Shown one piece after another: positions 1 through 64,000 of a stretch of DNA of 64,000 nucleotides. Position numbers and translations under genes: made by a program. The notes beneath the pieces were generated by a model. It was not told the DNA's origin. It saw nothing but the letters and a program-made list of their open reading frames with translations, and ran no database searches. How positions within the stretch are numbered: the first letter of the stretch is position 1; each line of letters begins with the position of its first letter. Origin of the DNA: Kordiimonas sp. (GTDB taxonomy: Bacteria; Pseudomonadota; Alphaproteobacteria; Sphingomonadales; Emcibacteraceae); NCBI GenBank assembly GCA_002700365.1, contig PADB01000011.1, forward strand, positions 124,001 through 188,000. Reading direction: 5' to 3'.

Positions 1-2
1 GC

Positions 3-1859
3 TTTACACCTGATGCCAACGGTGATAGCCGTCGCAGTGCTATTAAACAGGTGGCGTCCGGTCGTTTCGGTGTAACCACTGAATATCTGGTCAATGCCGA
101 TGACATTCAGATTAAAATGGCCCAAGGGGCGAAGCCCGGCGAAGGCGGACAGCTTCCTGGCCATAAGGTCGATCCGGTCATTGCCAAAGTGCGTCACTCC
201 ACGCCAGGTGTCGGGCTGATTTCGCCCCCACCTCACCACGATATTTATTCTATCGAAGATCTGGCACAGCTGATTTACGATCTGAAAAACGTCAATCCTA
301 CATCACGTGTCAGTGTTAAGCTGGTGTCTGAAATTGGTGTTGGTACTGTTGCTGCGGGTGTCTCCAAGGCCAAGGCAGACCATGTCACGATTTCCGGCTT
401 TGATGGCGGCACCGGGGCTAGCCCGCTGACCTCAATCAAGCATGCAGGCTCCCCGTGGGAGCTGGGCCTTGCAGAAACACAACAGACATTGGTACTGAAC
501 CGCCTGCGTGACCGTATTGCCGTGCAAGTTGACGGCGGCCTTAAAACAGGGCGCGACGTCATTATCGGGGCACTGTTAGGGGCCGACGAATTTGGTTTTG
601 CCACCGCCCCGCTGATTGCCAGCGGCTGTATTATGATGCGCAAATGTCATCTGAATACCTGCCCTGTGGGTGTAGCGACACAAGACCCCGAATTACGTAA
701 AAAATTCACCGGCAAACCGGAACATGTGGTCAATTACTTCTTCTTTGTCGCGGAAGAAGTCCGCAAAATCTTAGCGGAAATGGGCTTTACCCGTCTTGAA
801 CAGCTTATCGGTCGGTCCGATTTGCTGGAAAAAGAAGCTGCCATTCAACATTGGAAGGCCAATGGGCTGGACTTTACTAAACTGTTCCATAAGCCTGAGC
901 CCGCCGAAGGAGACGCCATCTTTAATACAACTGAGCAGGAACATAACCTGTCTGTATTGGACTATAAGCTGATCGAAGAGGCCAAACCGGCACTGGAAAA
1001 TGGTACCCCCGTCCAGATTACAACCGCCATAGGCAATACCGACCGCACAGCAGGAACGATGTTATCCGGCGAAGTTGCCAAGCGTTACGGTCATAAAGGC
1101 CTTCCCGATGACACCATCAGCGTAAAGCTGAAAGGTACAGCAGGGCAAAGCTTCGGCGCCTTTTTAGCACGCGGTGTTTCCTTTGAATTGGAAGGGGAAG
1201 GTAACGATTATGTCGGGAAGGGTCTAAGCGGCGGACGTATCGCCATCTACCCCCCGGCGGAAAGTAAAATCGTGCCTGAAGAAAGCATCATTGTCGGCAA
1301 TACTGTCATGTATGGGGCCATCGAAGGCGAAGGATATTTCCGCGGTGTTGGCGGGGAACGCTTTGCTGTCCGTAACTCAGGGGCAATTGCCGTTGTCGAA
1401 GGCGTTGGCGATCATGGTTGTGAATATATGACCGGTGGCTGCGTTGTCGTCATCGGGCCTACCGGGCGTAACTTTGCCGCCGGGATGAGTGGCGGTGTAG
1501 CCTACGTTCTGGACATGGATGGAAGCTTTGAAAAACGTTGCAACCTTTCGATGGTTGATTTGGAACCGATCCCGGCTGAAGACGCCGCGGCGGGTCACAA
1601 CCACGAAGATGGTGAGCTTGAAAATCATGGCGTTGTCGATCTCATGCGGGATATGACCAGCAACGATGCCAACCGCATCAAAACTCTGCTGGAAAATCAC
1701 GCGCGTTATACCAACAGTGCCCGCGCACAGGAAATTCTGGCTAATTTTGCGACATATCTGCCAAGATTTGTCAAAGTCATGCCGGTTGATTACCGCCGCG
1801 CTCTGGAACAAATGCAAAAAGCGCAGTCAGGCAATACTTCACTGCGCCACGGAGGATAA
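3..1859 (+). CDS. gltB: Glutamate synthase (NADPH) large subunit, C-terminal part
   Basis: This is the 3-prime part of gltB; the reading frame is open to the left edge, so the N-terminal glutaminase domain lies outside the window. The protein makes glutamate from 2-oxoglutarate and the amide of glutamine in the cytoplasm. The visible part holds the FMN-binding synthase barrel, with the [3Fe-4S] cysteine set C-x5-C-x4-C around [12 protein letters not shown], followed by the GXGXG beta-helix domain rich in Gly repeats. It lies 5 bases before gltD on the same strand, so the two are surely co-transcribed. The GTG at 51 is an internal valine, not a start, because the upstream codons continue the family sequence. 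Confidence 0.97.
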
Positions 1860-1864
1860 GACCA

Positions 1865-3286
1865 ATGGGTAAACCTACCGGCTTTATGGAAATCCCGAAA
1901 CAGGACCGCACCTATTCCCCGGCTTCTGACCGTGTACGGCATTACAATGAATTCGTCCTGCCCATGCCGGAAGACGAAGTGGTGCGCCAAGGCGGACGCT
2001 GCATGGATTGTGGTGTGCCTTATTGTCATACGGGCTGTCCTGTGAATAACATGATCCCCGACTGGAACGATCTTGTTTGGTCAAAGAACTGGCGGGGCGC
2101 ACTGGAAACATTGCAATCTACAAATAATTTCCCTGAATTTACCGGGCGTATTTGTCCGGCCCCCTGCGAGGCCGCCTGTACTCTGAATATTGATGATAAC
2201 TCTGTCACCATTAAAACCATCGAATGCGCCATTGTTGACAAAGGCTGGGAAGAAGGCTGGATCACGCCGCAACCGGCCAAAGTGAAAACAGGCAAAAAGG
2301 TTGCTGTTATCGGCGGGGGTCCTGCGGGGATGGCCTGTGCACAACAACTTGCCCGTGCGGGTCATGATGTTGCGTTATATGAAAAGAACCGCCGGGCCGG
2401 TGGCCTGATGCGTTACGGTATCCCGGATTTCAAAATGTCCAAATCACTGATTGACCGGCGTGTTAAACAGATGGAAGAAGAAGGCGTCACCTTCTGGACG
2501 AACATGACCGTAGGCGAAGATATCAGCATGAAAAAGCTGGTAGAGGATTATGATGCCGTTGTCATGGCAGGGGGTTCGGAAAAACCACGTGACCTGCCCG
2601 TGCCCGGTCGTGACCTTAAAGGTGTGCATTTCGCCATGGATTTTCTGACGCAACAAAACCGTCGTGTCAGCCATGAACCGCTGCCGAATGTGGAAGAAAT
2701 TCTTGCCGGTGGTAAAGACGTTGTTGTCATCGGCGGGGGAGACACTGGTTCAGACTGTATCGGGACGTCATTCCGGCAGGGGGCATTGTCCGTCACCCAG
2801 CTTGAAATCATGCCACAACCGCCAGAGCGCGAAGACAAGGCTTTGACATGGCCCCATTGGCCTTTGAAATTCCGTACGTCTTCATCACAAGCCGAAGGGG
2901 CAGAACGTGATTTCAGCGTCTCTACCGTTGAATTTGTCAGTGATGAAAATGGCCATGTCAAAGCCATGAAGTGTATCAAGGTGGACGAGAAGTTTCAGCC
3001 CATTCCGGGTACGGAATTTGAACTAAAGGCAGATTTGGTACTATTGGCTATGGGCTTTGTCCATCCTATACACGAAGGCATGATCAATGAACTTGGCGTC
3101 ACACTGGATGGGCGCGGAAATGTCAGTGCCAATACCAACGACTATAAAACATCTTCCGCAAAGGTATTTGCCGCAGGCGATATGCGCCGGGGCCAGTCAC
3201 TGGTGGTCTGGGCTATTCGCGAAGGTCGCCAATGCGCCCGTGCTGTTGATGAATATTTAATGGGGTCATCTGACTTGCCCCGTTAA
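1865..3286 (+). CDS. gltD: Glutamate synthase small subunit
   Basis: This 473-residue protein passes electrons from NADPH through FAD and Fe-S clusters to the large subunit. An N-terminal Fe-S domain carries the cysteine cluster [13 protein letters not shown] near residues 46-58 and a second Cys group in [12 protein letters not shown] first Rossmann motif [12 protein letters not shown] near residue 148 binds FAD, and a second, [11 protein letters not shown], near residue 290 binds NADPH. Length and domain order match the bacterial beta subunit. It follows gltB after five bases with the Shine-Dalgarno GGAGG inside the gltB end, and the pair is closed by a strong hairpin 20 bases downstream. 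Confidence 0.97.
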
Positions 3287-3306
3287 GATCAATGTTATCT
3301 TATGTT

Positions 3307-3338
3307 AAAAGGGCTCTGTCGTATGACAGAGCCCTTTT
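3307..3338 (+). terminator. Rho-independent terminator of gltBD
   Basis: A perfect 14-bp stem (AAAAGGGCTCTGTC and its complement) closes on a GTAT loop 20 bases after the gltD stop, with T-rich sequence at the 3-prime side. It ends the gltBD transcript. Confidence 0.93.
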
Positions 3339-3500
3339 CTTATATGATCCATTATGCTTTATGGAAATTGACCCGTATCAATGAGCCTTACCCCACGCCT
3401 TCCTATAACTACCTCATGAACTGGACGTTATTGTGCAGGCTTTAACGATTTGTCACATTTCTTACCTATAAAGAAGACTTAAAACATCAGGAGCAAAAGA

Positions 3501-3737
3501 ATGACCCATATTCATCACACATTGATCGAAGAATTCCCCGAAGCCGTGGACAAGTTACATGAATTAAAAGTCAGCAATAACCATTTCATAAAGCTGTCCA
3601 ATGATTACAATGCCGTCAATGAAGAAATCAATAAACTGGAAGCAGGTCTGGAAGCATCATCAGATGAATATGCGGAAACGTTAAAGAAAAAACGCCTGAC
3701 ACTGAAAGATGAAATCGCGCACTTATTGCGTAGCTAA
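3501..3737 (+). CDS. DUF465 (YdcH-family) small protein
   Basis: A 78-residue protein matching the YdcH/DUF465 family of short, charged helical proteins that are very common in proteobacteria and have no settled function. The family signature of a predicted helical hairpin is visible: an N-terminal part with HELKVSNNHFIKLSNDYN, a Glu/Lys-rich turn and a second helix KKKRLTLKDEIAHLL. There is no signal peptide or membrane segment. AGGAGC lies 9 bases before the ATG and supports this start. It follows the gltD terminator, so it has its own promoter in the 160-base gap. Confidence 0.85.
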   Translation: MTHIHHTLIEEFPEAVDKLHELKVSNNHFIKLSNDYNAVNEEINKLEAGLEASSDEYAETLKKKRLTLKDEIAHLLRS

Positions 3738-3820
3738 CAGCCCGCCGCGACAAAAAAGGTTGCAGGTCCGTAGAAAGTACGGTATTCGCGGGCCTGCATA
3801 TCAACAATTATTACTGTCGC

Positions 3821-4213
3821 ATGGAAATTTATAAAATCTTCAATTTTGATGCTGCGCATCATCTTGCCTGCAATGTCCCGGATGGCCATCCCTATTCCCG
3901 TCTGCATGGACATTCTTTTCAGGCGGAAGTATTCCTGCGGGGCGAGCCGGATATCGACACCGGATGGATCGTTGACTTTGCACAGATTGATACCGCCCTC
4001 CAACAGTTGCGTAATGAACTGGACCATAACTATCTCAATGAAATTCCCGGTCTTGAGCTGCCCACGGTAGAAAATATCGCCTGCTGGATCTGGAATCGTC
4101 TATCCCCTGACTTCCCGCAGCTATGCCGCATCATCATCCGGCGCGGCTCTTTCGGGGAAGGATGCATTTACGAAGGCCCGGCAAAAGAACCGGCGGCGCG
4201 CCATCATGGCTGA
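3821..4213 (+). CDS. QueD/6-pyruvoyl-tetrahydropterin synthase-like protein, atypical active site
   Basis: The 130-residue protein has the T-fold architecture of 6-carboxytetrahydropterin synthase (QueD): zinc ligands His13 or His14, His29 and His31 (LHGH), the helix FAQIDTAL, the conserved LDHNYLN with Asp68-His69, PTVENIACWIW and the end motif GCIYEG. QueD forms 6-carboxytetrahydropterin for queuosine synthesis. The catalytic cysteine that precedes RLHGH in typical QueD (C-x3-HGH) is Tyr25 here, and the pterin-anchoring Glu of the KET-type motif near the end is an Arg-Arg-Gly. It may therefore be a paralogue with another reaction or a pterin-binding role. It overlaps slyX by 8 bases, so they are co-transcribed. 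Confidence 0.8.
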   Translation: MEIYKIFNFDAAHHLACNVPDGHPYSRLHGHSFQAEVFLRGEPDIDTGWIVDFAQIDTALQQLRNELDHNYLNEIPGLELPTVENIACWIWNRLSPDFPQLCRIIIRRGSFGEGCIYEGPAKEPAARHHG

Positions 4214-4442
4214 CAGCACCCCCGATTTGAAGTCCCGCATCGATGAAGTGGAAGTCACCCTCAGCCATCAGGACCAAACCCTACAGGACCTGAGCGAGGT
4301 ACTACACCGCCAGTGGACCCAGATTGAAAAATTAGAAGCAGAGCTGGCCCGTCTTCATGCCAAACTAGATCTTTTGGAAGATACCCAAAGCGAAGATAAT
4401 GAGAGCAAGGGCCTCTCTTATGAAAAGCCGCCGCATTATTAA
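4206..4442 (+). CDS. slyX: SlyX-family protein
   Basis: The 78-residue protein is an acidic coiled coil (heptads from about residue 10 to 58) ending in the characteristic PPHY of SlyX. SlyX function is unknown; it is often found beside fkpA/slyD in enterobacteria, but in alphaproteobacteria it occurs in many settings. The start codon lies inside the end of the QueD-like gene, so translation is probably coupled. A bidirectional terminator follows. Confidence 0.88.
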   Translation: MADSTPDLKSRIDEVEVTLSHQDQTLQDLSEVLHRQWTQIEKLEAELARLHAKLDLLEDTQSEDNESKGLSYEKPPHY

Positions 4443-4484
4443 CGGCCTGCAATAAGGCTAGAAATAAAAAAGTCCATTGGTGAT

Positions 4485-4515
4485 AAAAAAAGCCGCCTGT
4501 AAAGGCGGCTTTTTT
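4485..4515. terminator. Bidirectional terminator between slyX and the VPLPA-CTERM gene
   Basis: The inverted repeat A6-GCCGCCT, loop GTAA, AGGCGGC-T6 lies between two convergent genes and has poly-T on both strands, so it can end both transcripts. Confidence 0.93.
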
Positions 4516-4530
4516 CCATACTGGCAATGA

Positions 4531-5061
4531 TTACTTTTTAATTTTCCGTAATCCGGCCAATCCCAAAAGAGCAGGCCCAAAGAACCAGGCCGCTACAGGA
4601 ACCGGCACTTGCGGTACAGGTACAGACGCTGACGTTTCGCCGCGCAGTGTCAAAGAACCAAGCCGTGTGAAACCGGAAGTCGCGTTCTGCACTAATGACG
4701 CGGCCCCGTCATCAAAGAAGCCTGTCGCCAAATCTGCAGCTGAGAACGTATAACTCCAGGCATCTGGCCCAGGCGTATTCCAACACGCTGTATTCGCCAC
4801 ACACTGGGCCACTTGAATTGTATCAAGGAACAAGGTCAACGCCCCGCTGGTAACATTTTGGGAATTACCCCATGTACCTGAAACAGTTAGGGATGTAACA
4901 GACTCCCCAACAGGCACACTATATGTAAAGTCACCAATATACCCATTGCCGCCATTCACCTCTGGCAAGGTATCAAAAATCGGTGCCGCATAAGAGGCCC
5001 CCGTGCCAGCAAAGGCAACAACTGTCGCAACTGCCAGCGTTTTTTTAATCGATAACGCCAT
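4531..5061 (-). CDS. Secreted VPLPA-CTERM (PEP-CTERM type) sorting-domain protein
   Basis: The 176-residue protein has a Sec signal peptide (Lys-Lys, hydrophobic core, ASYAA near residue 26) and a C-terminal tripartite sorting signal: PVPQVPVPVAAW, a hydrophobic helix FFGPALLGLAGL and the basic tail RKIKK. This is the VPLPA variant of PEP-CTERM, which exosortase-type transpeptidases recognise at the inner membrane before release to the surface. The middle is beta-rich, Ser/Thr/Gly-rich and has two cysteines (QCVANTAC) that could pair. The strong Shine-Dalgarno GGAGG sits 7 bases before ATG. The partner enzyme is not in the window, but an exosortase-associated ligase-like protein is at 55.5-56.9 kb. 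Function of the mature protein is unknown. Confidence 0.85.
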   Translation of the reverse strand: MALSIKKTLAVATVVAFAGTGASYAAPIFDTLPEVNGGNGYIGDFTYSVPVGESVTSLTVSGTWGNSQNVTSGALTLFLDTIQVAQCVANTACWNTPGPDAWSYTFSAADLATGFFDDGAASLVQNATSGFTRLGSLTLRGETSASVPVPQVPVPVAAWFFGPALLGLAGLRKIKK

Positions 5062-5484
5062 TCTTTTCCTCCAAGGATTAATTATTCAAAACAGATTCTA
5101 AAGCACGCATCAGTAATAACTAGCAAGAAACAGGCCAGAATAGAAAAGCGTTCAGAATCAAATAGCTGCATGAATTTTATTTTTCCAAGCATCTGAATCT
5201 GTAAAGAAAACCGACAGTCTGAGGTCCGTATAAAGCCTTGGTGCAGAAGCCTACATCATCCTTATGATCTTTTGGCAGGTAACAGCTGCCAAGTACCTAC
5301 CGCTGCCGTCTGCTATATCCCCCCTGACAACACACACTGACAGCACACTGGCAACACGCTGGCAACACGCTGGCCTCTAAACAACTCAACTGCTTATAAG
5401 AGACATATTATAAGAGGTATATAAATACATATATTTAGTGTGTATTTCCTTGCTCTCGTGCCGTGATGTCTTTACAACGAGAAT
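5062..5484. other. Divergent intergenic region, 423 bases
   Basis: This gap separates the VPLPA-CTERM gene (reverse) from the DUF983 gene (forward) and must hold both promoters. It contains an 11-base tandem repeat (listed separately) and an AT-rich segment at 5396-5440 just before the DUF983 gene. I see no convincing ORF or RNA gene. Confidence 0.6.
5337..5375. repeat. Short tandem repeat, 11-base unit
   Basis: Two exact copies of CTGGCAACACG (5348-5358 and 5359-5369) are preceded by a degenerate copy CTGACAGCACA and followed by the truncated copy CTGGCC. It may be slippage-derived; no role can be assigned. Confidence 0.75.
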
Positions 5485-5901
5485 ATGACTGACACCCTTC
5501 CCCCTCAATATTTCGGATCGAAACCGCCGAAGCGCCGCTTCTGGCCTAGTTTTCGGGCTGGATTGCGCCGTCGCTGTCCCGCCTGTCATCAGGGTAAAAG
5601 CTTTGCCGGTTATTTGAAAATCGCAGATCATTGCGATAGCTGTGCAGAACCGGTCGGAAATATTCGCTGTGATGATGTGCCCCCTTATTTCACCATCACC
5701 ATCGTTGGCCATATTGTTGTACCGCTGATTGTCTATACTGAATCCCGCTACCATCCCCCTGAATGGTTACATATGGCGATTTGGCCCGCCTTAACGTTGA
5801 TGCTGACCTTAATCTTGCTTCCCTATATAAAAGGGGGCGTTCTTGGCGCGATGTGGGGCCTGGACATTACAGGGCATGAACATCAGGGTGGCCCCGAATA
5901 A
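5485..5901 (+). CDS. DUF983 membrane protein with zinc-ribbon-like cysteines
   Basis: A 138-residue member of DUF983 (COG5349), a small alphaproteobacterial inner-membrane family often found near haem-copper oxidase assembly genes. The N-terminal half carries CPAC-x18-CDSC-type paired cysteines (RRCPACHQG and HCDSCAEP), looking like a metal-binding ribbon. It is followed by the family motif DDVPPYFTI and two membrane helices (about residues 65-83 and 95-116). The reading frame starts with ATG shortly after an AT-rich promoter-like stretch. The biochemical role is not established. Confidence 0.88.
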   Translation: MTDTLPPQYFGSKPPKRRFWPSFRAGLRRRCPACHQGKSFAGYLKIADHCDSCAEPVGNIRCDDVPPYFTITIVGHIVVPLIVYTESRYHPPEWLHMAIWPALTLMLTLILLPYIKGGVLGAMWGLDITGHEHQGGPE

Positions 5902-6006
5902 AGTATTTACGTAAATATGCTGGATCCCACTTACGATATTTTCCCCTTTACGATATCTGCCCCCCTACAACAATAAATTCAGTCACAGCACAAAAACAGG
6001 CACATT

Positions 6007-6339
6007 TTAATGATCTGAGACCGTGAAGCTCTCCGCAAGTCCCGTTTCAAATGTCAATCCCGCCGGGGTCAATGTTATCGACACGGGAAAGCCTGACCTC
6101 ACCAACCCTTTGCGTTCTAACGCCGTCCATACTTTTTCATTTTGAAAGCCACTGGCCTCACGTGCGGAAACGACATATTTCCCAATATGTATATGGTCAC
6201 CGTGAGCATGCGGTAAGAAGGTCAACAATACTTCCCCGGTCACCTCATCATGCGTTGACGTTGACGGGTCCAAGGCTAAAGCCTGAAAAAGGGCCAAGGT
6301 GCGATTTTGTAATGTATTCAGTTTTATCTTACCCGCCAT
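6007..6339 (-). CDS. Hypothetical protein, 110 residues
   Basis: I do not recognise this protein by name. It is soluble, without signal peptide or membrane helix, and contains the phrase EVLLTFLPHAHGDHIHIGKYVVSA, with a His-rich H-A-H-G-D-H-I-H segment near residues 44-51 that could bind metal. The C-terminal part WTALERKGLVRSG resembles a winged-helix wing, so a small DNA-binding or regulatory fold is possible. The start is well supported: AGGAGG lies 8 bases before ATG. It is transcribed alone, divergent from the SleB-like gene. Confidence 0.75.
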   Translation of the reverse strand: MAGKIKLNTLQNRTLALFQALALDPSTSTHDEVTGEVLLTFLPHAHGDHIHIGKYVVSAREASGFQNEKVWTALERKGLVRSGFPVSITLTPAGLTFETGLAESFTVSDH

Positions 6340-6415
6340 TCGTTATGCCTCCTGATTAATTTCATCTTTGTTTTCATAATGTTACTACGGACTTTCGCTG
6401 GTGACGGCGAAAAAG

Positions 6416-6443
6416 TTGACAAAAGGTTAAAAAACAGTATAAC
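6416..6443 (+). promoter_or_regulatory. Sigma-70-type promoter of the SleB-like gene
   Basis: TTGACA at 6416-6421 and TATAAC at 6438-6443 are separated by 16 bases, close to the housekeeping consensus. It would start a transcript near 6450, about 240 bases before the next forward start codon. Confidence 0.65.
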
Positions 6444-6468
6444 TGCGCAGAATTTTTTGCGGCGCAGT
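6442..6468 (+). promoter_or_regulatory. Inverted repeat at the transcript start
   Basis: ACTGCGC (6442-6448) and GCGCAGT (6462-6468) form a perfect 7-bp inverted repeat overlapping the end of the -10 element and the expected start site. It could be an operator or a 5-prime RNA hairpin. Confidence 0.5.
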
Positions 6469-6687
6469 ATTATGTGTTTTGTGTATCCGGCCGCCAAACA
6501 GGGAATAAAACATCCCGCTTTATGCAAGATGGCACAGCCTTTGCGTAATATAAATTTAACATAGCTGTAAAGCTATCGCGGGCCGAAGGCCTGAACAAAG
6601 AATAAACCTTTACGTTAGACACAAAGACGAAAGCAGTAATCCTTCATGCACTGCGGTAAACGCAGCTTGAAAAGAAGGGAAATAGCC

Positions 6688-7332
6688 ATGTCAGAAATTC
6701 TAAGTAAATACAAGGCATTAGCTCTAATCGGACTGGCAGGTCTATTGGCACTTTCACTCGCTGCCCTTGCCCCGGAACGAAACATAAATAGCAGCTCAAT
6801 CGCCCCGACCCCATCGCACGATAGCCTGCAAAAAATGACAGATGGCCATATGGCCGAAGTGTATAAAAGCCTGACACAACGGGCCAACTTTGTCCCAGAA
6901 AAGGACAATTTTGCCGCCTTTGGGGAAGAGGCGGAACAAGGCCGCGAATTACATTGTCTGGCGCAGGCGATTTATTTTGAAGCCCGGGGTGAACCTGTCG
7001 AAGGACAAATGGCTGTGGCTTTTGTCATTTTGAACCGTGTGAAAGATAATCGCTATCCGGACAGCATCTGTGGCGTTGTCTTCCAAAATGAACAAATGCG
7101 CAATCGCTGCCAATTTTCTTTCGCTTGTGATGGCCGCTCCGATGACCCGCGCGAAGCGCGGGCCTGGACCACAGCCCGGGGTGCGGCTGTTGCGGCTTTT
7201 TACAATCAAAACAGCGACTTCACCCATGCCTCTACACATTATCATGCCGATTATGTGCAACCGCATTGGGCTGACGCCCTGCATCCAACCCTACAGGTCG
7301 GGCAGCATATTTTCTATCGCGAAGAATCTTGA
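6688..7332 (+). CDS. SleB-type cell wall hydrolase
   Basis: A 214-residue exported protein with a Hydrolase_2 (PF07486) catalytic domain related to spore cortex hydrolase SleB, thought to cut peptidoglycan. An N-terminal membrane or signal segment (about residues 9-28, [18 protein letters not shown]) is followed by a linker and the catalytic domain from about residue 90. The probable catalytic Glu lies in the conserved AIYFEARGE, followed by [15 protein letters not shown] and a C-terminal H-Y-H segment. I use the ATG at 6688 because GAAGGGA lies seven bases upstream; an ATG at 6646 has no such site. It is driven by the 6416 promoter and is followed by a separate FNR-type promoter. Confidence 0.88.
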
Positions 7333-7366
7333 AAAGATCAAAAATTCCGCTAAAAGAAAAGAGTAA

Positions 7367-7380
7367 TTGATTTAAGTCAA
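7367..7380 (+). promoter_or_regulatory. FNR/FixK-type binding site
   Basis: TTGATTTAAGTCAA fits the TTGA-N6-TCAA palindrome bound by FNR, FnrL and FixK proteins. A TTTAATAGT stretch at about 7400-7408 lies at the spacing expected when the site is centred near -41.5, as at activated promoters. The next gene begins at 7434. Confidence 0.65.
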
Positions 7381-7433
7381 TGCTCTATCATTGAACGGGT
7401 TTAATAGTACTCAGGTATGGAAAAGGAATAGAA

Positions 7434-7643
7434 ATGGCGAAACCCATTATCTACTTGCTGTCAGGATTAACCACGATCATCCTTTTGATTGTTGCGTTCT
7501 CTATTGGCAATGCGGTTTTATTGCCAGCGATCTTCATGGCGGCCACCGTTGTCGTTGGTGCGCTGTGTCTGCATGTTGCACATGATATGATCGTTGCGCG
7601 CGATAAAGTCATGCAAGAATGGGAAGCCAAGCATCCGGAATAA
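7434..7643 (+). CDS. Small membrane protein, possibly oxygen-regulated
   Basis: A 69-residue protein with two predicted membrane helices (about residues 4-24 and 27-50) and a short charged cytoplasmic tail ending in EWEAKHPE. I do not recognise a family. AAGGAATAG lies just before ATG and supports the start. The FNR/FixK-type box 54 bases upstream suggests expression under low oxygen. A terminator follows at 7706-7740, so it is a single-gene unit. Confidence 0.75.
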   Translation: MAKPIIYLLSGLTTIILLIVAFSIGNAVLLPAIFMAATVVVGALCLHVAHDMIVARDKVMQEWEAKHPE

Positions 7644-7705
7644 AGCCGGTGCACTGTTTTCTACGGATACCCTGAGTACTTAAGCCCTGATAAGTACTTG
7701 AACTT

Positions 7706-7740
7706 AACGCTTCACCCCTTGGGGTGGAGCGTTTTCTTTT
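7706..7740 (+). terminator. Terminator of the small membrane protein gene
   Basis: AACGCTTCACCC and GGGTGGAGCGTT form a long stem with one G-U pair and a tight loop, followed by TTCTTTT. Confidence 0.85.
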
Positions 7741-7815
7741 CTTCGCCCCCCTATTTTCCCCATACGTTTTTCGTCGCCTTCGCGCCTGTGTTATACTTGC
7801 AAAGAAGGAGAGCAC

Positions 7816-8769
7816 ATGAAAACAGACTCACAAAGCCCTCATACAATAAAAACAAAACCCACAGCCACAACCACGGAAGGCCCCACACAAACGCACGCTT
7901 CACAAACCTCTTCACTTAATTCAATACGTAAAACACCTGTGCCGACAGACACGGCCACCACAGCACCCATCAAGTTCTATCGCGATGCTGAATTTCTCAA
8001 TAGTCCCGATGCCCGCCCCTTACGTATCATGTCAGAATATCATGGTCCCGAGTCGGTGTTGGCCAAACATGATATCACCGACACAATTGTTTTTTTCGGC
8101 TCTGCCCGCATTTTATCACGCCGGCAATGTGAACAGGACCTGTCCCGTGCCAAAACAGGGCAGGGCACGATCACTGTTAAAATGGCCCAACAGAGACTGG
8201 CTCTCAGCCACTACCATGAAGAATGCCGCGAACTCGCAAAACGGCTTACACAATGGTCATGCGGGCTGCAAAGTACAGGCAAGCGTTTTGTCGTCTGCTC
8301 CGGCGGCGGTCCCGGCCTCATGGAAGCCGCAAATCAGGGCGCTGTCGAGGCCGGCGGGGATAGTCTGGGACTGGGGATTTCCCTTCCCCATGAACAAACC
8401 AGTAATGACTATATTTCAAAAGACCTCAGCTTCCAGTTTCATTATTTCTTTATGCGGAAATACTGGTTTGCTTATCTGGCCAAGGCCTTCATCATCATGC
8501 CTGGCGGCTTTGGTACACTGGATGAATTATTAGAAATCCTGACATTGAGACAAACAGGAAAAATGACGAAGAAAGTGCCTATTCTTCTCTATGGGCAGGA
8601 TTTTTGGAATCGTGTCATCAATTTTGACGCACTGGTCGACTTTGGCACTATCAGCCCGGAAGACGTCGAACTATTTCACATCGCGAATTCAGTTGATGAT
8701 GCCTTTAACTATATCACAAACGCCTTGATCGAAATGGGCGGTCTGGATCATCCGGGCGGCGGCATGTAA
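7816..8769 (+). CDS. LOG-family (TIGR00730) Rossmann-fold protein
   Basis: A 317-residue protein of the LOG family, whose members cleave nucleoside 5-prime-monophosphates such as cytokinin ribotides to free bases. The motif PGGFGTLDELLEILTLRQTG (PGGxGTxxE) lies around residues 234-253 and a second nucleotide-binding segment CSGGGPGLMEAANQGA around 159-174. A Thr/Ser-rich N-terminal tail of about 50 residues precedes the domain, making it longer than the usual 180-200-residue enzyme; a bigger relative with this N-terminal extension is common in alphaproteobacteria. AAGGAGA lies before ATG. The substrate in vivo is not known. It is followed 56 bases later by an HPt gene. Confidence 0.88.
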   Translation: MKTDSQSPHTIKTKPTATTTEGPTQTHASQTSSLNSIRKTPVPTDTATTAPIKFYRDAEFLNSPDARPLRIMSEYHGPESVLAKHDITDTIVFFGSARILSRRQCEQDLSRAKTGQGTITVKMAQQRLALSHYHEECRELAKRLTQWSCGLQSTGKRFVVCSGGGPGLMEAANQGAVEAGGDSLGLGISLPHEQTSNDYISKDLSFQFHYFFMRKYWFAYLAKAFIIMPGGFGTLDELLEILTLRQTGKMTKKVPILLYGQDFWNRVINFDALVDFGTISPEDVELFHIANSVDDAFNYITNALIEMGGLDHPGGGM

Positions 8770-8825
8770 CCGCACCGCGCGCATACCGTCTTCCATTAAG
8801 GCCTTCTTTACGGCTCCCTGCTATA

Positions 8826-9305
8826 ATGGCTATTTCGCGCCACAAGCTTTATGGTGGCCTAAGGAAAATTGCAGGAAAACCCATGACGGCCGATGAAATA
8901 CAATCCGCGCAAGATGCGATAGATAGCCTGAGTGCAAATTATGTGAACTGGACCCGCGATCAAGTCAAAGAGCTTTACCGCTTGCACGATCAATTCCAAG
9001 AGGCAGATGAACAGAGCCTACACAGCCTGCAACTCACCATCTATGACATGGCCCATAATATTAAAGGCATGGGCAGCAGCTTTAACTATCCTTTGATGAC
9101 CGATATTGGTGCGTCCCTATGCCTTTACCTCAAAAAGCTCGGCAAAGATGCCACCGCACAAAGTCCGGTTATTGAAGCACATATTAAATCTCTAGACACG
9201 GTCATCAATCAAGAGATTACAGGCGATGGTGGGGAAGCCGGTGCAGAGCTGCGCGCACGTTTATCCAGCTTGGTAGAAAAAAGCCTGTTAGCGCAGAACG
9301 CATAA
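8826..9305 (+). CDS. HPt-domain phosphotransfer protein
   Basis: The 159-residue protein contains a central helical region with MAHNIKGMGSSFNYPLM near residues 77-93, matching the HPt signature H-x-x-K-G in which the His accepts phosphate. The rest is also alpha-helical, with no catalytic or receiver domain. Such stand-alone HPt proteins relay phosphate between response regulators and hybrid kinases. It lies downstream of the LOG-family gene and convergent with the HD-GYP-like sensor, so partners cannot be named; the PAS/HD-GYP sensor next door has no kinase domain. Confidence 0.75.
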   Translation: MAISRHKLYGGLRKIAGKPMTADEIQSAQDAIDSLSANYVNWTRDQVKELYRLHDQFQEADEQSLHSLQLTIYDMAHNIKGMGSSFNYPLMTDIGASLCLYLKKLGKDATAQSPVIEAHIKSLDTVINQEITGDGGEAGAELRARLSSLVEKSLLAQNA

Positions 9306-9377
9306 AGCATAAGCCGAAAAGACGTCAGCCGATACAAAAGACCTGCAAAACAAAACCTTGACGGCCACCGTCATCTT

Positions 9378-11489
9378 TTATGCGGCCGGGTCCGCAAAGT
9401 GCTGCCAGCGGGCACGCCCGCCCTTATTATCCAAATAATTTAATAATGCTGCCACAGGGCCACGGTCATAGCGTTTATCGACATCTTTCAGTAACAAGAC
9501 CATGGCTTCATCAATAGGCATACCCGGGCGGTAAGCCCGCGCACATGTCATACCGACATAGGCATTGGCAACCGCAACAATACGCGCGGTCATCAGGATA
9601 TCTTCACCTTTCAGTCCCTCCGGCATACCTGATCCATCCCAATGGGCATGAACCTGACGAATAGTCTGCAATACAGGCCCGTCAAAAATTATGCCCTTTA
9701 GCATCTCGGCTGTTTTCGCAAGGTTTTCTCTCACCACCGTCAATTCAGACGTCGATAGCGTCTCCGGTTTCGTCAAGACTGACCGGGGCACCATAATTTT
9801 CCCCAAATTCATCAAGGCTCCGGCGATTTCTGCTGTTTCGACATCTTGATCCTTCAGGCCCATCTCTTCCGCTATCGTTTCCGCAACCTCCGCGACCCGT
9901 TTGGAATGATGCGTTGAAAAAGGATCACGGCTATCGATAATCGTTGCCAATGTTGTGACCAGATGACGCAGGTTCTGTTCACGTTTTTCACGCTCACTAA
10001 CCAGTTCGGTGATATCCTCCATCACCATGAGAACGCCGTGGTCAGTCATGCCCTCCTGATTTTTATCCAGCGGAATATGGTCGGATTTAATCATGCGTTG
10101 ACGGCCACTGTGTTCTACGCTGCGCATGCGCATAATAGGTTGGCCGCTTTCTACCGCTGCGGCATTGGCCTCTTCCAAAGGAGTGGCTTTTTCCGCCCCC
10201 AGCAGATCACGCATGGCACGCCCGATCATATCTTGCGCGGGCATTCCCACATCCGCAGCCGTCTGCCGATTGGCAAACGTATAATGCCCTTGTGAATCCA
10301 CTGCGGCAATTGATGTCGGCTGGCAGTCCGTGACCACCTTCAAAAAGCCATACACTTTTTCTAACTTTTCAGCTAAATGCCGATACCGTTCAGCCGCCGC
10401 CGCCACCCGTACGGACGCCCCATGACGCCATACTAATAAAACCGCTCCACTCACCAATAAAATCAGCAAAGATGAAATCGTCAGGATCATATTGCGTCTT
10501 TGTGAAATTGCCCCCAAAGCCTCACGTGCATCAATAGTGCGCACCATAAGCCAATCTGTCCCCCCGACCTGCCGCCCCGTGGCCAATACCTTTCGGCCAT
10601 CAAAGGCTGTTGCCTGCTGAAAGCTTCCGGGCTTTTTCAGTAATTTTGCGGCCGCCAATGAAGGGGTATCTGCGGATAAACTAAATTGTAAGGGGGCATG
10701 TATCCCCCCCGCATAAGACAAGGGCGACAAATATTCAATAGCCGCGCCGCGCTGGCGCACAAGATAGGTCCGGGCGCTATGGGAAATTTCCCCCGGTTGT
10801 CGTAAGCGATCAAATAAATCATCGCCCAAAGGCCGCACCCCGATTGCATAACCGATGGCCCCACCCTCGTCTAATGGCTGGATCGCTGCGATCGGGGCAA
10901 TCACAGCCACCGCCGCACGGCCATCCTCCCCGACAAAGGGGCCAAAAAAGTTACGTTTTTCAAGGCCCTGCTGTATCTGGCGTTGATAATCACGCAGTAT
11001 CTCCCGGGCAATGATCGGCATATTGGGCGTTGCCACCATGACGTCACCTTCCGGCGATGTCAGTACAATCCCGGCCACGGCGGGGCGATCAATATTGACG
11101 GGCACGTCAGCACGTCCCTGTGCCGCGGCAAACCCATTTTGCTGCGCCACCACATTTAACATATTCTCCAGATACCCTAGCTGTGCGGCCCCCCCTGTGA
11201 CATCGTCCTGCACCACACCATAAGAAATTTCCGTCAAATAAATCTGTAACGAGCCGTTTTCCGCCAGGTCTGTTACGACTTTTTGCTGTTGGCCAACCCA
11301 GTCTTCAACCGCGACAAGCCGGCTCTGCATAACGACCGAAAGCTGTTTCTGCCACGCCAGCAAGTCCCGTTTGCGTTCCGATTCCGCAAAGCTAAAAGCC
11401 AGATAAAATCCAAATAATGCCGCTCCCAGCACGACCATAAAGATCAATAGAGCTGCCCGTCTTGCTTGCCACCACCCTAACGTTGTCAC
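9378..11489 (-). CDS. Membrane sensor with PAS and degenerate HD-GYP domain
   Basis: A 703-residue membrane sensor: helix TM1 at about 13-32, a periplasmic sensory region (Cache-like) to about 330, TM2 at about 333-353, a PAS domain at about 380-480 (TSIAAVDSQGHYTFANRQ) and an HD-GYP region at about 500-690. HD-GYP proteins hydrolyse c-di-GMP using metal ligands, but here the central HD is Met-Asn in ALMNLGKIMVP, the GYP is GMP in WDGSGMPEG, and the later conserved Asp is Asn in VAVANAYVGM. It is therefore probably a sensor or scaffold rather than an enzyme. A GTG start with GGCGGATAAG upstream is used. It lies next to lapG but on the other strand. Confidence 0.85.
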   Translation of the reverse strand: MTTLGWWQARRAALLIFMVVLGAALFGFYLAFSFAESERKRDLLAWQKQLSVVMQSRLVAVEDWVGQQQKVVTDLAENGSLQIYLTEISYGVVQDDVTGGAAQLGYLENMLNVVAQQNGFAAAQGRADVPVNIDRPAVAGIVLTSPEGDVMVATPNMPIIAREILRDYQRQIQQGLEKRNFFGPFVGEDGRAAVAVIAPIAAIQPLDEGGAIGYAIGVRPLGDDLFDRLRQPGEISHSARTYLVRQRGAAIEYLSPLSYAGGIHAPLQFSLSADTPSLAAAKLLKKPGSFQQATAFDGRKVLATGRQVGGTDWLMVRTIDAREALGAISQRRNMILTISSLLILLVSGAVLLVWRHGASVRVAAAAERYRHLAEKLEKVYGFLKVVTDCQPTSIAAVDSQGHYTFANRQTAADVGMPAQDMIGRAMRDLLGAEKATPLEEANAAAVESGQPIMRMRSVEHSGRQRMIKSDHIPLDKNQEGMTDHGVLMVMEDITELVSEREKREQNLRHLVTTLATIIDSRDPFSTHHSKRVAEVAETIAEEMGLKDQDVETAEIAGALMNLGKIMVPRSVLTKPETLSTSELTVVRENLAKTAEMLKGIIFDGPVLQTIRQVHAHWDGSGMPEGLKGEDILMTARIVAVANAYVGMTCARAYRPGMPIDEAMVLLLKDVDKRYDRGPVAALLNYLDNKGGRARWQHFADPAA

Positions 11490-11755
11490 GGTCTTATCCG
11501 CCTTTTCTCATGATTTCCGCGCGCCCGTAAATAATGGTTAATTTTCCACAGCCACAGCGCGACTTTAACCACTAAGTAAGCATTCCTCTCTTATACTCTA
11601 CCGCAGACGGACATCCATATGTCGATTGAATATAACAGCCTCACGCTTTTATGTTCCTTAGCTAACCCCTTCAGATAAAAGGGCTTATCTAATATTATTA
11701 TCATTATGGCATTGTTCCGTCCAATGAGGAAAGCAGAAAAAATACGGACGTCAGC

Positions 11756-12586
11756 ATGACAACGCAAAATAATGCGCCAGAAAACATTAAAAAAAATCCG
11801 ATGTTGCCCCACTTTATGCGACATGCGGCCAGCTCTGCGCGTTCCCAGACAGATAAAAATGACAGTGTCATCACCCCCGCGGCCTATCAACCCACGGACG
11901 TTCATCACTACACAAAGCCGCGTCTGTTGATTTTAAGCACCGGCATTGCTGTCAGCCTATTGCTGTTTCTTTTTATGGTGATATCCAGTCCCGCCCATGC
12001 GTTAGGACAGACCAATACTAAGGGTTTGTTTGGCTCACAAGAAGTCCGCAGCGACCGCCTCGTTGCATTCCGCAAATGGACGGAAATGCTCAAACGTAAT
12101 ACAGATCATATGCGTGGCCTGCACCTGAAAGGCCCCTGCCGGGTCACCATTTCCTTCAAATGCCCTGAAGATGAATGGAAATCTTATTTAGGTGACTTGC
12201 ATAATCAGGATGATCTGGAAAAGATAAAAGCCATCAACAGTTACATGAACCGTGCGCCCTATATCACCGACCCGCGTAATTGGGGGGTGAAAGATTACTG
12301 GGCAACATTAAAAGAATTCTTCCTGAAAGATGGGGATTGCGAAGATTATGCTATTGCAAAATACTTCTCTCTCAAGGCCCTCGGTATCGCCCCGGAACAA
12401 ATGCGTATCGCTGTTGTCGAAGACATGAACCTGAAAAGTCCCCATGCTGTTCTGGTCGTCAACCTAAAAGGCCAGAACTGGATTTTGGATAACCAGATTC
12501 CAACCGTCGTTAAAGAAAACGCTGTGTATCACTACCGCCCAATCTATTCGATTAATGAAACGGCGTGGTGGCTACACCGCATGTAA
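11756..12586 (+). CDS. lapG: LapG-type bacterial transglutaminase-like cysteine protease
   Basis: A 276-residue protein of family C93 (DUF920), the periplasmic protease that in Pseudomonas cuts the biofilm adhesin LapA when c-di-GMP is low. The catalytic triad is present: Cys about 195 in GDCEDYA, His about 230 in PHAVLVV and Asp about 245 in WILDN, plus the family phrase NWGVKDYWATLKEF. An N-terminal charged tail of about 45 residues precedes one hydrophobic segment (LLLFLFMVISSPAHA) that is a signal peptide or anchor. Calcium-binding acidic residues near D-E-W are also plausible. No LapD gene follows; instead a soluble GGDEF/EAL-like gene begins 22 bases downstream. Confidence 0.87.
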   Translation: MTTQNNAPENIKKNPMLPHFMRHAASSARSQTDKNDSVITPAAYQPTDVHHYTKPRLLILSTGIAVSLLLFLFMVISSPAHALGQTNTKGLFGSQEVRSDRLVAFRKWTEMLKRNTDHMRGLHLKGPCRVTISFKCPEDEWKSYLGDLHNQDDLEKIKAINSYMNRAPYITDPRNWGVKDYWATLKEFFLKDGDCEDYAIAKYFSLKALGIAPEQMRIAVVEDMNLKSPHAVLVVNLKGQNWILDNQIPTVVKENAVYHYRPIYSINETAWWLHRM

Positions 12587-12608
12587 ACAGGGCCGAATAA
12601 GGATTTCA

Positions 12609-14039
12609 ATGAACATACGCGTCCGCAAAGATAGTACCGCAAAGCAAAGCCGTCCTTCACAGGAAGAGCAGCTGCTGGACTATGCCCGCCAGTTAAAACG
12701 ACATGGTAAAGGACGCCATGCCATCCATTTACGTCTTTCCAACCTCAGCCGCCAAAACCGGCAACCGCATCATCGCCACATGGTCGCCGGGGCCTTTAAT
12801 AGCTTAATTAGAAATTATGAAGCCCATCTTTTCTGGCTTAATAATTTTGATCTTGTTTTTGTCGGAAAAGATTGCGGTCTGGACGAAATTAACCGTGTTG
12901 TCTTACAAATTCGCCTGATGTTCAAAGATGACCATAATATCGCTGTCGAAGACGATCCTGATCAGAAGGACGGCTTTTGCGACTGGTATGATATTGAAAA
13001 AAATTATGATGATTTTCTAAAGCAGATGACTTACCTGCATGACCATCATCTTAAATTGCAGGAATTAGATGAATATCCCGATGCACAGAACCCTACTGAT
13101 ATAGACCACCTGCAGGCCAGCCCGGAAGCCTCACCAACCCCCGACACAGATGCCGTAAATGACGGGTCAACCCCTGCCATTCATAATAACCTCCAGGATA
13201 TGGTTGACCACCTCAGCCACGCTGGCAGCACCGACACGCAGCCTGTTGCCAAAGAGGAGGCCGAATACAGTTTCCATATTCACCGTGAAGATTATAAGCC
13301 CAAGGCAAAAACAGTCCCCCCTATGGGGCCCGCCGAGCTGGACAAACTGGAACGGGCATTAGAATCTGTGGATATGTCCACATTAATCCGCGAACAAAAA
13401 GCCTGTGCGTTACTCCCCGGAGAAAATCCTCACCCCATTTTCACAGAACATTACGTGTCTATTGATGAAATCAATCAGCAAATTCTGCCCGGTTATAACC
13501 TGCAACATGACCGTTGGCTGTTTCAGCGTCTCACCCGTATTCTTGACCGTAAGGTGATGTTCTCACTTAGCAATATTCCAAATACGCCCCATGGGGTCCT
13601 CAGCATTAACGTCAATGTAGACTCTGTTCTCTCTACAAGCTTCAGTCAATTTCGGCAGAAAATACAACATCTCACCCATAAACCTCTGATTCTGGAATTT
13701 CAGTTATTTGACGTGATCGCAGATATGAAAAAATTTCTGGACGCACAGGAGCGGGCCAAACAGATGGGCTGTAAACTGGCATTAGATGGCATGGATTTTT
13801 ATTCTTTCCTGGCTTTGGACCGCCGCTTTATCAAGGTGGATTTCTACAAAATCGCCTGGCAAGAAAATTTCACCAGCCACCACATTGCCGATATGCATAA
13901 TCAGCTCATCTCCCAAATTCGCTCTCTGGGGCCTGAACGGGTAATCCTGTGTCATTGCGATAGTCAAAAGGCCGTACAGGATGGCCAGAAGCTCGGCATT
14001 CACCTGTTTCAGGGATATAGTCTGGACGAACTTATCTAA
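12609..14039 (+). CDS. Soluble protein with degenerate GGDEF-like and EAL-like domains
   Basis: A 476-residue soluble protein. The first 115 residues resemble a degenerate GGDEF-type fold (NFDLVFVGKDCGLDEINRVV), residues 116-265 form an acidic low-complexity linker, and the rest is an EAL-like domain. In the latter, the EAL motif position reads TEHYVSIDE, the DDFG position LALDGMDFYS, the KID position FIKVDF and the end QGYSLDE; several metal ligands are missing, so c-di-GMP hydrolysis is unlikely. Such domains often bind c-di-GMP or act as effectors. TAAGGA before the ATG at 12609 favours this start over an ATG overlapping lapG. Co-directional with lapG, 22 bases apart, so functional linkage is likely. 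Confidence 0.75.
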   Translation: MNIRVRKDSTAKQSRPSQEEQLLDYARQLKRHGKGRHAIHLRLSNLSRQNRQPHHRHMVAGAFNSLIRNYEAHLFWLNNFDLVFVGKDCGLDEINRVVLQIRLMFKDDHNIAVEDDPDQKDGFCDWYDIEKNYDDFLKQMTYLHDHHLKLQELDEYPDAQNPTDIDHLQASPEASPTPDTDAVNDGSTPAIHNNLQDMVDHLSHAGSTDTQPVAKEEAEYSFHIHREDYKPKAKTVPPMGPAELDKLERALESVDMSTLIREQKACALLPGENPHPIFTEHYVSIDEINQQILPGYNLQHDRWLFQRLTRILDRKVMFSLSNIPNTPHGVLSINVNVDSVLSTSFSQFRQKIQHLTHKPLILEFQLFDVIADMKKFLDAQERAKQMGCKLALDGMDFYSFLALDRRFIKVDFYKIAWQENFTSHHIADMHNQLISQIRSLGPERVILCHCDSQKAVQDGQKLGIHLFQGYSLDELI

Positions 14040-14946
14040 ACAGGATTTGTACGCCGCAAAGGGCGACAACAATCAACCAGCCCATAATATAAAGATACGC
14101 CCCGCGTAGCATATCCTTCGCCAGAAGCCGTGCCCGTGCGGCGGTGGGACCTGACCACCCTGCCTCAGGCCCCAAATAAAAAGAATACCCCAATATGGCT
14201 GAGGCAGCCCATAATGCCCAATCACGTCCCCATAAGGTTGCCGTGCGCAGCCCCGGGAACGGCTCCCGTGACTGGCGGGGGCTCGCGGCGATGAGCGGCC
14301 CCGCAGCCAACAGACAAAAAGTCGATAAAACCGCAGGAAAGAAAGAAGCGATATTATAAAGCGGCACAATTCCCAGATAGAAGGGGGAAAGTTGTTGGCG
14401 GCTATGCCGTTCAAAATAATATTGAACGATGATAACCCCGATGCGGAACGCAAACACCGCGGCCAATCCCTGCCAGATATACATCACAACAACGGCGCAG
14501 CAGTGACTGAAAAAACCATCATAAAGATCCTGTAAGGCTACACGCGGTTGTCGGTGGGGATCATCTGTGACCGCCGCGCTCCCTTCTGCGTCATCCACCC
14601 CCATGACATCACGCCGGGCGGTAAACACCTGATCCAGACGAATTCTTTGGCGCATAAACAGAAAAAGCACCCCGGCCACCAACCAGTCCCCAATGGCAAA
14701 CTGGTACAGGAAATATTCCAGCCACTGGCCCGCCTGCCAATAGAGGAACACCAAGAAAAGAAAGAAAATCAGCCCCCGAAATAATAATGTTTTAGGTCCC
14801 CTCCGATCGCGGTTCAGTTTCGGGACCACGCGCGCAACCACCCCCTGCGACAGCCGGTCAATATCGGGCAGCCCGCCTAATAGACGCCGTCCGCCAATGA
14901 CCATGTCCAGAAACATTGCTGCGATTAAAATTACGATTTCTGTCAT
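14032..14946 (-). CDS. CobD/CbiB-like integral membrane protein
   Basis: A 304-residue, mostly hydrophobic protein that resembles adenosylcobinamide-phosphate synthase (CobD/CbiB): the N-terminal MFLDMVIGG, PKLNRDRRG near residue 43 (compare family LNR), and a C-terminal GYSFYLGPEAGWSGP near residue 255 that parallels the Gly/Trp-rich family end. CbiB joins aminopropanol to adenosylcobyrinic acid. There are no other cobalamin genes nearby and no cobalamin riboswitch, and the conserved central motifs are weak, so the true function may differ. ATG at 14946 is preferred to a TTG three codons earlier. Its 3-prime end overlaps the end of the EAL-like gene by 8 bases (convergent). Confidence 0.5.
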   Translation of the reverse strand: MTEIVILIAAMFLDMVIGGRRLLGGLPDIDRLSQGVVARVVPKLNRDRRGPKTLLFRGLIFFLFLVFLYWQAGQWLEYFLYQFAIGDWLVAGVLFLFMRQRIRLDQVFTARRDVMGVDDAEGSAAVTDDPHRQPRVALQDLYDGFFSHCCAVVVMYIWQGLAAVFAFRIGVIIVQYYFERHSRQQLSPFYLGIVPLYNIASFFPAVLSTFCLLAAGPLIAASPRQSREPFPGLRTATLWGRDWALWAASAILGYSFYLGPEAGWSGPTAARARLLAKDMLRGAYLYIMGWLIVVALCGVQILFR

Positions 14947-15031
14947 TGACCCCAAAGACCTTTACCCATCGTCATGATGAACACCCTGTTTTGGTCATTC
15001 CCTGTGACAGTTATTTGTCTGGTGCAACCTA

Positions 15032-15637
15032 TTAATACGTTGCCCCGGCGTCCTCTAATTGCTTCACAATGTGACGATGGCGGCCCTGTTTCGCATGTTC
15101 CAATGCCGTACGCCCCGTATAATCTTCCAGTGTCAGGTCTGGCTCTCCCGCCAATAACATTTTAACGACCTGACTGTGCCCGCTGCGCACCGCCTTCATT
15201 AAGGCCGTCTCACCATGGCGGTCTTCCTGATCCACATCGGCTCCCTTCCCCACAAGATAACCTGTCGATAATGCATCCCCCAATTCTGCAGAAATCATCA
15301 AGGCTGTCTGCCCTGTGTCCCGTCGGGCAATATCCATATTTGCGCCTGATTCCACCAGATATTTAATCAGCGGCGCATCGGATTTTTCCGCTGCCAGCAC
15401 CAATGCAGGTGTCCCGTCATCATTGCGGGTATTAACATTGACCCCGCGTTCAATGGCGACCTTGATGCGACGATAGTCCTGATCCTGAATGGCTTTAATA
15501 AACTCATACGATTCTGAAAACGCATGCGTCTGAATAGCAAACATCGGGCCTGTCATCCCCAGTACCACAGATAACATGATGAGGCAGGCACTTTTCCCTC
15601 GCAGTGAGACAAACCTTTTTTGCAATAAGAAAAACAT
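15032..15637 (-). CDS. Secreted ankyrin-repeat protein
   Basis: The 201-residue protein begins with a signal-like hydrophobic segment (ACLIMLSVVLGMTGPMFA) and then carries about four to five ankyrin repeats, visible as DGTPALVLAAEKSDAPLIKYL, TGQTALMISAELG, HGETALMKAVRSGHSQVV and TGRTALEHAKQGRHRHIV. Ankyrin repeats bind proteins; in the periplasm such proteins occasionally protect against oxidative or envelope stress. I use the ATG at 15637, preceded by AGGAAG, rather than the longer form from 15667. It is monocistronic, convergent with nothing and divergent from the SCO1 gene. Confidence 0.85.
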   Translation of the reverse strand: MFFLLQKRFVSLRGKSACLIMLSVVLGMTGPMFAIQTHAFSESYEFIKAIQDQDYRRIKVAIERGVNVNTRNDDGTPALVLAAEKSDAPLIKYLVESGANMDIARRDTGQTALMISAELGDALSTGYLVGKGADVDQEDRHGETALMKAVRSGHSQVVKMLLAGEPDLTLEDYTGRTALEHAKQGRHRHIVKQLEDAGATY

Positions 15638-15837
15638 AACTTCCTGCTTCCTTCCGGTGACAATCATTCATATTCAGACACGACAACACCGGACATCATG
15701 AATTTGTGACGACTATAGACTTTGCAATGCCTGCGTACCCTTTATATAAGAGTGACCATGAGAATACAAACCATTGCCTGTATCAAAGATGAACAAGACG
15801 ACACCTCATTTGCTGCCAATCACTAAAGGACATAAAT

Positions 15838-16500
15838 ATGGCGCGCAAAAATAATGCCGCAAAACGATCAATCCCCATAAAACGATCAATCCCCTGGGGC
15901 TTTATTGCCACTTTAGTCACCCTGTGTTTCGCGGCAATTCTGGCCTATACCTACCTTAACCCGGCAACGGAGCACACCCAAGGGACCGCTCAAGGGACCA
16001 CTCAGGGCGATGTTCCCATAGGGGGGGCTTTTGAGCTCGTGACTCATAAGGGAGAGAACATCACGGATCAGGCCTTTCGCGGCAAATATATGCTGATGTA
16101 TTTTGGCTATAGCTTTTGCCCTGATGTCTGCCCGGTCGAATTACAGAACATGGCCACGGCACTGGATATGATTGATGCCAAAACCCTGGACCGCATTGCT
16201 CCCCTCTTTATTACCATTGACCCTGAACGTGATACAGTGGACGCCATGGCACAATATGTTTCATTGTTCCATCCGCGGCTTATCGGCCTTACCGGGACGC
16301 CTGAACAAATCCGCACCGCCGCTGGTGCATGGCGTGTCTATTACCAAAAGGCCACAGATCAGGACAGCAGCGCAGAATACCTGATGGATCACAGCAGCAT
16401 CATTTTTCTCATGGACCCTGAAGGCCGCTATGTTAGCCATTTTAGTTACGGCACCGCACCAGAACAAATTGCTCAAAAGCTGGGTAAAATCATTAATTAG
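15838..16500 (+). CDS. SCO1/SenC family copper chaperone
   Basis: A 220-residue membrane-anchored thioredoxin-fold protein that delivers copper to the CuA site of cytochrome oxidase or handles thiol redox in the periplasm. A membrane helix (about residues 17-36) is followed by a linker with near-repeated GTAQGTTQG and by the domain with the CxxxC copper ligands in SFCPDVCPVE and the third ligand His in MDHSSIIFLMDPEG. AAAGGACA precedes the ATG. A short N-terminal duplication (KRSIPIKRSIPWG) is visible. It is followed 12 bases later by the YcgN gene, suggesting an operon. Confidence 0.92.
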   Translation: MARKNNAAKRSIPIKRSIPWGFIATLVTLCFAAILAYTYLNPATEHTQGTAQGTTQGDVPIGGAFELVTHKGENITDQAFRGKYMLMYFGYSFCPDVCPVELQNMATALDMIDAKTLDRIAPLFITIDPERDTVDAMAQYVSLFHPRLIGLTGTPEQIRTAAGAWRVYYQKATDQDSSAEYLMDHSSIIFLMDPEGRYVSHFSYGTAPEQIAQKLGKIIN

Positions 16501-16512
16501 CAGGACTGACCG

Positions 16513-16995
16513 ATGAAACGCCCGTTCTGGAAAGAAAAAAGTCTGCCTGAAATGACCGCAGAGGAATGGGAATCTCTCTGTGACGGCTGTGCGCGTTGCT
16601 GCCTTCATAAACTAGAAGATATCGATACGGGTGAGGTCGCCTATACAGATGTAAGCTGCCGTCTGTTAGATACGGAAAGTTGTCGATGTACACGCTATGC
16701 CCAGCGTCATGTCTTGGTCCCGGATTGCGTCGTTTTTACCGCCGATCAGGTTGACCAGTTCCATTGGCTACCCCCCAGTTGTGCCTACCGCTTACTGGCC
16801 GAAGGCAAAGACCTTTATGATTGGCATCCACTGGTGAGCGGCACCGCCCAAAGTGTGCATGACAGCGGCGCTTCTGTCCGTGGACAAGTTGTGTCTGAAC
16901 GTGTAGCAGGTGATCTTCAGGATCATGTTGTCTATTGGCCTGCCTTCGCCCCGGAAAGCCCCCCAAACACCGATCAAGATGATGACGACACATAA
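16513..16995 (+). CDS. ycgN: YcgN/UPF0260 family cysteine-cluster protein
   Basis: A 160-residue protein of the YcgN (UPF0260, YkgJ-like) family with the cysteine set CDGCARCC near residue 23 and further cysteines in SCRLLDTESCRCTRY and PSCAYRL, typical of a metal or Fe-S centre. YcgN is conserved but not characterised. Its end overlaps the start of the next gene by 17 bases, and it follows SCO1 closely, so the three form one unit. Confidence 0.92.
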   Translation: MKRPFWKEKSLPEMTAEEWESLCDGCARCCLHKLEDIDTGEVAYTDVSCRLLDTESCRCTRYAQRHVLVPDCVVFTADQVDQFHWLPPSCAYRLLAEGKDLYDWHPLVSGTAQSVHDSGASVRGQVVSERVAGDLQDHVVYWPAFAPESPPNTDQDDDDT

Positions 16996-17752
16996 CGCTG
17001 CAGGGAAAATAAGGGTTGATAAGGATAAAGGCGCGGGCCTGTCAGATATTGATGGCATTCCGCTGCGAATTGTAACCCATCCACAAGCAAAACGTTTGAG
17101 GCTACGCTACGATTACGCTCGCCAACAAGCTATCCTCACGCTCCCCCCTGGCGTAACAACGGCCCAGGCCCAGCCATTTCTGGACCAATATCACCATTGG
17201 CTGCACGAACAACACAGTTCAATGCCGCAACCCACACCGTTTCTTCCCGGGGCCAGAATTCCTCTGGGGGGCACGCCGCACCAGCTCCATCACCATCCTG
17301 ATCGCCCCGCCCGCTTGATATTAGAAGAACCCTGCATACAAGTGGGCGGACCGATCACAGGTTTCGAAAAACGGGTGGAAAATGGCTTGAAACGTCTTTG
17401 CCGCACCCGCATTGAAGCATTGGTAAGCCGAATGGCCATGACACTGAACGTACAGCATGGCCGTATCACCCTGCGCGACACACACAGCCGATGGGGAAGC
17501 TGTTCCGCCAAAGGGCACCTGTCTTTTTCCTGGCGTATTATTATGGCACCGCCACAGGTCATGGAATATCTCGTCGCCCATGAAGTCAGTCATTTGAAAG
17601 AACTAAACCATAGCAAAGCTTTTTGGGGCCACGTCGATCACCTGATTGATCACCGGCAGGCCTCCCGCAAGTGGCTAAAAACACATGGACATGGTCTTTT
17701 TACCTATGGCGTACCCATCACAAAGCCCGGTCTGCTCTCCCCAAAATTTTGA
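16979..17752 (+). CDS. YgjP-like metallopeptidase (DUF45)
   Basis: A 257-residue protein of the YgjP/SprT-like DUF45 family of M48-related metallopeptidases. The zinc motif HExxH is seen in VAHEVSHLKELNHSKAFW, where the second His and a following H-x-x-x-F-W complete the family pattern, and DTHSRWGSCSAKG is the conserved preceding strand. There is no signal peptide, so it acts in the cytoplasm; substrates are unknown. The start is chosen at 16979 (ATGATG) inside the end of ycgN; the longer frame from 16910 lies entirely within ycgN and lacks a ribosome site. Convergent with the PBP1A gene. Confidence 0.85.
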   Translation: MMTTHNAAGKIRVDKDKGAGLSDIDGIPLRIVTHPQAKRLRLRYDYARQQAILTLPPGVTTAQAQPFLDQYHHWLHEQHSSMPQPTPFLPGARIPLGGTPHQLHHHPDRPARLILEEPCIQVGGPITGFEKRVENGLKRLCRTRIEALVSRMAMTLNVQHGRITLRDTHSRWGSCSAKGHLSFSWRIIMAPPQVMEYLVAHEVSHLKELNHSKAFWGHVDHLIDHRQASRKWLKTHGHGLFTYGVPITKPGLLSPKF

Positions 17753-17829
17753 TCTCTATCTCATGCAAAGACAAGGGGCGGCACTAATACAGCGCATAAA
17801 GACACCAACCTCATCCGTCTAAAACTGAT

Positions 17830-19788
17830 CTACCTTTTGGGAAATATTTTTTGCCAGAAGCCCCCGTTTTCTTGCCCGGCATGATGGGACGGGGTTGGCG
17901 GTTTATCGCGCGGGATAACAGGGGGTGTTGTCGGACCACCATGCACTGCTCTACCAGTAAGAAGCTGTTGCGTATAATCACGCCAGATCCGGGCTGGTAA
18001 ACCGCCGCCGGTGACTTGTTTCATTGGGCTGGAATCGTCATTGCCCACCCAGACCGCACTCACCGTATCTTCTACATAGCCGATAAATAATGCATCGCGG
18101 AAACTTTGCGATGTCCCCGTCTTTCCAGCCACTGGCACCGAAAGACGGGCGGCCCGCCCTGTGCCGCGGGTCACAACATCGCGCAAAATATCATCCATGA
18201 CATCCGCAGACTGTGTGGTAATAACACGACGCGGCGACCGGGGCTGATGACGCCATATCACATCACCGCTGGCTGTCCGCACCTCAACAATGCCGTAGGG
18301 CTGCACATCCAAACCACCATTTGCCACAATACCATAGGCCGCCGTCAAATCGATTAATCTTACATCTGACGCCCCCAAAGCCACACTTGGCTCTGATACG
18401 ACATCGGTCGTTATTCCCATATTTTTTGCAAAATCAATGACCCGCTGACGATCAACACGCTCCGATAGCTTAACGGCGACCGTATTGACAGAATAAACGA
18501 ACGCATCACGTAAGCTCACCATGCCACGATAGGTGCCGCCATAATTTTTGGGTCGCCAGCCTTCAAAGATCACCGGGCTGTCACGCATTTGCGTTTCCGG
18601 CCCAAGTCCGGCCTCTAATGCCGCCAGATAGACAAATAGTTTAAACGCCGATCCGGGCTGACGCCGCGCCTGCACACTACGGTTAAACTGGCTTTCTGCA
18701 TATGACCGCCCCCCGACCATCGCACGTACCGCGCCATCCATATGCATGGAAATTAAAGCCGCCTGACCTGCATTTAAGCCGACCGCCTCTTGATCCATAC
18801 GGTCACGTAATGACGCCTCAGCCATCCCTTGCGCCCGCGGGTCCAATGTCGTTTTTACAATTAAGGCATCACGGGTTACCCCTATAATATCCCCTAACTG
18901 ATCAATGACCCAGTCCGTAAAATATCGCACATCCGCCCCACCGCCCCGTTGCGAACGGATCGTCAGATCACTTTTTTTCGCCACTGCTGCTTCCGTAGCA
19001 GATAACAAACCGGCTTCCACCATATTATCCAGAACTTCAGCCATTCTGTTATAAGAACGTTCCAAATCTCTCAATGGTGAATAATACGCTGGTCCCTTCA
19101 CAATTCCCGCCAACATGGCCGCTTCCGCCAGATTAAGCTTACGGGCGGAATGGCCAAAATAGGTCCGGGCGGCGGCATCAATACCATAAGCACGGGAGCC
19201 AAAATAAATCCGGTTCAAATAAATCGTCAGCAATTCCTGCTTGTTGAACTTCACTTCCAACCAGAAAGACAACAGCAATTCCTGCACCTTACGTTTCATG
19301 GTGCGATCAGATGATAAAAACAGGTTTTTTGCCAATTGTTGCGTCAGTGTGCTGCCGCCCTGCACCACCCGACCATGACGCAAATTCTGGACCGCCGCCC
19401 GGGTCAGTCCGCGTATATCAACGCCACTGTGGTCAAAAAAACGGCGGTCTTCCGTGGCAATGACGGCTTGTATCAGCGGTACGGGAAACTCTTCGAATTC
19501 CAGCCAGTCACCATAAACATCCCCATAAATTGCAAGAGGTGACCCCTCCCGATCCAAAACCCGTAAAGTCGCCTGACGCGGTGCCAGTTTTATATCCGCA
19601 AGGTCCGGCAGATCATAGGCATAGTAGAAACACAGCCCCAAACCTAACACCGCAGCCCATGCTGCAATCACACCTATGGCATAAAAAAATCGACTGATAA
19701 TCCCCCGGGAAGAAGCCGGGGATGGCTTGCCTCCCCGCACGCCCATGGCCCCGCGCCGGGATTGTTTTTTGTTGGATCGACCCGCCAT
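17830..19788 (-). CDS. Class A penicillin-binding protein 1A
   Basis: A 652-residue bifunctional peptidoglycan synthase. After a basic N-terminus and one membrane helix (about residues 33-55), a GT51 transglycosylase domain has the catalytic Glu in EDRRFFDHSG and the conserved GGSTLTQQLAKNLFLS and RKVQELLLSFWLE. The transpeptidase domain has the nucleophile in SAFKLFVYL, the second motif SVN and KTGTSQ near residue 555. The tail is Pro-rich with HHAGQ. Length is typical of short alphaproteobacterial PBP1A relatives. GAAGGAC precedes the ATG. It is 29 bases upstream-adjacent to the gyrB end, transcribed in the same direction. Confidence 0.93.
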   Translation of the reverse strand: MAGRSNKKQSRRGAMGVRGGKPSPASSRGIISRFFYAIGVIAAWAAVLGLGLCFYYAYDLPDLADIKLAPRQATLRVLDREGSPLAIYGDVYGDWLEFEEFPVPLIQAVIATEDRRFFDHSGVDIRGLTRAAVQNLRHGRVVQGGSTLTQQLAKNLFLSSDRTMKRKVQELLLSFWLEVKFNKQELLTIYLNRIYFGSRAYGIDAAARTYFGHSARKLNLAEAAMLAGIVKGPAYYSPLRDLERSYNRMAEVLDNMVEAGLLSATEAAVAKKSDLTIRSQRGGGADVRYFTDWVIDQLGDIIGVTRDALIVKTTLDPRAQGMAEASLRDRMDQEAVGLNAGQAALISMHMDGAVRAMVGGRSYAESQFNRSVQARRQPGSAFKLFVYLAALEAGLGPETQMRDSPVIFEGWRPKNYGGTYRGMVSLRDAFVYSVNTVAVKLSERVDRQRVIDFAKNMGITTDVVSEPSVALGASDVRLIDLTAAYGIVANGGLDVQPYGIVEVRTASGDVIWRHQPRSPRRVITTQSADVMDDILRDVVTRGTGRAARLSVPVAGKTGTSQSFRDALFIGYVEDTVSAVWVGNDDSSPMKQVTGGGLPARIWRDYTQQLLTGRAVHGGPTTPPVIPRDKPPTPSHHAGQENGGFWQKIFPKR

Positions 19789-19817
19789 GTCCTTCGGCTC
19801 TTAATTATGTATGTGTC

Positions 19818-23466
<3,649 letters not shown>

Positions 23467-23665
23467 CGTTCCTTCTGAGGAACTAACTTCAGATTGCTGA
23501 TTGATACGGTCATGTTGACAGATGGACAATCCCAGAAATGCCTCCTTCAACTGATAAGCGTCCTAAAGGCCACTGCCCAACCACCACTACCAGTCATATT
23601 ATATCGGGACCTACCTGAACCGGAAAAGCACCCACAGGCAAAGTTTACTCACTCGCCGACCGGGG

Positions 23666-24784
23666 CTAAACCCGCATCGGCATCAGAACATATAACGACC
23701 CCGCATCCGTAGCATCCTGAATAACTGTCGGTGATGCGGAATCCGATAAACTCACCTGCGCCACATCACCCTCTACCTGAGTCAGAATGTCTAGCAGGTA
23801 ACGGGAGTTAAAGCCGATTTCCAACGCGTCCGATGCGTAACTGACCGCCAGCTCTTCTGTCGCTGTCCCATTTTCCGGACTATTAACCGAAAGATTCAGC
23901 TTTCCTTCTTCCAGTGCCAACTTAATAGAACGGGTTTTATCCGAAGAAATCGTCGACACCCGATCCACCGCTTCTGCAAACAGCCCCCCGTCGACTTCCA
24001 TGGTTTTATCATTATTTTGTGGAATCACACGGCTATAATCGGGGAAGGTTCCATCAATTAATTTAGATGTCAGCACCACCGCATCAAACGCGAAACGTAT
24101 TTTTGTTTCCGACAACCAAACTTCTACATGGCCATCATATTCATCCATAAGCTTCCGCAGTTCACCTACAGCTTTACGCGGAATAATCACCCCGGGCATC
24201 CCCGCAGCCCCGTCTGGAAGGCCCAAATCATATTGCGCCAGACGATGGCCATCTGTTGCCACACCACGCAGCACCGCATCTCCTTCGCTGTCTGCTGTAT
24301 GGAAATAAATACCATTCAGGTAATAACGCGTTTCTTCTGTTGAGACAGCAAAACGAGTTTTATCGATCAGGCGTTTAAAGTCCTGCGCCTGCACCGCAAA
24401 ACGGAAAGGAAGATCACCTTCCGTCATAACAGGAAAGTCTTCACGTGGAAGGCTGGCAAGCGTAAAGCGTGATCTGCCCGCAGAAATCGCCAAACGCTGC
24501 AATTCCATATCATAGTCTAATTCAACCTGGCTGCCATCGGGCAGCTTGCGGACAATATCGTACAGCGTATGGGCTGGCGCGGTAATGCCGCCAGCTTCAT
24601 GGCTTTCCACAGCGATATTTTCAACAATAGACAGGTCCAGGTCCGTCGCCGACAAACTCAGGGTTCCGTCTTCCCCCTCCAACAACACGTTGGACAAAAT
24701 CGGAATCGTATTCCGTCGTTCAACAACACTTTGGATATGGGCTAGTGATTTCAGTAACGCGGCACGTTCTATCGTCAGTTTCAT
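23666..24784 (-). CDS. dnaN: DNA polymerase III beta subunit (sliding clamp)
   Basis: A 372-residue clamp protein with three repeated domains of about 120 residues; the end MPMRV is the family C-terminus, and MKLTIERAALLKSLAHIQSVVERRNTIPILSN-like text opens the protein (split here: MKLTIERAALLKSL, VVERRNTIPILSN). The clamp tethers polymerase III to DNA. AAGAAG lies 13 bases before the ATG. It is separated from dnaA by a 227-base gap with a terminator, so it probably has its own promoter. Confidence 0.97.
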   Translation of the reverse strand: MKLTIERAALLKSLAHIQSVVERRNTIPILSNVLLEGEDGTLSLSATDLDLSIVENIAVESHEAGGITAPAHTLYDIVRKLPDGSQVELDYDMELQRLAISAGRSRFTLASLPREDFPVMTEGDLPFRFAVQAQDFKRLIDKTRFAVSTEETRYYLNGIYFHTADSEGDAVLRGVATDGHRLAQYDLGLPDGAAGMPGVIIPRKAVGELRKLMDEYDGHVEVWLSETKIRFAFDAVVLTSKLIDGTFPDYSRVIPQNNDKTMEVDGGLFAEAVDRVSTISSDKTRSIKLALEEGKLNLSVNSPENGTATEELAVSYASDALEIGFNSRYLLDILTQVEGDVAQVSLSDSASPTVIQDATDAGSLYVLMPMRV

Positions 24785-24944
24785 ATGTAAACAGGCTTCT
24801 TATGGACGTTTAATCTCACCCGGATTGCGCCGTTACGTCTCCCTTTAACGAGACAGGAATAGGCTACAAAAACAGCGTCACCGGAACTGTGAGACTAGCA
24901 TACTGATTCGCCGCGTCAAAGGCGTTTTTACGGCTTCGTAACAT

Positions 24945-24975
24945 AAAAAAAGGGGCTGCAAGCCCCCCTTTTTTT
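24945..24975 (-). terminator. Terminator downstream of dnaA
   Basis: A GGGGCT-GCA-AGCCCC stem flanked by A7 on one side and T7 on the other lies 37 bases beyond the dnaA stop. On the reverse strand the U-tract is well placed, so dnaA is terminated before dnaN. Confidence 0.85.
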
Positions 24976-25011
24976 CTTCCTATAGAACAATACGTTATGG
25001 CACAGCGCACA

Positions 25012-26499
25012 CTACCCTTCCAAGATACGGCGCAAATGTAACAGGTCCTCTTCCAGAACACTGTCTGTCTGGCATAATTCTTCGATGCGTTTTACCGCGT
25101 GCATCACGGTTGTATGGTCACGGCCGCCAAACCCGCGGCCAATATCCGGCAGTGACTTTGATGTTAGTAACTTTGCAAGATACATCGCCACCTGACGCGG
25201 TCTGGCACCCTGACGCGCCCGCCGTGCCGACATCATATCTGAAAGACGGATATTATAATAATCTGCTACTTTACGCTGAATATCCTCCAACGTAATGCGT
25301 CGGTCATTCGCCCGCAGCAGGTCCTGTAAAACATCCTGTGCCACATCGATCGTGATCGCGCGGCCCACTAACGTTGTATGTGCCACAAGGCGGTTTAACG
25401 CCCCTTCCAATTCGCGTACATTAGACGCAATCCGCCGCGCCAGAAACTCCAGCACATCAGGCTGTATCTGTACATCGCCAATGCTTTCCAGTTTTTGCTG
25501 CAAAATCCCCAAACGCAACTCATAATCTGTCGGATGAATATCCGCCACCAACCCCCACCCCAAACGGGAACGTATGCGTTCTTCTATACCCTCCAGATCC
25601 GAAGGTGAACGATCCGCAGAAATAATAACCTGACGGTTGTGGTCCACAAGAGTATTAAACGTATGGAAGAACTCTTCCTGTGTGGAATTTTTATTGGCGA
25701 TAAACTGTACGTCATCAATCATCAACACATCCACAGACCGGAACTTTTGTTTAAAGCTCATGGTGTCTTTGTAACGCAGTGCTGAAATAAACTGATACAT
25801 GAACTTCTCAGCCGAGAGATAGATGACTTTTCTCTCTGGATTTTGTTCGCGTATATGCCAGGCAATGGCATGCATCAAATGGGTCTTACCCAAACCCACC
25901 CCACCATGTAAGAACAAGGGGTTAAAATTAACCGTACTGCTTTCTGCCACACGCTGTGCCGCCGCATAGGCCAATTCATTTGATTTCCCGATCACAAAAC
26001 TGTCAAAGGTAAAACGCGTATCCAGTGGCGCACCTATTTCATCTGAAACGTCACCCGCCCCCACCGGCAGTGCTGTCTGTGCATGATATCGCGATGTTGC
26101 AGCGGACTTCGCGCCTGTCTGCGCAGCGGCGTCAACGCGGGCCTTTTCGGGGGCATTGTCCCCTTCTTGTGAAGAGGACGCAGAAAAGCCGGAAACAACC
26201 ATTAAATCGACCACTTGAATAGTCGGATTTTCCTGCTGCCAATATTGAAGGATACGATCAAGATAATTTGATTTCAGCCAGTCACGTATAAAACGCGTCG
26301 GCACCGCCATCACTAATGTATGCTGCTCCAGATTGACCGGGGCCATCGGCTTAAACCAACTGTTGTACACAGCATCATCAAAGGCAATACGTAATTGTTC
26401 TTTAACCCGCAACCATTGACTTTCCAATGAAACTGTCACCGTACCAGACTGTTCATCATGGCCGGCCGTAAACTGCTTATGTGCTACCGTTTCGCTCAT
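25012..26499 (-). CDS. dnaA: Chromosomal replication initiator DnaA
   Basis: A 495-residue initiator that melts oriC. Domain I is at the N-terminus ([20 protein letters not shown]), domain II is a variable linker at about 100-165, the AAA+ domain has Walker [15 protein letters not shown] and Walker [10 protein letters not shown], and domain IV ends with [17 protein letters not shown], which reads DnaA boxes. The ATG at 26499 overlaps the TAA of the rhodanese gene by one base (TAATG); a GTG at 26514 is the alternative. Weak own ribosome site suggests coupled translation. Confidence 0.95.
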
Positions 26500-26918
26500 T
26501 ATTTTTGCACCCACGGCAGACCCGCGGCTTTCCAGCCATTGATCTGTCCCCGGTGCATCTGGCTATCAGGGTCCCCTTCAAAACCTTCGGCGACATTATA
26601 ACATTTTTTAAAACCCGCTGCGGCAATCGCCATGGCCGCATTTCGGGACCGTTGACCCGAACGACAAATGAAATAGACAGGCGTCTGCAGGGGGAGATCC
26701 AGGGCTTTAAATTCAGAGACAAATGATTCGTTCACCAGCATCTGCGGATATTGTTGCCACGCAATAAAATACTGACGCCGCCCTAACGCCCGCAGATCAC
26801 AAACACCAACAAAGTCCCATTCCGCCGCACTACGTACATCAACCAACACTGCCTGCTCGTCGCCTTGCAAAGCCTGCCATGTTTCTTGTGGTGTCAAATC
26901 GCCCGCATAATGTGACAT
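26499..26918 (-). CDS. Rhodanese-like sulfurtransferase
   Basis: A 139-residue single rhodanese domain with the active-site loop CRSGQRS around residue 86 and the opening VDVRSAAEWDFVG. Rhodaneses carry sulfane sulfur on the active Cys; the specific acceptor is unknown. I use the ATG at 26918, preceded by GGGAAG, in place of the longer frame from 27014. It lies upstream of dnaA with a one-base overlap, an arrangement that couples their translation. Confidence 0.87.
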   Translation of the reverse strand: MSHYAGDLTPQETWQALQGDEQAVLVDVRSAAEWDFVGVCDLRALGRRQYFIAWQQYPQMLVNESFVSEFKALDLPLQTPVYFICRSGQRSRNAAMAIAAAGFKKCYNVAEGFEGDPDSQMHRGQINGWKAAGLPWVQK

Positions 26919-27230
26919 TTCGTCTTCCCGCCCACTTGGCTTTCGCCAAAAATAAAAATCAAAACTCTGCACTTCAGGCGCATTAAACCCGCGCTTGAAG
27001 AAATCCGTTCCCAATTTTCGTGTACCTACAGCGCGACCCTAAAGACTAATTATGACGCCCGCCCCAGAACCCGGCCTATTCTTTATCTTTTCGTCTGCTG
27101 TAACACTTCACAGAATGTAAGCTAATGCCTCCCGTGAGGAAATAAAGCCTACCCCCACAGCGCGACACATGGCAACACATCTCTCATCAGACTCATATAA
27201 AAAAGATGACAGTTGGGGGTTGACCATCTG

Positions 27231-27256
27231 CTCACATACTACATCTTGTATGTGAG
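27231..27256. repeat. Perfect 9-bp inverted repeat
   Basis: CTCACATAC (27231-27239) and GTATGTGAG (27248-27256) are separated by 8 bases. It lies just after TTGACC at 27220-27225 and could be an operator or an RNA hairpin. Confidence 0.7.
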
Positions 27257-27301
27257 GCGAATATTAAAAAACAGGAATATAATCGAAAGGCTGCCAAATA
27301 T

Positions 27302-27333
27302 AAAAAAAGCTGACCCGAATCCGGTCAGCTTTT
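27302..27333 (-). terminator. Terminator of rpsT
   Basis: On the reverse strand AAAAGCTGACC-loop-GGTCAGCTTTT is followed by a run of T, 52 bases after the rpsT stop; the 11-bp stem is perfect. Confidence 0.9.
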
Positions 27334-27385
27334 CATATCAATGATATTTTGCAGAGAATCACCCTGCCATCACGCTATAGCAGCG

Positions 27386-27652
27386 TTAAGCAACAATCGC
27401 TTTAAGGCGCTTGTTCATGCGTGAAATCTTACGTGATGCTGTGTTCTTATGCAGAATGCCTTTTGACACACCACGCATGATTTCCGGCTCAGCTGCTTTC
27501 AGGGCCAGCTTAGCCGCTTCCGCATCACCTTGCTCAAGTGCTGCTTCGACTTTTTTGATAAATGTCCGCACACGGCTGCGACGTACTTTATTGACCGCGG
27601 CTTTACGCGCATTAATGCGAATACGTTTCTTCGCCTGTAGTGAATTAGCCAT
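27386..27652 (-). CDS. rpsT: 30S ribosomal protein S20
   Basis: An 88-residue, lysine- and arginine-rich primary binder of 16S rRNA. The sequence opens [19 protein letters not shown] and contains [20 protein letters not shown], the family C-terminus. AAGGTT precedes the ATG. It is a single-gene unit with its own terminator. Confidence 0.97.
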
Positions 27653-27876
27653 TCGGTTTAACCTTACTTTCCAAATTGGGCTTCGGGTTCTTTCTCACAT
27701 CCGCAGGGCAGGCGAAAGAACAAAGCCTTTGTTATCCGATTACGGGGTAAATCAAGTAGCGGCTTATAAACGCGCATCCCCCTAACGTCAACAGCGTTTT
27801 CGCCGTAAATGACAACAGAACCCTGAAATTAAGGCCGTAAAGCTGAAATCCGCCCATGCAGTCCTCTTTACATAAC

Positions 27877-27907
27877 ATGCCACACAGTATTCAGCTATGC
27901 CACACAG
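27877..27907. repeat. Direct repeat with 20-base period
   Basis: ATGCCACACAG occurs at 27877-27887 and again at 27897-27907. The copies lie in the gap between the enoyl-CoA hydratase end and rpsT, about 225-255 bases upstream of rpsT on its strand. Confidence 0.7.
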
Positions 27908-27916
27908 GCCGCCAGT

Positions 27917-28693
27917 CTAACGATTCTTAAAATGGGCGGACCTTTTTTCAATAAAGGCCGCCATGCCCTCCGCCTGATCTTCCGTCGCAAATAACGACTG
28001 GAATAAGCGACGTTCATATTGGATACCTTCGGCCTGCGTCGTCTCATAGGCACGATTAACACATTCTTTTGCCACCATGACCGCTGGCAGCGACAAATCA
28101 CCGATGCTATCGGCGACTTTGCGGGCCTCATCCAATAGGTCGTCTGCCGGCACAACACGACTGACAAGACCAGCCCTTTCCGCTTCCTGGGCATCCATCA
28201 TACGGCCGGTCAAGACCATTTCCATCGCTTTTGACTTACCAATCAGACGCGTCAGACGCTGCGTCCCTCCAGCCCCGGGGATCGTACCCAATTTTATTTC
28301 AGGCTGGCCAAATTTGGCATTATCCGCCGCCAATATGAAATCACACATCATCGCCAGTTCACAACCACCACCCAAGGCATAACCTGCCACAGCCGCAATC
28401 ACAGGCTTACGACAGTGTGTAACGCGTTCCCAATTGCGGGTAATAAAGTCTTCCTTGAACGCCTGCATATATGTCTTGGATTGCATTTCTTTAACATCTG
28501 CCCCGGCAGCAAAGGCTTTTTCATTACCTGTCAGGATAATGGAAAAAACCTCTTCATCTGCCTCAAATTCATCCAAAGCAATCGCTAATTCATCCAATAA
28601 CTGCCCATTGAGCGCATTCAATGCATCCGGACGGTTCAAACGAATGAGACCGAAATTTTTTTCTTTATCCACCAAGAGTGTTTTATATGCCAT
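27917..28693 (-). CDS. Enoyl-CoA hydratase
   Basis: A 258-residue crotonase-family enzyme that hydrates trans-2-enoyl-CoA in fatty-acid beta-oxidation. The oxyanion-hole segments are [11 protein letters not shown] near residue 62 and the core segment [17 protein letters not shown] near residue 106; the catalytic Glu residues are in the conserved [23 protein letters not shown] precedes the ATG at 28693; the longer frame from 28747 has no support. It is transcribed alone. Confidence 0.9.
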
Positions 28694-28800
28694 TTCACAC
28701 CTAAATTTCTGCCTGTCTATGTCATCATGACAGTCTTTATACCGCAAAAACTACCTGAGTTCCTTGCACCGGGGTTATATAATTACTGCATCTCCGGGCT

Positions 28801-29364
28801 TCAACGCATATAGGGGCTGAGACTGAAAGTCACGGTTGTCACAGGTTCCGCGACCCCCTTCTGACCCGCGGTGTTGCCCTGACCTTGGTTCTGGCCTTGG
28901 CTCTGGTCTGATACTATTTCAATATGCAACCGCTCCCCCTCTCGCAGCACCGTCAGGCAGGCATAGGCTTTATCATCACAAATGATAGACGCTTTTTCAG
29001 AGGGAATAATTTTTAACCATCCCAGCGCCGGTAATGATTGATTGTAAAAAATAAGCACTCTTTCCGCCTGCATAAGGCCCTCAGCCTTTGTTTGAATCAA
29101 TCGCCCCTCCGGGCTGTCAAACATCGTCCTTTGCGACTCAATCTCCGTGAAGCCACCCGGCAGCGGCACATCAACATCACGTAAAAATGCTGCTGATAAT
29201 TGATCGGTTGCAATGCCCGTTTTCCTATCCGGCAGATCAGCAGAATCTGCATGACCTTCTGACACGATAGCATTGCCTGTCAGAACAAACATCATGAACA
29301 GCATCAGGGCTGCCTTTCCCCACAGAACATATCCGTTCAGTGCCTTCCTCATGGTGTTAGACAT
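28801..29364 (-). CDS. Secreted hypothetical protein with Gln/Gly repeat
   Basis: A 187-residue protein with a signal peptide (hydrophobic core AALMLFMMFVLTGNA, residues about 18-33) and a predicted beta-rich domain. The middle text DVPLPGGFTEIESQRTMFDSP and the segment VLIFYNQSLPALGW resemble an uncharacterised alphaproteobacterial family in which a conserved domain faces the periplasm; I cannot name it. A short GQ-rich stretch (QSQGQNQGQGN) lies before the C-terminal strand. GGAG precedes the ATG. It lies 36 bases downstream of mutM on the same strand, so it is probably co-transcribed with it. Confidence 0.75.
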   Translation of the reverse strand: MSNTMRKALNGYVLWGKAALMLFMMFVLTGNAIVSEGHADSADLPDRKTGIATDQLSAAFLRDVDVPLPGGFTEIESQRTMFDSPEGRLIQTKAEGLMQAERVLIFYNQSLPALGWLKIIPSEKASIICDDKAYACLTVLREGERLHIEIVSDQSQGQNQGQGNTAGQKGVAEPVTTVTFSLSPYMR

Positions 29365-29400
29365 TTCAATTCTCCATGCCCGTTCTTACAACCTCCGACC

Positions 29401-30249
29401 TTAATCCACATGCTGACAAACTGGGCAGTAAAACGTTGACCGCCCTCCTTGGACCGCCCGGGCTATCATACTGCTGCATCCCTTTGTTTTACAAGCTTCA
29501 CCCTCGCGGCCATACACGCGAAAACTATGTTGAAAATATCCCAATTCGCCATCAACACGCGCATAATCTTTCAAGGTGGAGCCCCCCGCCTCAATGGCGC
29601 GGCGCAAAACCTGTTGAATGCGAGGAACCAATCTTTCCAGTTGCTCCATCGTCACCTGCCCTGCCGCCATAAAGGGAGAAATGCCTGCCTCAAACAAGGC
29701 CTCACAGACATATATATTTCCTAAACCCACGACATTTTTCTGATCCAGCAGTGCCTGCTTGATCGCGACCTTTCGACCTGCCAAACGGGCCGTCAGGCCG
29801 TTGGGGTGGAATTCATTACCCAATGGCTCCGGCCCCATATCCCGAAATAATTTATGGGATAAAAGTGTATCTCCGGCACACATATCCATAAAACCAAAAC
29901 GGCGCGGATCATTATAAACAAGGTAATCCCCACGATCGGTAATAAAAACCACATGGTCATGTTTAGCCAACGGTCTGGCTGAGGGCTGGTCCGCAGCCGC
30001 AATTAATTTTATACGTCCCGACATCCCCAAATGCATAATGACGGTCTGACCATCAGCCATTTCCATAAGGATATATTTGGCCCGACGGCGCAACCTGACC
30101 ACCTGTTGGCCTGTTAACCGCGCAGCAAAATCCGGCGGCAACGGGAAACGCAGGTCAGAGCGACGCACAATCACCTCCGATAATATGGCCCCGTCCAGCA
30201 ACGGTCGCATCCCGCGACAAACGGTTTCCACTTCTGGTAATTCAGGCAT
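29401..30249 (-). CDS. mutM: Formamidopyrimidine-DNA glycosylase
   Basis: A 282-residue base-excision enzyme that removes 8-oxoguanine. It begins MPELPEVETVCRGM with catalytic Pro2 and Glu3 and has the helix-two-turn-helix region GLGNIYVCEALFEAGI, the GGSTLKDY loop and a C-terminal zinc finger C-x4-C-x16-C-x2-C (ACKTKGC, FYCPVCQ). GGGAAATGAAAGAAT precedes the ATG. It is divergent from ubiE, 122 bases away. Confidence 0.96.
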   Translation of the reverse strand: MPELPEVETVCRGMRPLLDGAILSEVIVRRSDLRFPLPPDFAARLTGQQVVRLRRRAKYILMEMADGQTVIMHLGMSGRIKLIAAADQPSARPLAKHDHVVFITDRGDYLVYNDPRRFGFMDMCAGDTLLSHKLFRDMGPEPLGNEFHPNGLTARLAGRKVAIKQALLDQKNVVGLGNIYVCEALFEAGISPFMAAGQVTMEQLERLVPRIQQVLRRAIEAGGSTLKDYARVDGELGYFQHSFRVYGREGEACKTKGCSSMIARAVQGGRSTFYCPVCQHVD

Positions 30250-30371
30250 ATTCTTTCATTTCCCGCAAAACGGGTCCCACAACACAGATTTTTTAGCACT
30301 TGTTTCATCACTTGGCCCCGCAAACCATATTCTGTTTGGCACAGGATGCAACACTGCGTTATGTTGCCGCC

Positions 30372-31229
30372 ATGGATAAAACACATAAACATGATGATGA
30401 AACCCATTTCGGCTTTCAGACCGTCAGGACCACAGATAAACAGCATTTAGTGCGTAATGTCTTTGATACTGTGGCCGAAAAATACGATCTCATGAACGAT
30501 GTCATGAGCGGTGGACTGCATCGGTTGTGGAAAAAAGAACTGATCCGCAAACTACGCCCGCAACCCGGAATGACCTTACTGGATGTGGCGGGCGGCACGG
30601 GGGATATCGCGTTTCGTTTTCTGGATGCAGCGCGAAAAGCTCCCGCACAGCCGCACCAAGAGAGCATCGACTCCAACATCCCCCCAACACACACCCCGGC
30701 GCCGACAACCACCGAACCTCACGCCAAGGTCATTGTCTGCGATATTAACAGCAATATGCTCACCGTCGGACGGGACCGGGCCATTGACCGGGCCTTTAAT
30801 GTCTCAGGAGATCAAATTGAACTGGAATGGGTTTGTGGTAATGCCGAATCGCTGCCCCTCCCTGACAAATCAGTTGATGCCTATAGCATCGCTTTTGGCA
30901 TCCGCAATGTTACCCATATCGACCGCGCCTTGTCCGAAGCCTATCGGGTATTGAAACCCGGTGGGCAGTTCACCTGCCTGGAATTCAGCGCGGTTGACCT
31001 GCCGGGGCTAGACCGTCTTTACGATTTTTATTCGTTTAAGGTTATCCCCGAACTGGGGCATCTGGTTGCCAAAGACCGCGAGTCTTACCAATATCTGGTT
31101 GAAAGCATTCGCAACTTCCCTGCCCAAGAAGAGTTCAAAACGATGATCGAAGCCGCCGGCTTCCGTCAAGCCCGTTATCGCAACCTGAGCGGCGGCATTG
31201 TCGCCCTTCATAGCGGTTGGCGCATATAG
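30372..31229 (+). CDS. ubiE: Ubiquinone/menaquinone C-methyltransferase with low-complexity insertion
   Basis: A 285-residue SAM-dependent methyltransferase that methylates C-2 of the demethoxy quinone ring. The SAM motif [12 protein letters not shown] lies near residue 72, followed by [24 protein letters not shown]. Residues about 88-117 form a Pro/Thr/His-rich insertion between the first two SAM motifs ([20 protein letters not shown]) that the E. coli protein lacks. Start at 30372 matches the family N-terminus, although the ribosome site is weak; the longer frame from 30300 is unsupported. It precedes ubiB by nine bases. Confidence 0.93.
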
Positions 31230-31238
31230 GGGGCTATC

Positions 31239-32810
31239 ATGAAAACTATTCGCCATATCCTGCGACTTTGCCATGTAGGCCTGACATTAGCCCGCCATGA
31301 TGCCTTATATGCTTTGGCCGTTTTTGAAGATAAACAAAACCGCATCGACCAATTACGCCGTTTCGGCAAAATGGATTTATTCGGCCGTCACGCGAACACA
31401 GACGACAGTACCGCCGGAGACCGTTTGGTTGAGGCTTTACAGAGTCTAGGGCCGACCTTCATTAAATTTGGTCAGGCATTGGCCACCCGCCCCGATCTCA
31501 TCGGTACGGAAACCGCCCTTGCCTTAACCCGGCTTCAGGACAAAGTCCCCCCCTTTCCCACTATCACCGCAAAGGCCGTGATCGAAGAAGAACTCGGTAA
31601 ACCTGTAGACCACTTATTTGCCGAATTTGATGAAACACCTATTGCTGCCGCCTCTATTGCCCAGGTTCATTTTGCCGTGACACCAGAAGGACAAAAGGTG
31701 GCTGTGAAAATTCTACGGCCCGGCATAGAAGACGCCTTTGCCCGCGATCTGGAATGTTTCCATTGGCTAGCGAGAAAAGTCGAGCGTTTCTTTGCAAAAT
31801 TCCGTCGTCTGCGTCCGGCGGATGTCATGGAAACTATTGCGGAAACCATTGCCGTTGAAATGGACCTACGTTATGAAGCCGCCGCTGCCTCCCGCCTGTA
31901 TGATGAAATGCGTGATTGCGACTTCTTTCATGTGCCTAAAATCGATTGGGAACGCACCAGCCGCCGCGTCTTAAGCATCGCGCGCGTTGAAGGAACCCCT
32001 TTTACAAATCCGGGCGCCATTGACGCACGCGGATTTGACCGCAGCGTACTGGCAAAAAATGTCATGCAATCTTTCCTCACACAGGCATTGGAGCACGGTT
32101 TCTTTCATGCGGATCTCCATCAGGGCAATCTATTTGCCACCGAAGGAAATAGCATCACTGCCATTGATTTTGGCATCATGGGATATATGGATGTAGAAAG
32201 CCGCAGGGTGCTGGCTGAAATTCTCTATGGCTTCTTGCAACGCGATTATGACCATGTTGCAAAAGTACATTTTGATGCGGGTTATGTCCCCGCAGGACAA
32301 TCTCTGGAAAAGTTCTCACTGGCGCTGCGCGCTGTCAGCGAACCTATTGCCGATAAACCCGTCAGTGAAATTTCGATTGGCCGCCTGCTGGCACAGCTTT
32401 TCGAAACCACAGAAACGTTTGAGATGAAAACCCAGCCGCAATTGCTATTGCTGCAGAAAACAATGGTGACAGTCGAAGGCGTTGCTATGAATCTAGACCC
32501 ACAAATCAACAGCTGGGAAGCCGCGCGTCCCGTGATTGAAAAGTGGATGCGGGCGAATCTGGGACCCAAGTCACGATTAGAGCGCACAGCCACGGAACTC
32601 ATTGAAATGGGAACCCGGCTACCTCATATCGCTCGTGATTTTGACAATCTCATGCAGGACATTAAAGAAAACGGCATCACCCTTTCGCCACAAACGGTAC
32701 AATTAATGACAACGCAACGCCCCCAACGCGGCACATTCCAATCGCTTGTCATCGGTCTTATTGGCGGCGCCTTGGGGGCACTGGCCGCATGGTTGTGGGT
32801 GACGTCATAA
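31239..32810 (+). CDS. ubiB: Ubiquinone biosynthesis protein UbiB
   Basis: A 523-residue ABC1-family atypical kinase needed for ubiquinone synthesis. It has the KxGQ motif in IKFGQALATRPDL, the Ala-rich loop AAASIAQVHFAV replacing the P-loop, AVKILRPGIE, and HADLHQGNLF for the catalytic loop. One or two C-terminal membrane helices (VIGLIGGALGALAAWLW) anchor it. It follows ubiE after 9 bases, the common alphaproteobacterial arrangement. Confidence 0.95.
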   Translation: MKTIRHILRLCHVGLTLARHDALYALAVFEDKQNRIDQLRRFGKMDLFGRHANTDDSTAGDRLVEALQSLGPTFIKFGQALATRPDLIGTETALALTRLQDKVPPFPTITAKAVIEEELGKPVDHLFAEFDETPIAAASIAQVHFAVTPEGQKVAVKILRPGIEDAFARDLECFHWLARKVERFFAKFRRLRPADVMETIAETIAVEMDLRYEAAAASRLYDEMRDCDFFHVPKIDWERTSRRVLSIARVEGTPFTNPGAIDARGFDRSVLAKNVMQSFLTQALEHGFFHADLHQGNLFATEGNSITAIDFGIMGYMDVESRRVLAEILYGFLQRDYDHVAKVHFDAGYVPAGQSLEKFSLALRAVSEPIADKPVSEISIGRLLAQLFETTETFEMKTQPQLLLLQKTMVTVEGVAMNLDPQINSWEAARPVIEKWMRANLGPKSRLERTATELIEMGTRLPHIARDFDNLMQDIKENGITLSPQTVQLMTTQRPQRGTFQSLVIGLIGGALGALAAWLWVTS

Positions 32811-32816
32811 CGTCAC
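32799..32816 (+). repeat. Inverted repeat at the ubiB stop
   Basis: GTGACGT-CATA-ACGTCAC overlaps the ubiB stop codon. A T-tract is absent, so it would be a poor terminator by itself; it may slow transcription or be a binding site. Confidence 0.4.
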
Positions 32817-32921
32817 GGTAAATAACAATAATAATCCGTAAAAAAAATTGATTATGCCCCTAATTGTTTGTAGATTCATGTAAAGTACAAATCTCAACAC
32901 ACATTACGGGCAAATAACACA

Positions 32922-34175
32922 ATGACCACTGTTTCTGCATCTGGAAAAAGGGTCCTGCTGATTATTGGCGGTGGTATCGCAGCCTATAAATGTCTGGATC
33001 TGATTCGTCGCCTAAAGGAACATGGCATCGGTGTCAGATGTATTCTGACCACAGCAGGTGCAGAATTTGTGACCCCCCTAGCCGTAAGTAGCCTTTCTGC
33101 CGAAAAAGTCTATACAGATTTATTTTCCCTCACTGATGAAGCGGAAATGGGACACATTCGCTTATCGCGGGAGGCGGATCTGGTGCTTGTCGCCCCTGCC
33201 ACTGCGGATTTGATGGCAAAAATGGCCCATGGACTCGCCAATGATCTTGCCTCTACGGCCTTGCTCGCCACCGATAAACCCGTCTATATCGCGCCGAGCA
33301 TGAATAGTCAGATGTGGACGCATCCGGCAACCAGGCGCAACCTTGAAACCCTCCAAAACGATGGCATAACCATTATCCCGCCAGGGGAAGGTGATCTGGC
33401 CTGTGGGGAAGTCGGTGCGGGGCGCCTGGCCGAAGTCCAGGACATCCTCTCAACCGTCTTACAGGCTCTAAAGCACGATAACCCCCTGCAGGACCTTAGG
33501 GGCCGTAAGGTTTTGGTCACGGCAGGGCCTACTCATGAACCTATGGACCCTGTTCGCTTTATTGCCAACCGTTCGTCCGGCAAACAGGGATATGCTTTGG
33601 CGGCGGCTCTGGCTGCACGCGGCGCGGACGTCACATTGATTTCCGGCCCAACAATGCTGGACTGCCCGCCCAATGTCACCCGTGTGAATGTCGAAACTGC
33701 ACAACAAATGCAAACTGCATGTGCTGAAACACTACCGGTGGATGCAGCCTTATGTGTCGCGGCTGTTGCAGACTGGCGGCCTGCGCAAAGGGCCACACAA
33801 AAAAACAAAAAAAGCTTTGCCCCGGCAGCGGGTGAAGAACAGAAAACCCAAATAGATTTGGTGGAAAATCCGGATATTTTGGCATGGCTTTCACAACATG
33901 AACACCACCGCCCCTCACTTGTGATCGGCTTTGCGGCGGAAACCGAAGACCTGTTGCAACATGCCGCAGATAAATTGGCCCGCAAAGGCTGCGACTGGAT
34001 TATCGCCAATGATGTCAGCCATGTGGGTGACGATGCCGTTATGGGCGGCGATAATAATCAGATTACAATTCTACATCGTGATGGTCAGGATAAATGGCCA
34101 CGTTCGTCCAAAACAGTCATTGCGGAAAAATTAGCCGCGCGCATTGCCGCCCAACTTGGTGCAATGCCCGAATGA
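32922..34175 (+). CDS. coaBC: Bifunctional phosphopantothenoylcysteine decarboxylase/synthase
   Basis: A 417-residue CoA enzyme. The N-terminal CoaC flavoprotein (residues 1-190) has GGGIAAYKCLDLIRRL, VLVAPATADLMAKMAHGLANDL and PSMNSQMWTHP; the C-terminal CoaB half (from about 195) has VLVTAGPTHEPMDPVRFIANRSSGKQG, which spans more residues than I quote (VTAGPTHEPMDPVRFIANRS), plus GFAAET. It condenses cysteine with phosphopantothenate, then decarboxylates. It follows ubiB by 111 bases with its own AT-rich promoter region and precedes dut. Confidence 0.96.
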   Translation: MTTVSASGKRVLLIIGGGIAAYKCLDLIRRLKEHGIGVRCILTTAGAEFVTPLAVSSLSAEKVYTDLFSLTDEAEMGHIRLSREADLVLVAPATADLMAKMAHGLANDLASTALLATDKPVYIAPSMNSQMWTHPATRRNLETLQNDGITIIPPGEGDLACGEVGAGRLAEVQDILSTVLQALKHDNPLQDLRGRKVLVTAGPTHEPMDPVRFIANRSSGKQGYALAAALAARGADVTLISGPTMLDCPPNVTRVNVETAQQMQTACAETLPVDAALCVAAVADWRPAQRATQKNKKSFAPAAGEEQKTQIDLVENPDILAWLSQHEHHRPSLVIGFAAETEDLLQHAADKLARKGCDWIIANDVSHVGDDAVMGGDNNQITILHRDGQDKWPRSSKTVIAEKLAARIAAQLGAMPE

Positions 34176-34222
34176 AAAATTCCCGCACACGAGATGATTA
34201 CCAAAAATAACGAGAACAAAGA

Positions 34223-34678
34223 ATGATAGACGTAAAGCTGCAAAGATTATCCCATAGTGCAGGACTGGACCTGCCCGCCTATGAAACCGCACAAAGTGCG
34301 GGCATGGATTTACGCGCCGCATTGGCCGATGGGGAAGATATCACCTTATCTTTTGGTGAACGGGCACTCATCCCAACCGGACTGGCGATGGCCCTGCCAT
34401 CCGGGTTTGAAGCCCAGATCCGGCCCCGCTCTGGTCTGGCCGCAAAACATGGTCTAACCGTTCTCAATACACCGGGGACGATTGATGCGGATTATCGCGG
34501 TGAAATCAAAATCATCCTGATTAACCTGGGTCAGGAACCCTTCACCATCAATCGGGGGATGCGCATCGCACAAATGGTTATTGCCCCTGTGACACAGATC
34601 ACATGGCAGGAATGTGAAACCCTAGATGAGACAGCCCGTGGCGCAGGGGGCTTCGGGTCCACGGGTCATCAAAACTAG
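34223..34678 (+). CDS. dut: dUTP diphosphatase
   Basis: A 151-residue trimeric dUTPase that turns dUTP into dUMP and keeps uracil out of DNA. Motifs are [38 protein letters not shown] and the C-terminal glycine-rich [11 protein letters not shown]. Length is typical. It follows coaBC after 47 bases and precedes the Rrf2 regulator after 9 bases, so one transcript may cover all three. Confidence 0.96.
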
Positions 34679-34687
34679 GAAAAACAG

Positions 34688-35143
34688 ATGCTGAGACTTC
34701 CGAAAAAAATGCTCTTTGCCCTCGAAGCCGTTGTGGATATCGCCTATAATGGCCGGGCGGCCCCTGTACAATCCAAAGAAATCACACGACGGCAGGGCAT
34801 TCCTCAACGCTACCTTGAACAGGTCATGCAGCAACTGGTCCGGGCCGGCATCCTTAAAGGCGTTCGCGGGCCACGCGGTGGGTATCATCTCGCCCGTGAA
34901 CGTCGTCGCATCAGTGTGGGTGAAATTATCCGCGTCATCAATGAACTGGATCAGGCAAACAGTAATCTGGCCTATGATTCCAGCTCTGACCTGGGCAATA
35001 AGGTGGTTAAACCCATGCTGGAAGAGCTAAATGATGATGTCATGTTAAAACTGGACGATATTACTTTACAGGATTTATGTCAGCGGGCCTCTGCCTATGG
35101 GGTGACCTCTGAATCAGAAAAGCATCTGGACTTTACAATTTAA
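34688..35143 (+). CDS. Rrf2-family transcriptional regulator, cysteine-poor
   Basis: A 151-residue winged-helix regulator of the Rrf2 family with the helix-turn-helix [18 protein letters not shown] and the wing [11 protein letters not shown]. Unlike IscR or NsrR it lacks the three-cysteine Fe-S motif and has a single Cys near position 136, so it resembles CymR-type members, which control sulfur genes through protein contacts with CysK. It lies 50 bases before cysK, which makes local control of cysteine synthesis a strong inference. Confidence 0.85.
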
Positions 35144-35193
35144 AAAAACATCTTACGTCCAATAGGGACTTAAACCAATGGAGACTGAAAGCC

Positions 35194-36159
35194 ATGTCTG
35201 TGTATAAAACCGGAACCGAAGGCCGCGGCAGAATTTACGACAATATCACGGATACCATTGGAAATACGCCCTTGGTCCGCATGAACCGCCTGACAAAAGA
35301 CCTCAACAGTAACATCCTGTTAAAACTTGAGTTCTTTAACCCCTTGGCCTCGGTGAAAGACCGCATCGGGCTGGCCATGATCGAAGAGCTTGAAAACAAT
35401 GGAAAAATCACCGCCGATACTGAACTGGTTGAACCAACATCCGGGAATACAGGTATTGCCCTTGCCTTCGTCTGTGCCGCAAAAGGATATAAACTGACAT
35501 TGGTGATGCCTGAAAGTATGTCAATTGAACGACGCAAAATGTTGGCTTTATTGGGGGCGAATTTAGAACTTACCCCGGCCGCAAAAGGCATGAAGGGGGC
35601 AATTGAAAAGGCGCTGGAACTGGTTGAACAAAACCCCAACGCCATTATGCCACAACAGTTTGACAATCCCGCAAATCCCGAAATTCACCGCCGCACCACG
35701 GCCAATGAAATCTGGACTGATACAGATGGCAAAGTTGATGTGATCATTTCCGGTGTAGGAACAGGCGGTACCTTGACCGGTGTAGCCTCTGTTTTGAAAG
35801 AAAAAAATCCTGACATCAAGATTGTCGCAGTTGAACCGGAAGACAGTCCGATTTTATCCGGTGGCCAGCCCGGCCCCCATAAAATTCAGGGTATTGGCGC
35901 AGGCTTTGTTCCCCACATACTGGACACATCCTATATTGATGAAGTCCTGACCATCGGCAATGAAACCGCTTTTGAAACCGCACGGCGCACCGCTCTGGAA
36001 GAAGGTATCCCGGTCGGCATTTCGTCAGGGGCCGCGATTGCCGCCGCACTGGAACTATCAGAACGGGATGATATGGCAGGGAAAAATATTGTTGTGATTA
36101 TCCCCTCCTTTGCCGAACGCTATATTACCACCGCACTTTTTGACGGTTTGGCAGTATAG
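35194..36159 (+). CDS. cysK: Cysteine synthase A
   Basis: A 321-residue PLP enzyme that makes cysteine from O-acetylserine and sulfide. The PLP lysine lies in [11 protein letters not shown] near residue 52, the substrate loop in [12 protein letters not shown], the phosphate-binding loop in [11 protein letters not shown] and the end segment has [16 protein letters not shown] lies 9 bases before ATG. It is next to an Rrf2 regulator and precedes the MoeB-like gene. Confidence 0.94.
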
Positions 36160-36174
36160 GTTATCACAACGATT

Positions 36175-36939
36175 ATGGTGCTTAACGATCAACAATTGGA
36201 ACGCTATGCGCGCCATATTATCCTAAAAGAAGTCGGCGGCGCCGGGCAGCAAAAGCTGTTACAGGCGCGGGTGTTGGTTATTGGTGCGGGGGGGCTTGGC
36301 TCCCCCCTCTTAATGTATTTAGCCGCCGCCGGCGTCGGTCATATAGGCATTGTTGATGATGATGAAGTTGAACTCAGCAATCTACAGCGGCAGATCATTC
36401 ATGTGACAAACAATCTTCATCAGGCCAAAACCGTATCCGCAGCACAGCATATCGCCGCACTGAACCCTGATGTAACAATCCACCAGCACAGCCTGCGCCT
36501 GACCGCAGATAATGTCGATAACGTCATCAGGGGATACGATATCATCGCCGATGGATGTGATAACTTTGAAACACGGTTTCTAATCAACGCCGCCTGCCAC
36601 CGCGCCCGGATACCGCTGGTTTCCGCAGCCCTGAGCCAATTTGAAGGACAATTATCCACCTTCCGCAGCTATGAAGATGATAAGCCATGTTATCAGTGCC
36701 TGGTCCCCACACTTCCCCCACCCGATAGTGTACAAAGTTGTGCCGAAGCCGGTATTTTAGGGGCTGTTGCCGGGGTAATGGGCAGCCTGCAAGCCGTTGA
36801 GGTCATGAAGGAAATTGTCGGTCTGGACGATAGTCTGGCTGGAAAATTATTGCTTTACGATGCACTATCTGCACGCAGCCGCCTTATTAAACTTCCCAAG
36901 GATCCCGCCTGTCCCTGTTGCGGCACACAGGCAAAATAA
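36175..36939 (+). CDS. moeB: MoeB/ThiF-family adenylating protein
   Basis: A 254-residue E1-like enzyme that adenylates the C-terminus of small sulfur carrier proteins (MoaD or ThiS). The ATP-binding region has VIGAGGLGSPLLMYLAAAG near residue 35, the catalytic Cys lies in SCAEAGILG near residue 186, and two CxxC pairs (KPCYQC, CPCC) bind zinc. The name moeB is a family choice, as ThiF cannot be excluded. It follows cysK after 15 bases, hinting at sulfur metabolism. Confidence 0.88.
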   Translation: MVLNDQQLERYARHIILKEVGGAGQQKLLQARVLVIGAGGLGSPLLMYLAAAGVGHIGIVDDDEVELSNLQRQIIHVTNNLHQAKTVSAAQHIAALNPDVTIHQHSLRLTADNVDNVIRGYDIIADGCDNFETRFLINAACHRARIPLVSAALSQFEGQLSTFRSYEDDKPCYQCLVPTLPPPDSVQSCAEAGILGAVAGVMGSLQAVEVMKEIVGLDDSLAGKLLLYDALSARSRLIKLPKDPACPCCGTQAK

Positions 36940-36964
36940 AGGCCCCTCATATAAAGGAGCCTTT
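36938..36964 (+). terminator. Likely terminator of the cysK-moeB unit
   Basis: AAAGGCCCCT and AGGAGCCTTT pair with one mismatch around an ATATA loop at the moeB stop codon. The T-run after it is short, so confidence is moderate. Confidence 0.5.
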
Positions 36965-37008
36965 ACTGTTCTGCTTGGTCCATCAATAGGCATCAATTTG
37001 CCCTGACC

Positions 37009-37998
37009 CTATATCCAGTCTTCCAACACACGGTCTGGTGGCTTATGCCCATCTGCATATGTTTTGATATTAATCAGCACTTTTTCGCCCATATCTATAC
37101 GGGCTTCAATCGTTGCGGATCCCATATGCGGTAAGGCCACCACATTTTCCAACTGCAGCAATTTAGGATTAATCGCAGGTTCGTTTTCAAAAACATCAAG
37201 ACCCGCGCCGGCAATTTCACCAGCCTCTAACATACGGATCAAGGCATTTTCATCGATCACCTCACCGCGGGATGTGTTAATGACATAGGCCTCACGGCGC
37301 AGCAATTTTAAGCGGCGCGCAGAAAGCAAGTGGAAGGTCGCCGGTGTGTGCGGGCAGTTCACAGAAATAATATCCATGCGGGCCAGCATCTGGTCCAGGC
37401 TTTCCCAATAAGTTGCCTCTAGCTCCTGTTCCAGGCTTTCGTGTTCCCTGTGACGATTGTGATAATGAATGGATAAACCAAAAGCCTTCGCACGCCGGGC
37501 TACTGCGGTACCGATCCGCCCCATGCCGACGATACCTAAACGTTTTCCCCAGATACGGTGCCCGACAAGACCAGTCGGGGACCACCCTGTCCATTCACCA
37601 TCGTGCAACAATTTTTCACCAGCAATCAATTTACGCGGGACAGCCAACATCAACGCCAATGTCAAATCCGCCGTATCTTCGGTCAACACACCCGGCGTAT
37701 TTGTCACGGTAATGCCACGTGCGCGTGCCGTTGCCAGATCGATATGGTCAACCCCTGCACCATAATTCGCAATTAACCTTAGTTGCGGTCCTGCCTGCGA
37801 CAACACCCCGGCATCTAATCTATCTGTCACTGTCGGCACTAATACATCAGCCTCTTGCATAGCTTCTGCCATTTCCTGACGGCTGAATTCGTGGTCATCC
37901 AAATTGAGCCGCACATCAAAGAGTTCCATCATGCGCGTCTCAATGAGGTCGGGCAATTTGCGCGTTACAATTACAAGCGGCTTATGCTTTACGGTCAT
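37009..37998 (-). CDS. D-2-hydroxyacid dehydrogenase
   Basis: A 329-residue NAD(P)-dependent dehydrogenase of the glyoxylate/hydroxypyruvate reductase type. The coenzyme motif GMGRIGTAVARRAKAFG lies near residue 152, and the catalytic residues are Arg in NTSRGEVIDE, Glu in DVFENEP and His in ALPHMGSAT. The end RVLEDW(I) is typical. ATG at 37998 has GGAG upstream; the longer frame from 38040 has none. The exact substrate cannot be read from sequence; glyoxylate or hydroxypyruvate is likely. Confidence 0.88.
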   Translation of the reverse strand: MTVKHKPLVIVTRKLPDLIETRMMELFDVRLNLDDHEFSRQEMAEAMQEADVLVPTVTDRLDAGVLSQAGPQLRLIANYGAGVDHIDLATARARGITVTNTPGVLTEDTADLTLALMLAVPRKLIAGEKLLHDGEWTGWSPTGLVGHRIWGKRLGIVGMGRIGTAVARRAKAFGLSIHYHNRHREHESLEQELEATYWESLDQMLARMDIISVNCPHTPATFHLLSARRLKLLRREAYVINTSRGEVIDENALIRMLEAGEIAGAGLDVFENEPAINPKLLQLENVVALPHMGSATIEARIDMGEKVLINIKTYADGHKPPDRVLEDWI

Positions 37999-38300
37999 GA
38001 ATAGGCTCCGGCATGCGCACGATACATTCTGGATCGGCAAACAGAGTAAAATGAGATTTATATACTAACTCAATAACAGAACTGACCGTTACTTTCAAAT
38101 GGGCAAAGCCGCAAAAAACAGCAAAAATTGCTTATAAGCAGATAATAGGCTGTCTTTTGATCCTTCCACATCAGCAAGAGCGGCTTTATTCACTACAAAG
38201 TTATAAAGTCTCACATATATCTTCGTAAAAAATCGCCTTCGTACATTGACGGGCGCATTCAGTCAGGCATATTTAGAAAAATTAACCATAAGGACAGAGT
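37999..38300. other. Divergent intergenic region, 302 bases
   Basis: The region between the hydroxyacid dehydrogenase gene and the SH3 gene holds their promoters and one 12-base palindrome at 38129-38140. I see no gene. Confidence 0.55.
38129..38140. promoter_or_regulatory. 12-base perfect palindrome TGCTTATAAGCA
   Basis: A perfect dyad in the divergent promoter region; its left ten bases, TGCTTATAAG, occur again at 5391-5400 before the DUF983 gene. It may be an operator, but it is short and AT-rich. Confidence 0.4.
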
Positions 38301-38798
38301 GTGACGCGACTTTTCTGTATTTTGCTATTTTCTTTATTGCCCTGGCAACACATTACGGCACAGGAAGCACTTACTTACGGGCCCTCCGGCCTGCCTATTC
38401 CCCGTTTTGTTTCGCTATCGGCAAATAAAGTTAATGTCCGCACAGGACCCGGGCAGCAATATCCCATTGAATGGGTTTATGTGCGCCGCGGTTATCCTGT
38501 AAAAGTCATTGCTGAATATGGGAACTGGCGAAAAATTCGCGATTTGGACGGTACGGTCGGCTGGATCTTACACAGCCTGCTCTCTGGCCGCAGAATGGCT
38601 GTCATTCTGGATCAACCCCGACTACTTTATGCACAAGCCTCTACATCTGCCCCGCCAGTACTGAAGGCAGAAGAGGGCGTCATAGGTCAAATCCTACGTT
38701 GTCAAAAAGGATGGTGCCAATTGAGAATCAGCGGCCTTAAAGGATGGATTTCTCAAAAATATATCTGGGGCAGCCTGCACCGCGAAAGTATTAATTAA
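38301..38798 (+). CDS. Secreted SH3-domain protein
   Basis: A 165-residue protein with a short signal sequence (LFCILLFSLLPWQHITA) and a bacterial SH3 domain (SLSANKVNVRTGPGQQYPIEW, given as its key text NVRTGPGQ) followed by a second SH3-like half (GVIGQILRCQKGWCQLRI). Alphaproteobacterial proteins of this type are annotated as SH3/DUF1058 and are assumed to bind cell wall. The start is GTG at 38301 with AAGGACAG upstream. Confidence 0.82.
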   Translation: MTRLFCILLFSLLPWQHITAQEALTYGPSGLPIPRFVSLSANKVNVRTGPGQQYPIEWVYVRRGYPVKVIAEYGNWRKIRDLDGTVGWILHSLLSGRRMAVILDQPRLLYAQASTSAPPVLKAEEGVIGQILRCQKGWCQLRISGLKGWISQKYIWGSLHRESIN

Positions 38799-38814
38799 GG
38801 CAACGGTTCCGCTG

Positions 38815-39252
38815 CTATGCCCCGTTAGATGAGCGCACACGGATCACCACATCAACCCGGCTGATATCATTACCCGCAGGTGGCTGTGGCAAATTATGGA
38901 TAGTCACCATTTCAGACGGCACATCTTCCAGGCGGGAATCTTCTTCATAAAAGAAGTGATAATGGTCCGTGATATTTGTATCAAAATACGCACAACCGGA
39001 ATCAACCACCACTTCACGCAGCAACCCGACATCCGTAAATTGATGTAATGTATTATAAACGGTCGCCAGCGAGACATAAGCCCCTGATGCCACGGCCTCT
39101 TCATGCAAAATTTCGGCTGTCACATGGCGATCACCACGATCAAATAACAATTTTGCTAACGCAAGGCGTTGGCGTGTAGGACGTAAACCTGCGTCACGTA
39201 GCTGGTTTAGTGCTTTGGAGTAGGGACGGTCTTGGGCCTCTTCCGTCATCAT
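38815..39252 (-). CDS. irr: Iron response regulator Irr (Fur family)
   Basis: A 145-residue Fur-family protein with the Irr pattern LRDAGLRPTRQRLALAKLLF, SLATVYNTLHQFTDVGLLREV, SGCAYFDTNITDHYHFF and SRVDVVIRVR. In rhizobia Irr senses haem status and represses iron-using and activates iron-saving genes. The HxH-type motif here reads DHYHFF instead of the three-His run of Bradyrhizobium. GGAGAAG precedes an ATGATG pair. A palindromic site lies in the upstream gap. Convergent with the SH3 gene. Confidence 0.9.
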   Translation of the reverse strand: MMTEEAQDRPYSKALNQLRDAGLRPTRQRLALAKLLFDRGDRHVTAEILHEEAVASGAYVSLATVYNTLHQFTDVGLLREVVVDSGCAYFDTNITDHYHFFYEEDSRLEDVPSEMVTIHNLPQPPAGNDISRVDVVIRVRSSNGA

Positions 39253-39324
39253 ACTTCTCCTATACCCTTAGGTCCTGATTGTCCGACAATATCAGCAAGG
39301 GCATATTCACACCCCCGGCCGTTT

Positions 39325-39334
39325 AGTTGCAACT
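39325..39334. promoter_or_regulatory. Palindrome AGTTGCAACT upstream of irr
   Basis: This 10-base dyad lies about 75 bases upstream of the irr start and could be an operator. It does not match the Irr ICE motif, and Fur-type motifs of alphaproteobacteria also contain TTGCAA. Confidence 0.35.
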
Positions 39335-39454
39335 GCTTATTATTATGTGAATATTATGACACTTGAAAAATCTTTTGGCAAGAACCACCACTTTCGCGGC
39401 CTAACTCTTTAAATAAAAGATATTTTTTGTTTGAACGCTATTGTCAAAAGACCC

Positions 39455-40849
39455 TTAATCCCCGGTAGCGATGCGCTCTACCAATTGGCGTACAGTGGGA
39501 ATAAAGCCGTTGCTATAGAACGGGTCTCTGGCAAAATTATACGCCCCGTGTCCAGCAAACATCAGATTGTCTTCAACCGGGCCGCCATGGGCGATATCCT
39601 GAAGTGTCTTTTGTATACAGAAACTGCGCGGGTCTGCGCCACGGCCAGTAGAATTTTTCTCATTGTCTGCCCAATCAGAAAACTTACATTGGCTAAGGCA
39701 GCCCATGCAATCCTTTTGGTCTTTTCTGATTTCCGCAGCCTTATCCCCGGTGACAAAAACCAAAGTTTCATCCGGTGTTTTCATCGCTGTGGTAAAACCA
39801 CTCTCCAGCCAATCAGCAACACGTGGGGCATCGGCAGCACTGACAAAATAACGCCGTTTGCCAACCTGAACTTCTGTATTCAATTCTTCTGTTGCCTGCC
39901 TTGCATAGGCCACTTGGCGGTTACTGCGCGCCTCCAGCTCTCTTAGGAATGGATTATACACGGCAGAAGAATAAAACCCGGTCGGGCTAAAACGGTGCAA
40001 CAATATATCCCCTTCATCCAGGGTCAGGAGTTGCTGTTTCCACCCCTCCGGTATCGGACTTTCCTGTGTCAGTAATGGCCGTGTACCAAACTGGAAAGCG
40101 ATCGGCCCAATTTCCGGGTTATCCAGCCAATGTTCCCAATCACGCAAATACCAGACGCCACCCGCCATAATAATCGGCACATCCTGCAGGCCAAAACTAT
40201 TCATCAGACTACGCAACGCGACAACCCGTGGATAGGGATCTTCAGGTTTTCGGGGGTCTTCGGCATTTGAAAGGCCATTATGACCACCCGCCAGCCACGG
40301 ATCTTCGTATACCACAGAACCCAGCAACGCCGCCTGTTTACGATATGCACGCTTCCACAAGATACCAAAGGCCCGTGCAGAAGAAATAATAGGGTGGTAG
40401 TAGACATTGAATTCTGCGGCGATTTCACTGAGACGGTAAGGCATGCCTGCCCCACAGGTAATCCCATGCACCATGCCTTTGGTTTGTTCCAAAATGCCCA
40501 GCAATACGGCCTCGGCACCGCCCATTTCCCATAAGACATTGATGTGGATACGGCCGTTCCCGCCAGACCGCTCAAAAGCCTCTTTAACCTGTGTCACGCC
40601 ACCACGAATACCATAAGCAACCAACTCTTCATGGCGTTCACGCCGCGTTGCCCCATGATAAATTTGCGGTATTACATTACCCTGTTCATCATAGCTATCT
40701 GCATTCACACATGACACTGTCCCCACCCCACCGGCAGCAGCCCATTCGCCAGCGCTCACGCCGGTACTGACAGCAACGCCTTTTCCGCCTTCGACCAACG
40801 GCAGAACCTCTTTTCCAGACATCATCAATGGGGAGAGGGGGTTTTTCAT
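39455..40849 (-). CDS. Nitronate monooxygenase-family flavoprotein
   Basis: A 464-residue protein of the FMN-dependent nitronate monooxygenase/NPD family that oxidises nitronates or related toxic nitroalkanes; many relatives have unclear substrates. Motifs are VEGGKGVAVSTG, GITCGAGMPYRL, IIMAGGVWYLRDWEHW and FQFGTRPLL. A Cys cluster lies near residue 385 (CMGCLSQCKF), absent from short NMO enzymes, and may hold an Fe-S centre. ATG at 40849 fits the family N-terminus; the ORF could begin 8 codons earlier at 40873. It is separated from pnp by a terminator. Confidence 0.82.
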   Translation of the reverse strand: MKNPLSPLMMSGKEVLPLVEGGKGVAVSTGVSAGEWAAAGGVGTVSCVNADSYDEQGNVIPQIYHGATRRERHEELVAYGIRGGVTQVKEAFERSGGNGRIHINVLWEMGGAEAVLLGILEQTKGMVHGITCGAGMPYRLSEIAAEFNVYYHPIISSARAFGILWKRAYRKQAALLGSVVYEDPWLAGGHNGLSNAEDPRKPEDPYPRVVALRSLMNSFGLQDVPIIMAGGVWYLRDWEHWLDNPEIGPIAFQFGTRPLLTQESPIPEGWKQQLLTLDEGDILLHRFSPTGFYSSAVYNPFLRELEARSNRQVAYARQATEELNTEVQVGKRRYFVSAADAPRVADWLESGFTTAMKTPDETLVFVTGDKAAEIRKDQKDCMGCLSQCKFSDWADNEKNSTGRGADPRSFCIQKTLQDIAHGGPVEDNLMFAGHGAYNFARDPFYSNGFIPTVRQLVERIATGD

Positions 40850-40921
40850 ATTCTTTATTTCCAAGCCATACATACTTATCGTAACGATACCAATGCGACG
40901 CTACGATGACCTTACCTATAA

Positions 40922-40980
40922 TAAAAAAGGCTACCTCCCATGTACAGCACCACCATGTGGCACTGACCAGAAGATAGCCC
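40922..40980 (-). terminator. Terminator region downstream of pnp
   Basis: On the reverse strand GGCTATC pairs with GGTAGCC, with internal structure between, and ends in TTTTTT; it is 12 bases beyond the pnp stop. Confidence 0.75.
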
Positions 40981-40991
40981 CCTTAATGTAA

Positions 40992-43121
40992 TTAGTCTTC
41001 CTTCTGTGCAGAAGGATCAATTTCTTCGCCCGTTTCCTGATTAACCACTTTCATGCTCAAACGCACCTTTCCGCGGCCATCAATCTCCAGTACCTTGACC
41101 TTAACAACGTCTTCTTCATTGACCACATCGGTCACTTTACCAACCCGTTGCGGGGCCAATTCGCTGATGTGAACCAGTCCATCCCGATTACCCAGGAAGT
41201 TCACAAATGCACCGAAATCTACGACCTTGACCACTTTACCGGTATAAATTTTACCGACTTCTGGCTCTGCCACAATACCTTCGATCCACTCAACAGCCTT
41301 GGTAATTGCTTCCAGATCAGACGACGAAACCTTAATAGTGCCATCGTCTTCAATATCGACTTTAGCACCCGTCACTTCGCAAATCTCACGGATAACTTTA
41401 CCACCGACACCAATAACTTCACGAATTTTCTCTTTATTGATTTTCAGTGTCTCAATACGCGGGGCGTGGGCGCTCAACTCCTGGCGCACATTTGAAATCC
41501 CCTTTGTCATTTCATCAAGAATATACGCACGGCCTTCTTTTGCCTGCGTCAGGGCCACATTCATGATGTTTTCACTAATGCCCGTAATCTTGATGTCCAT
41601 CTGCAACGATGTCACACCTTCGGCCGTACCAGCGACCTTAAAGTCCATATCACCCAGATGATCTTCATCACCCAGAATATCGGACAACACCGCAAAGTCT
41701 TCCCCTTCCAGAATCAGTCCCATGGCAATACCTGATACTGGCCGTGATACCGGCACACCCGCATCCATTAATGCCAAAGAAGACCCACAAACAGTCGCCA
41801 TAGACGAGGATCCGTTTGATTCTGTCACTTCTGATACTAACCGGATGGTATACGGAAAATCTTCTTTTTCAGGCAACACAGCCTTCAACGCCCGCCATGC
41901 CAATTTACCGTGACCGATTTCCCGGCGGCCTGCGCCACCCATACGGCCCACTTCGCCCACAGAATAAGGCGGGAAATTATAGTGCAGCATAAAATGTTCG
42001 CGGTAGCTGCCTTCCAACGCATCAATCAGCTGCTCATCATCGCCGGTCCCTAATGTTGCCACCGCCATGGCCTGTGTTTCACCACGTGTGAACAGCGCAG
42101 AACCGTGTGCGCGCGGCAAGACATGAACTTTACTGTCAATCGCCCGTACATCGCTAAGGCTACGGCCATCAATACGCTTGCCCGTTTTGATGATATCGCC
42201 GCGAACAATGTCCTTTTCCAATGACTTAAGCAATTCGCTGACAACGCGGGCTTGCGCCGCATCTTCTGCACTATCGGCTAATTCTGCAAGAACGCGATCT
42301 TTTGTTTCTGCCACTTTCTGCGTACGTGTCTGTTTGACTGTTTCCGCATAAGCCGCTCTTAGCCCTTCTTCCGCCAATGCCGCAATTTGTGCCTTCAGCG
42401 CGCTATGGTCTTCCTGCTCTGGCAATTCCCACGGATCTTTTGCGGCCAATTCCGCCAGCTCAATAATCGCATCAATCACCGGACGCATCTGTTCGTGACC
42501 ATACATCACCGCACCCAGCATAACTTCTTCGCTCAGTTCCTTGGCTTGAGATTCCACCATGAGAACCGCGTCTTGTGTGCCGGCGACGATCAGGTCCAAT
42601 TCCCCTTCGCCCACTTCATCCATCAGTGGGTTCAGGATGTATTCGCCATCCTTGTAACCAACACGGGCACCAGCAATCGGCCCCAGGAATGGCATGCCTG
42701 ACAAGGTAAGCGCCGCGCTCGCCCCGATCATGGCAACGATATCCGGATCATTTTCCAGATCAAAGCTGGTTACCGTACAGACAACCTGTGTTTCGTTCTT
42801 ATAGCCTTTAACAAAAAGCGGACGAATAGGTCTGTCAATGAGGCGAGACGTCAATGTTTCTTTTTCAGAAGGACGCCCTTCGCGTTTAAAGAACCCGCCG
42901 GGGATCTTACCTGCCGCATAGGTGCGCTCTTGGTAATTTACTGTCAGAGGAAAGAAATCAAGGTCGGGGTTGGCTTTCTTCGCACCTACAGCGGTACAAA
43001 GAACGGAAGTTTCCCCATAGGTCACCATAACAGCACCATCTGCCTGACGTGCAATTTGCCCTGTTTCAATGACTAGCGGACGACCGCCCCATATAATTTC
43101 TTTACGATGTACTTCGAACAT
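40992..43121 (-). CDS. pnp: Polyribonucleotide nucleotidyltransferase
   Basis: A 709-residue phosphorolytic 3-to-5 exonuclease and part of the RNA degradosome. Two RNase PH domains (first from about 10, second from about 320, with [20 protein letters not shown]), a KH domain with [17 protein letters not shown] and an S1 domain with [17 protein letters not shown] are visible. Length is standard. It is the last gene of the rpsO-pnp pair, the last of the nusA-infB operon. Confidence 0.97.
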
Positions 43122-43232
43122 ATCTCGACCTTAATTTCCGGCGGCATTGTGTTGCAGTGCCCTCGCACTAACAGCCAACCACCAAGGCAATCCCTATGAT
43201 TGCTTTCCTCTAACTTTGTAACGCGCAGAAGC

Positions 43233-43502
43233 TTACTTACGCAGACCCAATTTCGCAATCAGAGCCTGATAACGAGCTTCTTCAGTATTTTTCAAATAAT
43301 CCAGCAGACGACGGCGTTTATTCACCAGCATCAGCAGCCCGCGACGGGAATGATTATCTTTTTTATGAGATTTGAAATGCTCTGTCAGATTGACAATCCG
43401 TTCTGTCAATATGGCCACCTGCACTTCGGGGGAACCAGTATCATTTGCCTCACGGGCAAATTCATCAATTAACGCTTTTTTGCGTTCTACAGTAATCGAC
43501 AT
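43233..43502 (-). CDS. rpsO: 30S ribosomal protein S15
   Basis: An 89-residue ribosomal protein binding 16S rRNA helices 20-22. It shows [16 protein letters not shown] and [19 protein letters not shown]. The ATG at 43502 is preceded by AAGGAG; the longer frame from 43523 is not needed. It lies between truB and pnp as in most proteobacteria. A short inverted repeat AGTGC-GAGG-GCACT lies in the rpsO-pnp gap near 43160-43175, and could be a processing site. Confidence 0.97.
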
Positions 43503-43519
43503 CGGGTACTCCTTAAATA

Positions 43520-44428
43520 TCAATCAGTTATATTAAAAACACGCAAAAGCTTTAGGCGGCCATCTGTCATTTCAGCCAATGCAATAAGCTGATCTTCACA
43601 CATAACGCGCACAAGCCCCTGCTTGTGATCCGGAACCGCCAAGATCTGCCCCTGTTGAATACGGGCAGCCTCTTTTACCGTTACGGCCAGAGCCGAGATG
43701 TCGTCCAGCACGGTCACAACTGGTAAAAGCTGTTCCTTAAGCGGCGCACTATGGACCAAATCGCCCAGTTTATCCAGCGAAATCGACTCCCTTTCCGCAA
43801 ATGGCCCCACACGTGTCCGGCGCAATTCTGAAACATATCCACAACTGCCCAACGCCCGCCCTAAATCACGGGCAATGGCCCGCACATAGGTCCCTTTCCC
43901 GCAGTCAACCTCGAAACAACTTTGGCCTTCTGCCAATGTTGTATCGGGCACAAGTTTCAAATCGAAAATGTCTACTTCTCGGGGGCTGAGCGACACATCT
44001 TCTCCCCGACGCGCAAGATCATACGCCCTCTGTCCAGCCACTTTTATCGCCGAATAGGCCGGGGGTGTTTGTAAAATACGCCCGATAAAGCCCGGCAATG
44101 CGGCCTTGATTTCATCGTCTGTAGGATAATGGTCGGATCGTCGGGTGACATCCCCTTCTGCATCATCGGTACTGCGCTCTTCCCCCCATGTCACCACAAA
44201 ACGGTATGTCTTGCGGCCATCCATAATATAGGGAACCGTCTTTGTGGCCTCTCCCAGTGCAATGGGCAAGACACCTGTCGCTAAAGGGTCTAACGTGCCA
44301 CCATGACCGACTTTTGCCGCCTTAGTGAGATAGCGGACTTTACCGACCACCTGTGCAGATGACATATCTAACGGCTTATCAATAACCAGCCAGCCATGGA
44401 TCGGCAGGCCCTTTCTGCGGCGTCCCAT
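43520..44428 (-). CDS. truB: tRNA pseudouridine synthase B
   Basis: A 302-residue enzyme making pseudouridine 55 in tRNA. The catalytic Asp lies in [14 protein letters not shown] near residue 47; [18 protein letters not shown] and [16 protein letters not shown] follow. It has a short C-terminal PUA-like extension. It starts 6 bases after rbfA ends and is followed by rpsO. Confidence 0.96.
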
Positions 44429-44434
44429 TGGGAA

Positions 44435-44884
44435 TTACGCCTCGTCTACCGGATCGTTTTCATCGTCTTCCGGGACTCCCAAATCCTGTGCGACATGGGG
44501 GGAACGCAATAATTCTTCAATGCGGTCCGCTTCACCAAAGCTGGCATCCGCCTTAAAATTCAACGTCGGCACATATTTCATACGAACCATCCGCCCCAAT
44601 TGACCGCGCAAATATTTACGGCATCGATTAAGGCCATCCAAAGTGTCCCCTAAATGCACTCCCCCGAGTGGCATGACGAACACAGTTGCATTGCGCATAT
44701 CCGGGCTACACTTTACCTCGGTAACTGTTATAGACACACCCTTCAGTGCAGGTTCCGCAAGATCGCCGCGCGCCAGCACTTCTGACAGCGCATGGCGGAT
44801 ATTCTCACCAATACGTAACATACGATGGCTTGCCGCACGACCACGTGCGTCCATGTGCGCATCCGCATCAGAGTATTTACCCAT
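44435..44884 (-). CDS. rbfA: Ribosome-binding factor A
   Basis: A 149-residue KH-fold assembly factor for 16S maturation. It has MLRIGENIRHALSEVL, VTEVKCSPDMRNATVFV, RCRKYLRGQLGRMVRMKYVP. An N-terminal acidic stretch (DADAHMDARGRAASH) is longer than in E. coli, as in other alphaproteobacteria, and the end is acidic. AAGGAT precedes the ATG. It lies between infB and truB. Confidence 0.95.
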   Translation of the reverse strand: MGKYSDADAHMDARGRAASHRMLRIGENIRHALSEVLARGDLAEPALKGVSITVTEVKCSPDMRNATVFVMPLGGVHLGDTLDGLNRCRKYLRGQLGRMVRMKYVPTLNFKADASFGEADRIEELLRSPHVAQDLGVPEDDENDPVDEA

Positions 44885-44962
44885 TGGACATCCTTTCCAC
44901 GTGTAGGAAAATGGCGGCAGTGCGGCGACCCCGCCTGATCGACAAACAATCAGACGGCGGCC

Positions 44963-47626
44963 TTATAGGCTACGTGCAACTTCTTCGACTTCGAAACATT
45001 CAATGTAGTCCCCTACCCGAATGTCGTCATAGTTTTTAAAGCCCATACCGCATTCCATGCCGGACTGTACTTCGCTCACGTCATCCTTAAAGCGACGCAA
45101 GGAGGCCAAGTCACCTTCATATACCACGACATCATCACGCAGCAATCGGGCCTTCGTCCCAGCTTTGATATAACCATCGGTCACCAGACAGCCTGCCGCT
45201 TTACCCGTTTTACCTGCGGCAAAGACCTGTAGAATTTCCGCCGCACCCAAAATATGCTCCCGCATCTCAGGAGAAAGCAGCCCGGACATGGCGTCTTTCA
45301 CATCATCAATCAAGTCATAAATAACTGAATAATAACGAATTTCCACACCTTCACGGGCAGATAGTTCTTTTGCCTGACGGTTCGGCCTCACATTAAAGGC
45401 CAAAATCGGGGCTTCAGAGGCTTTCGCCAAGATCACATCAGATTCGGTAATCCCGCCCACACCAGAATGAAGGATATTGGCTTTAACCTCATCCGTGCTC
45501 ATTTTATCCAGTGCCGTGGTAATCGCTTCCGCAGACCCCTGCACGTCAGATTTCACCAACACAGGGAACGCCGCCACTTCTTTATCTTTCAGGCGGGTGA
45601 ACATATTTTCCAACGTGGCCTTCTGGCCTCCAACTTTGGCTTTTTTCACCTGACCTTGACGGAAATTAGCAACCTCACGCGCGCGGCTTTCGTTTTCCAC
45701 GACGCTAAAGAGATCACCCGCAGATGGTGTACCATTTAGCCCCTGAATCTCAACCGCAACGGAAGGGCCCGCTTCTTTCTGGTGACGGCCGCGCTCATCC
45801 TGAAGCGCACGAACTTTACCCCATTCGTTACCAGCAACCACCACATCACCGACACGCAATGTTCCACGTTGCACCAACAACGTTGCCACAGGGCCACGGC
45901 CTTTATCCAATTGTGATTCAATCACAATACCATCCGCCATGCGGTCAGGATTCGCTTTAAGGTCTAGCAATTCTGCCTGTAATAAAATCGCCTCTTCCAG
46001 CTTGTCCAGGTTCAGGCCTTTTTTCGCCGAAACTTCAACATCCAGCACATCACCACCCATATTTTCCACGAAAACTTCGTGTTGCAATAGGTCCTGACGT
46101 ACCCGGGACGGGTCTGCCCCGTCTTTATCAATCTTGTTAATCGCCACAATGATCGGCACATCTGCGGCCTTGGCGTGGTGAATAGCTTCAATTGTCTGTG
46201 GCATAATACCGTCATCCGCCGCCACGACCAAAACCACAAGGTCCGTGGCCTGCGCACCCCGGGACCGCATCGCCGTAAAGGCCGCATGACCGGGCGTATC
46301 GAGGAACGTGATTTTCTGACCGGATTCCATCGTCACCTGATAGGCCCCGATATGCTGCGTAATCCCGCCGGCTTCGCCCGCCGCCACATCAGACGCCCGC
46401 AAGGCATCCAACAGAGATGTTTTACCATGATCAACATGGCCCATCACCGTCACAACCGGAGCCCGCGACAACAGATCTTCGTCTTTATCATCATCTTCGG
46501 GCAGCTGAATATCGGCATCAGATTCACTGACGCGTTTAATATTATGGCCAAACTCTTCAACAATCAGCTCTGCCGTATCCTGATCGATGTCCTGGTTAAT
46601 GGTGACCATCATGCCCATTTTCATCAATGCTTTGATGACTTCTGTGCCCCGCTCTGCCATTCTGTTGGCCAGTTCCTGCACAGTAATTGTTTCCGGCACC
46701 ACCACATCACGAACAATCTTTTTATGTTCCTGACCCTGGCTGGCCATCTTACGTTTTTCTTTCTCACGGGCCCGCTTCATCGCCGCCAGGGAACGTTGCC
46801 GTCCGCCTTCGTCATCTCCACGGTTAAAGGCCGCTTGAACTGTCAATTTCCCGCTACGGCGACGTTGATCGCCACCGCGACCCGGCTTCCCGGCACCGGC
46901 GGTGTCCGCAGTCTTTTTCGCCCCTTTGGCAGGCTTTGATAACTTCGGCTTCACTTCGGCGTTGCGGCCACCCTTTTCAGGTGAACGTACAACAGGTGCA
47001 TCACCTTCGGCGGCTACGGGTTTTTTCGCCGGACGCGCTGCTGATGTTTTCTGTGCTGATGTCGATGCAGGGGCCTCTTTAACCGGCTCCGCTGCTGCAG
47101 TAGTCTCTTTCGCTTCTTTTGCCTTTTGCGCGGCTTCTTCTTCGGCCTTTTTCTGTTCCGCCTGTGCTGCTTTACGCTTGACCTCTTCCGCTGCACGCTG
47201 CGCGGCGGCAGCTTCGCGCTCTTTGCGCTCCGCTTCTTCGCGACGGCGCTGCTCTTCCATTTTCACAGCCCCTTTCAGGGCCGCAACCCGTGCAGCACGT
47301 TCGCCGTCAGTCAGTCCCTCATCTTTTTTCGGCTTCGCGTTGCCTTGTGACCCTGTCCGGCCCTTTGCCGTCAATTTAGCCGCAGGCTTCTTTTTCGCTG
47401 GTGCGGCAGGTTTTGCCGCAGTCGATGCTGATTTAGCCGCAGGAGCCGGGGCCTTTTCACCGGGCTTTACGAGCTTACGCTTTTTACGTTCGACGACAAC
47501 CGGTCCTCGTCCGCCGGAAGAATCCTGCCGTGGCTGGCCACCATTATCGCCACCAGCTTTTTTAAGCTGAAGCGTTTTTCGCCCAGACACAGACAGTTTT
47601 TTTCCATCAGTAGTTTTTTCGCTCAT
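44963..47626 (-). CDS. infB: Translation initiation factor IF-2
   Basis: An 887-residue GTPase that brings initiator tRNA to the 30S subunit. The first 320 residues are Ala/Lys/Glu-rich low complexity, then the IF2 N-domain, the G domain with [15 protein letters not shown] near residue 396, [12 protein letters not shown] and [13 protein letters not shown], then domains II-IV ending with the IF2-C element. AGGTAACGA precedes the ATG. It is the central gene of the rimP-nusA-infB operon. Confidence 0.97.
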
Positions 47627-47644
47627 TCGTTACCTGCCTTCAGA

Positions 47645-48313
47645 TCAATCCTCATCAGCAGCAAGGTTTCTGAACCCTTGCAACCGCTCTAGCTCGTGTA
47701 TGAAACGGTTCGTTGCATGCCCTGACGTCAAGGCAATATGCACCGCATTCTCACGTCCCAGAGCCTGACTCAGCTCCGTGCGGGTAAAAATATCAATTAC
47801 CCGCAAATTTTCAATACCCTGACAAAGCTTACGACGTCCATCGTCCGCCCCGTCAGAAGCCGTCAGAAGAACCGGCGCCATCGTTGCCTGCAACGCAGAC
47901 CGGACCTTCTCAAAACCCATCACCATCTGCCCCGACTGGCGCACAAGTCCCAGTAACTCGAGACAACGCTGCCGCAGCATTCGCTCCACGCTGTCACTTA
48001 ATCCTTCCGGAATCGTAAGCGTCAGCTTTGACCCGGGCGCGATATCGCCACCCACGTCATCTATGTCCTGTGCGCGGTCATCGCGCTGTCGCGTTTGCGC
48101 CACTTTGGCAGCAAACCGGTTAAATAACTTTTTGCGAACAGCTTCATCCACTCGCTCGCGCCGGGCCTCGACCCAACACCCGCGGCCGGGTAAACGCCCG
48201 CGCAAATCCGGCACCAAATCCCCGTCGGGACTCAACACAAAACGCACCATCTTATAGGCAGGATAACTTTCCCGGCTGACGATGCAGCGGCGCAATTTAT
48301 GCAAAGCTTTCAT
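47645..48313 (-). CDS. ylxR: YlxR/DUF448 RNA-binding protein with L7Ae-like tail
   Basis: A 222-residue protein whose first 75 residues are the YlxR/DUF448 domain (RRCIVSRESYPAYKMVRFVL and GRLPGRGCWVEARRERV) and whose C-terminal part from about 100 (RCLELLGLVRQSGQMVMGFEKV) resembles ribosomal protein L7Ae/YlxQ. The pair is an established association (YlxR and YlxQ lie between nusA and infB); here they seem fused, an arrangement common in alphaproteobacteria. Function is RNA binding, role unproven. Confidence 0.88.
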   Translation of the reverse strand: MKALHKLRRCIVSRESYPAYKMVRFVLSPDGDLVPDLRGRLPGRGCWVEARRERVDEAVRKKLFNRFAAKVAQTRQRDDRAQDIDDVGGDIAPGSKLTLTIPEGLSDSVERMLRQRCLELLGLVRQSGQMVMGFEKVRSALQATMAPVLLTASDGADDGRRKLCQGIENLRVIDIFTRTELSQALGRENAVHIALTSGHATNRFIHELERLQGFRNLAADED

Positions 48314-48371
48314 GCGCCCCCTATCATGTTAACTCACCGACCAGACACCACCGACATCGCAATACCACAGG

Positions 48372-49952
48372 TTATGCGTCAGTGACGACCTCATTTTCCG
48401 TCTCTTCTTCTGCGGCACCTTCTGGCGCAACATCCTCATCATCGAACCAGTGGGCTCGCGCCGCCATAATGATGTCATTCGCTTGCTCATCAGAAAGTGC
48501 GTAATCCCGCAGGATGCCATCGGCACTACTATTGAGCTCATCTGCGGCCAGATCACCCAGATCATCCAATGTCTTAATGTCGGCCTCACCCAGCGTCACC
48601 AACATCGGCCCTGTCAGACCTTCAATCGCACTCAAGTCATCTGATACACCCAACTCAACACGACGGCTATCGGCTTGCGCTTCCGCAGCCTCCAGACTGT
48701 CGCGGGCACGCGCCTGCAATTCAGCCACCAGGTCTTCATCAAATCCGTCAATGCCCGCAAACTCTGCTGCATCCACATAAGCGACTTCTTCGATATTACT
48801 AAAGCCTTCCGCCACCAATAGCTGTGCCAAAGTTTCATCCACGTCCAGCGCCTTGACAAATCGTTCTGTACGGCGGGTAAATTCTTCCTGACGGCGCTGG
48901 GACTCGTCCTCTTCCGTCATAATATCAATCTGCCAGTCCGTGAGCTGTGTCGCCAGACGCACATTTTGACCCCGACGGCCGATTGCCAGACTCAACTGGT
49001 CATCAGGCACCACCACCTCGATACGCTGCACATCGTCATCCAATACGACCTTTGTCACTGTAGCCGGAGCGAGCGCACTGATAATAAACGTCGCCGGATC
49101 CGCAGACCACTGGATGATATCAATTTTTTCGCCTTGCAATTCATTGACAACAGCCTGCACGCGGCTTCCCCGCATACCAACGCAGGCCCCCACAGGATCA
49201 ATACCGGAATCCCGAGATGTCACCGCGATTTTTGCCCGGCTACCTGGGTCACGACTAACCGATTTCACCTCGATCACGCCATCGTATATTTCCGGCACTT
49301 CCTGCGTAAACAGACCGGTCATAAATTCAGGAGCCGTCCGTGACAGGAAGATTTGCGGGCCACGTTGCTCACGACGCACATCGTGAATATACGCCCGCAC
49401 CCGGTCGCCATTACGGAAATGCTCCCGCGGGATCAACTGATCGCGACGAATAACGGCTTCGGCCCGGCCCATGTCAACAACCACATTACCGTATTCCACC
49501 CGCTTTACGACACCATTGATGATTTCGCCAACCCGGTCTTTAAATTCATCATATTGTTTTTCGCGTTCCGCATCGCGCACTTTTTGCACGATCACCTGCT
49601 TCGCGGTCTGCGCAGCAACACGGCCAAAATCAATGGGCGGAAGCTCTTCGGCCACCATATCGCCGATTTCAGCATCATCTTTATCAAGGCGCGCATCCTG
49701 CAAAGAAATCTGGATGGCTGGATTTTCAACCTCTTCCACGACCTCCTGCAATCGATACAAACGGATGTCACCGTTTTTACGATCAATATGCGCGCGAATT
49801 TCATTTTCAGAACCATAGCGGGACCGGGCGGCTTTTTGTATCGCCTCTTCCATTGCTTCCAGAACAACGTCCTGTGCAATCCCTTTTTCCCGTGCTACCG
49901 CATCAGCAATCTGCAATAGTTCCAGCCGATTAGCACCTACAGCTGTAGCCAT
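48372..49952 (-). CDS. nusA: Transcription termination/antitermination factor NusA
   Basis: A 526-residue RNA polymerase-associated factor with an N-terminal polymerase-binding region, S1 domain (EIINGVVKRVEYGNVVVDMG from about 130, short form), KH1/KH2 domains (SRVQAVVNELQGEKIDII, SLAIGRRGQNVRLATQLT) and two C-terminal helix-hairpin-helix repeats in an acidic tail. The start at 49952 has GGAGAGCAGGC upstream; the GTG at 49988 and ATG at 49970 are less likely. It lies between rimP and ylxR. Confidence 0.96.
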   Translation of the reverse strand: MATAVGANRLELLQIADAVAREKGIAQDVVLEAMEEAIQKAARSRYGSENEIRAHIDRKNGDIRLYRLQEVVEEVENPAIQISLQDARLDKDDAEIGDMVAEELPPIDFGRVAAQTAKQVIVQKVRDAEREKQYDEFKDRVGEIINGVVKRVEYGNVVVDMGRAEAVIRRDQLIPREHFRNGDRVRAYIHDVRREQRGPQIFLSRTAPEFMTGLFTQEVPEIYDGVIEVKSVSRDPGSRAKIAVTSRDSGIDPVGACVGMRGSRVQAVVNELQGEKIDIIQWSADPATFIISALAPATVTKVVLDDDVQRIEVVVPDDQLSLAIGRRGQNVRLATQLTDWQIDIMTEEDESQRRQEEFTRRTERFVKALDVDETLAQLLVAEGFSNIEEVAYVDAAEFAGIDGFDEDLVAELQARARDSLEAAEAQADSRRVELGVSDDLSAIEGLTGPMLVTLGEADIKTLDDLGDLAADELNSSADGILRDYALSDEQANDIIMAARAHWFDDEDVAPEGAAEEETENEVVTDA

Positions 49953-50087
49953 TTGCCTGCTCTCCGTCATCGTTATCAGACCCAACACAGGTTGTTTTCA
50001 CAACCCAATTTCATACCGTTCTCACGGTCACTCACAGGCTGCGAACAGCCCCTTACACAGTTACCTGCACAACGCAGACAACCAAAA

Positions 50088-50603
50088 TCAACTCTCTTGG
50101 CGTTGCTGCTTTGCCGCGGCCGCCAATAATTCATCGGTCATCACCAGTTTTGATTTCTGGATATCATCGTGAAAAATGCGGCATTCTCCGCCATCTTCCA
50201 CATCAATAATGACCTCTTGCCCGTCCACGCCCTTCAGCAGGCCCTTAAAACGACGACGCCCGTCTACCGGGGCTGCCGTTTCGATCTTCACCTCATAGCC
50301 AGCGAAACGTTCAAAATCTTTTAACCGCACCAGTGGACGATCCACACCCGGCGAACTGACCTCCAGCAGGTATTCACTGGGAATAGGGTCTTCCACATCC
50401 AGAAGCACTGAAAGCTCACGGCTTAGCCGCGCACAATCATCCACATGCATCGTCCCATCTGGCCGTTCCGCCATGATCTGCAAAACCATGGTCTGGCGTG
50501 CACCACCGGATGTCAGAAAGGCAACTCGCACCAATTCAAAACCCAGAGCTTCCACTGTAGGCTCTATCAATTCTTTGATTTTGTCTGCGGCTGTCGCGCT
50601 CAA
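50088..50603 (-). CDS. rimP: Ribosome maturation factor RimP
   Basis: A 171-residue factor needed for 30S maturation. It has the N-domain KIKELIEPTVEALGFELVRV and the conserved DCARLSRELSVLLDVED and YLLEVSSPGVDRPL, then the SH3-like C-domain. The reading frame opens with TTG at 50603, and no in-frame ATG occurs upstream of the conserved KIKELIEP; a TTG start with AAGGA about 12 bases upstream is my choice. It heads the nusA-infB operon. Confidence 0.92.
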   Translation of the reverse strand: MSATAADKIKELIEPTVEALGFELVRVAFLTSGGARQTMVLQIMAERPDGTMHVDDCARLSRELSVLLDVEDPIPSEYLLEVSSPGVDRPLVRLKDFERFAGYEVKIETAAPVDGRRRFKGLLKGVDGQEVIIDVEDGGECRIFHDDIQKSKLVMTDELLAAAAKQQRQES

Positions 50604-50662
50604 CGCTACTGCTTCCTTAACCTCTTATTTATCGGGACCGTTATTATACACGATTCCCCAAT

Positions 50663-50686
50663 AAAAAAGTGGGTCAGTGACCCACT
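50663..50686 (-). terminator. Terminator downstream of trmB
   Basis: On the reverse strand AGTGGGT-loop-ACCCACT is followed by T6. It lies between trmB and the rimP operon, separating the two. Confidence 0.9.
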
Positions 50687-50783
50687 CGATGGCTTCTTAA
50701 TTTTAAAAGTGATTCGTTAGCGCATATAATAACTTTCTTGCGCCCCTCTGCAAGCGATTTATCCCGCCCGGCCAAAGGAAGAT

Positions 50784-51488
50784 TTAGCGGGCCTTGCGCC
50801 GAAATCGTAAATAGGCACTTTTGCGCCCCTGTGTCAGGGCCTTGGCCTCATAACGTGATGGCGGCCAGCCCGCAGGCCGCTGTCGCCAATCGTCCGGGCC
50901 AGCAGCAATCCATTCAAAGTCATCACGGCGCATAAGCTGCATTAACGTCCACCGGCAATAATCCATATGATCCGTGCCGACCCGTAATTCCGCGCCATCT
51001 TTTAACAATCGCGCAATGACATCCAGATTCCCCGGATTGATAAAACGACGTTTATGATGGCGTGCCTTAGGCCAGGGATCAGGGAATAACACAAAAAAAC
51101 GACCAATAGAGGCGTCGGGCAGCCTGTCCATTAGCAGACGCGCATCATCCGTAAAAATGCGGACATTCTCTAAGGATTGCGCCTCCACATGCCCTAACAA
51201 CCCTGCAATACCGTTCAGGAACGGCTCACAGCCGATAAAGCCTGTGTTTGGATGATGCGCCGCCTGCCAGGCCAGGTGTTCACCTTTCCCGAAACCGACT
51301 TCAAACCATAGATCTTCAATATCTGCCGCAAATAAATCATTGATCTCCACAGCCGTATCACTGTCAGCAGCATCAACGACTAAACGTGGCAACAGTTCAT
51401 CCACCAGTTTCTGACGGGACGGCGTTAACGGCTTACCCTGCCGACGACCATAGATCCGGCTACCCTGAATATTTTCCAGATCACGCAT
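50784..51488 (-). CDS. trmB: tRNA (guanine-N7)-methyltransferase
   Basis: A 234-residue SAM enzyme methylating G46 of tRNA. It carries the SAM motif EVGFGKGEHLAWQA and the signature FVLFPDPWPKARHHKRRF, and ends with KSAYLRFRRKAR. AGGATAAAG precedes the ATG. It lies downstream of metK on the same strand, 77 bases apart, and ends in its own terminator. Confidence 0.95.
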   Translation of the reverse strand: MRDLENIQGSRIYGRRQGKPLTPSRQKLVDELLPRLVVDAADSDTAVEINDLFAADIEDLWFEVGFGKGEHLAWQAAHHPNTGFIGCEPFLNGIAGLLGHVEAQSLENVRIFTDDARLLMDRLPDASIGRFFVLFPDPWPKARHHKRRFINPGNLDVIARLLKDGAELRVGTDHMDYCRWTLMQLMRRDDFEWIAAGPDDWRQRPAGWPPSRYEAKALTQGRKSAYLRFRRKAR

Positions 51489-51565
51489 GCGCTTTATCCT
51501 CCGATGGCCTCATAATTTGTGCCCGGCCATCTTTTTTATCCTACTGATTTTCACGGTCAAGCGCG

Positions 51566-52768
51566 TTACAGAAATTCAGCCTTCAAGTGATCGACCAGAT
51601 CCAATTTTTCCCAAGGGAAGCTCCCCTCGTGTTGACTGAACGGTAGCGACAATGGCCCCTTATCACCATACGTCCGGCCAAAATGCCCGTAAGACGCCGT
51701 GGGCAGGTAAAAGGGCTGGTTTAATTGTAAATGTTCACGAATACCGCGCGGCGTCAGGTCCATTAATTGCCGCAGTGTTTCTTCCAGCCGGCGCACATCA
51801 ACACCCTCCCCGCCTTCCAAGTCTACATAAAGCGATAACGGATCGGAGACGCCAATAGCATAGGAAAGCTGTAGTACACAGCTTTTAGCCAACCCGGCGG
51901 CGACAACATTTTTTGCCAGATACCGCGCGGCATAGGCTGCTGAACGGTCCACTTTCGTCGGGTCTTTGCCCGAAAACGCCCCGCCACCATGCGGGGCCGC
52001 CCCGCCATATGTATCCACAACAATTTTGCGTCCCGTCAGGCCCGCATCCCCATCCGGGCCGCCGACAACAAAAGTCCCCGTGGGGTTCACATAAAAGTCT
52101 TCTTCCCCACACATCCAACCGTCTGGCAGAGCAGTCTCTACATGTTGGCGGATAATATCACGCACGCGTTCCTGACTTACACCCTCCTGATGTTGGGTGG
52201 AGACCACAATGGACTCTGCGGCAACAGGCACGCCGTTTTCATAACGGAGCGAAACCTGACTTTTGGCATCCGGGCCTAATTCCGGTATTGCACCAGCATG
52301 GCGTGAACGCGATAACGCCCGCAACGTATTATGGGCGTAATACAGCGGGGCCGGCATAAAAGCGTCCGTCTCATCACAGGCAAAACCGAACATAATGCCT
52401 TGATCTCCCGCTCCTTCATCTTTGTTTGCGCTGGCATCTACGCCTTTGGCAATTTCTGCGGATTGATCGTGAATGTAAATATCAACAGCCGCTTCTGCCC
52501 AGTGGAACCCGTCCTGTTCATAGCCAATTTGGCGGACAACCTGACGGGCAGCTTCTTCTATCCGGGCAGGTGTTATACTGCCCGGCCCGCGGACTTCGCC
52601 AGCCAATACAATTCTATTGGTCGTCGTAAGTGTCTCCACCGCTACCCGGGCTTCCGGATCTTCGGATAAATATAAATCCAGTATGGCATCTGAAATCTGG
52701 TCCGCCACTTTATCCGGATGTCCTTCGGACACCGATTCACTGGTGAAAAGATAATTTCTACGCGTCAC
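51566..52768 (-). CDS. metK: S-adenosylmethionine synthetase
   Basis: A 400-residue enzyme making SAM from methionine and ATP. Motifs are [13 protein letters not shown] near residue 15, [15 protein letters not shown] near residue 117 and [20 protein letters not shown] near residue 258. The start is GTG at 52768 with GGAGCAGG upstream. A palindromic operator candidate lies in the upstream region, about 60-80 bases before the start. I looked for the SAM-II riboswitch typical of alphaproteobacterial met genes and saw none. Confidence 0.96.
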
Positions 52769-52827
52769 ATCCTGCTCCTAAAACCAGACGGGTCTTTCCT
52801 GTCGGCTTTTCTATACGCCAAACACAT

Positions 52828-52847
52828 ACATAAAGAAATCTTTATGT
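52828..52847 (-). promoter_or_regulatory. Palindromic operator candidate before metK
   Basis: ACATAAAGA-AA-TCTTTATGT is a perfect dyad of two 9-base arms. It sits just downstream of TTGACA (reverse strand, 52858-52863), so it overlaps the promoter spacer or -10 region. It resembles AT-rich dyads I recall for ArsR-family SahR-type regulators of the SAM cycle, but that link is from memory. Confidence 0.55.
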
Positions 52848-53015
52848 TTCATAAAAATGTCAAGGGGCTAAAGACAAAACATTCTGATTTTTCACAGATC
52901 ATACTACTCAAAGGCGATACGGACTGACCTTTACGCATCTTTAACGTTAATCTGCTAACTCTGGCAACATAACCATAAAACAGACAACTTTGAAATTGAC
53001 AAAGGGCGCATTGCC

Positions 53016-54662
53016 ATGCGGGGATTTTTTAGCAAACAAGCAGGCCTTAAAGGTACTGAACATGCGGCAACAACGGGGGGTAACACCGATGAACAGGGGA
53101 GCGGGACGCTGAAGAATAATATCCATACACAAACGGCCAATGCTTATGATTGGATTAATGCCATGCTGGTCAATATGGTTGTATGCGATGCAGAAACGCT
53201 GGAAATCCATTATTGCAATCCGCATTGTCTGGCAACGTCAGAAAAAATTCAACATGCCCTTTCCCATCATGGGCAAGATCTTATCGGCAAGACCATTGAC
53301 CTGTTCTTTGGCGAACAGGGAGCCCCACGTGATTTGTTGGCAGACCCAACACAACTTCCTCACCGTGAAACCTGTACCGTAGGCGAGGAAATTCTTGATG
53401 TGCTTATTACCGCTATCCAGACCGACGGTCAGTCCGTTCAGCAATATTTATTGACCTGGCATGTAGTAACCGCACAAAAAAAGACCCAGCAGTCTGCCCG
53501 GCGCCTGCAAGGAATGGTCGAAGAAATGCCCGCAAATATCCTACTTTGCGATCCGTTTACGCAAAAAATTATTTATACCAATAAAGCCTGTCAATCGACC
53601 TTTACGGCTTTGGGCGCGGCACTCCCGTTCTCCGCTGACAGCGTGACAGACGCCGATATCACGACCCTAGATCAGGACCCTGACGCCTTCCGCCAATTGC
53701 TTACCAACCCGATGGCAATGCCATGTGCCCGGATGATTACGCTGGGCGAAGATACTTTTAAAGCCCATCTCGGGGCCATCACAGATGACAAGGGCTGTTT
53801 TACCGGCGTCATGATCCGCATGGAAAAACTTACCGAAATGGTAGAATTGGGCCAACGTGTTAAAAATTTGGCCCAAATGGTCAACAAAGCGTCCCATGAA
53901 CTACAAGACACGGCACGTCACATGTCCGACACCGCAGAAAACACCAGCCGCGACTCAAATGCAGCAACAAACGGCATTGAACAGGCAAGTAATAATGTGC
54001 AGATGGTCGCCGCTGCCGCTGAACAACTTTCCGGTTCCATCAGTGATATCGGTCTGCAAGTCCGTAAATCTTCTGACATTTCCCTGCAAGCTGTGACCGA
54101 GGCAGAAAAAACAGGGGCCACCATGACACAGCTTTCCCAGGCATCTTCGCGTATTGGTGATGTCGTTAAATTAATTAATGATATTGCCGGACAGACAAAT
54201 TTGCTGGCCCTTAACGCCACCATCGAAGCCGCCCGGGCCGGCGAAGCGGGTAAGGGTTTTGCCGTTGTCGCCTCAGAAGTCAAAAATTTGGCCAACCAAA
54301 CTGCGAATGCGACCGAAGAAATCACCAGCCAGATCAGCGAGATCCAAGGCTCCACACAGGCCGCTGTTGATGCCATCAGTAACATCCGTAATACAATTGA
54401 TAATATTAATACGATTGCCGGCAGCATTTCCGAAGCTGTTGAGGAACAAGGGGCGGCCACACAGGAAATCGCACGCAATGTCTCTGACGCCGCCAGTGGC
54501 ACACAACATGTTTCTCAAAATATGATAGATGTCGTGAACAATACAGGGCAGGTTGGCCAAGGGGCCACCGCCGTCTTGCAGGCCGCTGAAGAATTGGTTT
54601 GCGAAAGCCAGGCCATGTCTGACGAAGTCGATGAATTCCTGTCCAAGGTCGTCTCTGGCTAG
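53016..54662 (+). CDS. Soluble methyl-accepting chemotaxis protein with two PAS-like domains
   Basis: A 548-residue chemoreceptor without membrane helices, so it is cytoplasmic. Two PAS-like sensor domains (about residues 45-150 and 165-270) are followed by a long helical signalling domain whose tip [20 protein letters not shown] near residue 389 binds CheA/CheW. The signal may be redox or a small metabolite, which cannot be told from sequence. It has a short Cys-containing PAS segment ([14 protein letters not shown]). Monocistronic, with a ribosome site AAAGGG. Confidence 0.9.
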
Positions 54663-54935
54663 AACAAGCACCCCTTCGCCTGATTTCAACACGCACAGAC
54701 AAAGTCACAGGCGATACAGTCAAACCCGTTCGGGCAAGACTGTCTCGTCACCTAACACACATTGGTTGTGCACAGCCTTGACGATCCGTGCCCGGATTGC
54801 CATAAGGTGAGAAAGACAAAAAAACTAAATCATCGCGTGTTGGTCGTGGATCTGTGTTGTCCTCCGCATCATCGTGCGTCATATGTCGCTCAGGATACAT
54901 CCTCATCCATATAAATCCTGAAGGTGGAGTGTAAA

Positions 54936-55466
54936 ATGACAACCCTTACCGATCGGCCCCTGCTTATCAGCAAGGAATTCTACAAAGAAAAAAGCGACGA
55001 TGTCATGGGCAGCTTTAAACTAGCCATGCGCCAAATGGCTGCCTGTGTACATGTCATTACAACTGAACACGAAAATAGCCGTGCGGGCATTACAGCAACG
55101 GCAGTCCAGTCCGTCTCTTTTGATCCCATGAGCATGTTGTGTTGTGTTAATGAAACAACAGCACTCCATGATAAGCTGCTCTCGTCCGGCCGCTTTTGCA
55201 TAAACATGTTACAAAGCGGGCAAGAAGACATCTCGAACAATTTCAGTGGCAAATTAAAAGGCGAAGAACGCTTTAGTGTCGGTGACTGGCAACAGACGGC
55301 GGATGGCCTGCCCTATCTGAATACGGCACAGGCAAATTTCTTCTGTGAGACCGCAGAGACCATAAAATACGGAACACACACGATTTTCATTGGCAAAGTA
55401 ATCGACGTCAAAGTCCGTGATGATATTTCGCCATTAATGTATATGGACGGTGCTTACCGCAGCTAG
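54936..55466 (+). CDS. Flavin reductase-like protein
   Basis: A 176-residue member of the flavin reductase (PF01613) family that reduces FMN or FAD with NAD(P)H, usually as partner of a monooxygenase. The pattern is AMRQMAACVHVITT, GITATAVQSVSFDPMSMLCC and the GRFCINML-type core. Its monooxygenase is not adjacent. I take the ATG at 54936, preceded by AAGGTGGAG; the ORF starts four codons earlier. It is monocistronic with a strong terminator. Confidence 0.88.
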   Translation: MTTLTDRPLLISKEFYKEKSDDVMGSFKLAMRQMAACVHVITTEHENSRAGITATAVQSVSFDPMSMLCCVNETTALHDKLLSSGRFCINMLQSGQEDISNNFSGKLKGEERFSVGDWQQTADGLPYLNTAQANFFCETAETIKYGTHTIFIGKVIDVKVRDDISPLMYMDGAYRS

Positions 55467-55490
55467 CACCGGCCTGACCGCATGACATAA

Positions 55491-55514
55491 GAAAGGCCGC
55501 ATCTGCGGCCTTTC
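55491..55514. terminator. Bidirectional terminator
   Basis: GAAAGGCCGC-ATCT-GCGGCCTTTC is a perfect 10-bp stem between convergent genes, the flavin reductase and the O-antigen-ligase-like gene. Confidence 0.85.
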
Positions 55515-55539
55515 CTTATTATAAACAAATATATGCAAC

Positions 55540-56853
55540 CTACCGAATGAAGTCAGGGACCCGTCCGGCTTTATTTTCCTCTTCGGACGGAGCTGCTATA
55601 ACCTCTTTTTCCGTGATCGCTGTATTAATTTGTGAACTCACCAGTGCTGTCAGGCAAAGCAGGAAATAATACAAATCCAAATAGGCCACATTAATCGTCA
55701 GTCCGTTAAAGGCAAAACCGACAATACTGAACTGTAAAGCGTAGATCAGACTATGTTCCCATTTCAGGTCCGGGTCGCCCCGACTGCGTTTAGCATTCTT
55801 ATTGGCCACCCCCACAGCCGTAAACCCGATCAACAGGAACAAAATAATACCGATATAACCATGTTCGCCCAACACCTGAAAATATACACTATGCACGGCT
55901 CTGTTCAGGTCAATGCCATACAAGTACTTCATGTAGTAGGGCTGATGGTAGAACGCATCAAAGCCATTGCCAATTAACGGGCGTTCATTTGCAATTTTAA
56001 TGGCATAATCCCACTGAATCAGGCGCGTACTGGCAGAGCCGTCTTCTTCATAATTTTGGATAGTTCTCATGCGGTCGTGCCATGACTGTGGCATGAAGAT
56101 AAAGCCTACGCCTAAGAAAATCACCAAGACGGATGCGGTAAGTATTTTGTTTTTCGAACGCCAGAAATAAAATCCTGACATCCCCACCAGTCCGACGAAA
56201 CCACCACGGGACTGCGTCCCTAACAATGTCAGAAAACAAAGGCCCGCCGCGCCCAGAATACCGAGACGAATCCATTTATTCGTAAACCATGACCGAAGCG
56301 ACAACATCACGGGAATGACCATTAACATGGCCAACGATACGTTATTATTATCTTCCCAGCCCGAATCTAATGGCCCCCACACGCGGTAGCTGCCCCCTGT
56401 TAAAGCCGTGAAAATGCCGCCTTTGACGCCGGTCGCACCAATACCAATGACAAAAATAAGGGCAAAACTATAAGTCCAGAATTTATTGTTCATGAACAAT
56501 AGGACCAACAACACAAGCAGCATCGTCTTTGTGAATTCCATATAATCTGTCAAAGACAGTTGGAAATCCACCGCAAACGCCGTTGTCAGACAGGTCCATA
56601 AATAAAAGGTCAATAACAACCCTAGAAGCGGGTTAAATTTCACCTTGCGCATCTGGTCATTATTAAACAGACAGCTTAACAGCGTCGCTCCGGCAATAAT
56701 GTCCAGACTGGGAAAACTGTACATCCAGCCGAACACTTCGCGATGCGGGTTCATAATAGAAAACCATGTCCAGGCCAATATACCTATTTGCGGTCGGACA
56801 AAAATCAACGGCAGCAAACTGATAATCGCTGAAAAAAGAAACAGATCACGCAT
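55540..56853 (-). CDS. Exosortase A-associated O-glycosylation ligase-like protein (Wzy type)
   Basis: A 437-residue polytopic membrane protein with about ten helices. The opening MRDLFLFSAIISLLPLIF, RPQIGILAWTWFSIMNPHR and YSFPSLDI match the family described as O-glycosylation ligase, exosortase A system-associated (TIGR03097), related to O-antigen ligase/polymerase. Its C-terminal half has the Wzy_C-like region (YFQVLGEHGYIGIILFLL). It could polymerise or ligate a glycan to sorted proteins. The partner exosortase is not in the window, yet a VPLPA-CTERM protein is at 4.5-5.1 kb. Divergent from a small membrane ORF and the DUF2141 gene. Confidence 0.82.
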   Translation of the reverse strand: MRDLFLFSAIISLLPLIFVRPQIGILAWTWFSIMNPHREVFGWMYSFPSLDIIAGATLLSCLFNNDQMRKVKFNPLLGLLLTFYLWTCLTTAFAVDFQLSLTDYMEFTKTMLLVLLVLLFMNNKFWTYSFALIFVIGIGATGVKGGIFTALTGGSYRVWGPLDSGWEDNNNVSLAMLMVIPVMLSLRSWFTNKWIRLGILGAAGLCFLTLLGTQSRGGFVGLVGMSGFYFWRSKNKILTASVLVIFLGVGFIFMPQSWHDRMRTIQNYEEDGSASTRLIQWDYAIKIANERPLIGNGFDAFYHQPYYMKYLYGIDLNRAVHSVYFQVLGEHGYIGIILFLLIGFTAVGVANKNAKRSRGDPDLKWEHSLIYALQFSIVGFAFNGLTINVAYLDLYYFLLCLTALVSSQINTAITEKEVIAAPSEEENKAGRVPDFIR

Positions 56854-56938
56854 TTTTTAATATGGCCTCATCCGCAATTGGCCCTCACTGGCATGACAAG
56901 TGCCGGCCTTTATTAGCGGCCATCGTGAAGGAAAAATT

Positions 56939-57049
56939 TCATAATTTAAATTTTTTGTCTTTTTTCGTCTGTTTCCGGTCCTGCATAAATGCCCAAACCA
57001 TCACATAAAAAATAAGCAAATTGGAAAAAAGAAAATACAGGGTATCCAT
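56939..57049 (-). CDS. Predicted 36-residue membrane protein
   Basis: The reverse strand encodes a 36-codon ORF, too short for standard gene tracks. It has one strongly hydrophobic helix (LYFLFSNLLIFYVMVW) then a very basic tail (RKQTKKDKKFK), the plan of a single-pass inner-membrane peptide with its tail inside. AAGGTAAAGTA precedes the ATG. The stop is TGA at 56939-56941. It is the only ORF between the O-antigen-ligase-like gene and the operators, in the same direction as the former. Confidence 0.6.
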   Translation of the reverse strand: MDTLYFLFSNLLIFYVMVWAFMQDRKQTKKDKKFKL

Positions 57050-57170
57050 TACTTTACCTTATTAGATGAGTGGAATTCTCTTGACTAAATGACCACTACC
57101 TCTTGCCTTGCAACGTCAGCATTTAACGTTTGTATCACAAAGACGTTAATAAAAATAATATGTGATGAGA

Positions 57171-57186
57171 TCATGTCACGACATGA
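57171..57186. promoter_or_regulatory. Dyad TCATGTC-AC-GACATGA
   Basis: A perfect 7-base dyad separated by two bases lies in the AT-rich gap, 154 bases before the DUF2141 start. It resembles an operator for a dimeric regulator. Confidence 0.5.
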
Positions 57187-57273
57187 CCTTTGTCATAGAA
57201 AAGTCTCTTTTCTACGCTAAAAATTCCCTCACTGATGAAGCGGCTGGCCTGTTCATTTTCAGCTCATATAACG

Positions 57274-57309
57274 TATGTTACAGATATGCTGCACATATGT
57301 TACAAATAT
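57274..57309 (+). promoter_or_regulatory. Tandem direct repeat TATGTTACARATAT, 22-base spacing
   Basis: Two copies (57274-57287 and 57296-57309) differ at one base only, with starts 22 bases apart, close to two helical turns. They lie 30-66 bases before the DUF2141 start and may be sites for a response regulator binding in tandem. Confidence 0.65.
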
Positions 57310-57339
57310 CCTCAACACTGAAAAAAGAGTGACGCGTAG

Positions 57340-57933
57340 ATGCAAGACAGTCGACTTTTCCGAACTAGCTCCCTGACTGCAACAGTCATGGCGGGCTTGA
57401 TAGCAGCCCTGCTAGCACTGTCGCCTCTGGCTCCACTCACGCTTATGGCCCATGCTGATGCAAATAGACCCGACCTAGTGCCCGGTATAGAAGAAGACAG
57501 CACCGCACCGGAGAATGTCATTCTCATGGAAAATTATAGTGAAGACGTCAACTGTCCCGATAGCGGTCTATTTATCCGTTTGTTAGTCACCAACGTAAAA
57601 AAAACTGTTGGTATTATTACCGTAGATGTCCATGGGGATAACCCGGATGAATTTTTGCGTGAACGTGTGGGCCGGGCACGTGTTGCCGCCATTAAAGGCA
57701 ATACCCCTGTTTGTGTACCAGTCGAACAGCCCGGTTTTTACGCCATTGCGCTATACCATGACAAAAATGCCAATAAAAAACTGGATAAAAACTGGCTCGG
57801 CATCCCCCGCGAACCCGTTGGACTGTCACAAAATCCTAAATTAAGCCTAAGCCGGCCTAAGTACGAAAATTCCGCATTCGAAGTAACTAAAGAGGGAGCA
57901 GATTTGCAAATCACCCTCAAAAATGCGATCTAA
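57340..57933 (+). CDS. DUF2141 secreted protein
   Basis: A 197-residue protein with a signal sequence (MAGLIAALLALSPLAPLTLMAHA) and a DUF2141 domain: CVPVEQPGFYAIALYHDKNANKKLDKNWLGIPREPVG (key part YAIALYHDKNANKKLD), ending ENSAFEV. In other bacteria DUF2141 proteins are periplasmic or surface proteins of unknown role, often near polysaccharide genes. The position upstream of the glycosyltransferase genes fits. The start is the ATG at 57340; upstream direct repeats suggest control. Confidence 0.85.
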   Translation: MQDSRLFRTSSLTATVMAGLIAALLALSPLAPLTLMAHADANRPDLVPGIEEDSTAPENVILMENYSEDVNCPDSGLFIRLLVTNVKKTVGIITVDVHGDNPDEFLRERVGRARVAAIKGNTPVCVPVEQPGFYAIALYHDKNANKKLDKNWLGIPREPVGLSQNPKLSLSRPKYENSAFEVTKEGADLQITLKNAI

Positions 57934-57985
57934 GTGATGCCGTTATACGCTATTATCATAATGTCAAAACTGGGGGTGACCTAAT

Positions 57986-59203
57986 ATGAGCGTTACGACA
58001 ATATCCAAATCGCCCTTACGGGTCGCCTTATTTTCAGGCAATTATAACTACGTTATGGACGGCCCGGTCAGGGCCTTGAACCAACTGGTTGCCTTTCTGG
58101 AAAAGCAAGGGGTAGAGGTTCTCGTTTTCGCCCCAACAGTTGCAAAGCCCGCTTTTAAACATGCCGGCACGCTGATTTCAGTCCCTTCGCTACCTATGCT
58201 GGGACGTTCTGAATACCGTGTGGGACTGGGCTTGCCCCGTTCCGTACGCAAAGTTCTGGACGATTTTAATCCCAACCTTATTCATTTAGCCGCCCCGGAA
58301 TTAATCGGATTTGCCGCGCAACGCTATGCGAGAAAAAACAATATTCCCGCCGTCGCCTCATTTCACACCCGCTTTGATACCTATTTCCGTTATTATAAAT
58401 TAGGCTGGCTGGAAAAATACCTCACCGCGGGCATGCGACGTTTTTATAACCGTTGTGAACATGTTTACGTGCCGTCTGATTCAATGCGTAAAGTGTTACG
58501 CGACGAAGGCGTCGGGCGCGAATTGCGCATTTGGGCCCGCGGTGTGGACACCACCCTATTTTGCCCACAAAAACGTGACATGAACTGGCGCCGCGGCCTC
58601 GGCATTGAGGATCATGAAAAAATTATTTTATTTGTCGGGCGTCTCGTTCTCGAAAAGGGACTTGATGCATTTGCCGATGTGATCGATGGATTAAAAACCC
58701 AAAACATCCCCCACCGGGCTGTGTTTGTCGGCGAAGGCCCCGCACGCGACTTCATCACGGAACGACTGCCCGATGCGATACTGACTGGGTTTCTAGAGGG
58801 TGAAGATCTGGCACGCGCTTACGCCTCTGCCGATATTTTCCTCAACCCCAGCATCACGGAAACATTTGGAAACGTGACACTGGAAGCCATGGCCTCAGGC
58901 ATTCCCGCGCTTTGCGCCAATGCCACGGGCAGTCAGTCTTTAGTGCAGGATGGTATTACGGGTTTTCTGGCGAAACCCGATAATACAGAAGATTACCTGC
59001 ATAAAATAAAACAGATGATTTCGGACCCTGCATTATATTCTCGTATGGCTACAGCCAGCCTGCAACGTGGGCAGCAATATAGCTGGGATAATGTGCTGCA
59101 TGGCCTCTTACAACAATACTATGAAGTAATCGAACAGCCATCCCATAAGAAAGAAGCCGCCCAAGGACATAGCAACACGGTCAAGCCTTCTCCCAGCTTA
59201 TAG
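57986..59203 (+). CDS. GT4-family glycosyltransferase
   Basis: A 405-residue GT-B enzyme of the GT4 type. The N-domain begins ALFSGNYNYVMDGPVRALNQLV, with donor-site text ILFVGRLVLEKGLDAFADV, FVGEGPARDF and the C-domain SITETFGNVTLEAMASGIPAL with the E-x7-E pattern. It resembles enzymes of the sulfoquinovosyl or alpha-mannosyl type but the sugar is unknown. It is 52 bases after the DUF2141 gene and first of three co-directional genes. Confidence 0.88.
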   Translation: MSVTTISKSPLRVALFSGNYNYVMDGPVRALNQLVAFLEKQGVEVLVFAPTVAKPAFKHAGTLISVPSLPMLGRSEYRVGLGLPRSVRKVLDDFNPNLIHLAAPELIGFAAQRYARKNNIPAVASFHTRFDTYFRYYKLGWLEKYLTAGMRRFYNRCEHVYVPSDSMRKVLRDEGVGRELRIWARGVDTTLFCPQKRDMNWRRGLGIEDHEKIILFVGRLVLEKGLDAFADVIDGLKTQNIPHRAVFVGEGPARDFITERLPDAILTGFLEGEDLARAYASADIFLNPSITETFGNVTLEAMASGIPALCANATGSQSLVQDGITGFLAKPDNTEDYLHKIKQMISDPALYSRMATASLQRGQQYSWDNVLHGLLQQYYEVIEQPSHKKEAAQGHSNTVKPSPSL

Positions 59204-59238
59204 CCCCAAAATGCCCCCAATTCATTACGGAATTTTTC

Positions 59239-59919
59239 ATGACGACACCCGCCCCGACCGAAGATTTTAGTATTGTGATGCTGGCAACGCACCATATTGA
59301 CTATTATGCCGAACGCACAAAAGCGTCATGGCAGGCCTACTGTGATAAACACGGTTATAACTTTATTGTCTACGAGGATAAAATTCTCGATGACATGCAT
59401 ATCAACTGGAGCCGCATTGAAGCCGTCCGTCTGGAACTCGAAAAACGTACATCAGACTGGGTCGTTCTGGTGGATGCCGATACACTCATCGTCAATGACT
59501 CCATTAAAATGGAAGATCTAATCACCCGTTACGGGAACAAAGATATTCTGTTCTCTTCTGATGTATCATGGCGTTTCGGCATTAATATACCGCTGAATTT
59601 TCAAGCGGCCTTTAAATATGGGGCCCGCCTTCTTCCCAACGGGGGCTTTTTCATGATCCGCAATGAAGCCTATGGCCGCCAATTCATTACTGACTGGCTA
59701 GATTTAGCCCGCGGTGACTTAAAACATCTCGCAGATAAACATCCCCGTTGCCAGAATGTATTGTGGACAGGGCTTTTCCCAGAACACAAAAAAAATATCG
59801 GCATGATTAAAGAAGAAGTTCTGCGCGTCGGGATTAATAACTTTCTGGACCCACTGACCATTCGTATGGAAAACGCTCTGGCTCTACATGACAAACAATT
59901 AACCATAAAACCCACCTGA
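59239..59919 (+). CDS. GT34-like glycosyltransferase
   Basis: A 226-residue soluble protein. The DxD motif lies in VVLVDADTLIV, and text typical of alpha-galactosyl/mannosyl transferases (GMA12/MNN10, GT34) is present: NGGFFMIRNEAYGRQFITDWLD and CQNVLWTG. The N-terminal HHIDYYAERTKASWQAYCDKHGY is the donor-side half, of which I quote fewer residues (YCDKHGYNFIVYEDK). It follows the GT4 gene after 35 bases. Confidence 0.72.
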   Translation: MTTPAPTEDFSIVMLATHHIDYYAERTKASWQAYCDKHGYNFIVYEDKILDDMHINWSRIEAVRLELEKRTSDWVVLVDADTLIVNDSIKMEDLITRYGNKDILFSSDVSWRFGINIPLNFQAAFKYGARLLPNGGFFMIRNEAYGRQFITDWLDLARGDLKHLADKHPRCQNVLWTGLFPEHKKNIGMIKEEVLRVGINNFLDPLTIRMENALALHDKQLTIKPT

Positions 59920-59951
59920 CCATTCTTTGCCCGGACAAAATAAAAACCGAT

Positions 59952-60899
59952 ATGCCCATTCAATTCTTGAAAAGAAAATTGACACAACAGCATACCCAAT
60001 GGTTGCTGAAAGGGCTGCAATGGCTGTTTGCACTAACGATTATGCTCTATCTGGCAATACGACTCACAGAAATCGGCTGGGTAAATGTCTGGCAGAATCT
60101 GCCTGATAATCCGTTATTCTACCTTTTGTTTATATTAATCTATTTTGCCTTACCCACCTCGGAAATGCTTGTCTATCGACTCATTTGGAACCGTTCTCTC
60201 TGGCGGCACTTCGGCGTATTTGTCCGCAAAAGAGTTTATAATGTGGGTATCATGGGATATTCGGGTGAAGCGTATTTATTGTTCTGGGCCCAACAAAAAC
60301 TGGGATACAGCTATCGCGCCGCCTTCTCCGCCGTGAAAGATAATAATATCCTATCCGCATTAGCCTCCAACGGCATGACCGTTCTGTTACTGATCATTTT
60401 TGCCGCAACCGGACAGTTAGATATCGTCCTGAAACAAGACCCGGATTATGCGACTTATCTTCTTATTGCTGCTCTGGGGCTTGCCCTGCTCATTCCGGTT
60501 ATTCTCCGTTTCCGGCGGCACATTATCGCCCTGTCCGCTGGCCCTGCCCTGAAAGTCTTTATATTACACAGCAGCCGACTTACCATCGTCATGCTACTTC
60601 AGGCCCTGCAATGGTCCGTTGCCCTGCCATCTGTTGCGTTTGACACCTGGGTAATTTTTCTGACTGCACAAATGATCATGACCCGCATCCCCTTCCTGCC
60701 CAGTCAGGACCTGTTGTTTTTGGGGCTAGGCCTGTCTATGGCTGGCCTAATTGATGCCCCCCTTGATGCGGTCGCCGCCATGTTCCTGGCTGCCGGGGCC
60801 TTATCACAAGCTATGAACGCGGGAATGTATATCGTGACTTTTTTCACAAACAGCCACAATGTCATCGACGAGAAAACACCCGTCTCCCCCACAACATAA
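59952..60899 (+). CDS. Polytopic membrane protein, flippase-like
   Basis: A 315-residue protein with about seven or eight hydrophobic segments, similar in plan to the UPF0104/LPG synthase transmembrane family (AglD-like), which moves lipids or lipid-linked sugars. Only weak family text is visible (FAVRKR-type loop VFVRKRVYNVGIMGYSGEAYL and TRIPFLPSQDLLFLGLGL). It follows the GT34-like gene after 32 bases and is probably translated as part of the same unit. Confidence 0.6.
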   Translation: MPIQFLKRKLTQQHTQWLLKGLQWLFALTIMLYLAIRLTEIGWVNVWQNLPDNPLFYLLFILIYFALPTSEMLVYRLIWNRSLWRHFGVFVRKRVYNVGIMGYSGEAYLLFWAQQKLGYSYRAAFSAVKDNNILSALASNGMTVLLLIIFAATGQLDIVLKQDPDYATYLLIAALGLALLIPVILRFRRHIIALSAGPALKVFILHSSRLTIVMLLQALQWSVALPSVAFDTWVIFLTAQMIMTRIPFLPSQDLLFLGLGLSMAGLIDAPLDAVAAMFLAAGALSQAMNAGMYIVTFFTNSHNVIDEKTPVSPTT

Positions 60900-60910
60900 T
60901 GGGGGTCTCA

Positions 60911-62071
60911 TCAATTATGTCGACATTGTAATGAAGCTGTGCGCAAAGTTTGTAACACGGATTGCGCCACGGCCGCCCAACCAAATGTTTCCAAGGTATA
61001 AGACACTGCGCGATCAGACGCCGCAATCCGCTGCGCGGTATCTATTACATAAGGGGCAATTGCTGCGACAAAGGCCGGTGCATTTTCGCTTGGCACCAAA
61101 TGGCCATTAACACCGTCTGTTACCACATCCAATATGCCTTCCATGGCTGACGCCACGGCAGGCAGTCCTGAAATTCCTGCTTCTACCAATACCAGACCAA
61201 AGCCTTCCATATCACCGGGCACGGGCACATTCGGCATAATAAATAAGTCTGCTCCGCGGTATAGGCTGGAAAGCTGCTCTTCACTGACACGTCCCAATAG
61301 CGTGACCCTCTTTTCCAGTCCATGACGGGCAATAGCCATCGCGATGTTTTTGTGTTCCGGGCCTGTTCCCGCTAGCCAGTAATGCACATGTTCCGGCAGG
61401 GCTGGCATCACCTGATCCACAAACCACGCGAACCCCTTGCGCGGCACCTGACGGCCAACGCTACATAACAATAAGGCATCCGCAGGTAGGGCGGGGCCCA
61501 CCCCGGCCAGCAGCGACCTGTCTGCGTGCCGTCCTTGAACGCGACGGGGAAAACGGTCCATATCAACGCCGTTGGGCGTCACAAATAATTTATCTAACGG
61601 CAGACCCCGCCGTAAACATTGCTGCCCTGTTGCCTGACTCACTGGAAGGATAGCGTCCAGTGCCGCAAAAATGCGCGGCACACACCATTGATACGGGGGA
61701 AATGTCATGGTCACATCATGTCCATGACAGATCGTTGCCGCCACCACACTGTGTTTTGTCAAAACTTTCCGTAAGACAATCGCCATCCATGCCGTTGGCA
61801 TGGCGGAAAACAGCACTCCATCAATCTGGCCGGTTCGTGAAAGGTGCCATATCCGATACAGGCTGCGGATATAGAACGGGATTATCCGCACATAATGCCA
61901 AAACCGGCTACTTTGCAGCACACATGACTGTAACTGAAGGTCTTCCAATGCCTCTAAAGAAGCCTGCAGTTCCATTGCAGCACGCTGCATTCCCCCTAAA
62001 TTCATATTCGGGCGACCTGTTGGCGGAAGACAATGCGAAACAAAAAGCAGACGAAATTTCTGGCGCAACAC
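60911..62071 (-). CDS. GT4-family glycosyltransferase
   Basis: A 386-residue GT-B enzyme with the acceptor-side SHCLPPTGRPNMNLGGMQRA, donor-side LLCSVGRQVPRKGFAWFVD, WLAGTGPEHKN, and PGDMEGFGLVLVEAGISGLPAV. Start taken at the GTG at 62071, since GAGGAAAAC sits right before it and the longer frame from 62137 has no ribosome site. It converges with the membrane protein gene and shares a 12-base gap. Confidence 0.85.
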   Translation of the reverse strand: MLRQKFRLLFVSHCLPPTGRPNMNLGGMQRAAMELQASLEALEDLQLQSCVLQSSRFWHYVRIIPFYIRSLYRIWHLSRTGQIDGVLFSAMPTAWMAIVLRKVLTKHSVVAATICHGHDVTMTFPPYQWCVPRIFAALDAILPVSQATGQQCLRRGLPLDKLFVTPNGVDMDRFPRRVQGRHADRSLLAGVGPALPADALLLCSVGRQVPRKGFAWFVDQVMPALPEHVHYWLAGTGPEHKNIAMAIARHGLEKRVTLLGRVSEEQLSSLYRGADLFIMPNVPVPGDMEGFGLVLVEAGISGLPAVASAMEGILDVVTDGVNGHLVPSENAPAFVAAIAPYVIDTAQRIAASDRAVSYTLETFGWAAVAQSVLQTLRTASLQCRHN

Positions 62072-62203
62072 GTTTTCCTCAGCCCAAACAGTGCAGACAG
62101 CACGCCAATTGACGCACACGGCACATAGACACAACAAACAGGTATATCAATAAATTTCGGCGCAACGTTATGTCATAAACGTGACGCATCTGTGACAGAC
62201 CTA

Positions 62204-62875
62204 TCAACGTTTGGCCCAACGGCGCATTAAGTTCGCGTGCGATTTAGAAACCAGATCAAATCGCGGGCTTTTACCTTCATCGGCAAAAATAGACCGCCGG
62301 GCCTGATCCAGGTCAAATAAGATTTCCCGCGCAGCATCGTCCCGTATCAGGCTTTCCACCCACGTCAATGCTACCAACCGCTGCCCGGATGTAACGTCTT
62401 CCACCCGGTGCAGTGTCGTAGACGGGTAGACCACGGCACTCCCCGCTTCTAACTTAATGCCTTCTTCGCCACTGGCATTTTCAATAACTAATTCACCGCC
62501 CTGATATTCATCCGGGCCAGACAAAAAAACCGTGACAGACAGGTCCGAACGTAACAATCCCTCTGCGCGCATGACCGCATCATCCACATGGCGGCCATAA
62601 CCCTCTCCTGCCCCCGTTCGGCTGAACACCACGGGCATCATATCAGCAGGATAGGCCACAGAATTGAACAAAGCATTATCTGCCAGAGCCTGACGGATGT
62701 GCCGTTGCATTTGTCTGACCGCCACAGAAGGCGATGCCTGATAATTATTTTTTACCTCGCGAGCATGCCAACCAGCTGTTTTTCCACCTTCTTCGAAAGA
62801 AACACTGGTCAAACCTTCACGAAGCGTTGACAATTGCGCTGAATTCAGCAAATTATTAATGCAAATGAACATCAT
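62204..62875 (-). CDS. PKHD-type Fe(II)/2-oxoglutarate hydroxylase (YbiX/PiuC type)
   Basis: A 223-residue non-haem dioxygenase of the YbiX/PiuC type; length matches the family (about 225). The Fe ligands are His-x-Asp in GRHVDDAVMRAEGLL near residue 95 and the distal His in STTLHRVEDV near residue 155; Arg in GQRLVALTWVESLIRD binds 2-oxoglutarate. In many bacteria the gene lies next to a TonB-dependent siderophore receptor and is iron-regulated. The start is set at ATG 62875 (MMFICINNLL), matching the family; the ORF from 62929 would overlap the next gene. Confidence 0.88.
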   Translation of the reverse strand: MMFICINNLLNSAQLSTLREGLTSVSFEEGGKTAGWHAREVKNNYQASPSVAVRQMQRHIRQALADNALFNSVAYPADMMPVVFSRTGAGEGYGRHVDDAVMRAEGLLRSDLSVTVFLSGPDEYQGGELVIENASGEEGIKLEAGSAVVYPSTTLHRVEDVTSGQRLVALTWVESLIRDDAAREILFDLDQARRSIFADEGKSPRFDLVSKSHANLMRRWAKR

Positions 62876-62920
62876 TATCAAAAAAGATAGCCAAGTAATT
62901 AAAAGAAAGAGTATCACCCT

Positions 62921-63844
62921 ATGACCCAATGGCGCCGCAAAAACCTATGGAGCAGCCTGAGTGCTGTTGCCATGATGACACCGGCTACTGCACTGGCCAC
63001 ATCAACAGATCACTCCAATACTGTCGTGAGCTCAGCACAGCGGCCCCACGCTATTGTAGAAGGAAACTTGCTCGCCACAAGCCCCTATGAACTATCGCGG
63101 CATATTCTGCCTGTCGGTGCCGACAACATTCCCTTAGGAGGTGAAGGCGGCGAGGGCGGCGAAGGCGGAGAAGGGGGGCAAGGAGGCGAATTCGGCGTCA
63201 GTCCCGCCGTTGCCGCAAAAGATCCCGTTGCTTACCGCATCGCCATTGATGTGATGAAAGCACATTTCCTTGCTGGCATCGCCGCCTATGACGCAGGGGA
63301 CCATGACGCAGCAGGCGAAATGTTTGTTCATCCCATTGGGGAAATCTATGTGGACCTTGAAGATATCTATCTCGCCCGTGGTCTTTCCGCCTTTGATGAC
63401 AAAATGGCCCATGCATCTGAATTGGCCTATAATCATGCCCCGGCTGACCAGGTCAGGGTAGCTGTGATAGCTGTGCTTGATGCTTTAGCAGCAGTTGAGG
63501 CCGTCTCCCCACAGGATCATCGCGGGGACGCCGCCATACAGGGCGCCGTGATCGCCGACCTCATTGACCGTGCCGCGTTACAATATCAGATCGCCTATGA
63601 CGGAGAAGCCGGTGAAGCTTATCTGGACGGTTACGGATTTTATAAAGCCGCAGCCGCGCGTGCACAGACAGCTATGAAACATATTACCGCAGCGGATGCT
63701 GAAACTGCGGAAAAGTTTCAGACAGCTCTGGCCGCTCTGGCCAAAGCCTATCCCGGTGCGGCTAAACCGCCAACCCCGACCGCCAATGCCGCTGAAGTCC
63801 TGTCTGCCAGTTCATCCGTGGCCTTTGCACTGGGTAATCTATAA
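62921..63844 (+). CDS. Secreted protein with Gly-Glu repeat and helical domain
   Basis: A 307-residue protein with a signal peptide (AVAMMTPATALA), a run of GGEGGEGG-type repeats around residues 73-91 and a helical Ala-rich domain (AYRIAIDVMKAHFLAGIAAYDAGDHDAAGEMFVHPIGE near residues 105-140, key text HFLAGIAAYDAGDHDAAG). The layout recalls secreted, helical imelysin/EfeO-like metal-related proteins, but I cannot assign a family. Divergent from the YbiX-type gene with 45 bases between starts. A GC-rich terminator follows. Confidence 0.7.
   Translation: MTQWRRKNLWSSLSAVAMMTPATALATSTDHSNTVVSSAQRPHAIVEGNLLATSPYELSRHILPVGADNIPLGGEGGEGGEGGEGGQGGEFGVSPAVAAKDPVAYRIAIDVMKAHFLAGIAAYDAGDHDAAGEMFVHPIGEIYVDLEDIYLARGLSAFDDKMAHASELAYNHAPADQVRVAVIAVLDALAAVEAVSPQDHRGDAAIQGAVIADLIDRAALQYQIAYDGEAGEAYLDGYGFYKAAAARAQTAMKHITAADAETAEKFQTALAALAKAYPGAAKPPTPTANAAEVLSASSSVAFALGNL
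63138..63190 (+). repeat. Gly-Glu codon repeat
   Basis: About five imperfect copies of GGCGAAGGC-type 9-base units encode the Gly-Gly-Glu run of the adjacent secreted protein. Confidence 0.8.
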
Positions 63845-63873
63845 ATATTCGAAAGATAAATTTTATTATAAAA

Positions 63874-63899
63874 GGGGGAGGGGCACTGGCCCGTCCCCC
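63874..63899 (+). terminator. GC-rich terminator after the Gly-Glu protein
   Basis: GGGGGAGGGGC and GCCCGTCCCCC pair with one mismatch around ACTG. The following T-run is short; moderate confidence. Confidence 0.6.
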
Positions 63900-63934
63900 C
63901 TTACATTACATGCGGATGTTTACCACGAAGCATT

Positions 63935-64000
63935 ATGACCATTCGGGATAAGGGAATGATTGAAAAGCTTTACGCAAAGCATCAGACCAATGCGCCGATA
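63935..64000 (+). CDS. Start of an unknown gene, cut by the window edge
   Basis: An ATG at 63935 opens a frame without stop to the right edge (22 codons: MTIRDKGMIEKLYAKHQ and on). The text MIEKLYAKHQ recalls the N-terminus of ECF sigma factors (ExLYxxH), which would suit iron-related genes next to a YbiX-type gene, but 22 codons are not enough to be sure. Only a weak ribosome site (CGAAG) is visible. Confidence 0.35.
   Translation, partial: MTIRDKGMIEKLYAKHQTNAPI

Follow-up and report, generated by a model that had tools for sequence, protein, structure and literature searches.

An FNR-type box conserved across the Emcibacteraceae probably places an orphan small membrane protein gene under class II FnrL control

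The 64,000-nt stretch of DNA analysed here (the window) contains, on its forward strand, a 69-residue open reading frame at 7434–7643. An earlier note on this DNA had claimed an exact TTGA-N6-TCAA ahead of the frame, and TTGATTTAAGTCAA was indeed read at 7367–7380 on the forward strand, with its centre at 7373.5 and 60 bp upstream of the ATG. Comparison with relatives supports the promoter, its conservation, its regulon context, the structure of the gene, its restriction to one family and its independence of the cbb3 and bd oxidases, and makes this gene structure, with regulation from a class II FnrL-activated promoter, very probable. We infer that the gene would respond to oxygen as follows. 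When the oxygen level drops, FnrL, an FNR-type [4Fe-4S] activator whose gene lies elsewhere in the genome, would bind at 7367–7380, at approximately −41.5, and recruit RNA polymerase; one short gene would then be transcribed, ending at a terminator at 7706–7733. Its product, a 69-residue membrane hairpin whose two termini are predicted to be cytoplasmic and whose C-terminal tail is charged, might act as a small accessory protein or modulator on a membrane complex found throughout the Emcibacteraceae that is neither the cbb3 nor the bd oxidase. Such a promoter would add an undescribed gene, a new orphan member, to the conserved FnrL low-oxygen regulon.

The open reading frame is a real translated gene, since the differences between its orthologues fall mostly at the third codon position. 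It is preceded by a Shine-Dalgarno-like AAGGAA (7423–7428, forward strand), and an AAGGA-type site is retained in nearly all relatives. A cell-wall hydrolase gene (sleB) lies upstream and ends at 7332, so that the box is situated beyond its stop codon, and an intrinsic terminator follows the small gene on the same strand at 7706–7733, its stem of 12 pairs (−20.4 kcal/mol, z = −4.0) being followed by a tail rich in T. Because of these two boundaries the gene is probably transcribed alone, as had been claimed from the sequence of the window, and the persistence of both box and gene in genus g5, where sleB is missing from this place, agrees with that claim. No Rfam family was found in the region.

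A conserved block at 9378–14039, coding for an HD/PAS protein, a LapG-type BTLCP peptidase and an EAL protein (the last barely above its family cut-off), adjoins the small gene in most members of the family. The small protein might work in this c-di-GMP/envelope block, the cell-wall hydrolase included, and link low oxygen to a change in biofilm or envelope, a proposal that concerns the role of the protein only and not its regulation. Although most loci of the family show the same arrangement of this gene and the HD, BTLCP and EAL genes, the small gene has its own promoter and terminator, some of the neighbours lie on the other strand, and sleB does not accompany it in genus g5. Moreover, none of the HD, BTLCP and EAL genes was found in the stretch examined of genome G023 (locus L043), though the small gene is kept there. 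A role in the c-di-GMP block is therefore not favoured, and we consider it unlikely. On the other side of the gene, at 4531–5061 on the reverse strand, the window codes for an exported-looking protein ending in VPVPVAAWFFGPALLGLAGLRKIKK, which resembles a PEP-CTERM-type sorting tail.

Orthologues of the small gene were identified in 25 of the 32 Emcibacteraceae genomes examined (21 of the 22 of good quality), with protein identities of 35–46% to the window copy. None was found in 117 other genomes of the order, and a search of 385 genomes of the class returned weak or chance matches only, among them L036 and L037, which read by eye as SecF and as a LysE-type transporter, respectively. Another of these weak matches, a short GC-rich open reading frame with a similar LPAxFM stretch (L035, in G225), is a possible distant relative; it is not preceded by an FNR box. 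A single-sequence scan of genome contigs failed to reveal relatives, and a search of genome contigs with a family profile yielded 20 loci, all in Emcibacteraceae-type records. As far as searched, the protein thus appears to be restricted to the Emcibacteraceae. Literature searches returned no report on the gene.

The earlier note had suggested looking for the same box before orthologues and had named its absence there, along with a lack of change with oxygen, as a refutation. The comparison with orthologues was passed: a perfect TTGA-N6-TCAA was found upstream of 24 of the 25, centred 58–64 bp before the start codon. At these loci all eight letters of the box agree with the window copy (100% identity), as against 37% for the 45 bases upstream and 32% for the 34 bases downstream. 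Over five genera the pattern TTGA-nn-TA-nn-TCAA is invariant, together with an A two bases before it and a G two bases after it.

The geometry of the promoter was then compared with that of known FNR-activated promoters, which in E. coli cluster at −41.5 ± 4 (PMC3688515); the spacings here, as measured to predicted −10 hexamers, fit that range. In the window the −10 region, TTTAATAGT (7400–7408, forward strand), aligns with the TATAAT-type hexamers of many relatives. The −10-like sequence, claimed earlier to lie at a distance suited to activation, is present; its exact hexamer is ambiguous. It can be read as TTTAAT (7400–7405), with the box at approximately −38.5, or as AATAGT (7403–7408), with the box at −41.5, the latter being the geometry found at hemN (TATAAA) and ydcH (TATAAC) of the same genome, where the box stands exactly at −41.5. 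In many relatives a TATAAT-like hexamer follows some 23 bases past the box, which places the box near −42.5; the −10 of the window copy is weaker than theirs. A scan for sigma-70 promoters returned none of conventional type immediately upstream of the gene, which is consistent with dependence on an activator. The Fnr boxes of the sphingomonad Sphingopyxis granuli are centred at −41.5 for ccoN and −42.5 for hemN2 (PMC7713065).

The genome of the window encodes a plausible regulator at L026, a protein of the FNR type that carries CGHCDVRHTAMC together with a central cysteine and an ETVSR recognition helix. Its CX2CX7C motif and the central cysteine together provide four candidate Fe-S cysteines. 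The best match of L026 is to the FnrL model, though its score does not reach the equivalog cut-off that NCBIfam sets for the Rhodobacter protein. Control of FNR/FixK type had been proposed for this gene, and the conserved boxes, the class II spacing, the motif before ccoN and hemN, the presence of FnrL in the genome and the decay of the box in G023 (below) together give its FNR-type part strong comparative support. FnrL is a better name for the regulator than FixK, because of the CX2CX7C motif, the central cysteine and the best match to the FnrL model.

About 50 of the 56 perfect boxes in this genome were examined for their gene context, perfect matches only being considered, and most of these lie inside genes. 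The intergenic ones include those before hemN, ccoN, a DUF465/YdcH-like gene (ydcH) and the 69-residue gene. The identities of ccoN and hemN were assigned with TIGR00780 and TIGR00538, and both are classical FnrL targets (PMC2908626, PMC4634722). Among the 25 family genomes in which ccoN was found, 24 have a perfect box ahead of it, the remaining box containing an N, and a box with eight or seven of the eight letters precedes hemN in 23 of 27 genomes. The box before ydcH lies within the window (TTGACCCGTATCAA, 3368–3381, forward strand) ahead of the gene at 3501–3737, with TATAAC at 3404–3409, so that the window holds a second candidate class II FNR promoter, and perfect boxes before ydcH occur in three further family genomes (G024, G025 and G028). 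The same TTGA-N6-TCAA box and a spacing of approximately −41.5 characterise the alphaproteobacterial FnrL/FnrN class II promoters of ccoN, hemN and uspA (PMC7713065, PMC4634722, PMC2908626); the target here differs in being an orphan gene confined, as far as searched, to the Emcibacteraceae. In the passages of these papers that were examined, no small membrane protein resembling the 69-residue protein was seen.

Genome G023 (99% complete, 2.2 Mb; loci L009 and L043) provides a natural control. It contains no FnrL orthologue, ccoN, ccoO or hemN, its FNR-like protein being only a 37% paralogue that has no central cysteine, and among all the orthologues its copy alone is preceded by a box that has decayed. 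The low-oxygen regulon has apparently been lost from this genome, and the decay of the box in the absence of FnrL ties the one to the other, the co-loss counting as one event. The small gene itself is still kept, which suggests that it is useful even where the rest of the FnrL regulon is gone. This control makes both the regulation and the function of the gene testable in cultured Emcibacteraceae. Two genomes depart from the pattern: in G020 (92% complete) and G010 (95%) the box is still perfect, and a close FnrL was not found in either. Gaps in the assemblies could explain both exceptions, or in G020 the second FNR-like paralogue could.

The box might instead be used by another CRP/FNR-family protein, either this second paralogue or L027, which has no N-terminal cysteines, in which case the oxygen signal would not reach the gene directly through FnrL. 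Both proteins carry the E-x-x-S-R recognition residues, and in G020 the second paralogue is the only candidate detected beside a retained box. On the other hand, G023 possesses the second paralogue and has nevertheless lost the box along with FnrL, that paralogue was not detected in the genome of the window, and L027 matches the FnrL model weakly. Use of the box by either protein is accordingly improbable, and FnrL remains the preferred regulator. The second paralogue (L178–L183), which occurs in several family genomes, has the CX2CX7C motif and no obvious central cysteine. In three g5 genomes the FnrL orthologues themselves (L170, L172 and L174) are without the central cysteine, reading FGLDDQ, FGLSSS and FGLSNG where others have FGLAC or FGLSC, which suggests that these proteins sense oxygen in an altered manner.

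The product of the gene had been described as an uncharacterised two-helix membrane protein, a description borne out by structure prediction. AlphaFold returned a hairpin of two helices (residues 3–24 and 26–66; mean pLDDT 85), and both ends are predicted to be cytoplasmic, with a charged C-terminal tail. Residues G25, L29, P31, M35, G42 and C45 are invariant in both alignments. No relative and no described family was found in searches of Pfam, NCBIfam, PHROG and PDB. Neither sequence nor fold searches of PDB returned anything significant, an expected outcome with a two-helix hairpin. Pfam matches to COX14 and NDUF_C2 fell below the cut-off and were not common to the family, and no Pfam match to HIG_1_N, the family of HIG1/Rcf1-type hypoxia proteins, was found.

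Small proteins of this kind are usually linked to terminal oxidases, and such a tie had been suggested for this gene. It is not supported by the distribution of the oxidases. The small gene is kept in four genomes that have neither ccoN nor ccoO (G006, G015, G020 and G023; 92–99% complete) and in many that have no cytochrome bd, cydA being present in 6 of the 32 genomes (one a weak partial match) and not in that of the window. This retention argues that the protein is not a subunit of the cbb3 or the bd oxidase. Shared FnrL control could still be explained if it were a dedicated cbb3 subunit or assembly factor, and a box before both this gene and ccoN and a size similar to that of CcoQ and CcoS would fit such a part. 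Against this stand the same four genomes, a ccoNOQP-GHIS set that is already present, known small parts included, in the genome of the window (genes beyond ccoN being assigned by gene order and sequence, and ccoO by a separate search as well), and the lack of any sequence match to the CcoQ, CcoH and CcoS families; we consider a cbb3-dedicated part very improbable. A CydX-type bd subunit was also considered and rejected, the gene showing no co-occurrence with cydA. The protein is short, membrane-embedded and linked to low oxygen, as are CcoQ, CcoS, CcoH, CydX and the HIG1/Rcf1-type proteins; it differs from them in having no sequence match to them and in being kept without cbb3 and without bd. 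It would thus be an FnrL target separable from the terminal oxidases.

From its size and predicted fold, the most likely role of the protein would be that of an accessory protein or modulator of a widespread membrane complex, other than cbb3 or bd, at low oxygen, an assignment that we put forward tentatively. More speculative still is a fuller version of this proposal, in which a lineage-specific core member of the FnrL regulon would modulate a constitutive respiratory or energy-coupling complex (again neither cbb3 nor bd) as oxygen falls. If true, it would reveal a small-protein branch of low-oxygen adaptation that has not yet been described.

By count, the motif alone is weak evidence. The window holds four matches to TTGA-N6-TCAA where 1.6 are expected by chance, and the whole genome (2.4 Mb) holds 56, compared with 17 for a reversed control pattern; the box TTGATTTAAGTCAA is significant because it is conserved before orthologues. 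The count in the window is all that would favour a chance box before a spurious small open reading frame, a reading whose probability is practically nil and which is already refuted, since the box, its position and the protein are all conserved over five genera. In genus g5, the upstream regions (L002–L015) also share a conserved ATCAATAAACTTGATTTTTT element some 15–35 bases before the FNR box, candidates for which are a weak terminator of the preceding gene, an UP-like element or further half-sites.
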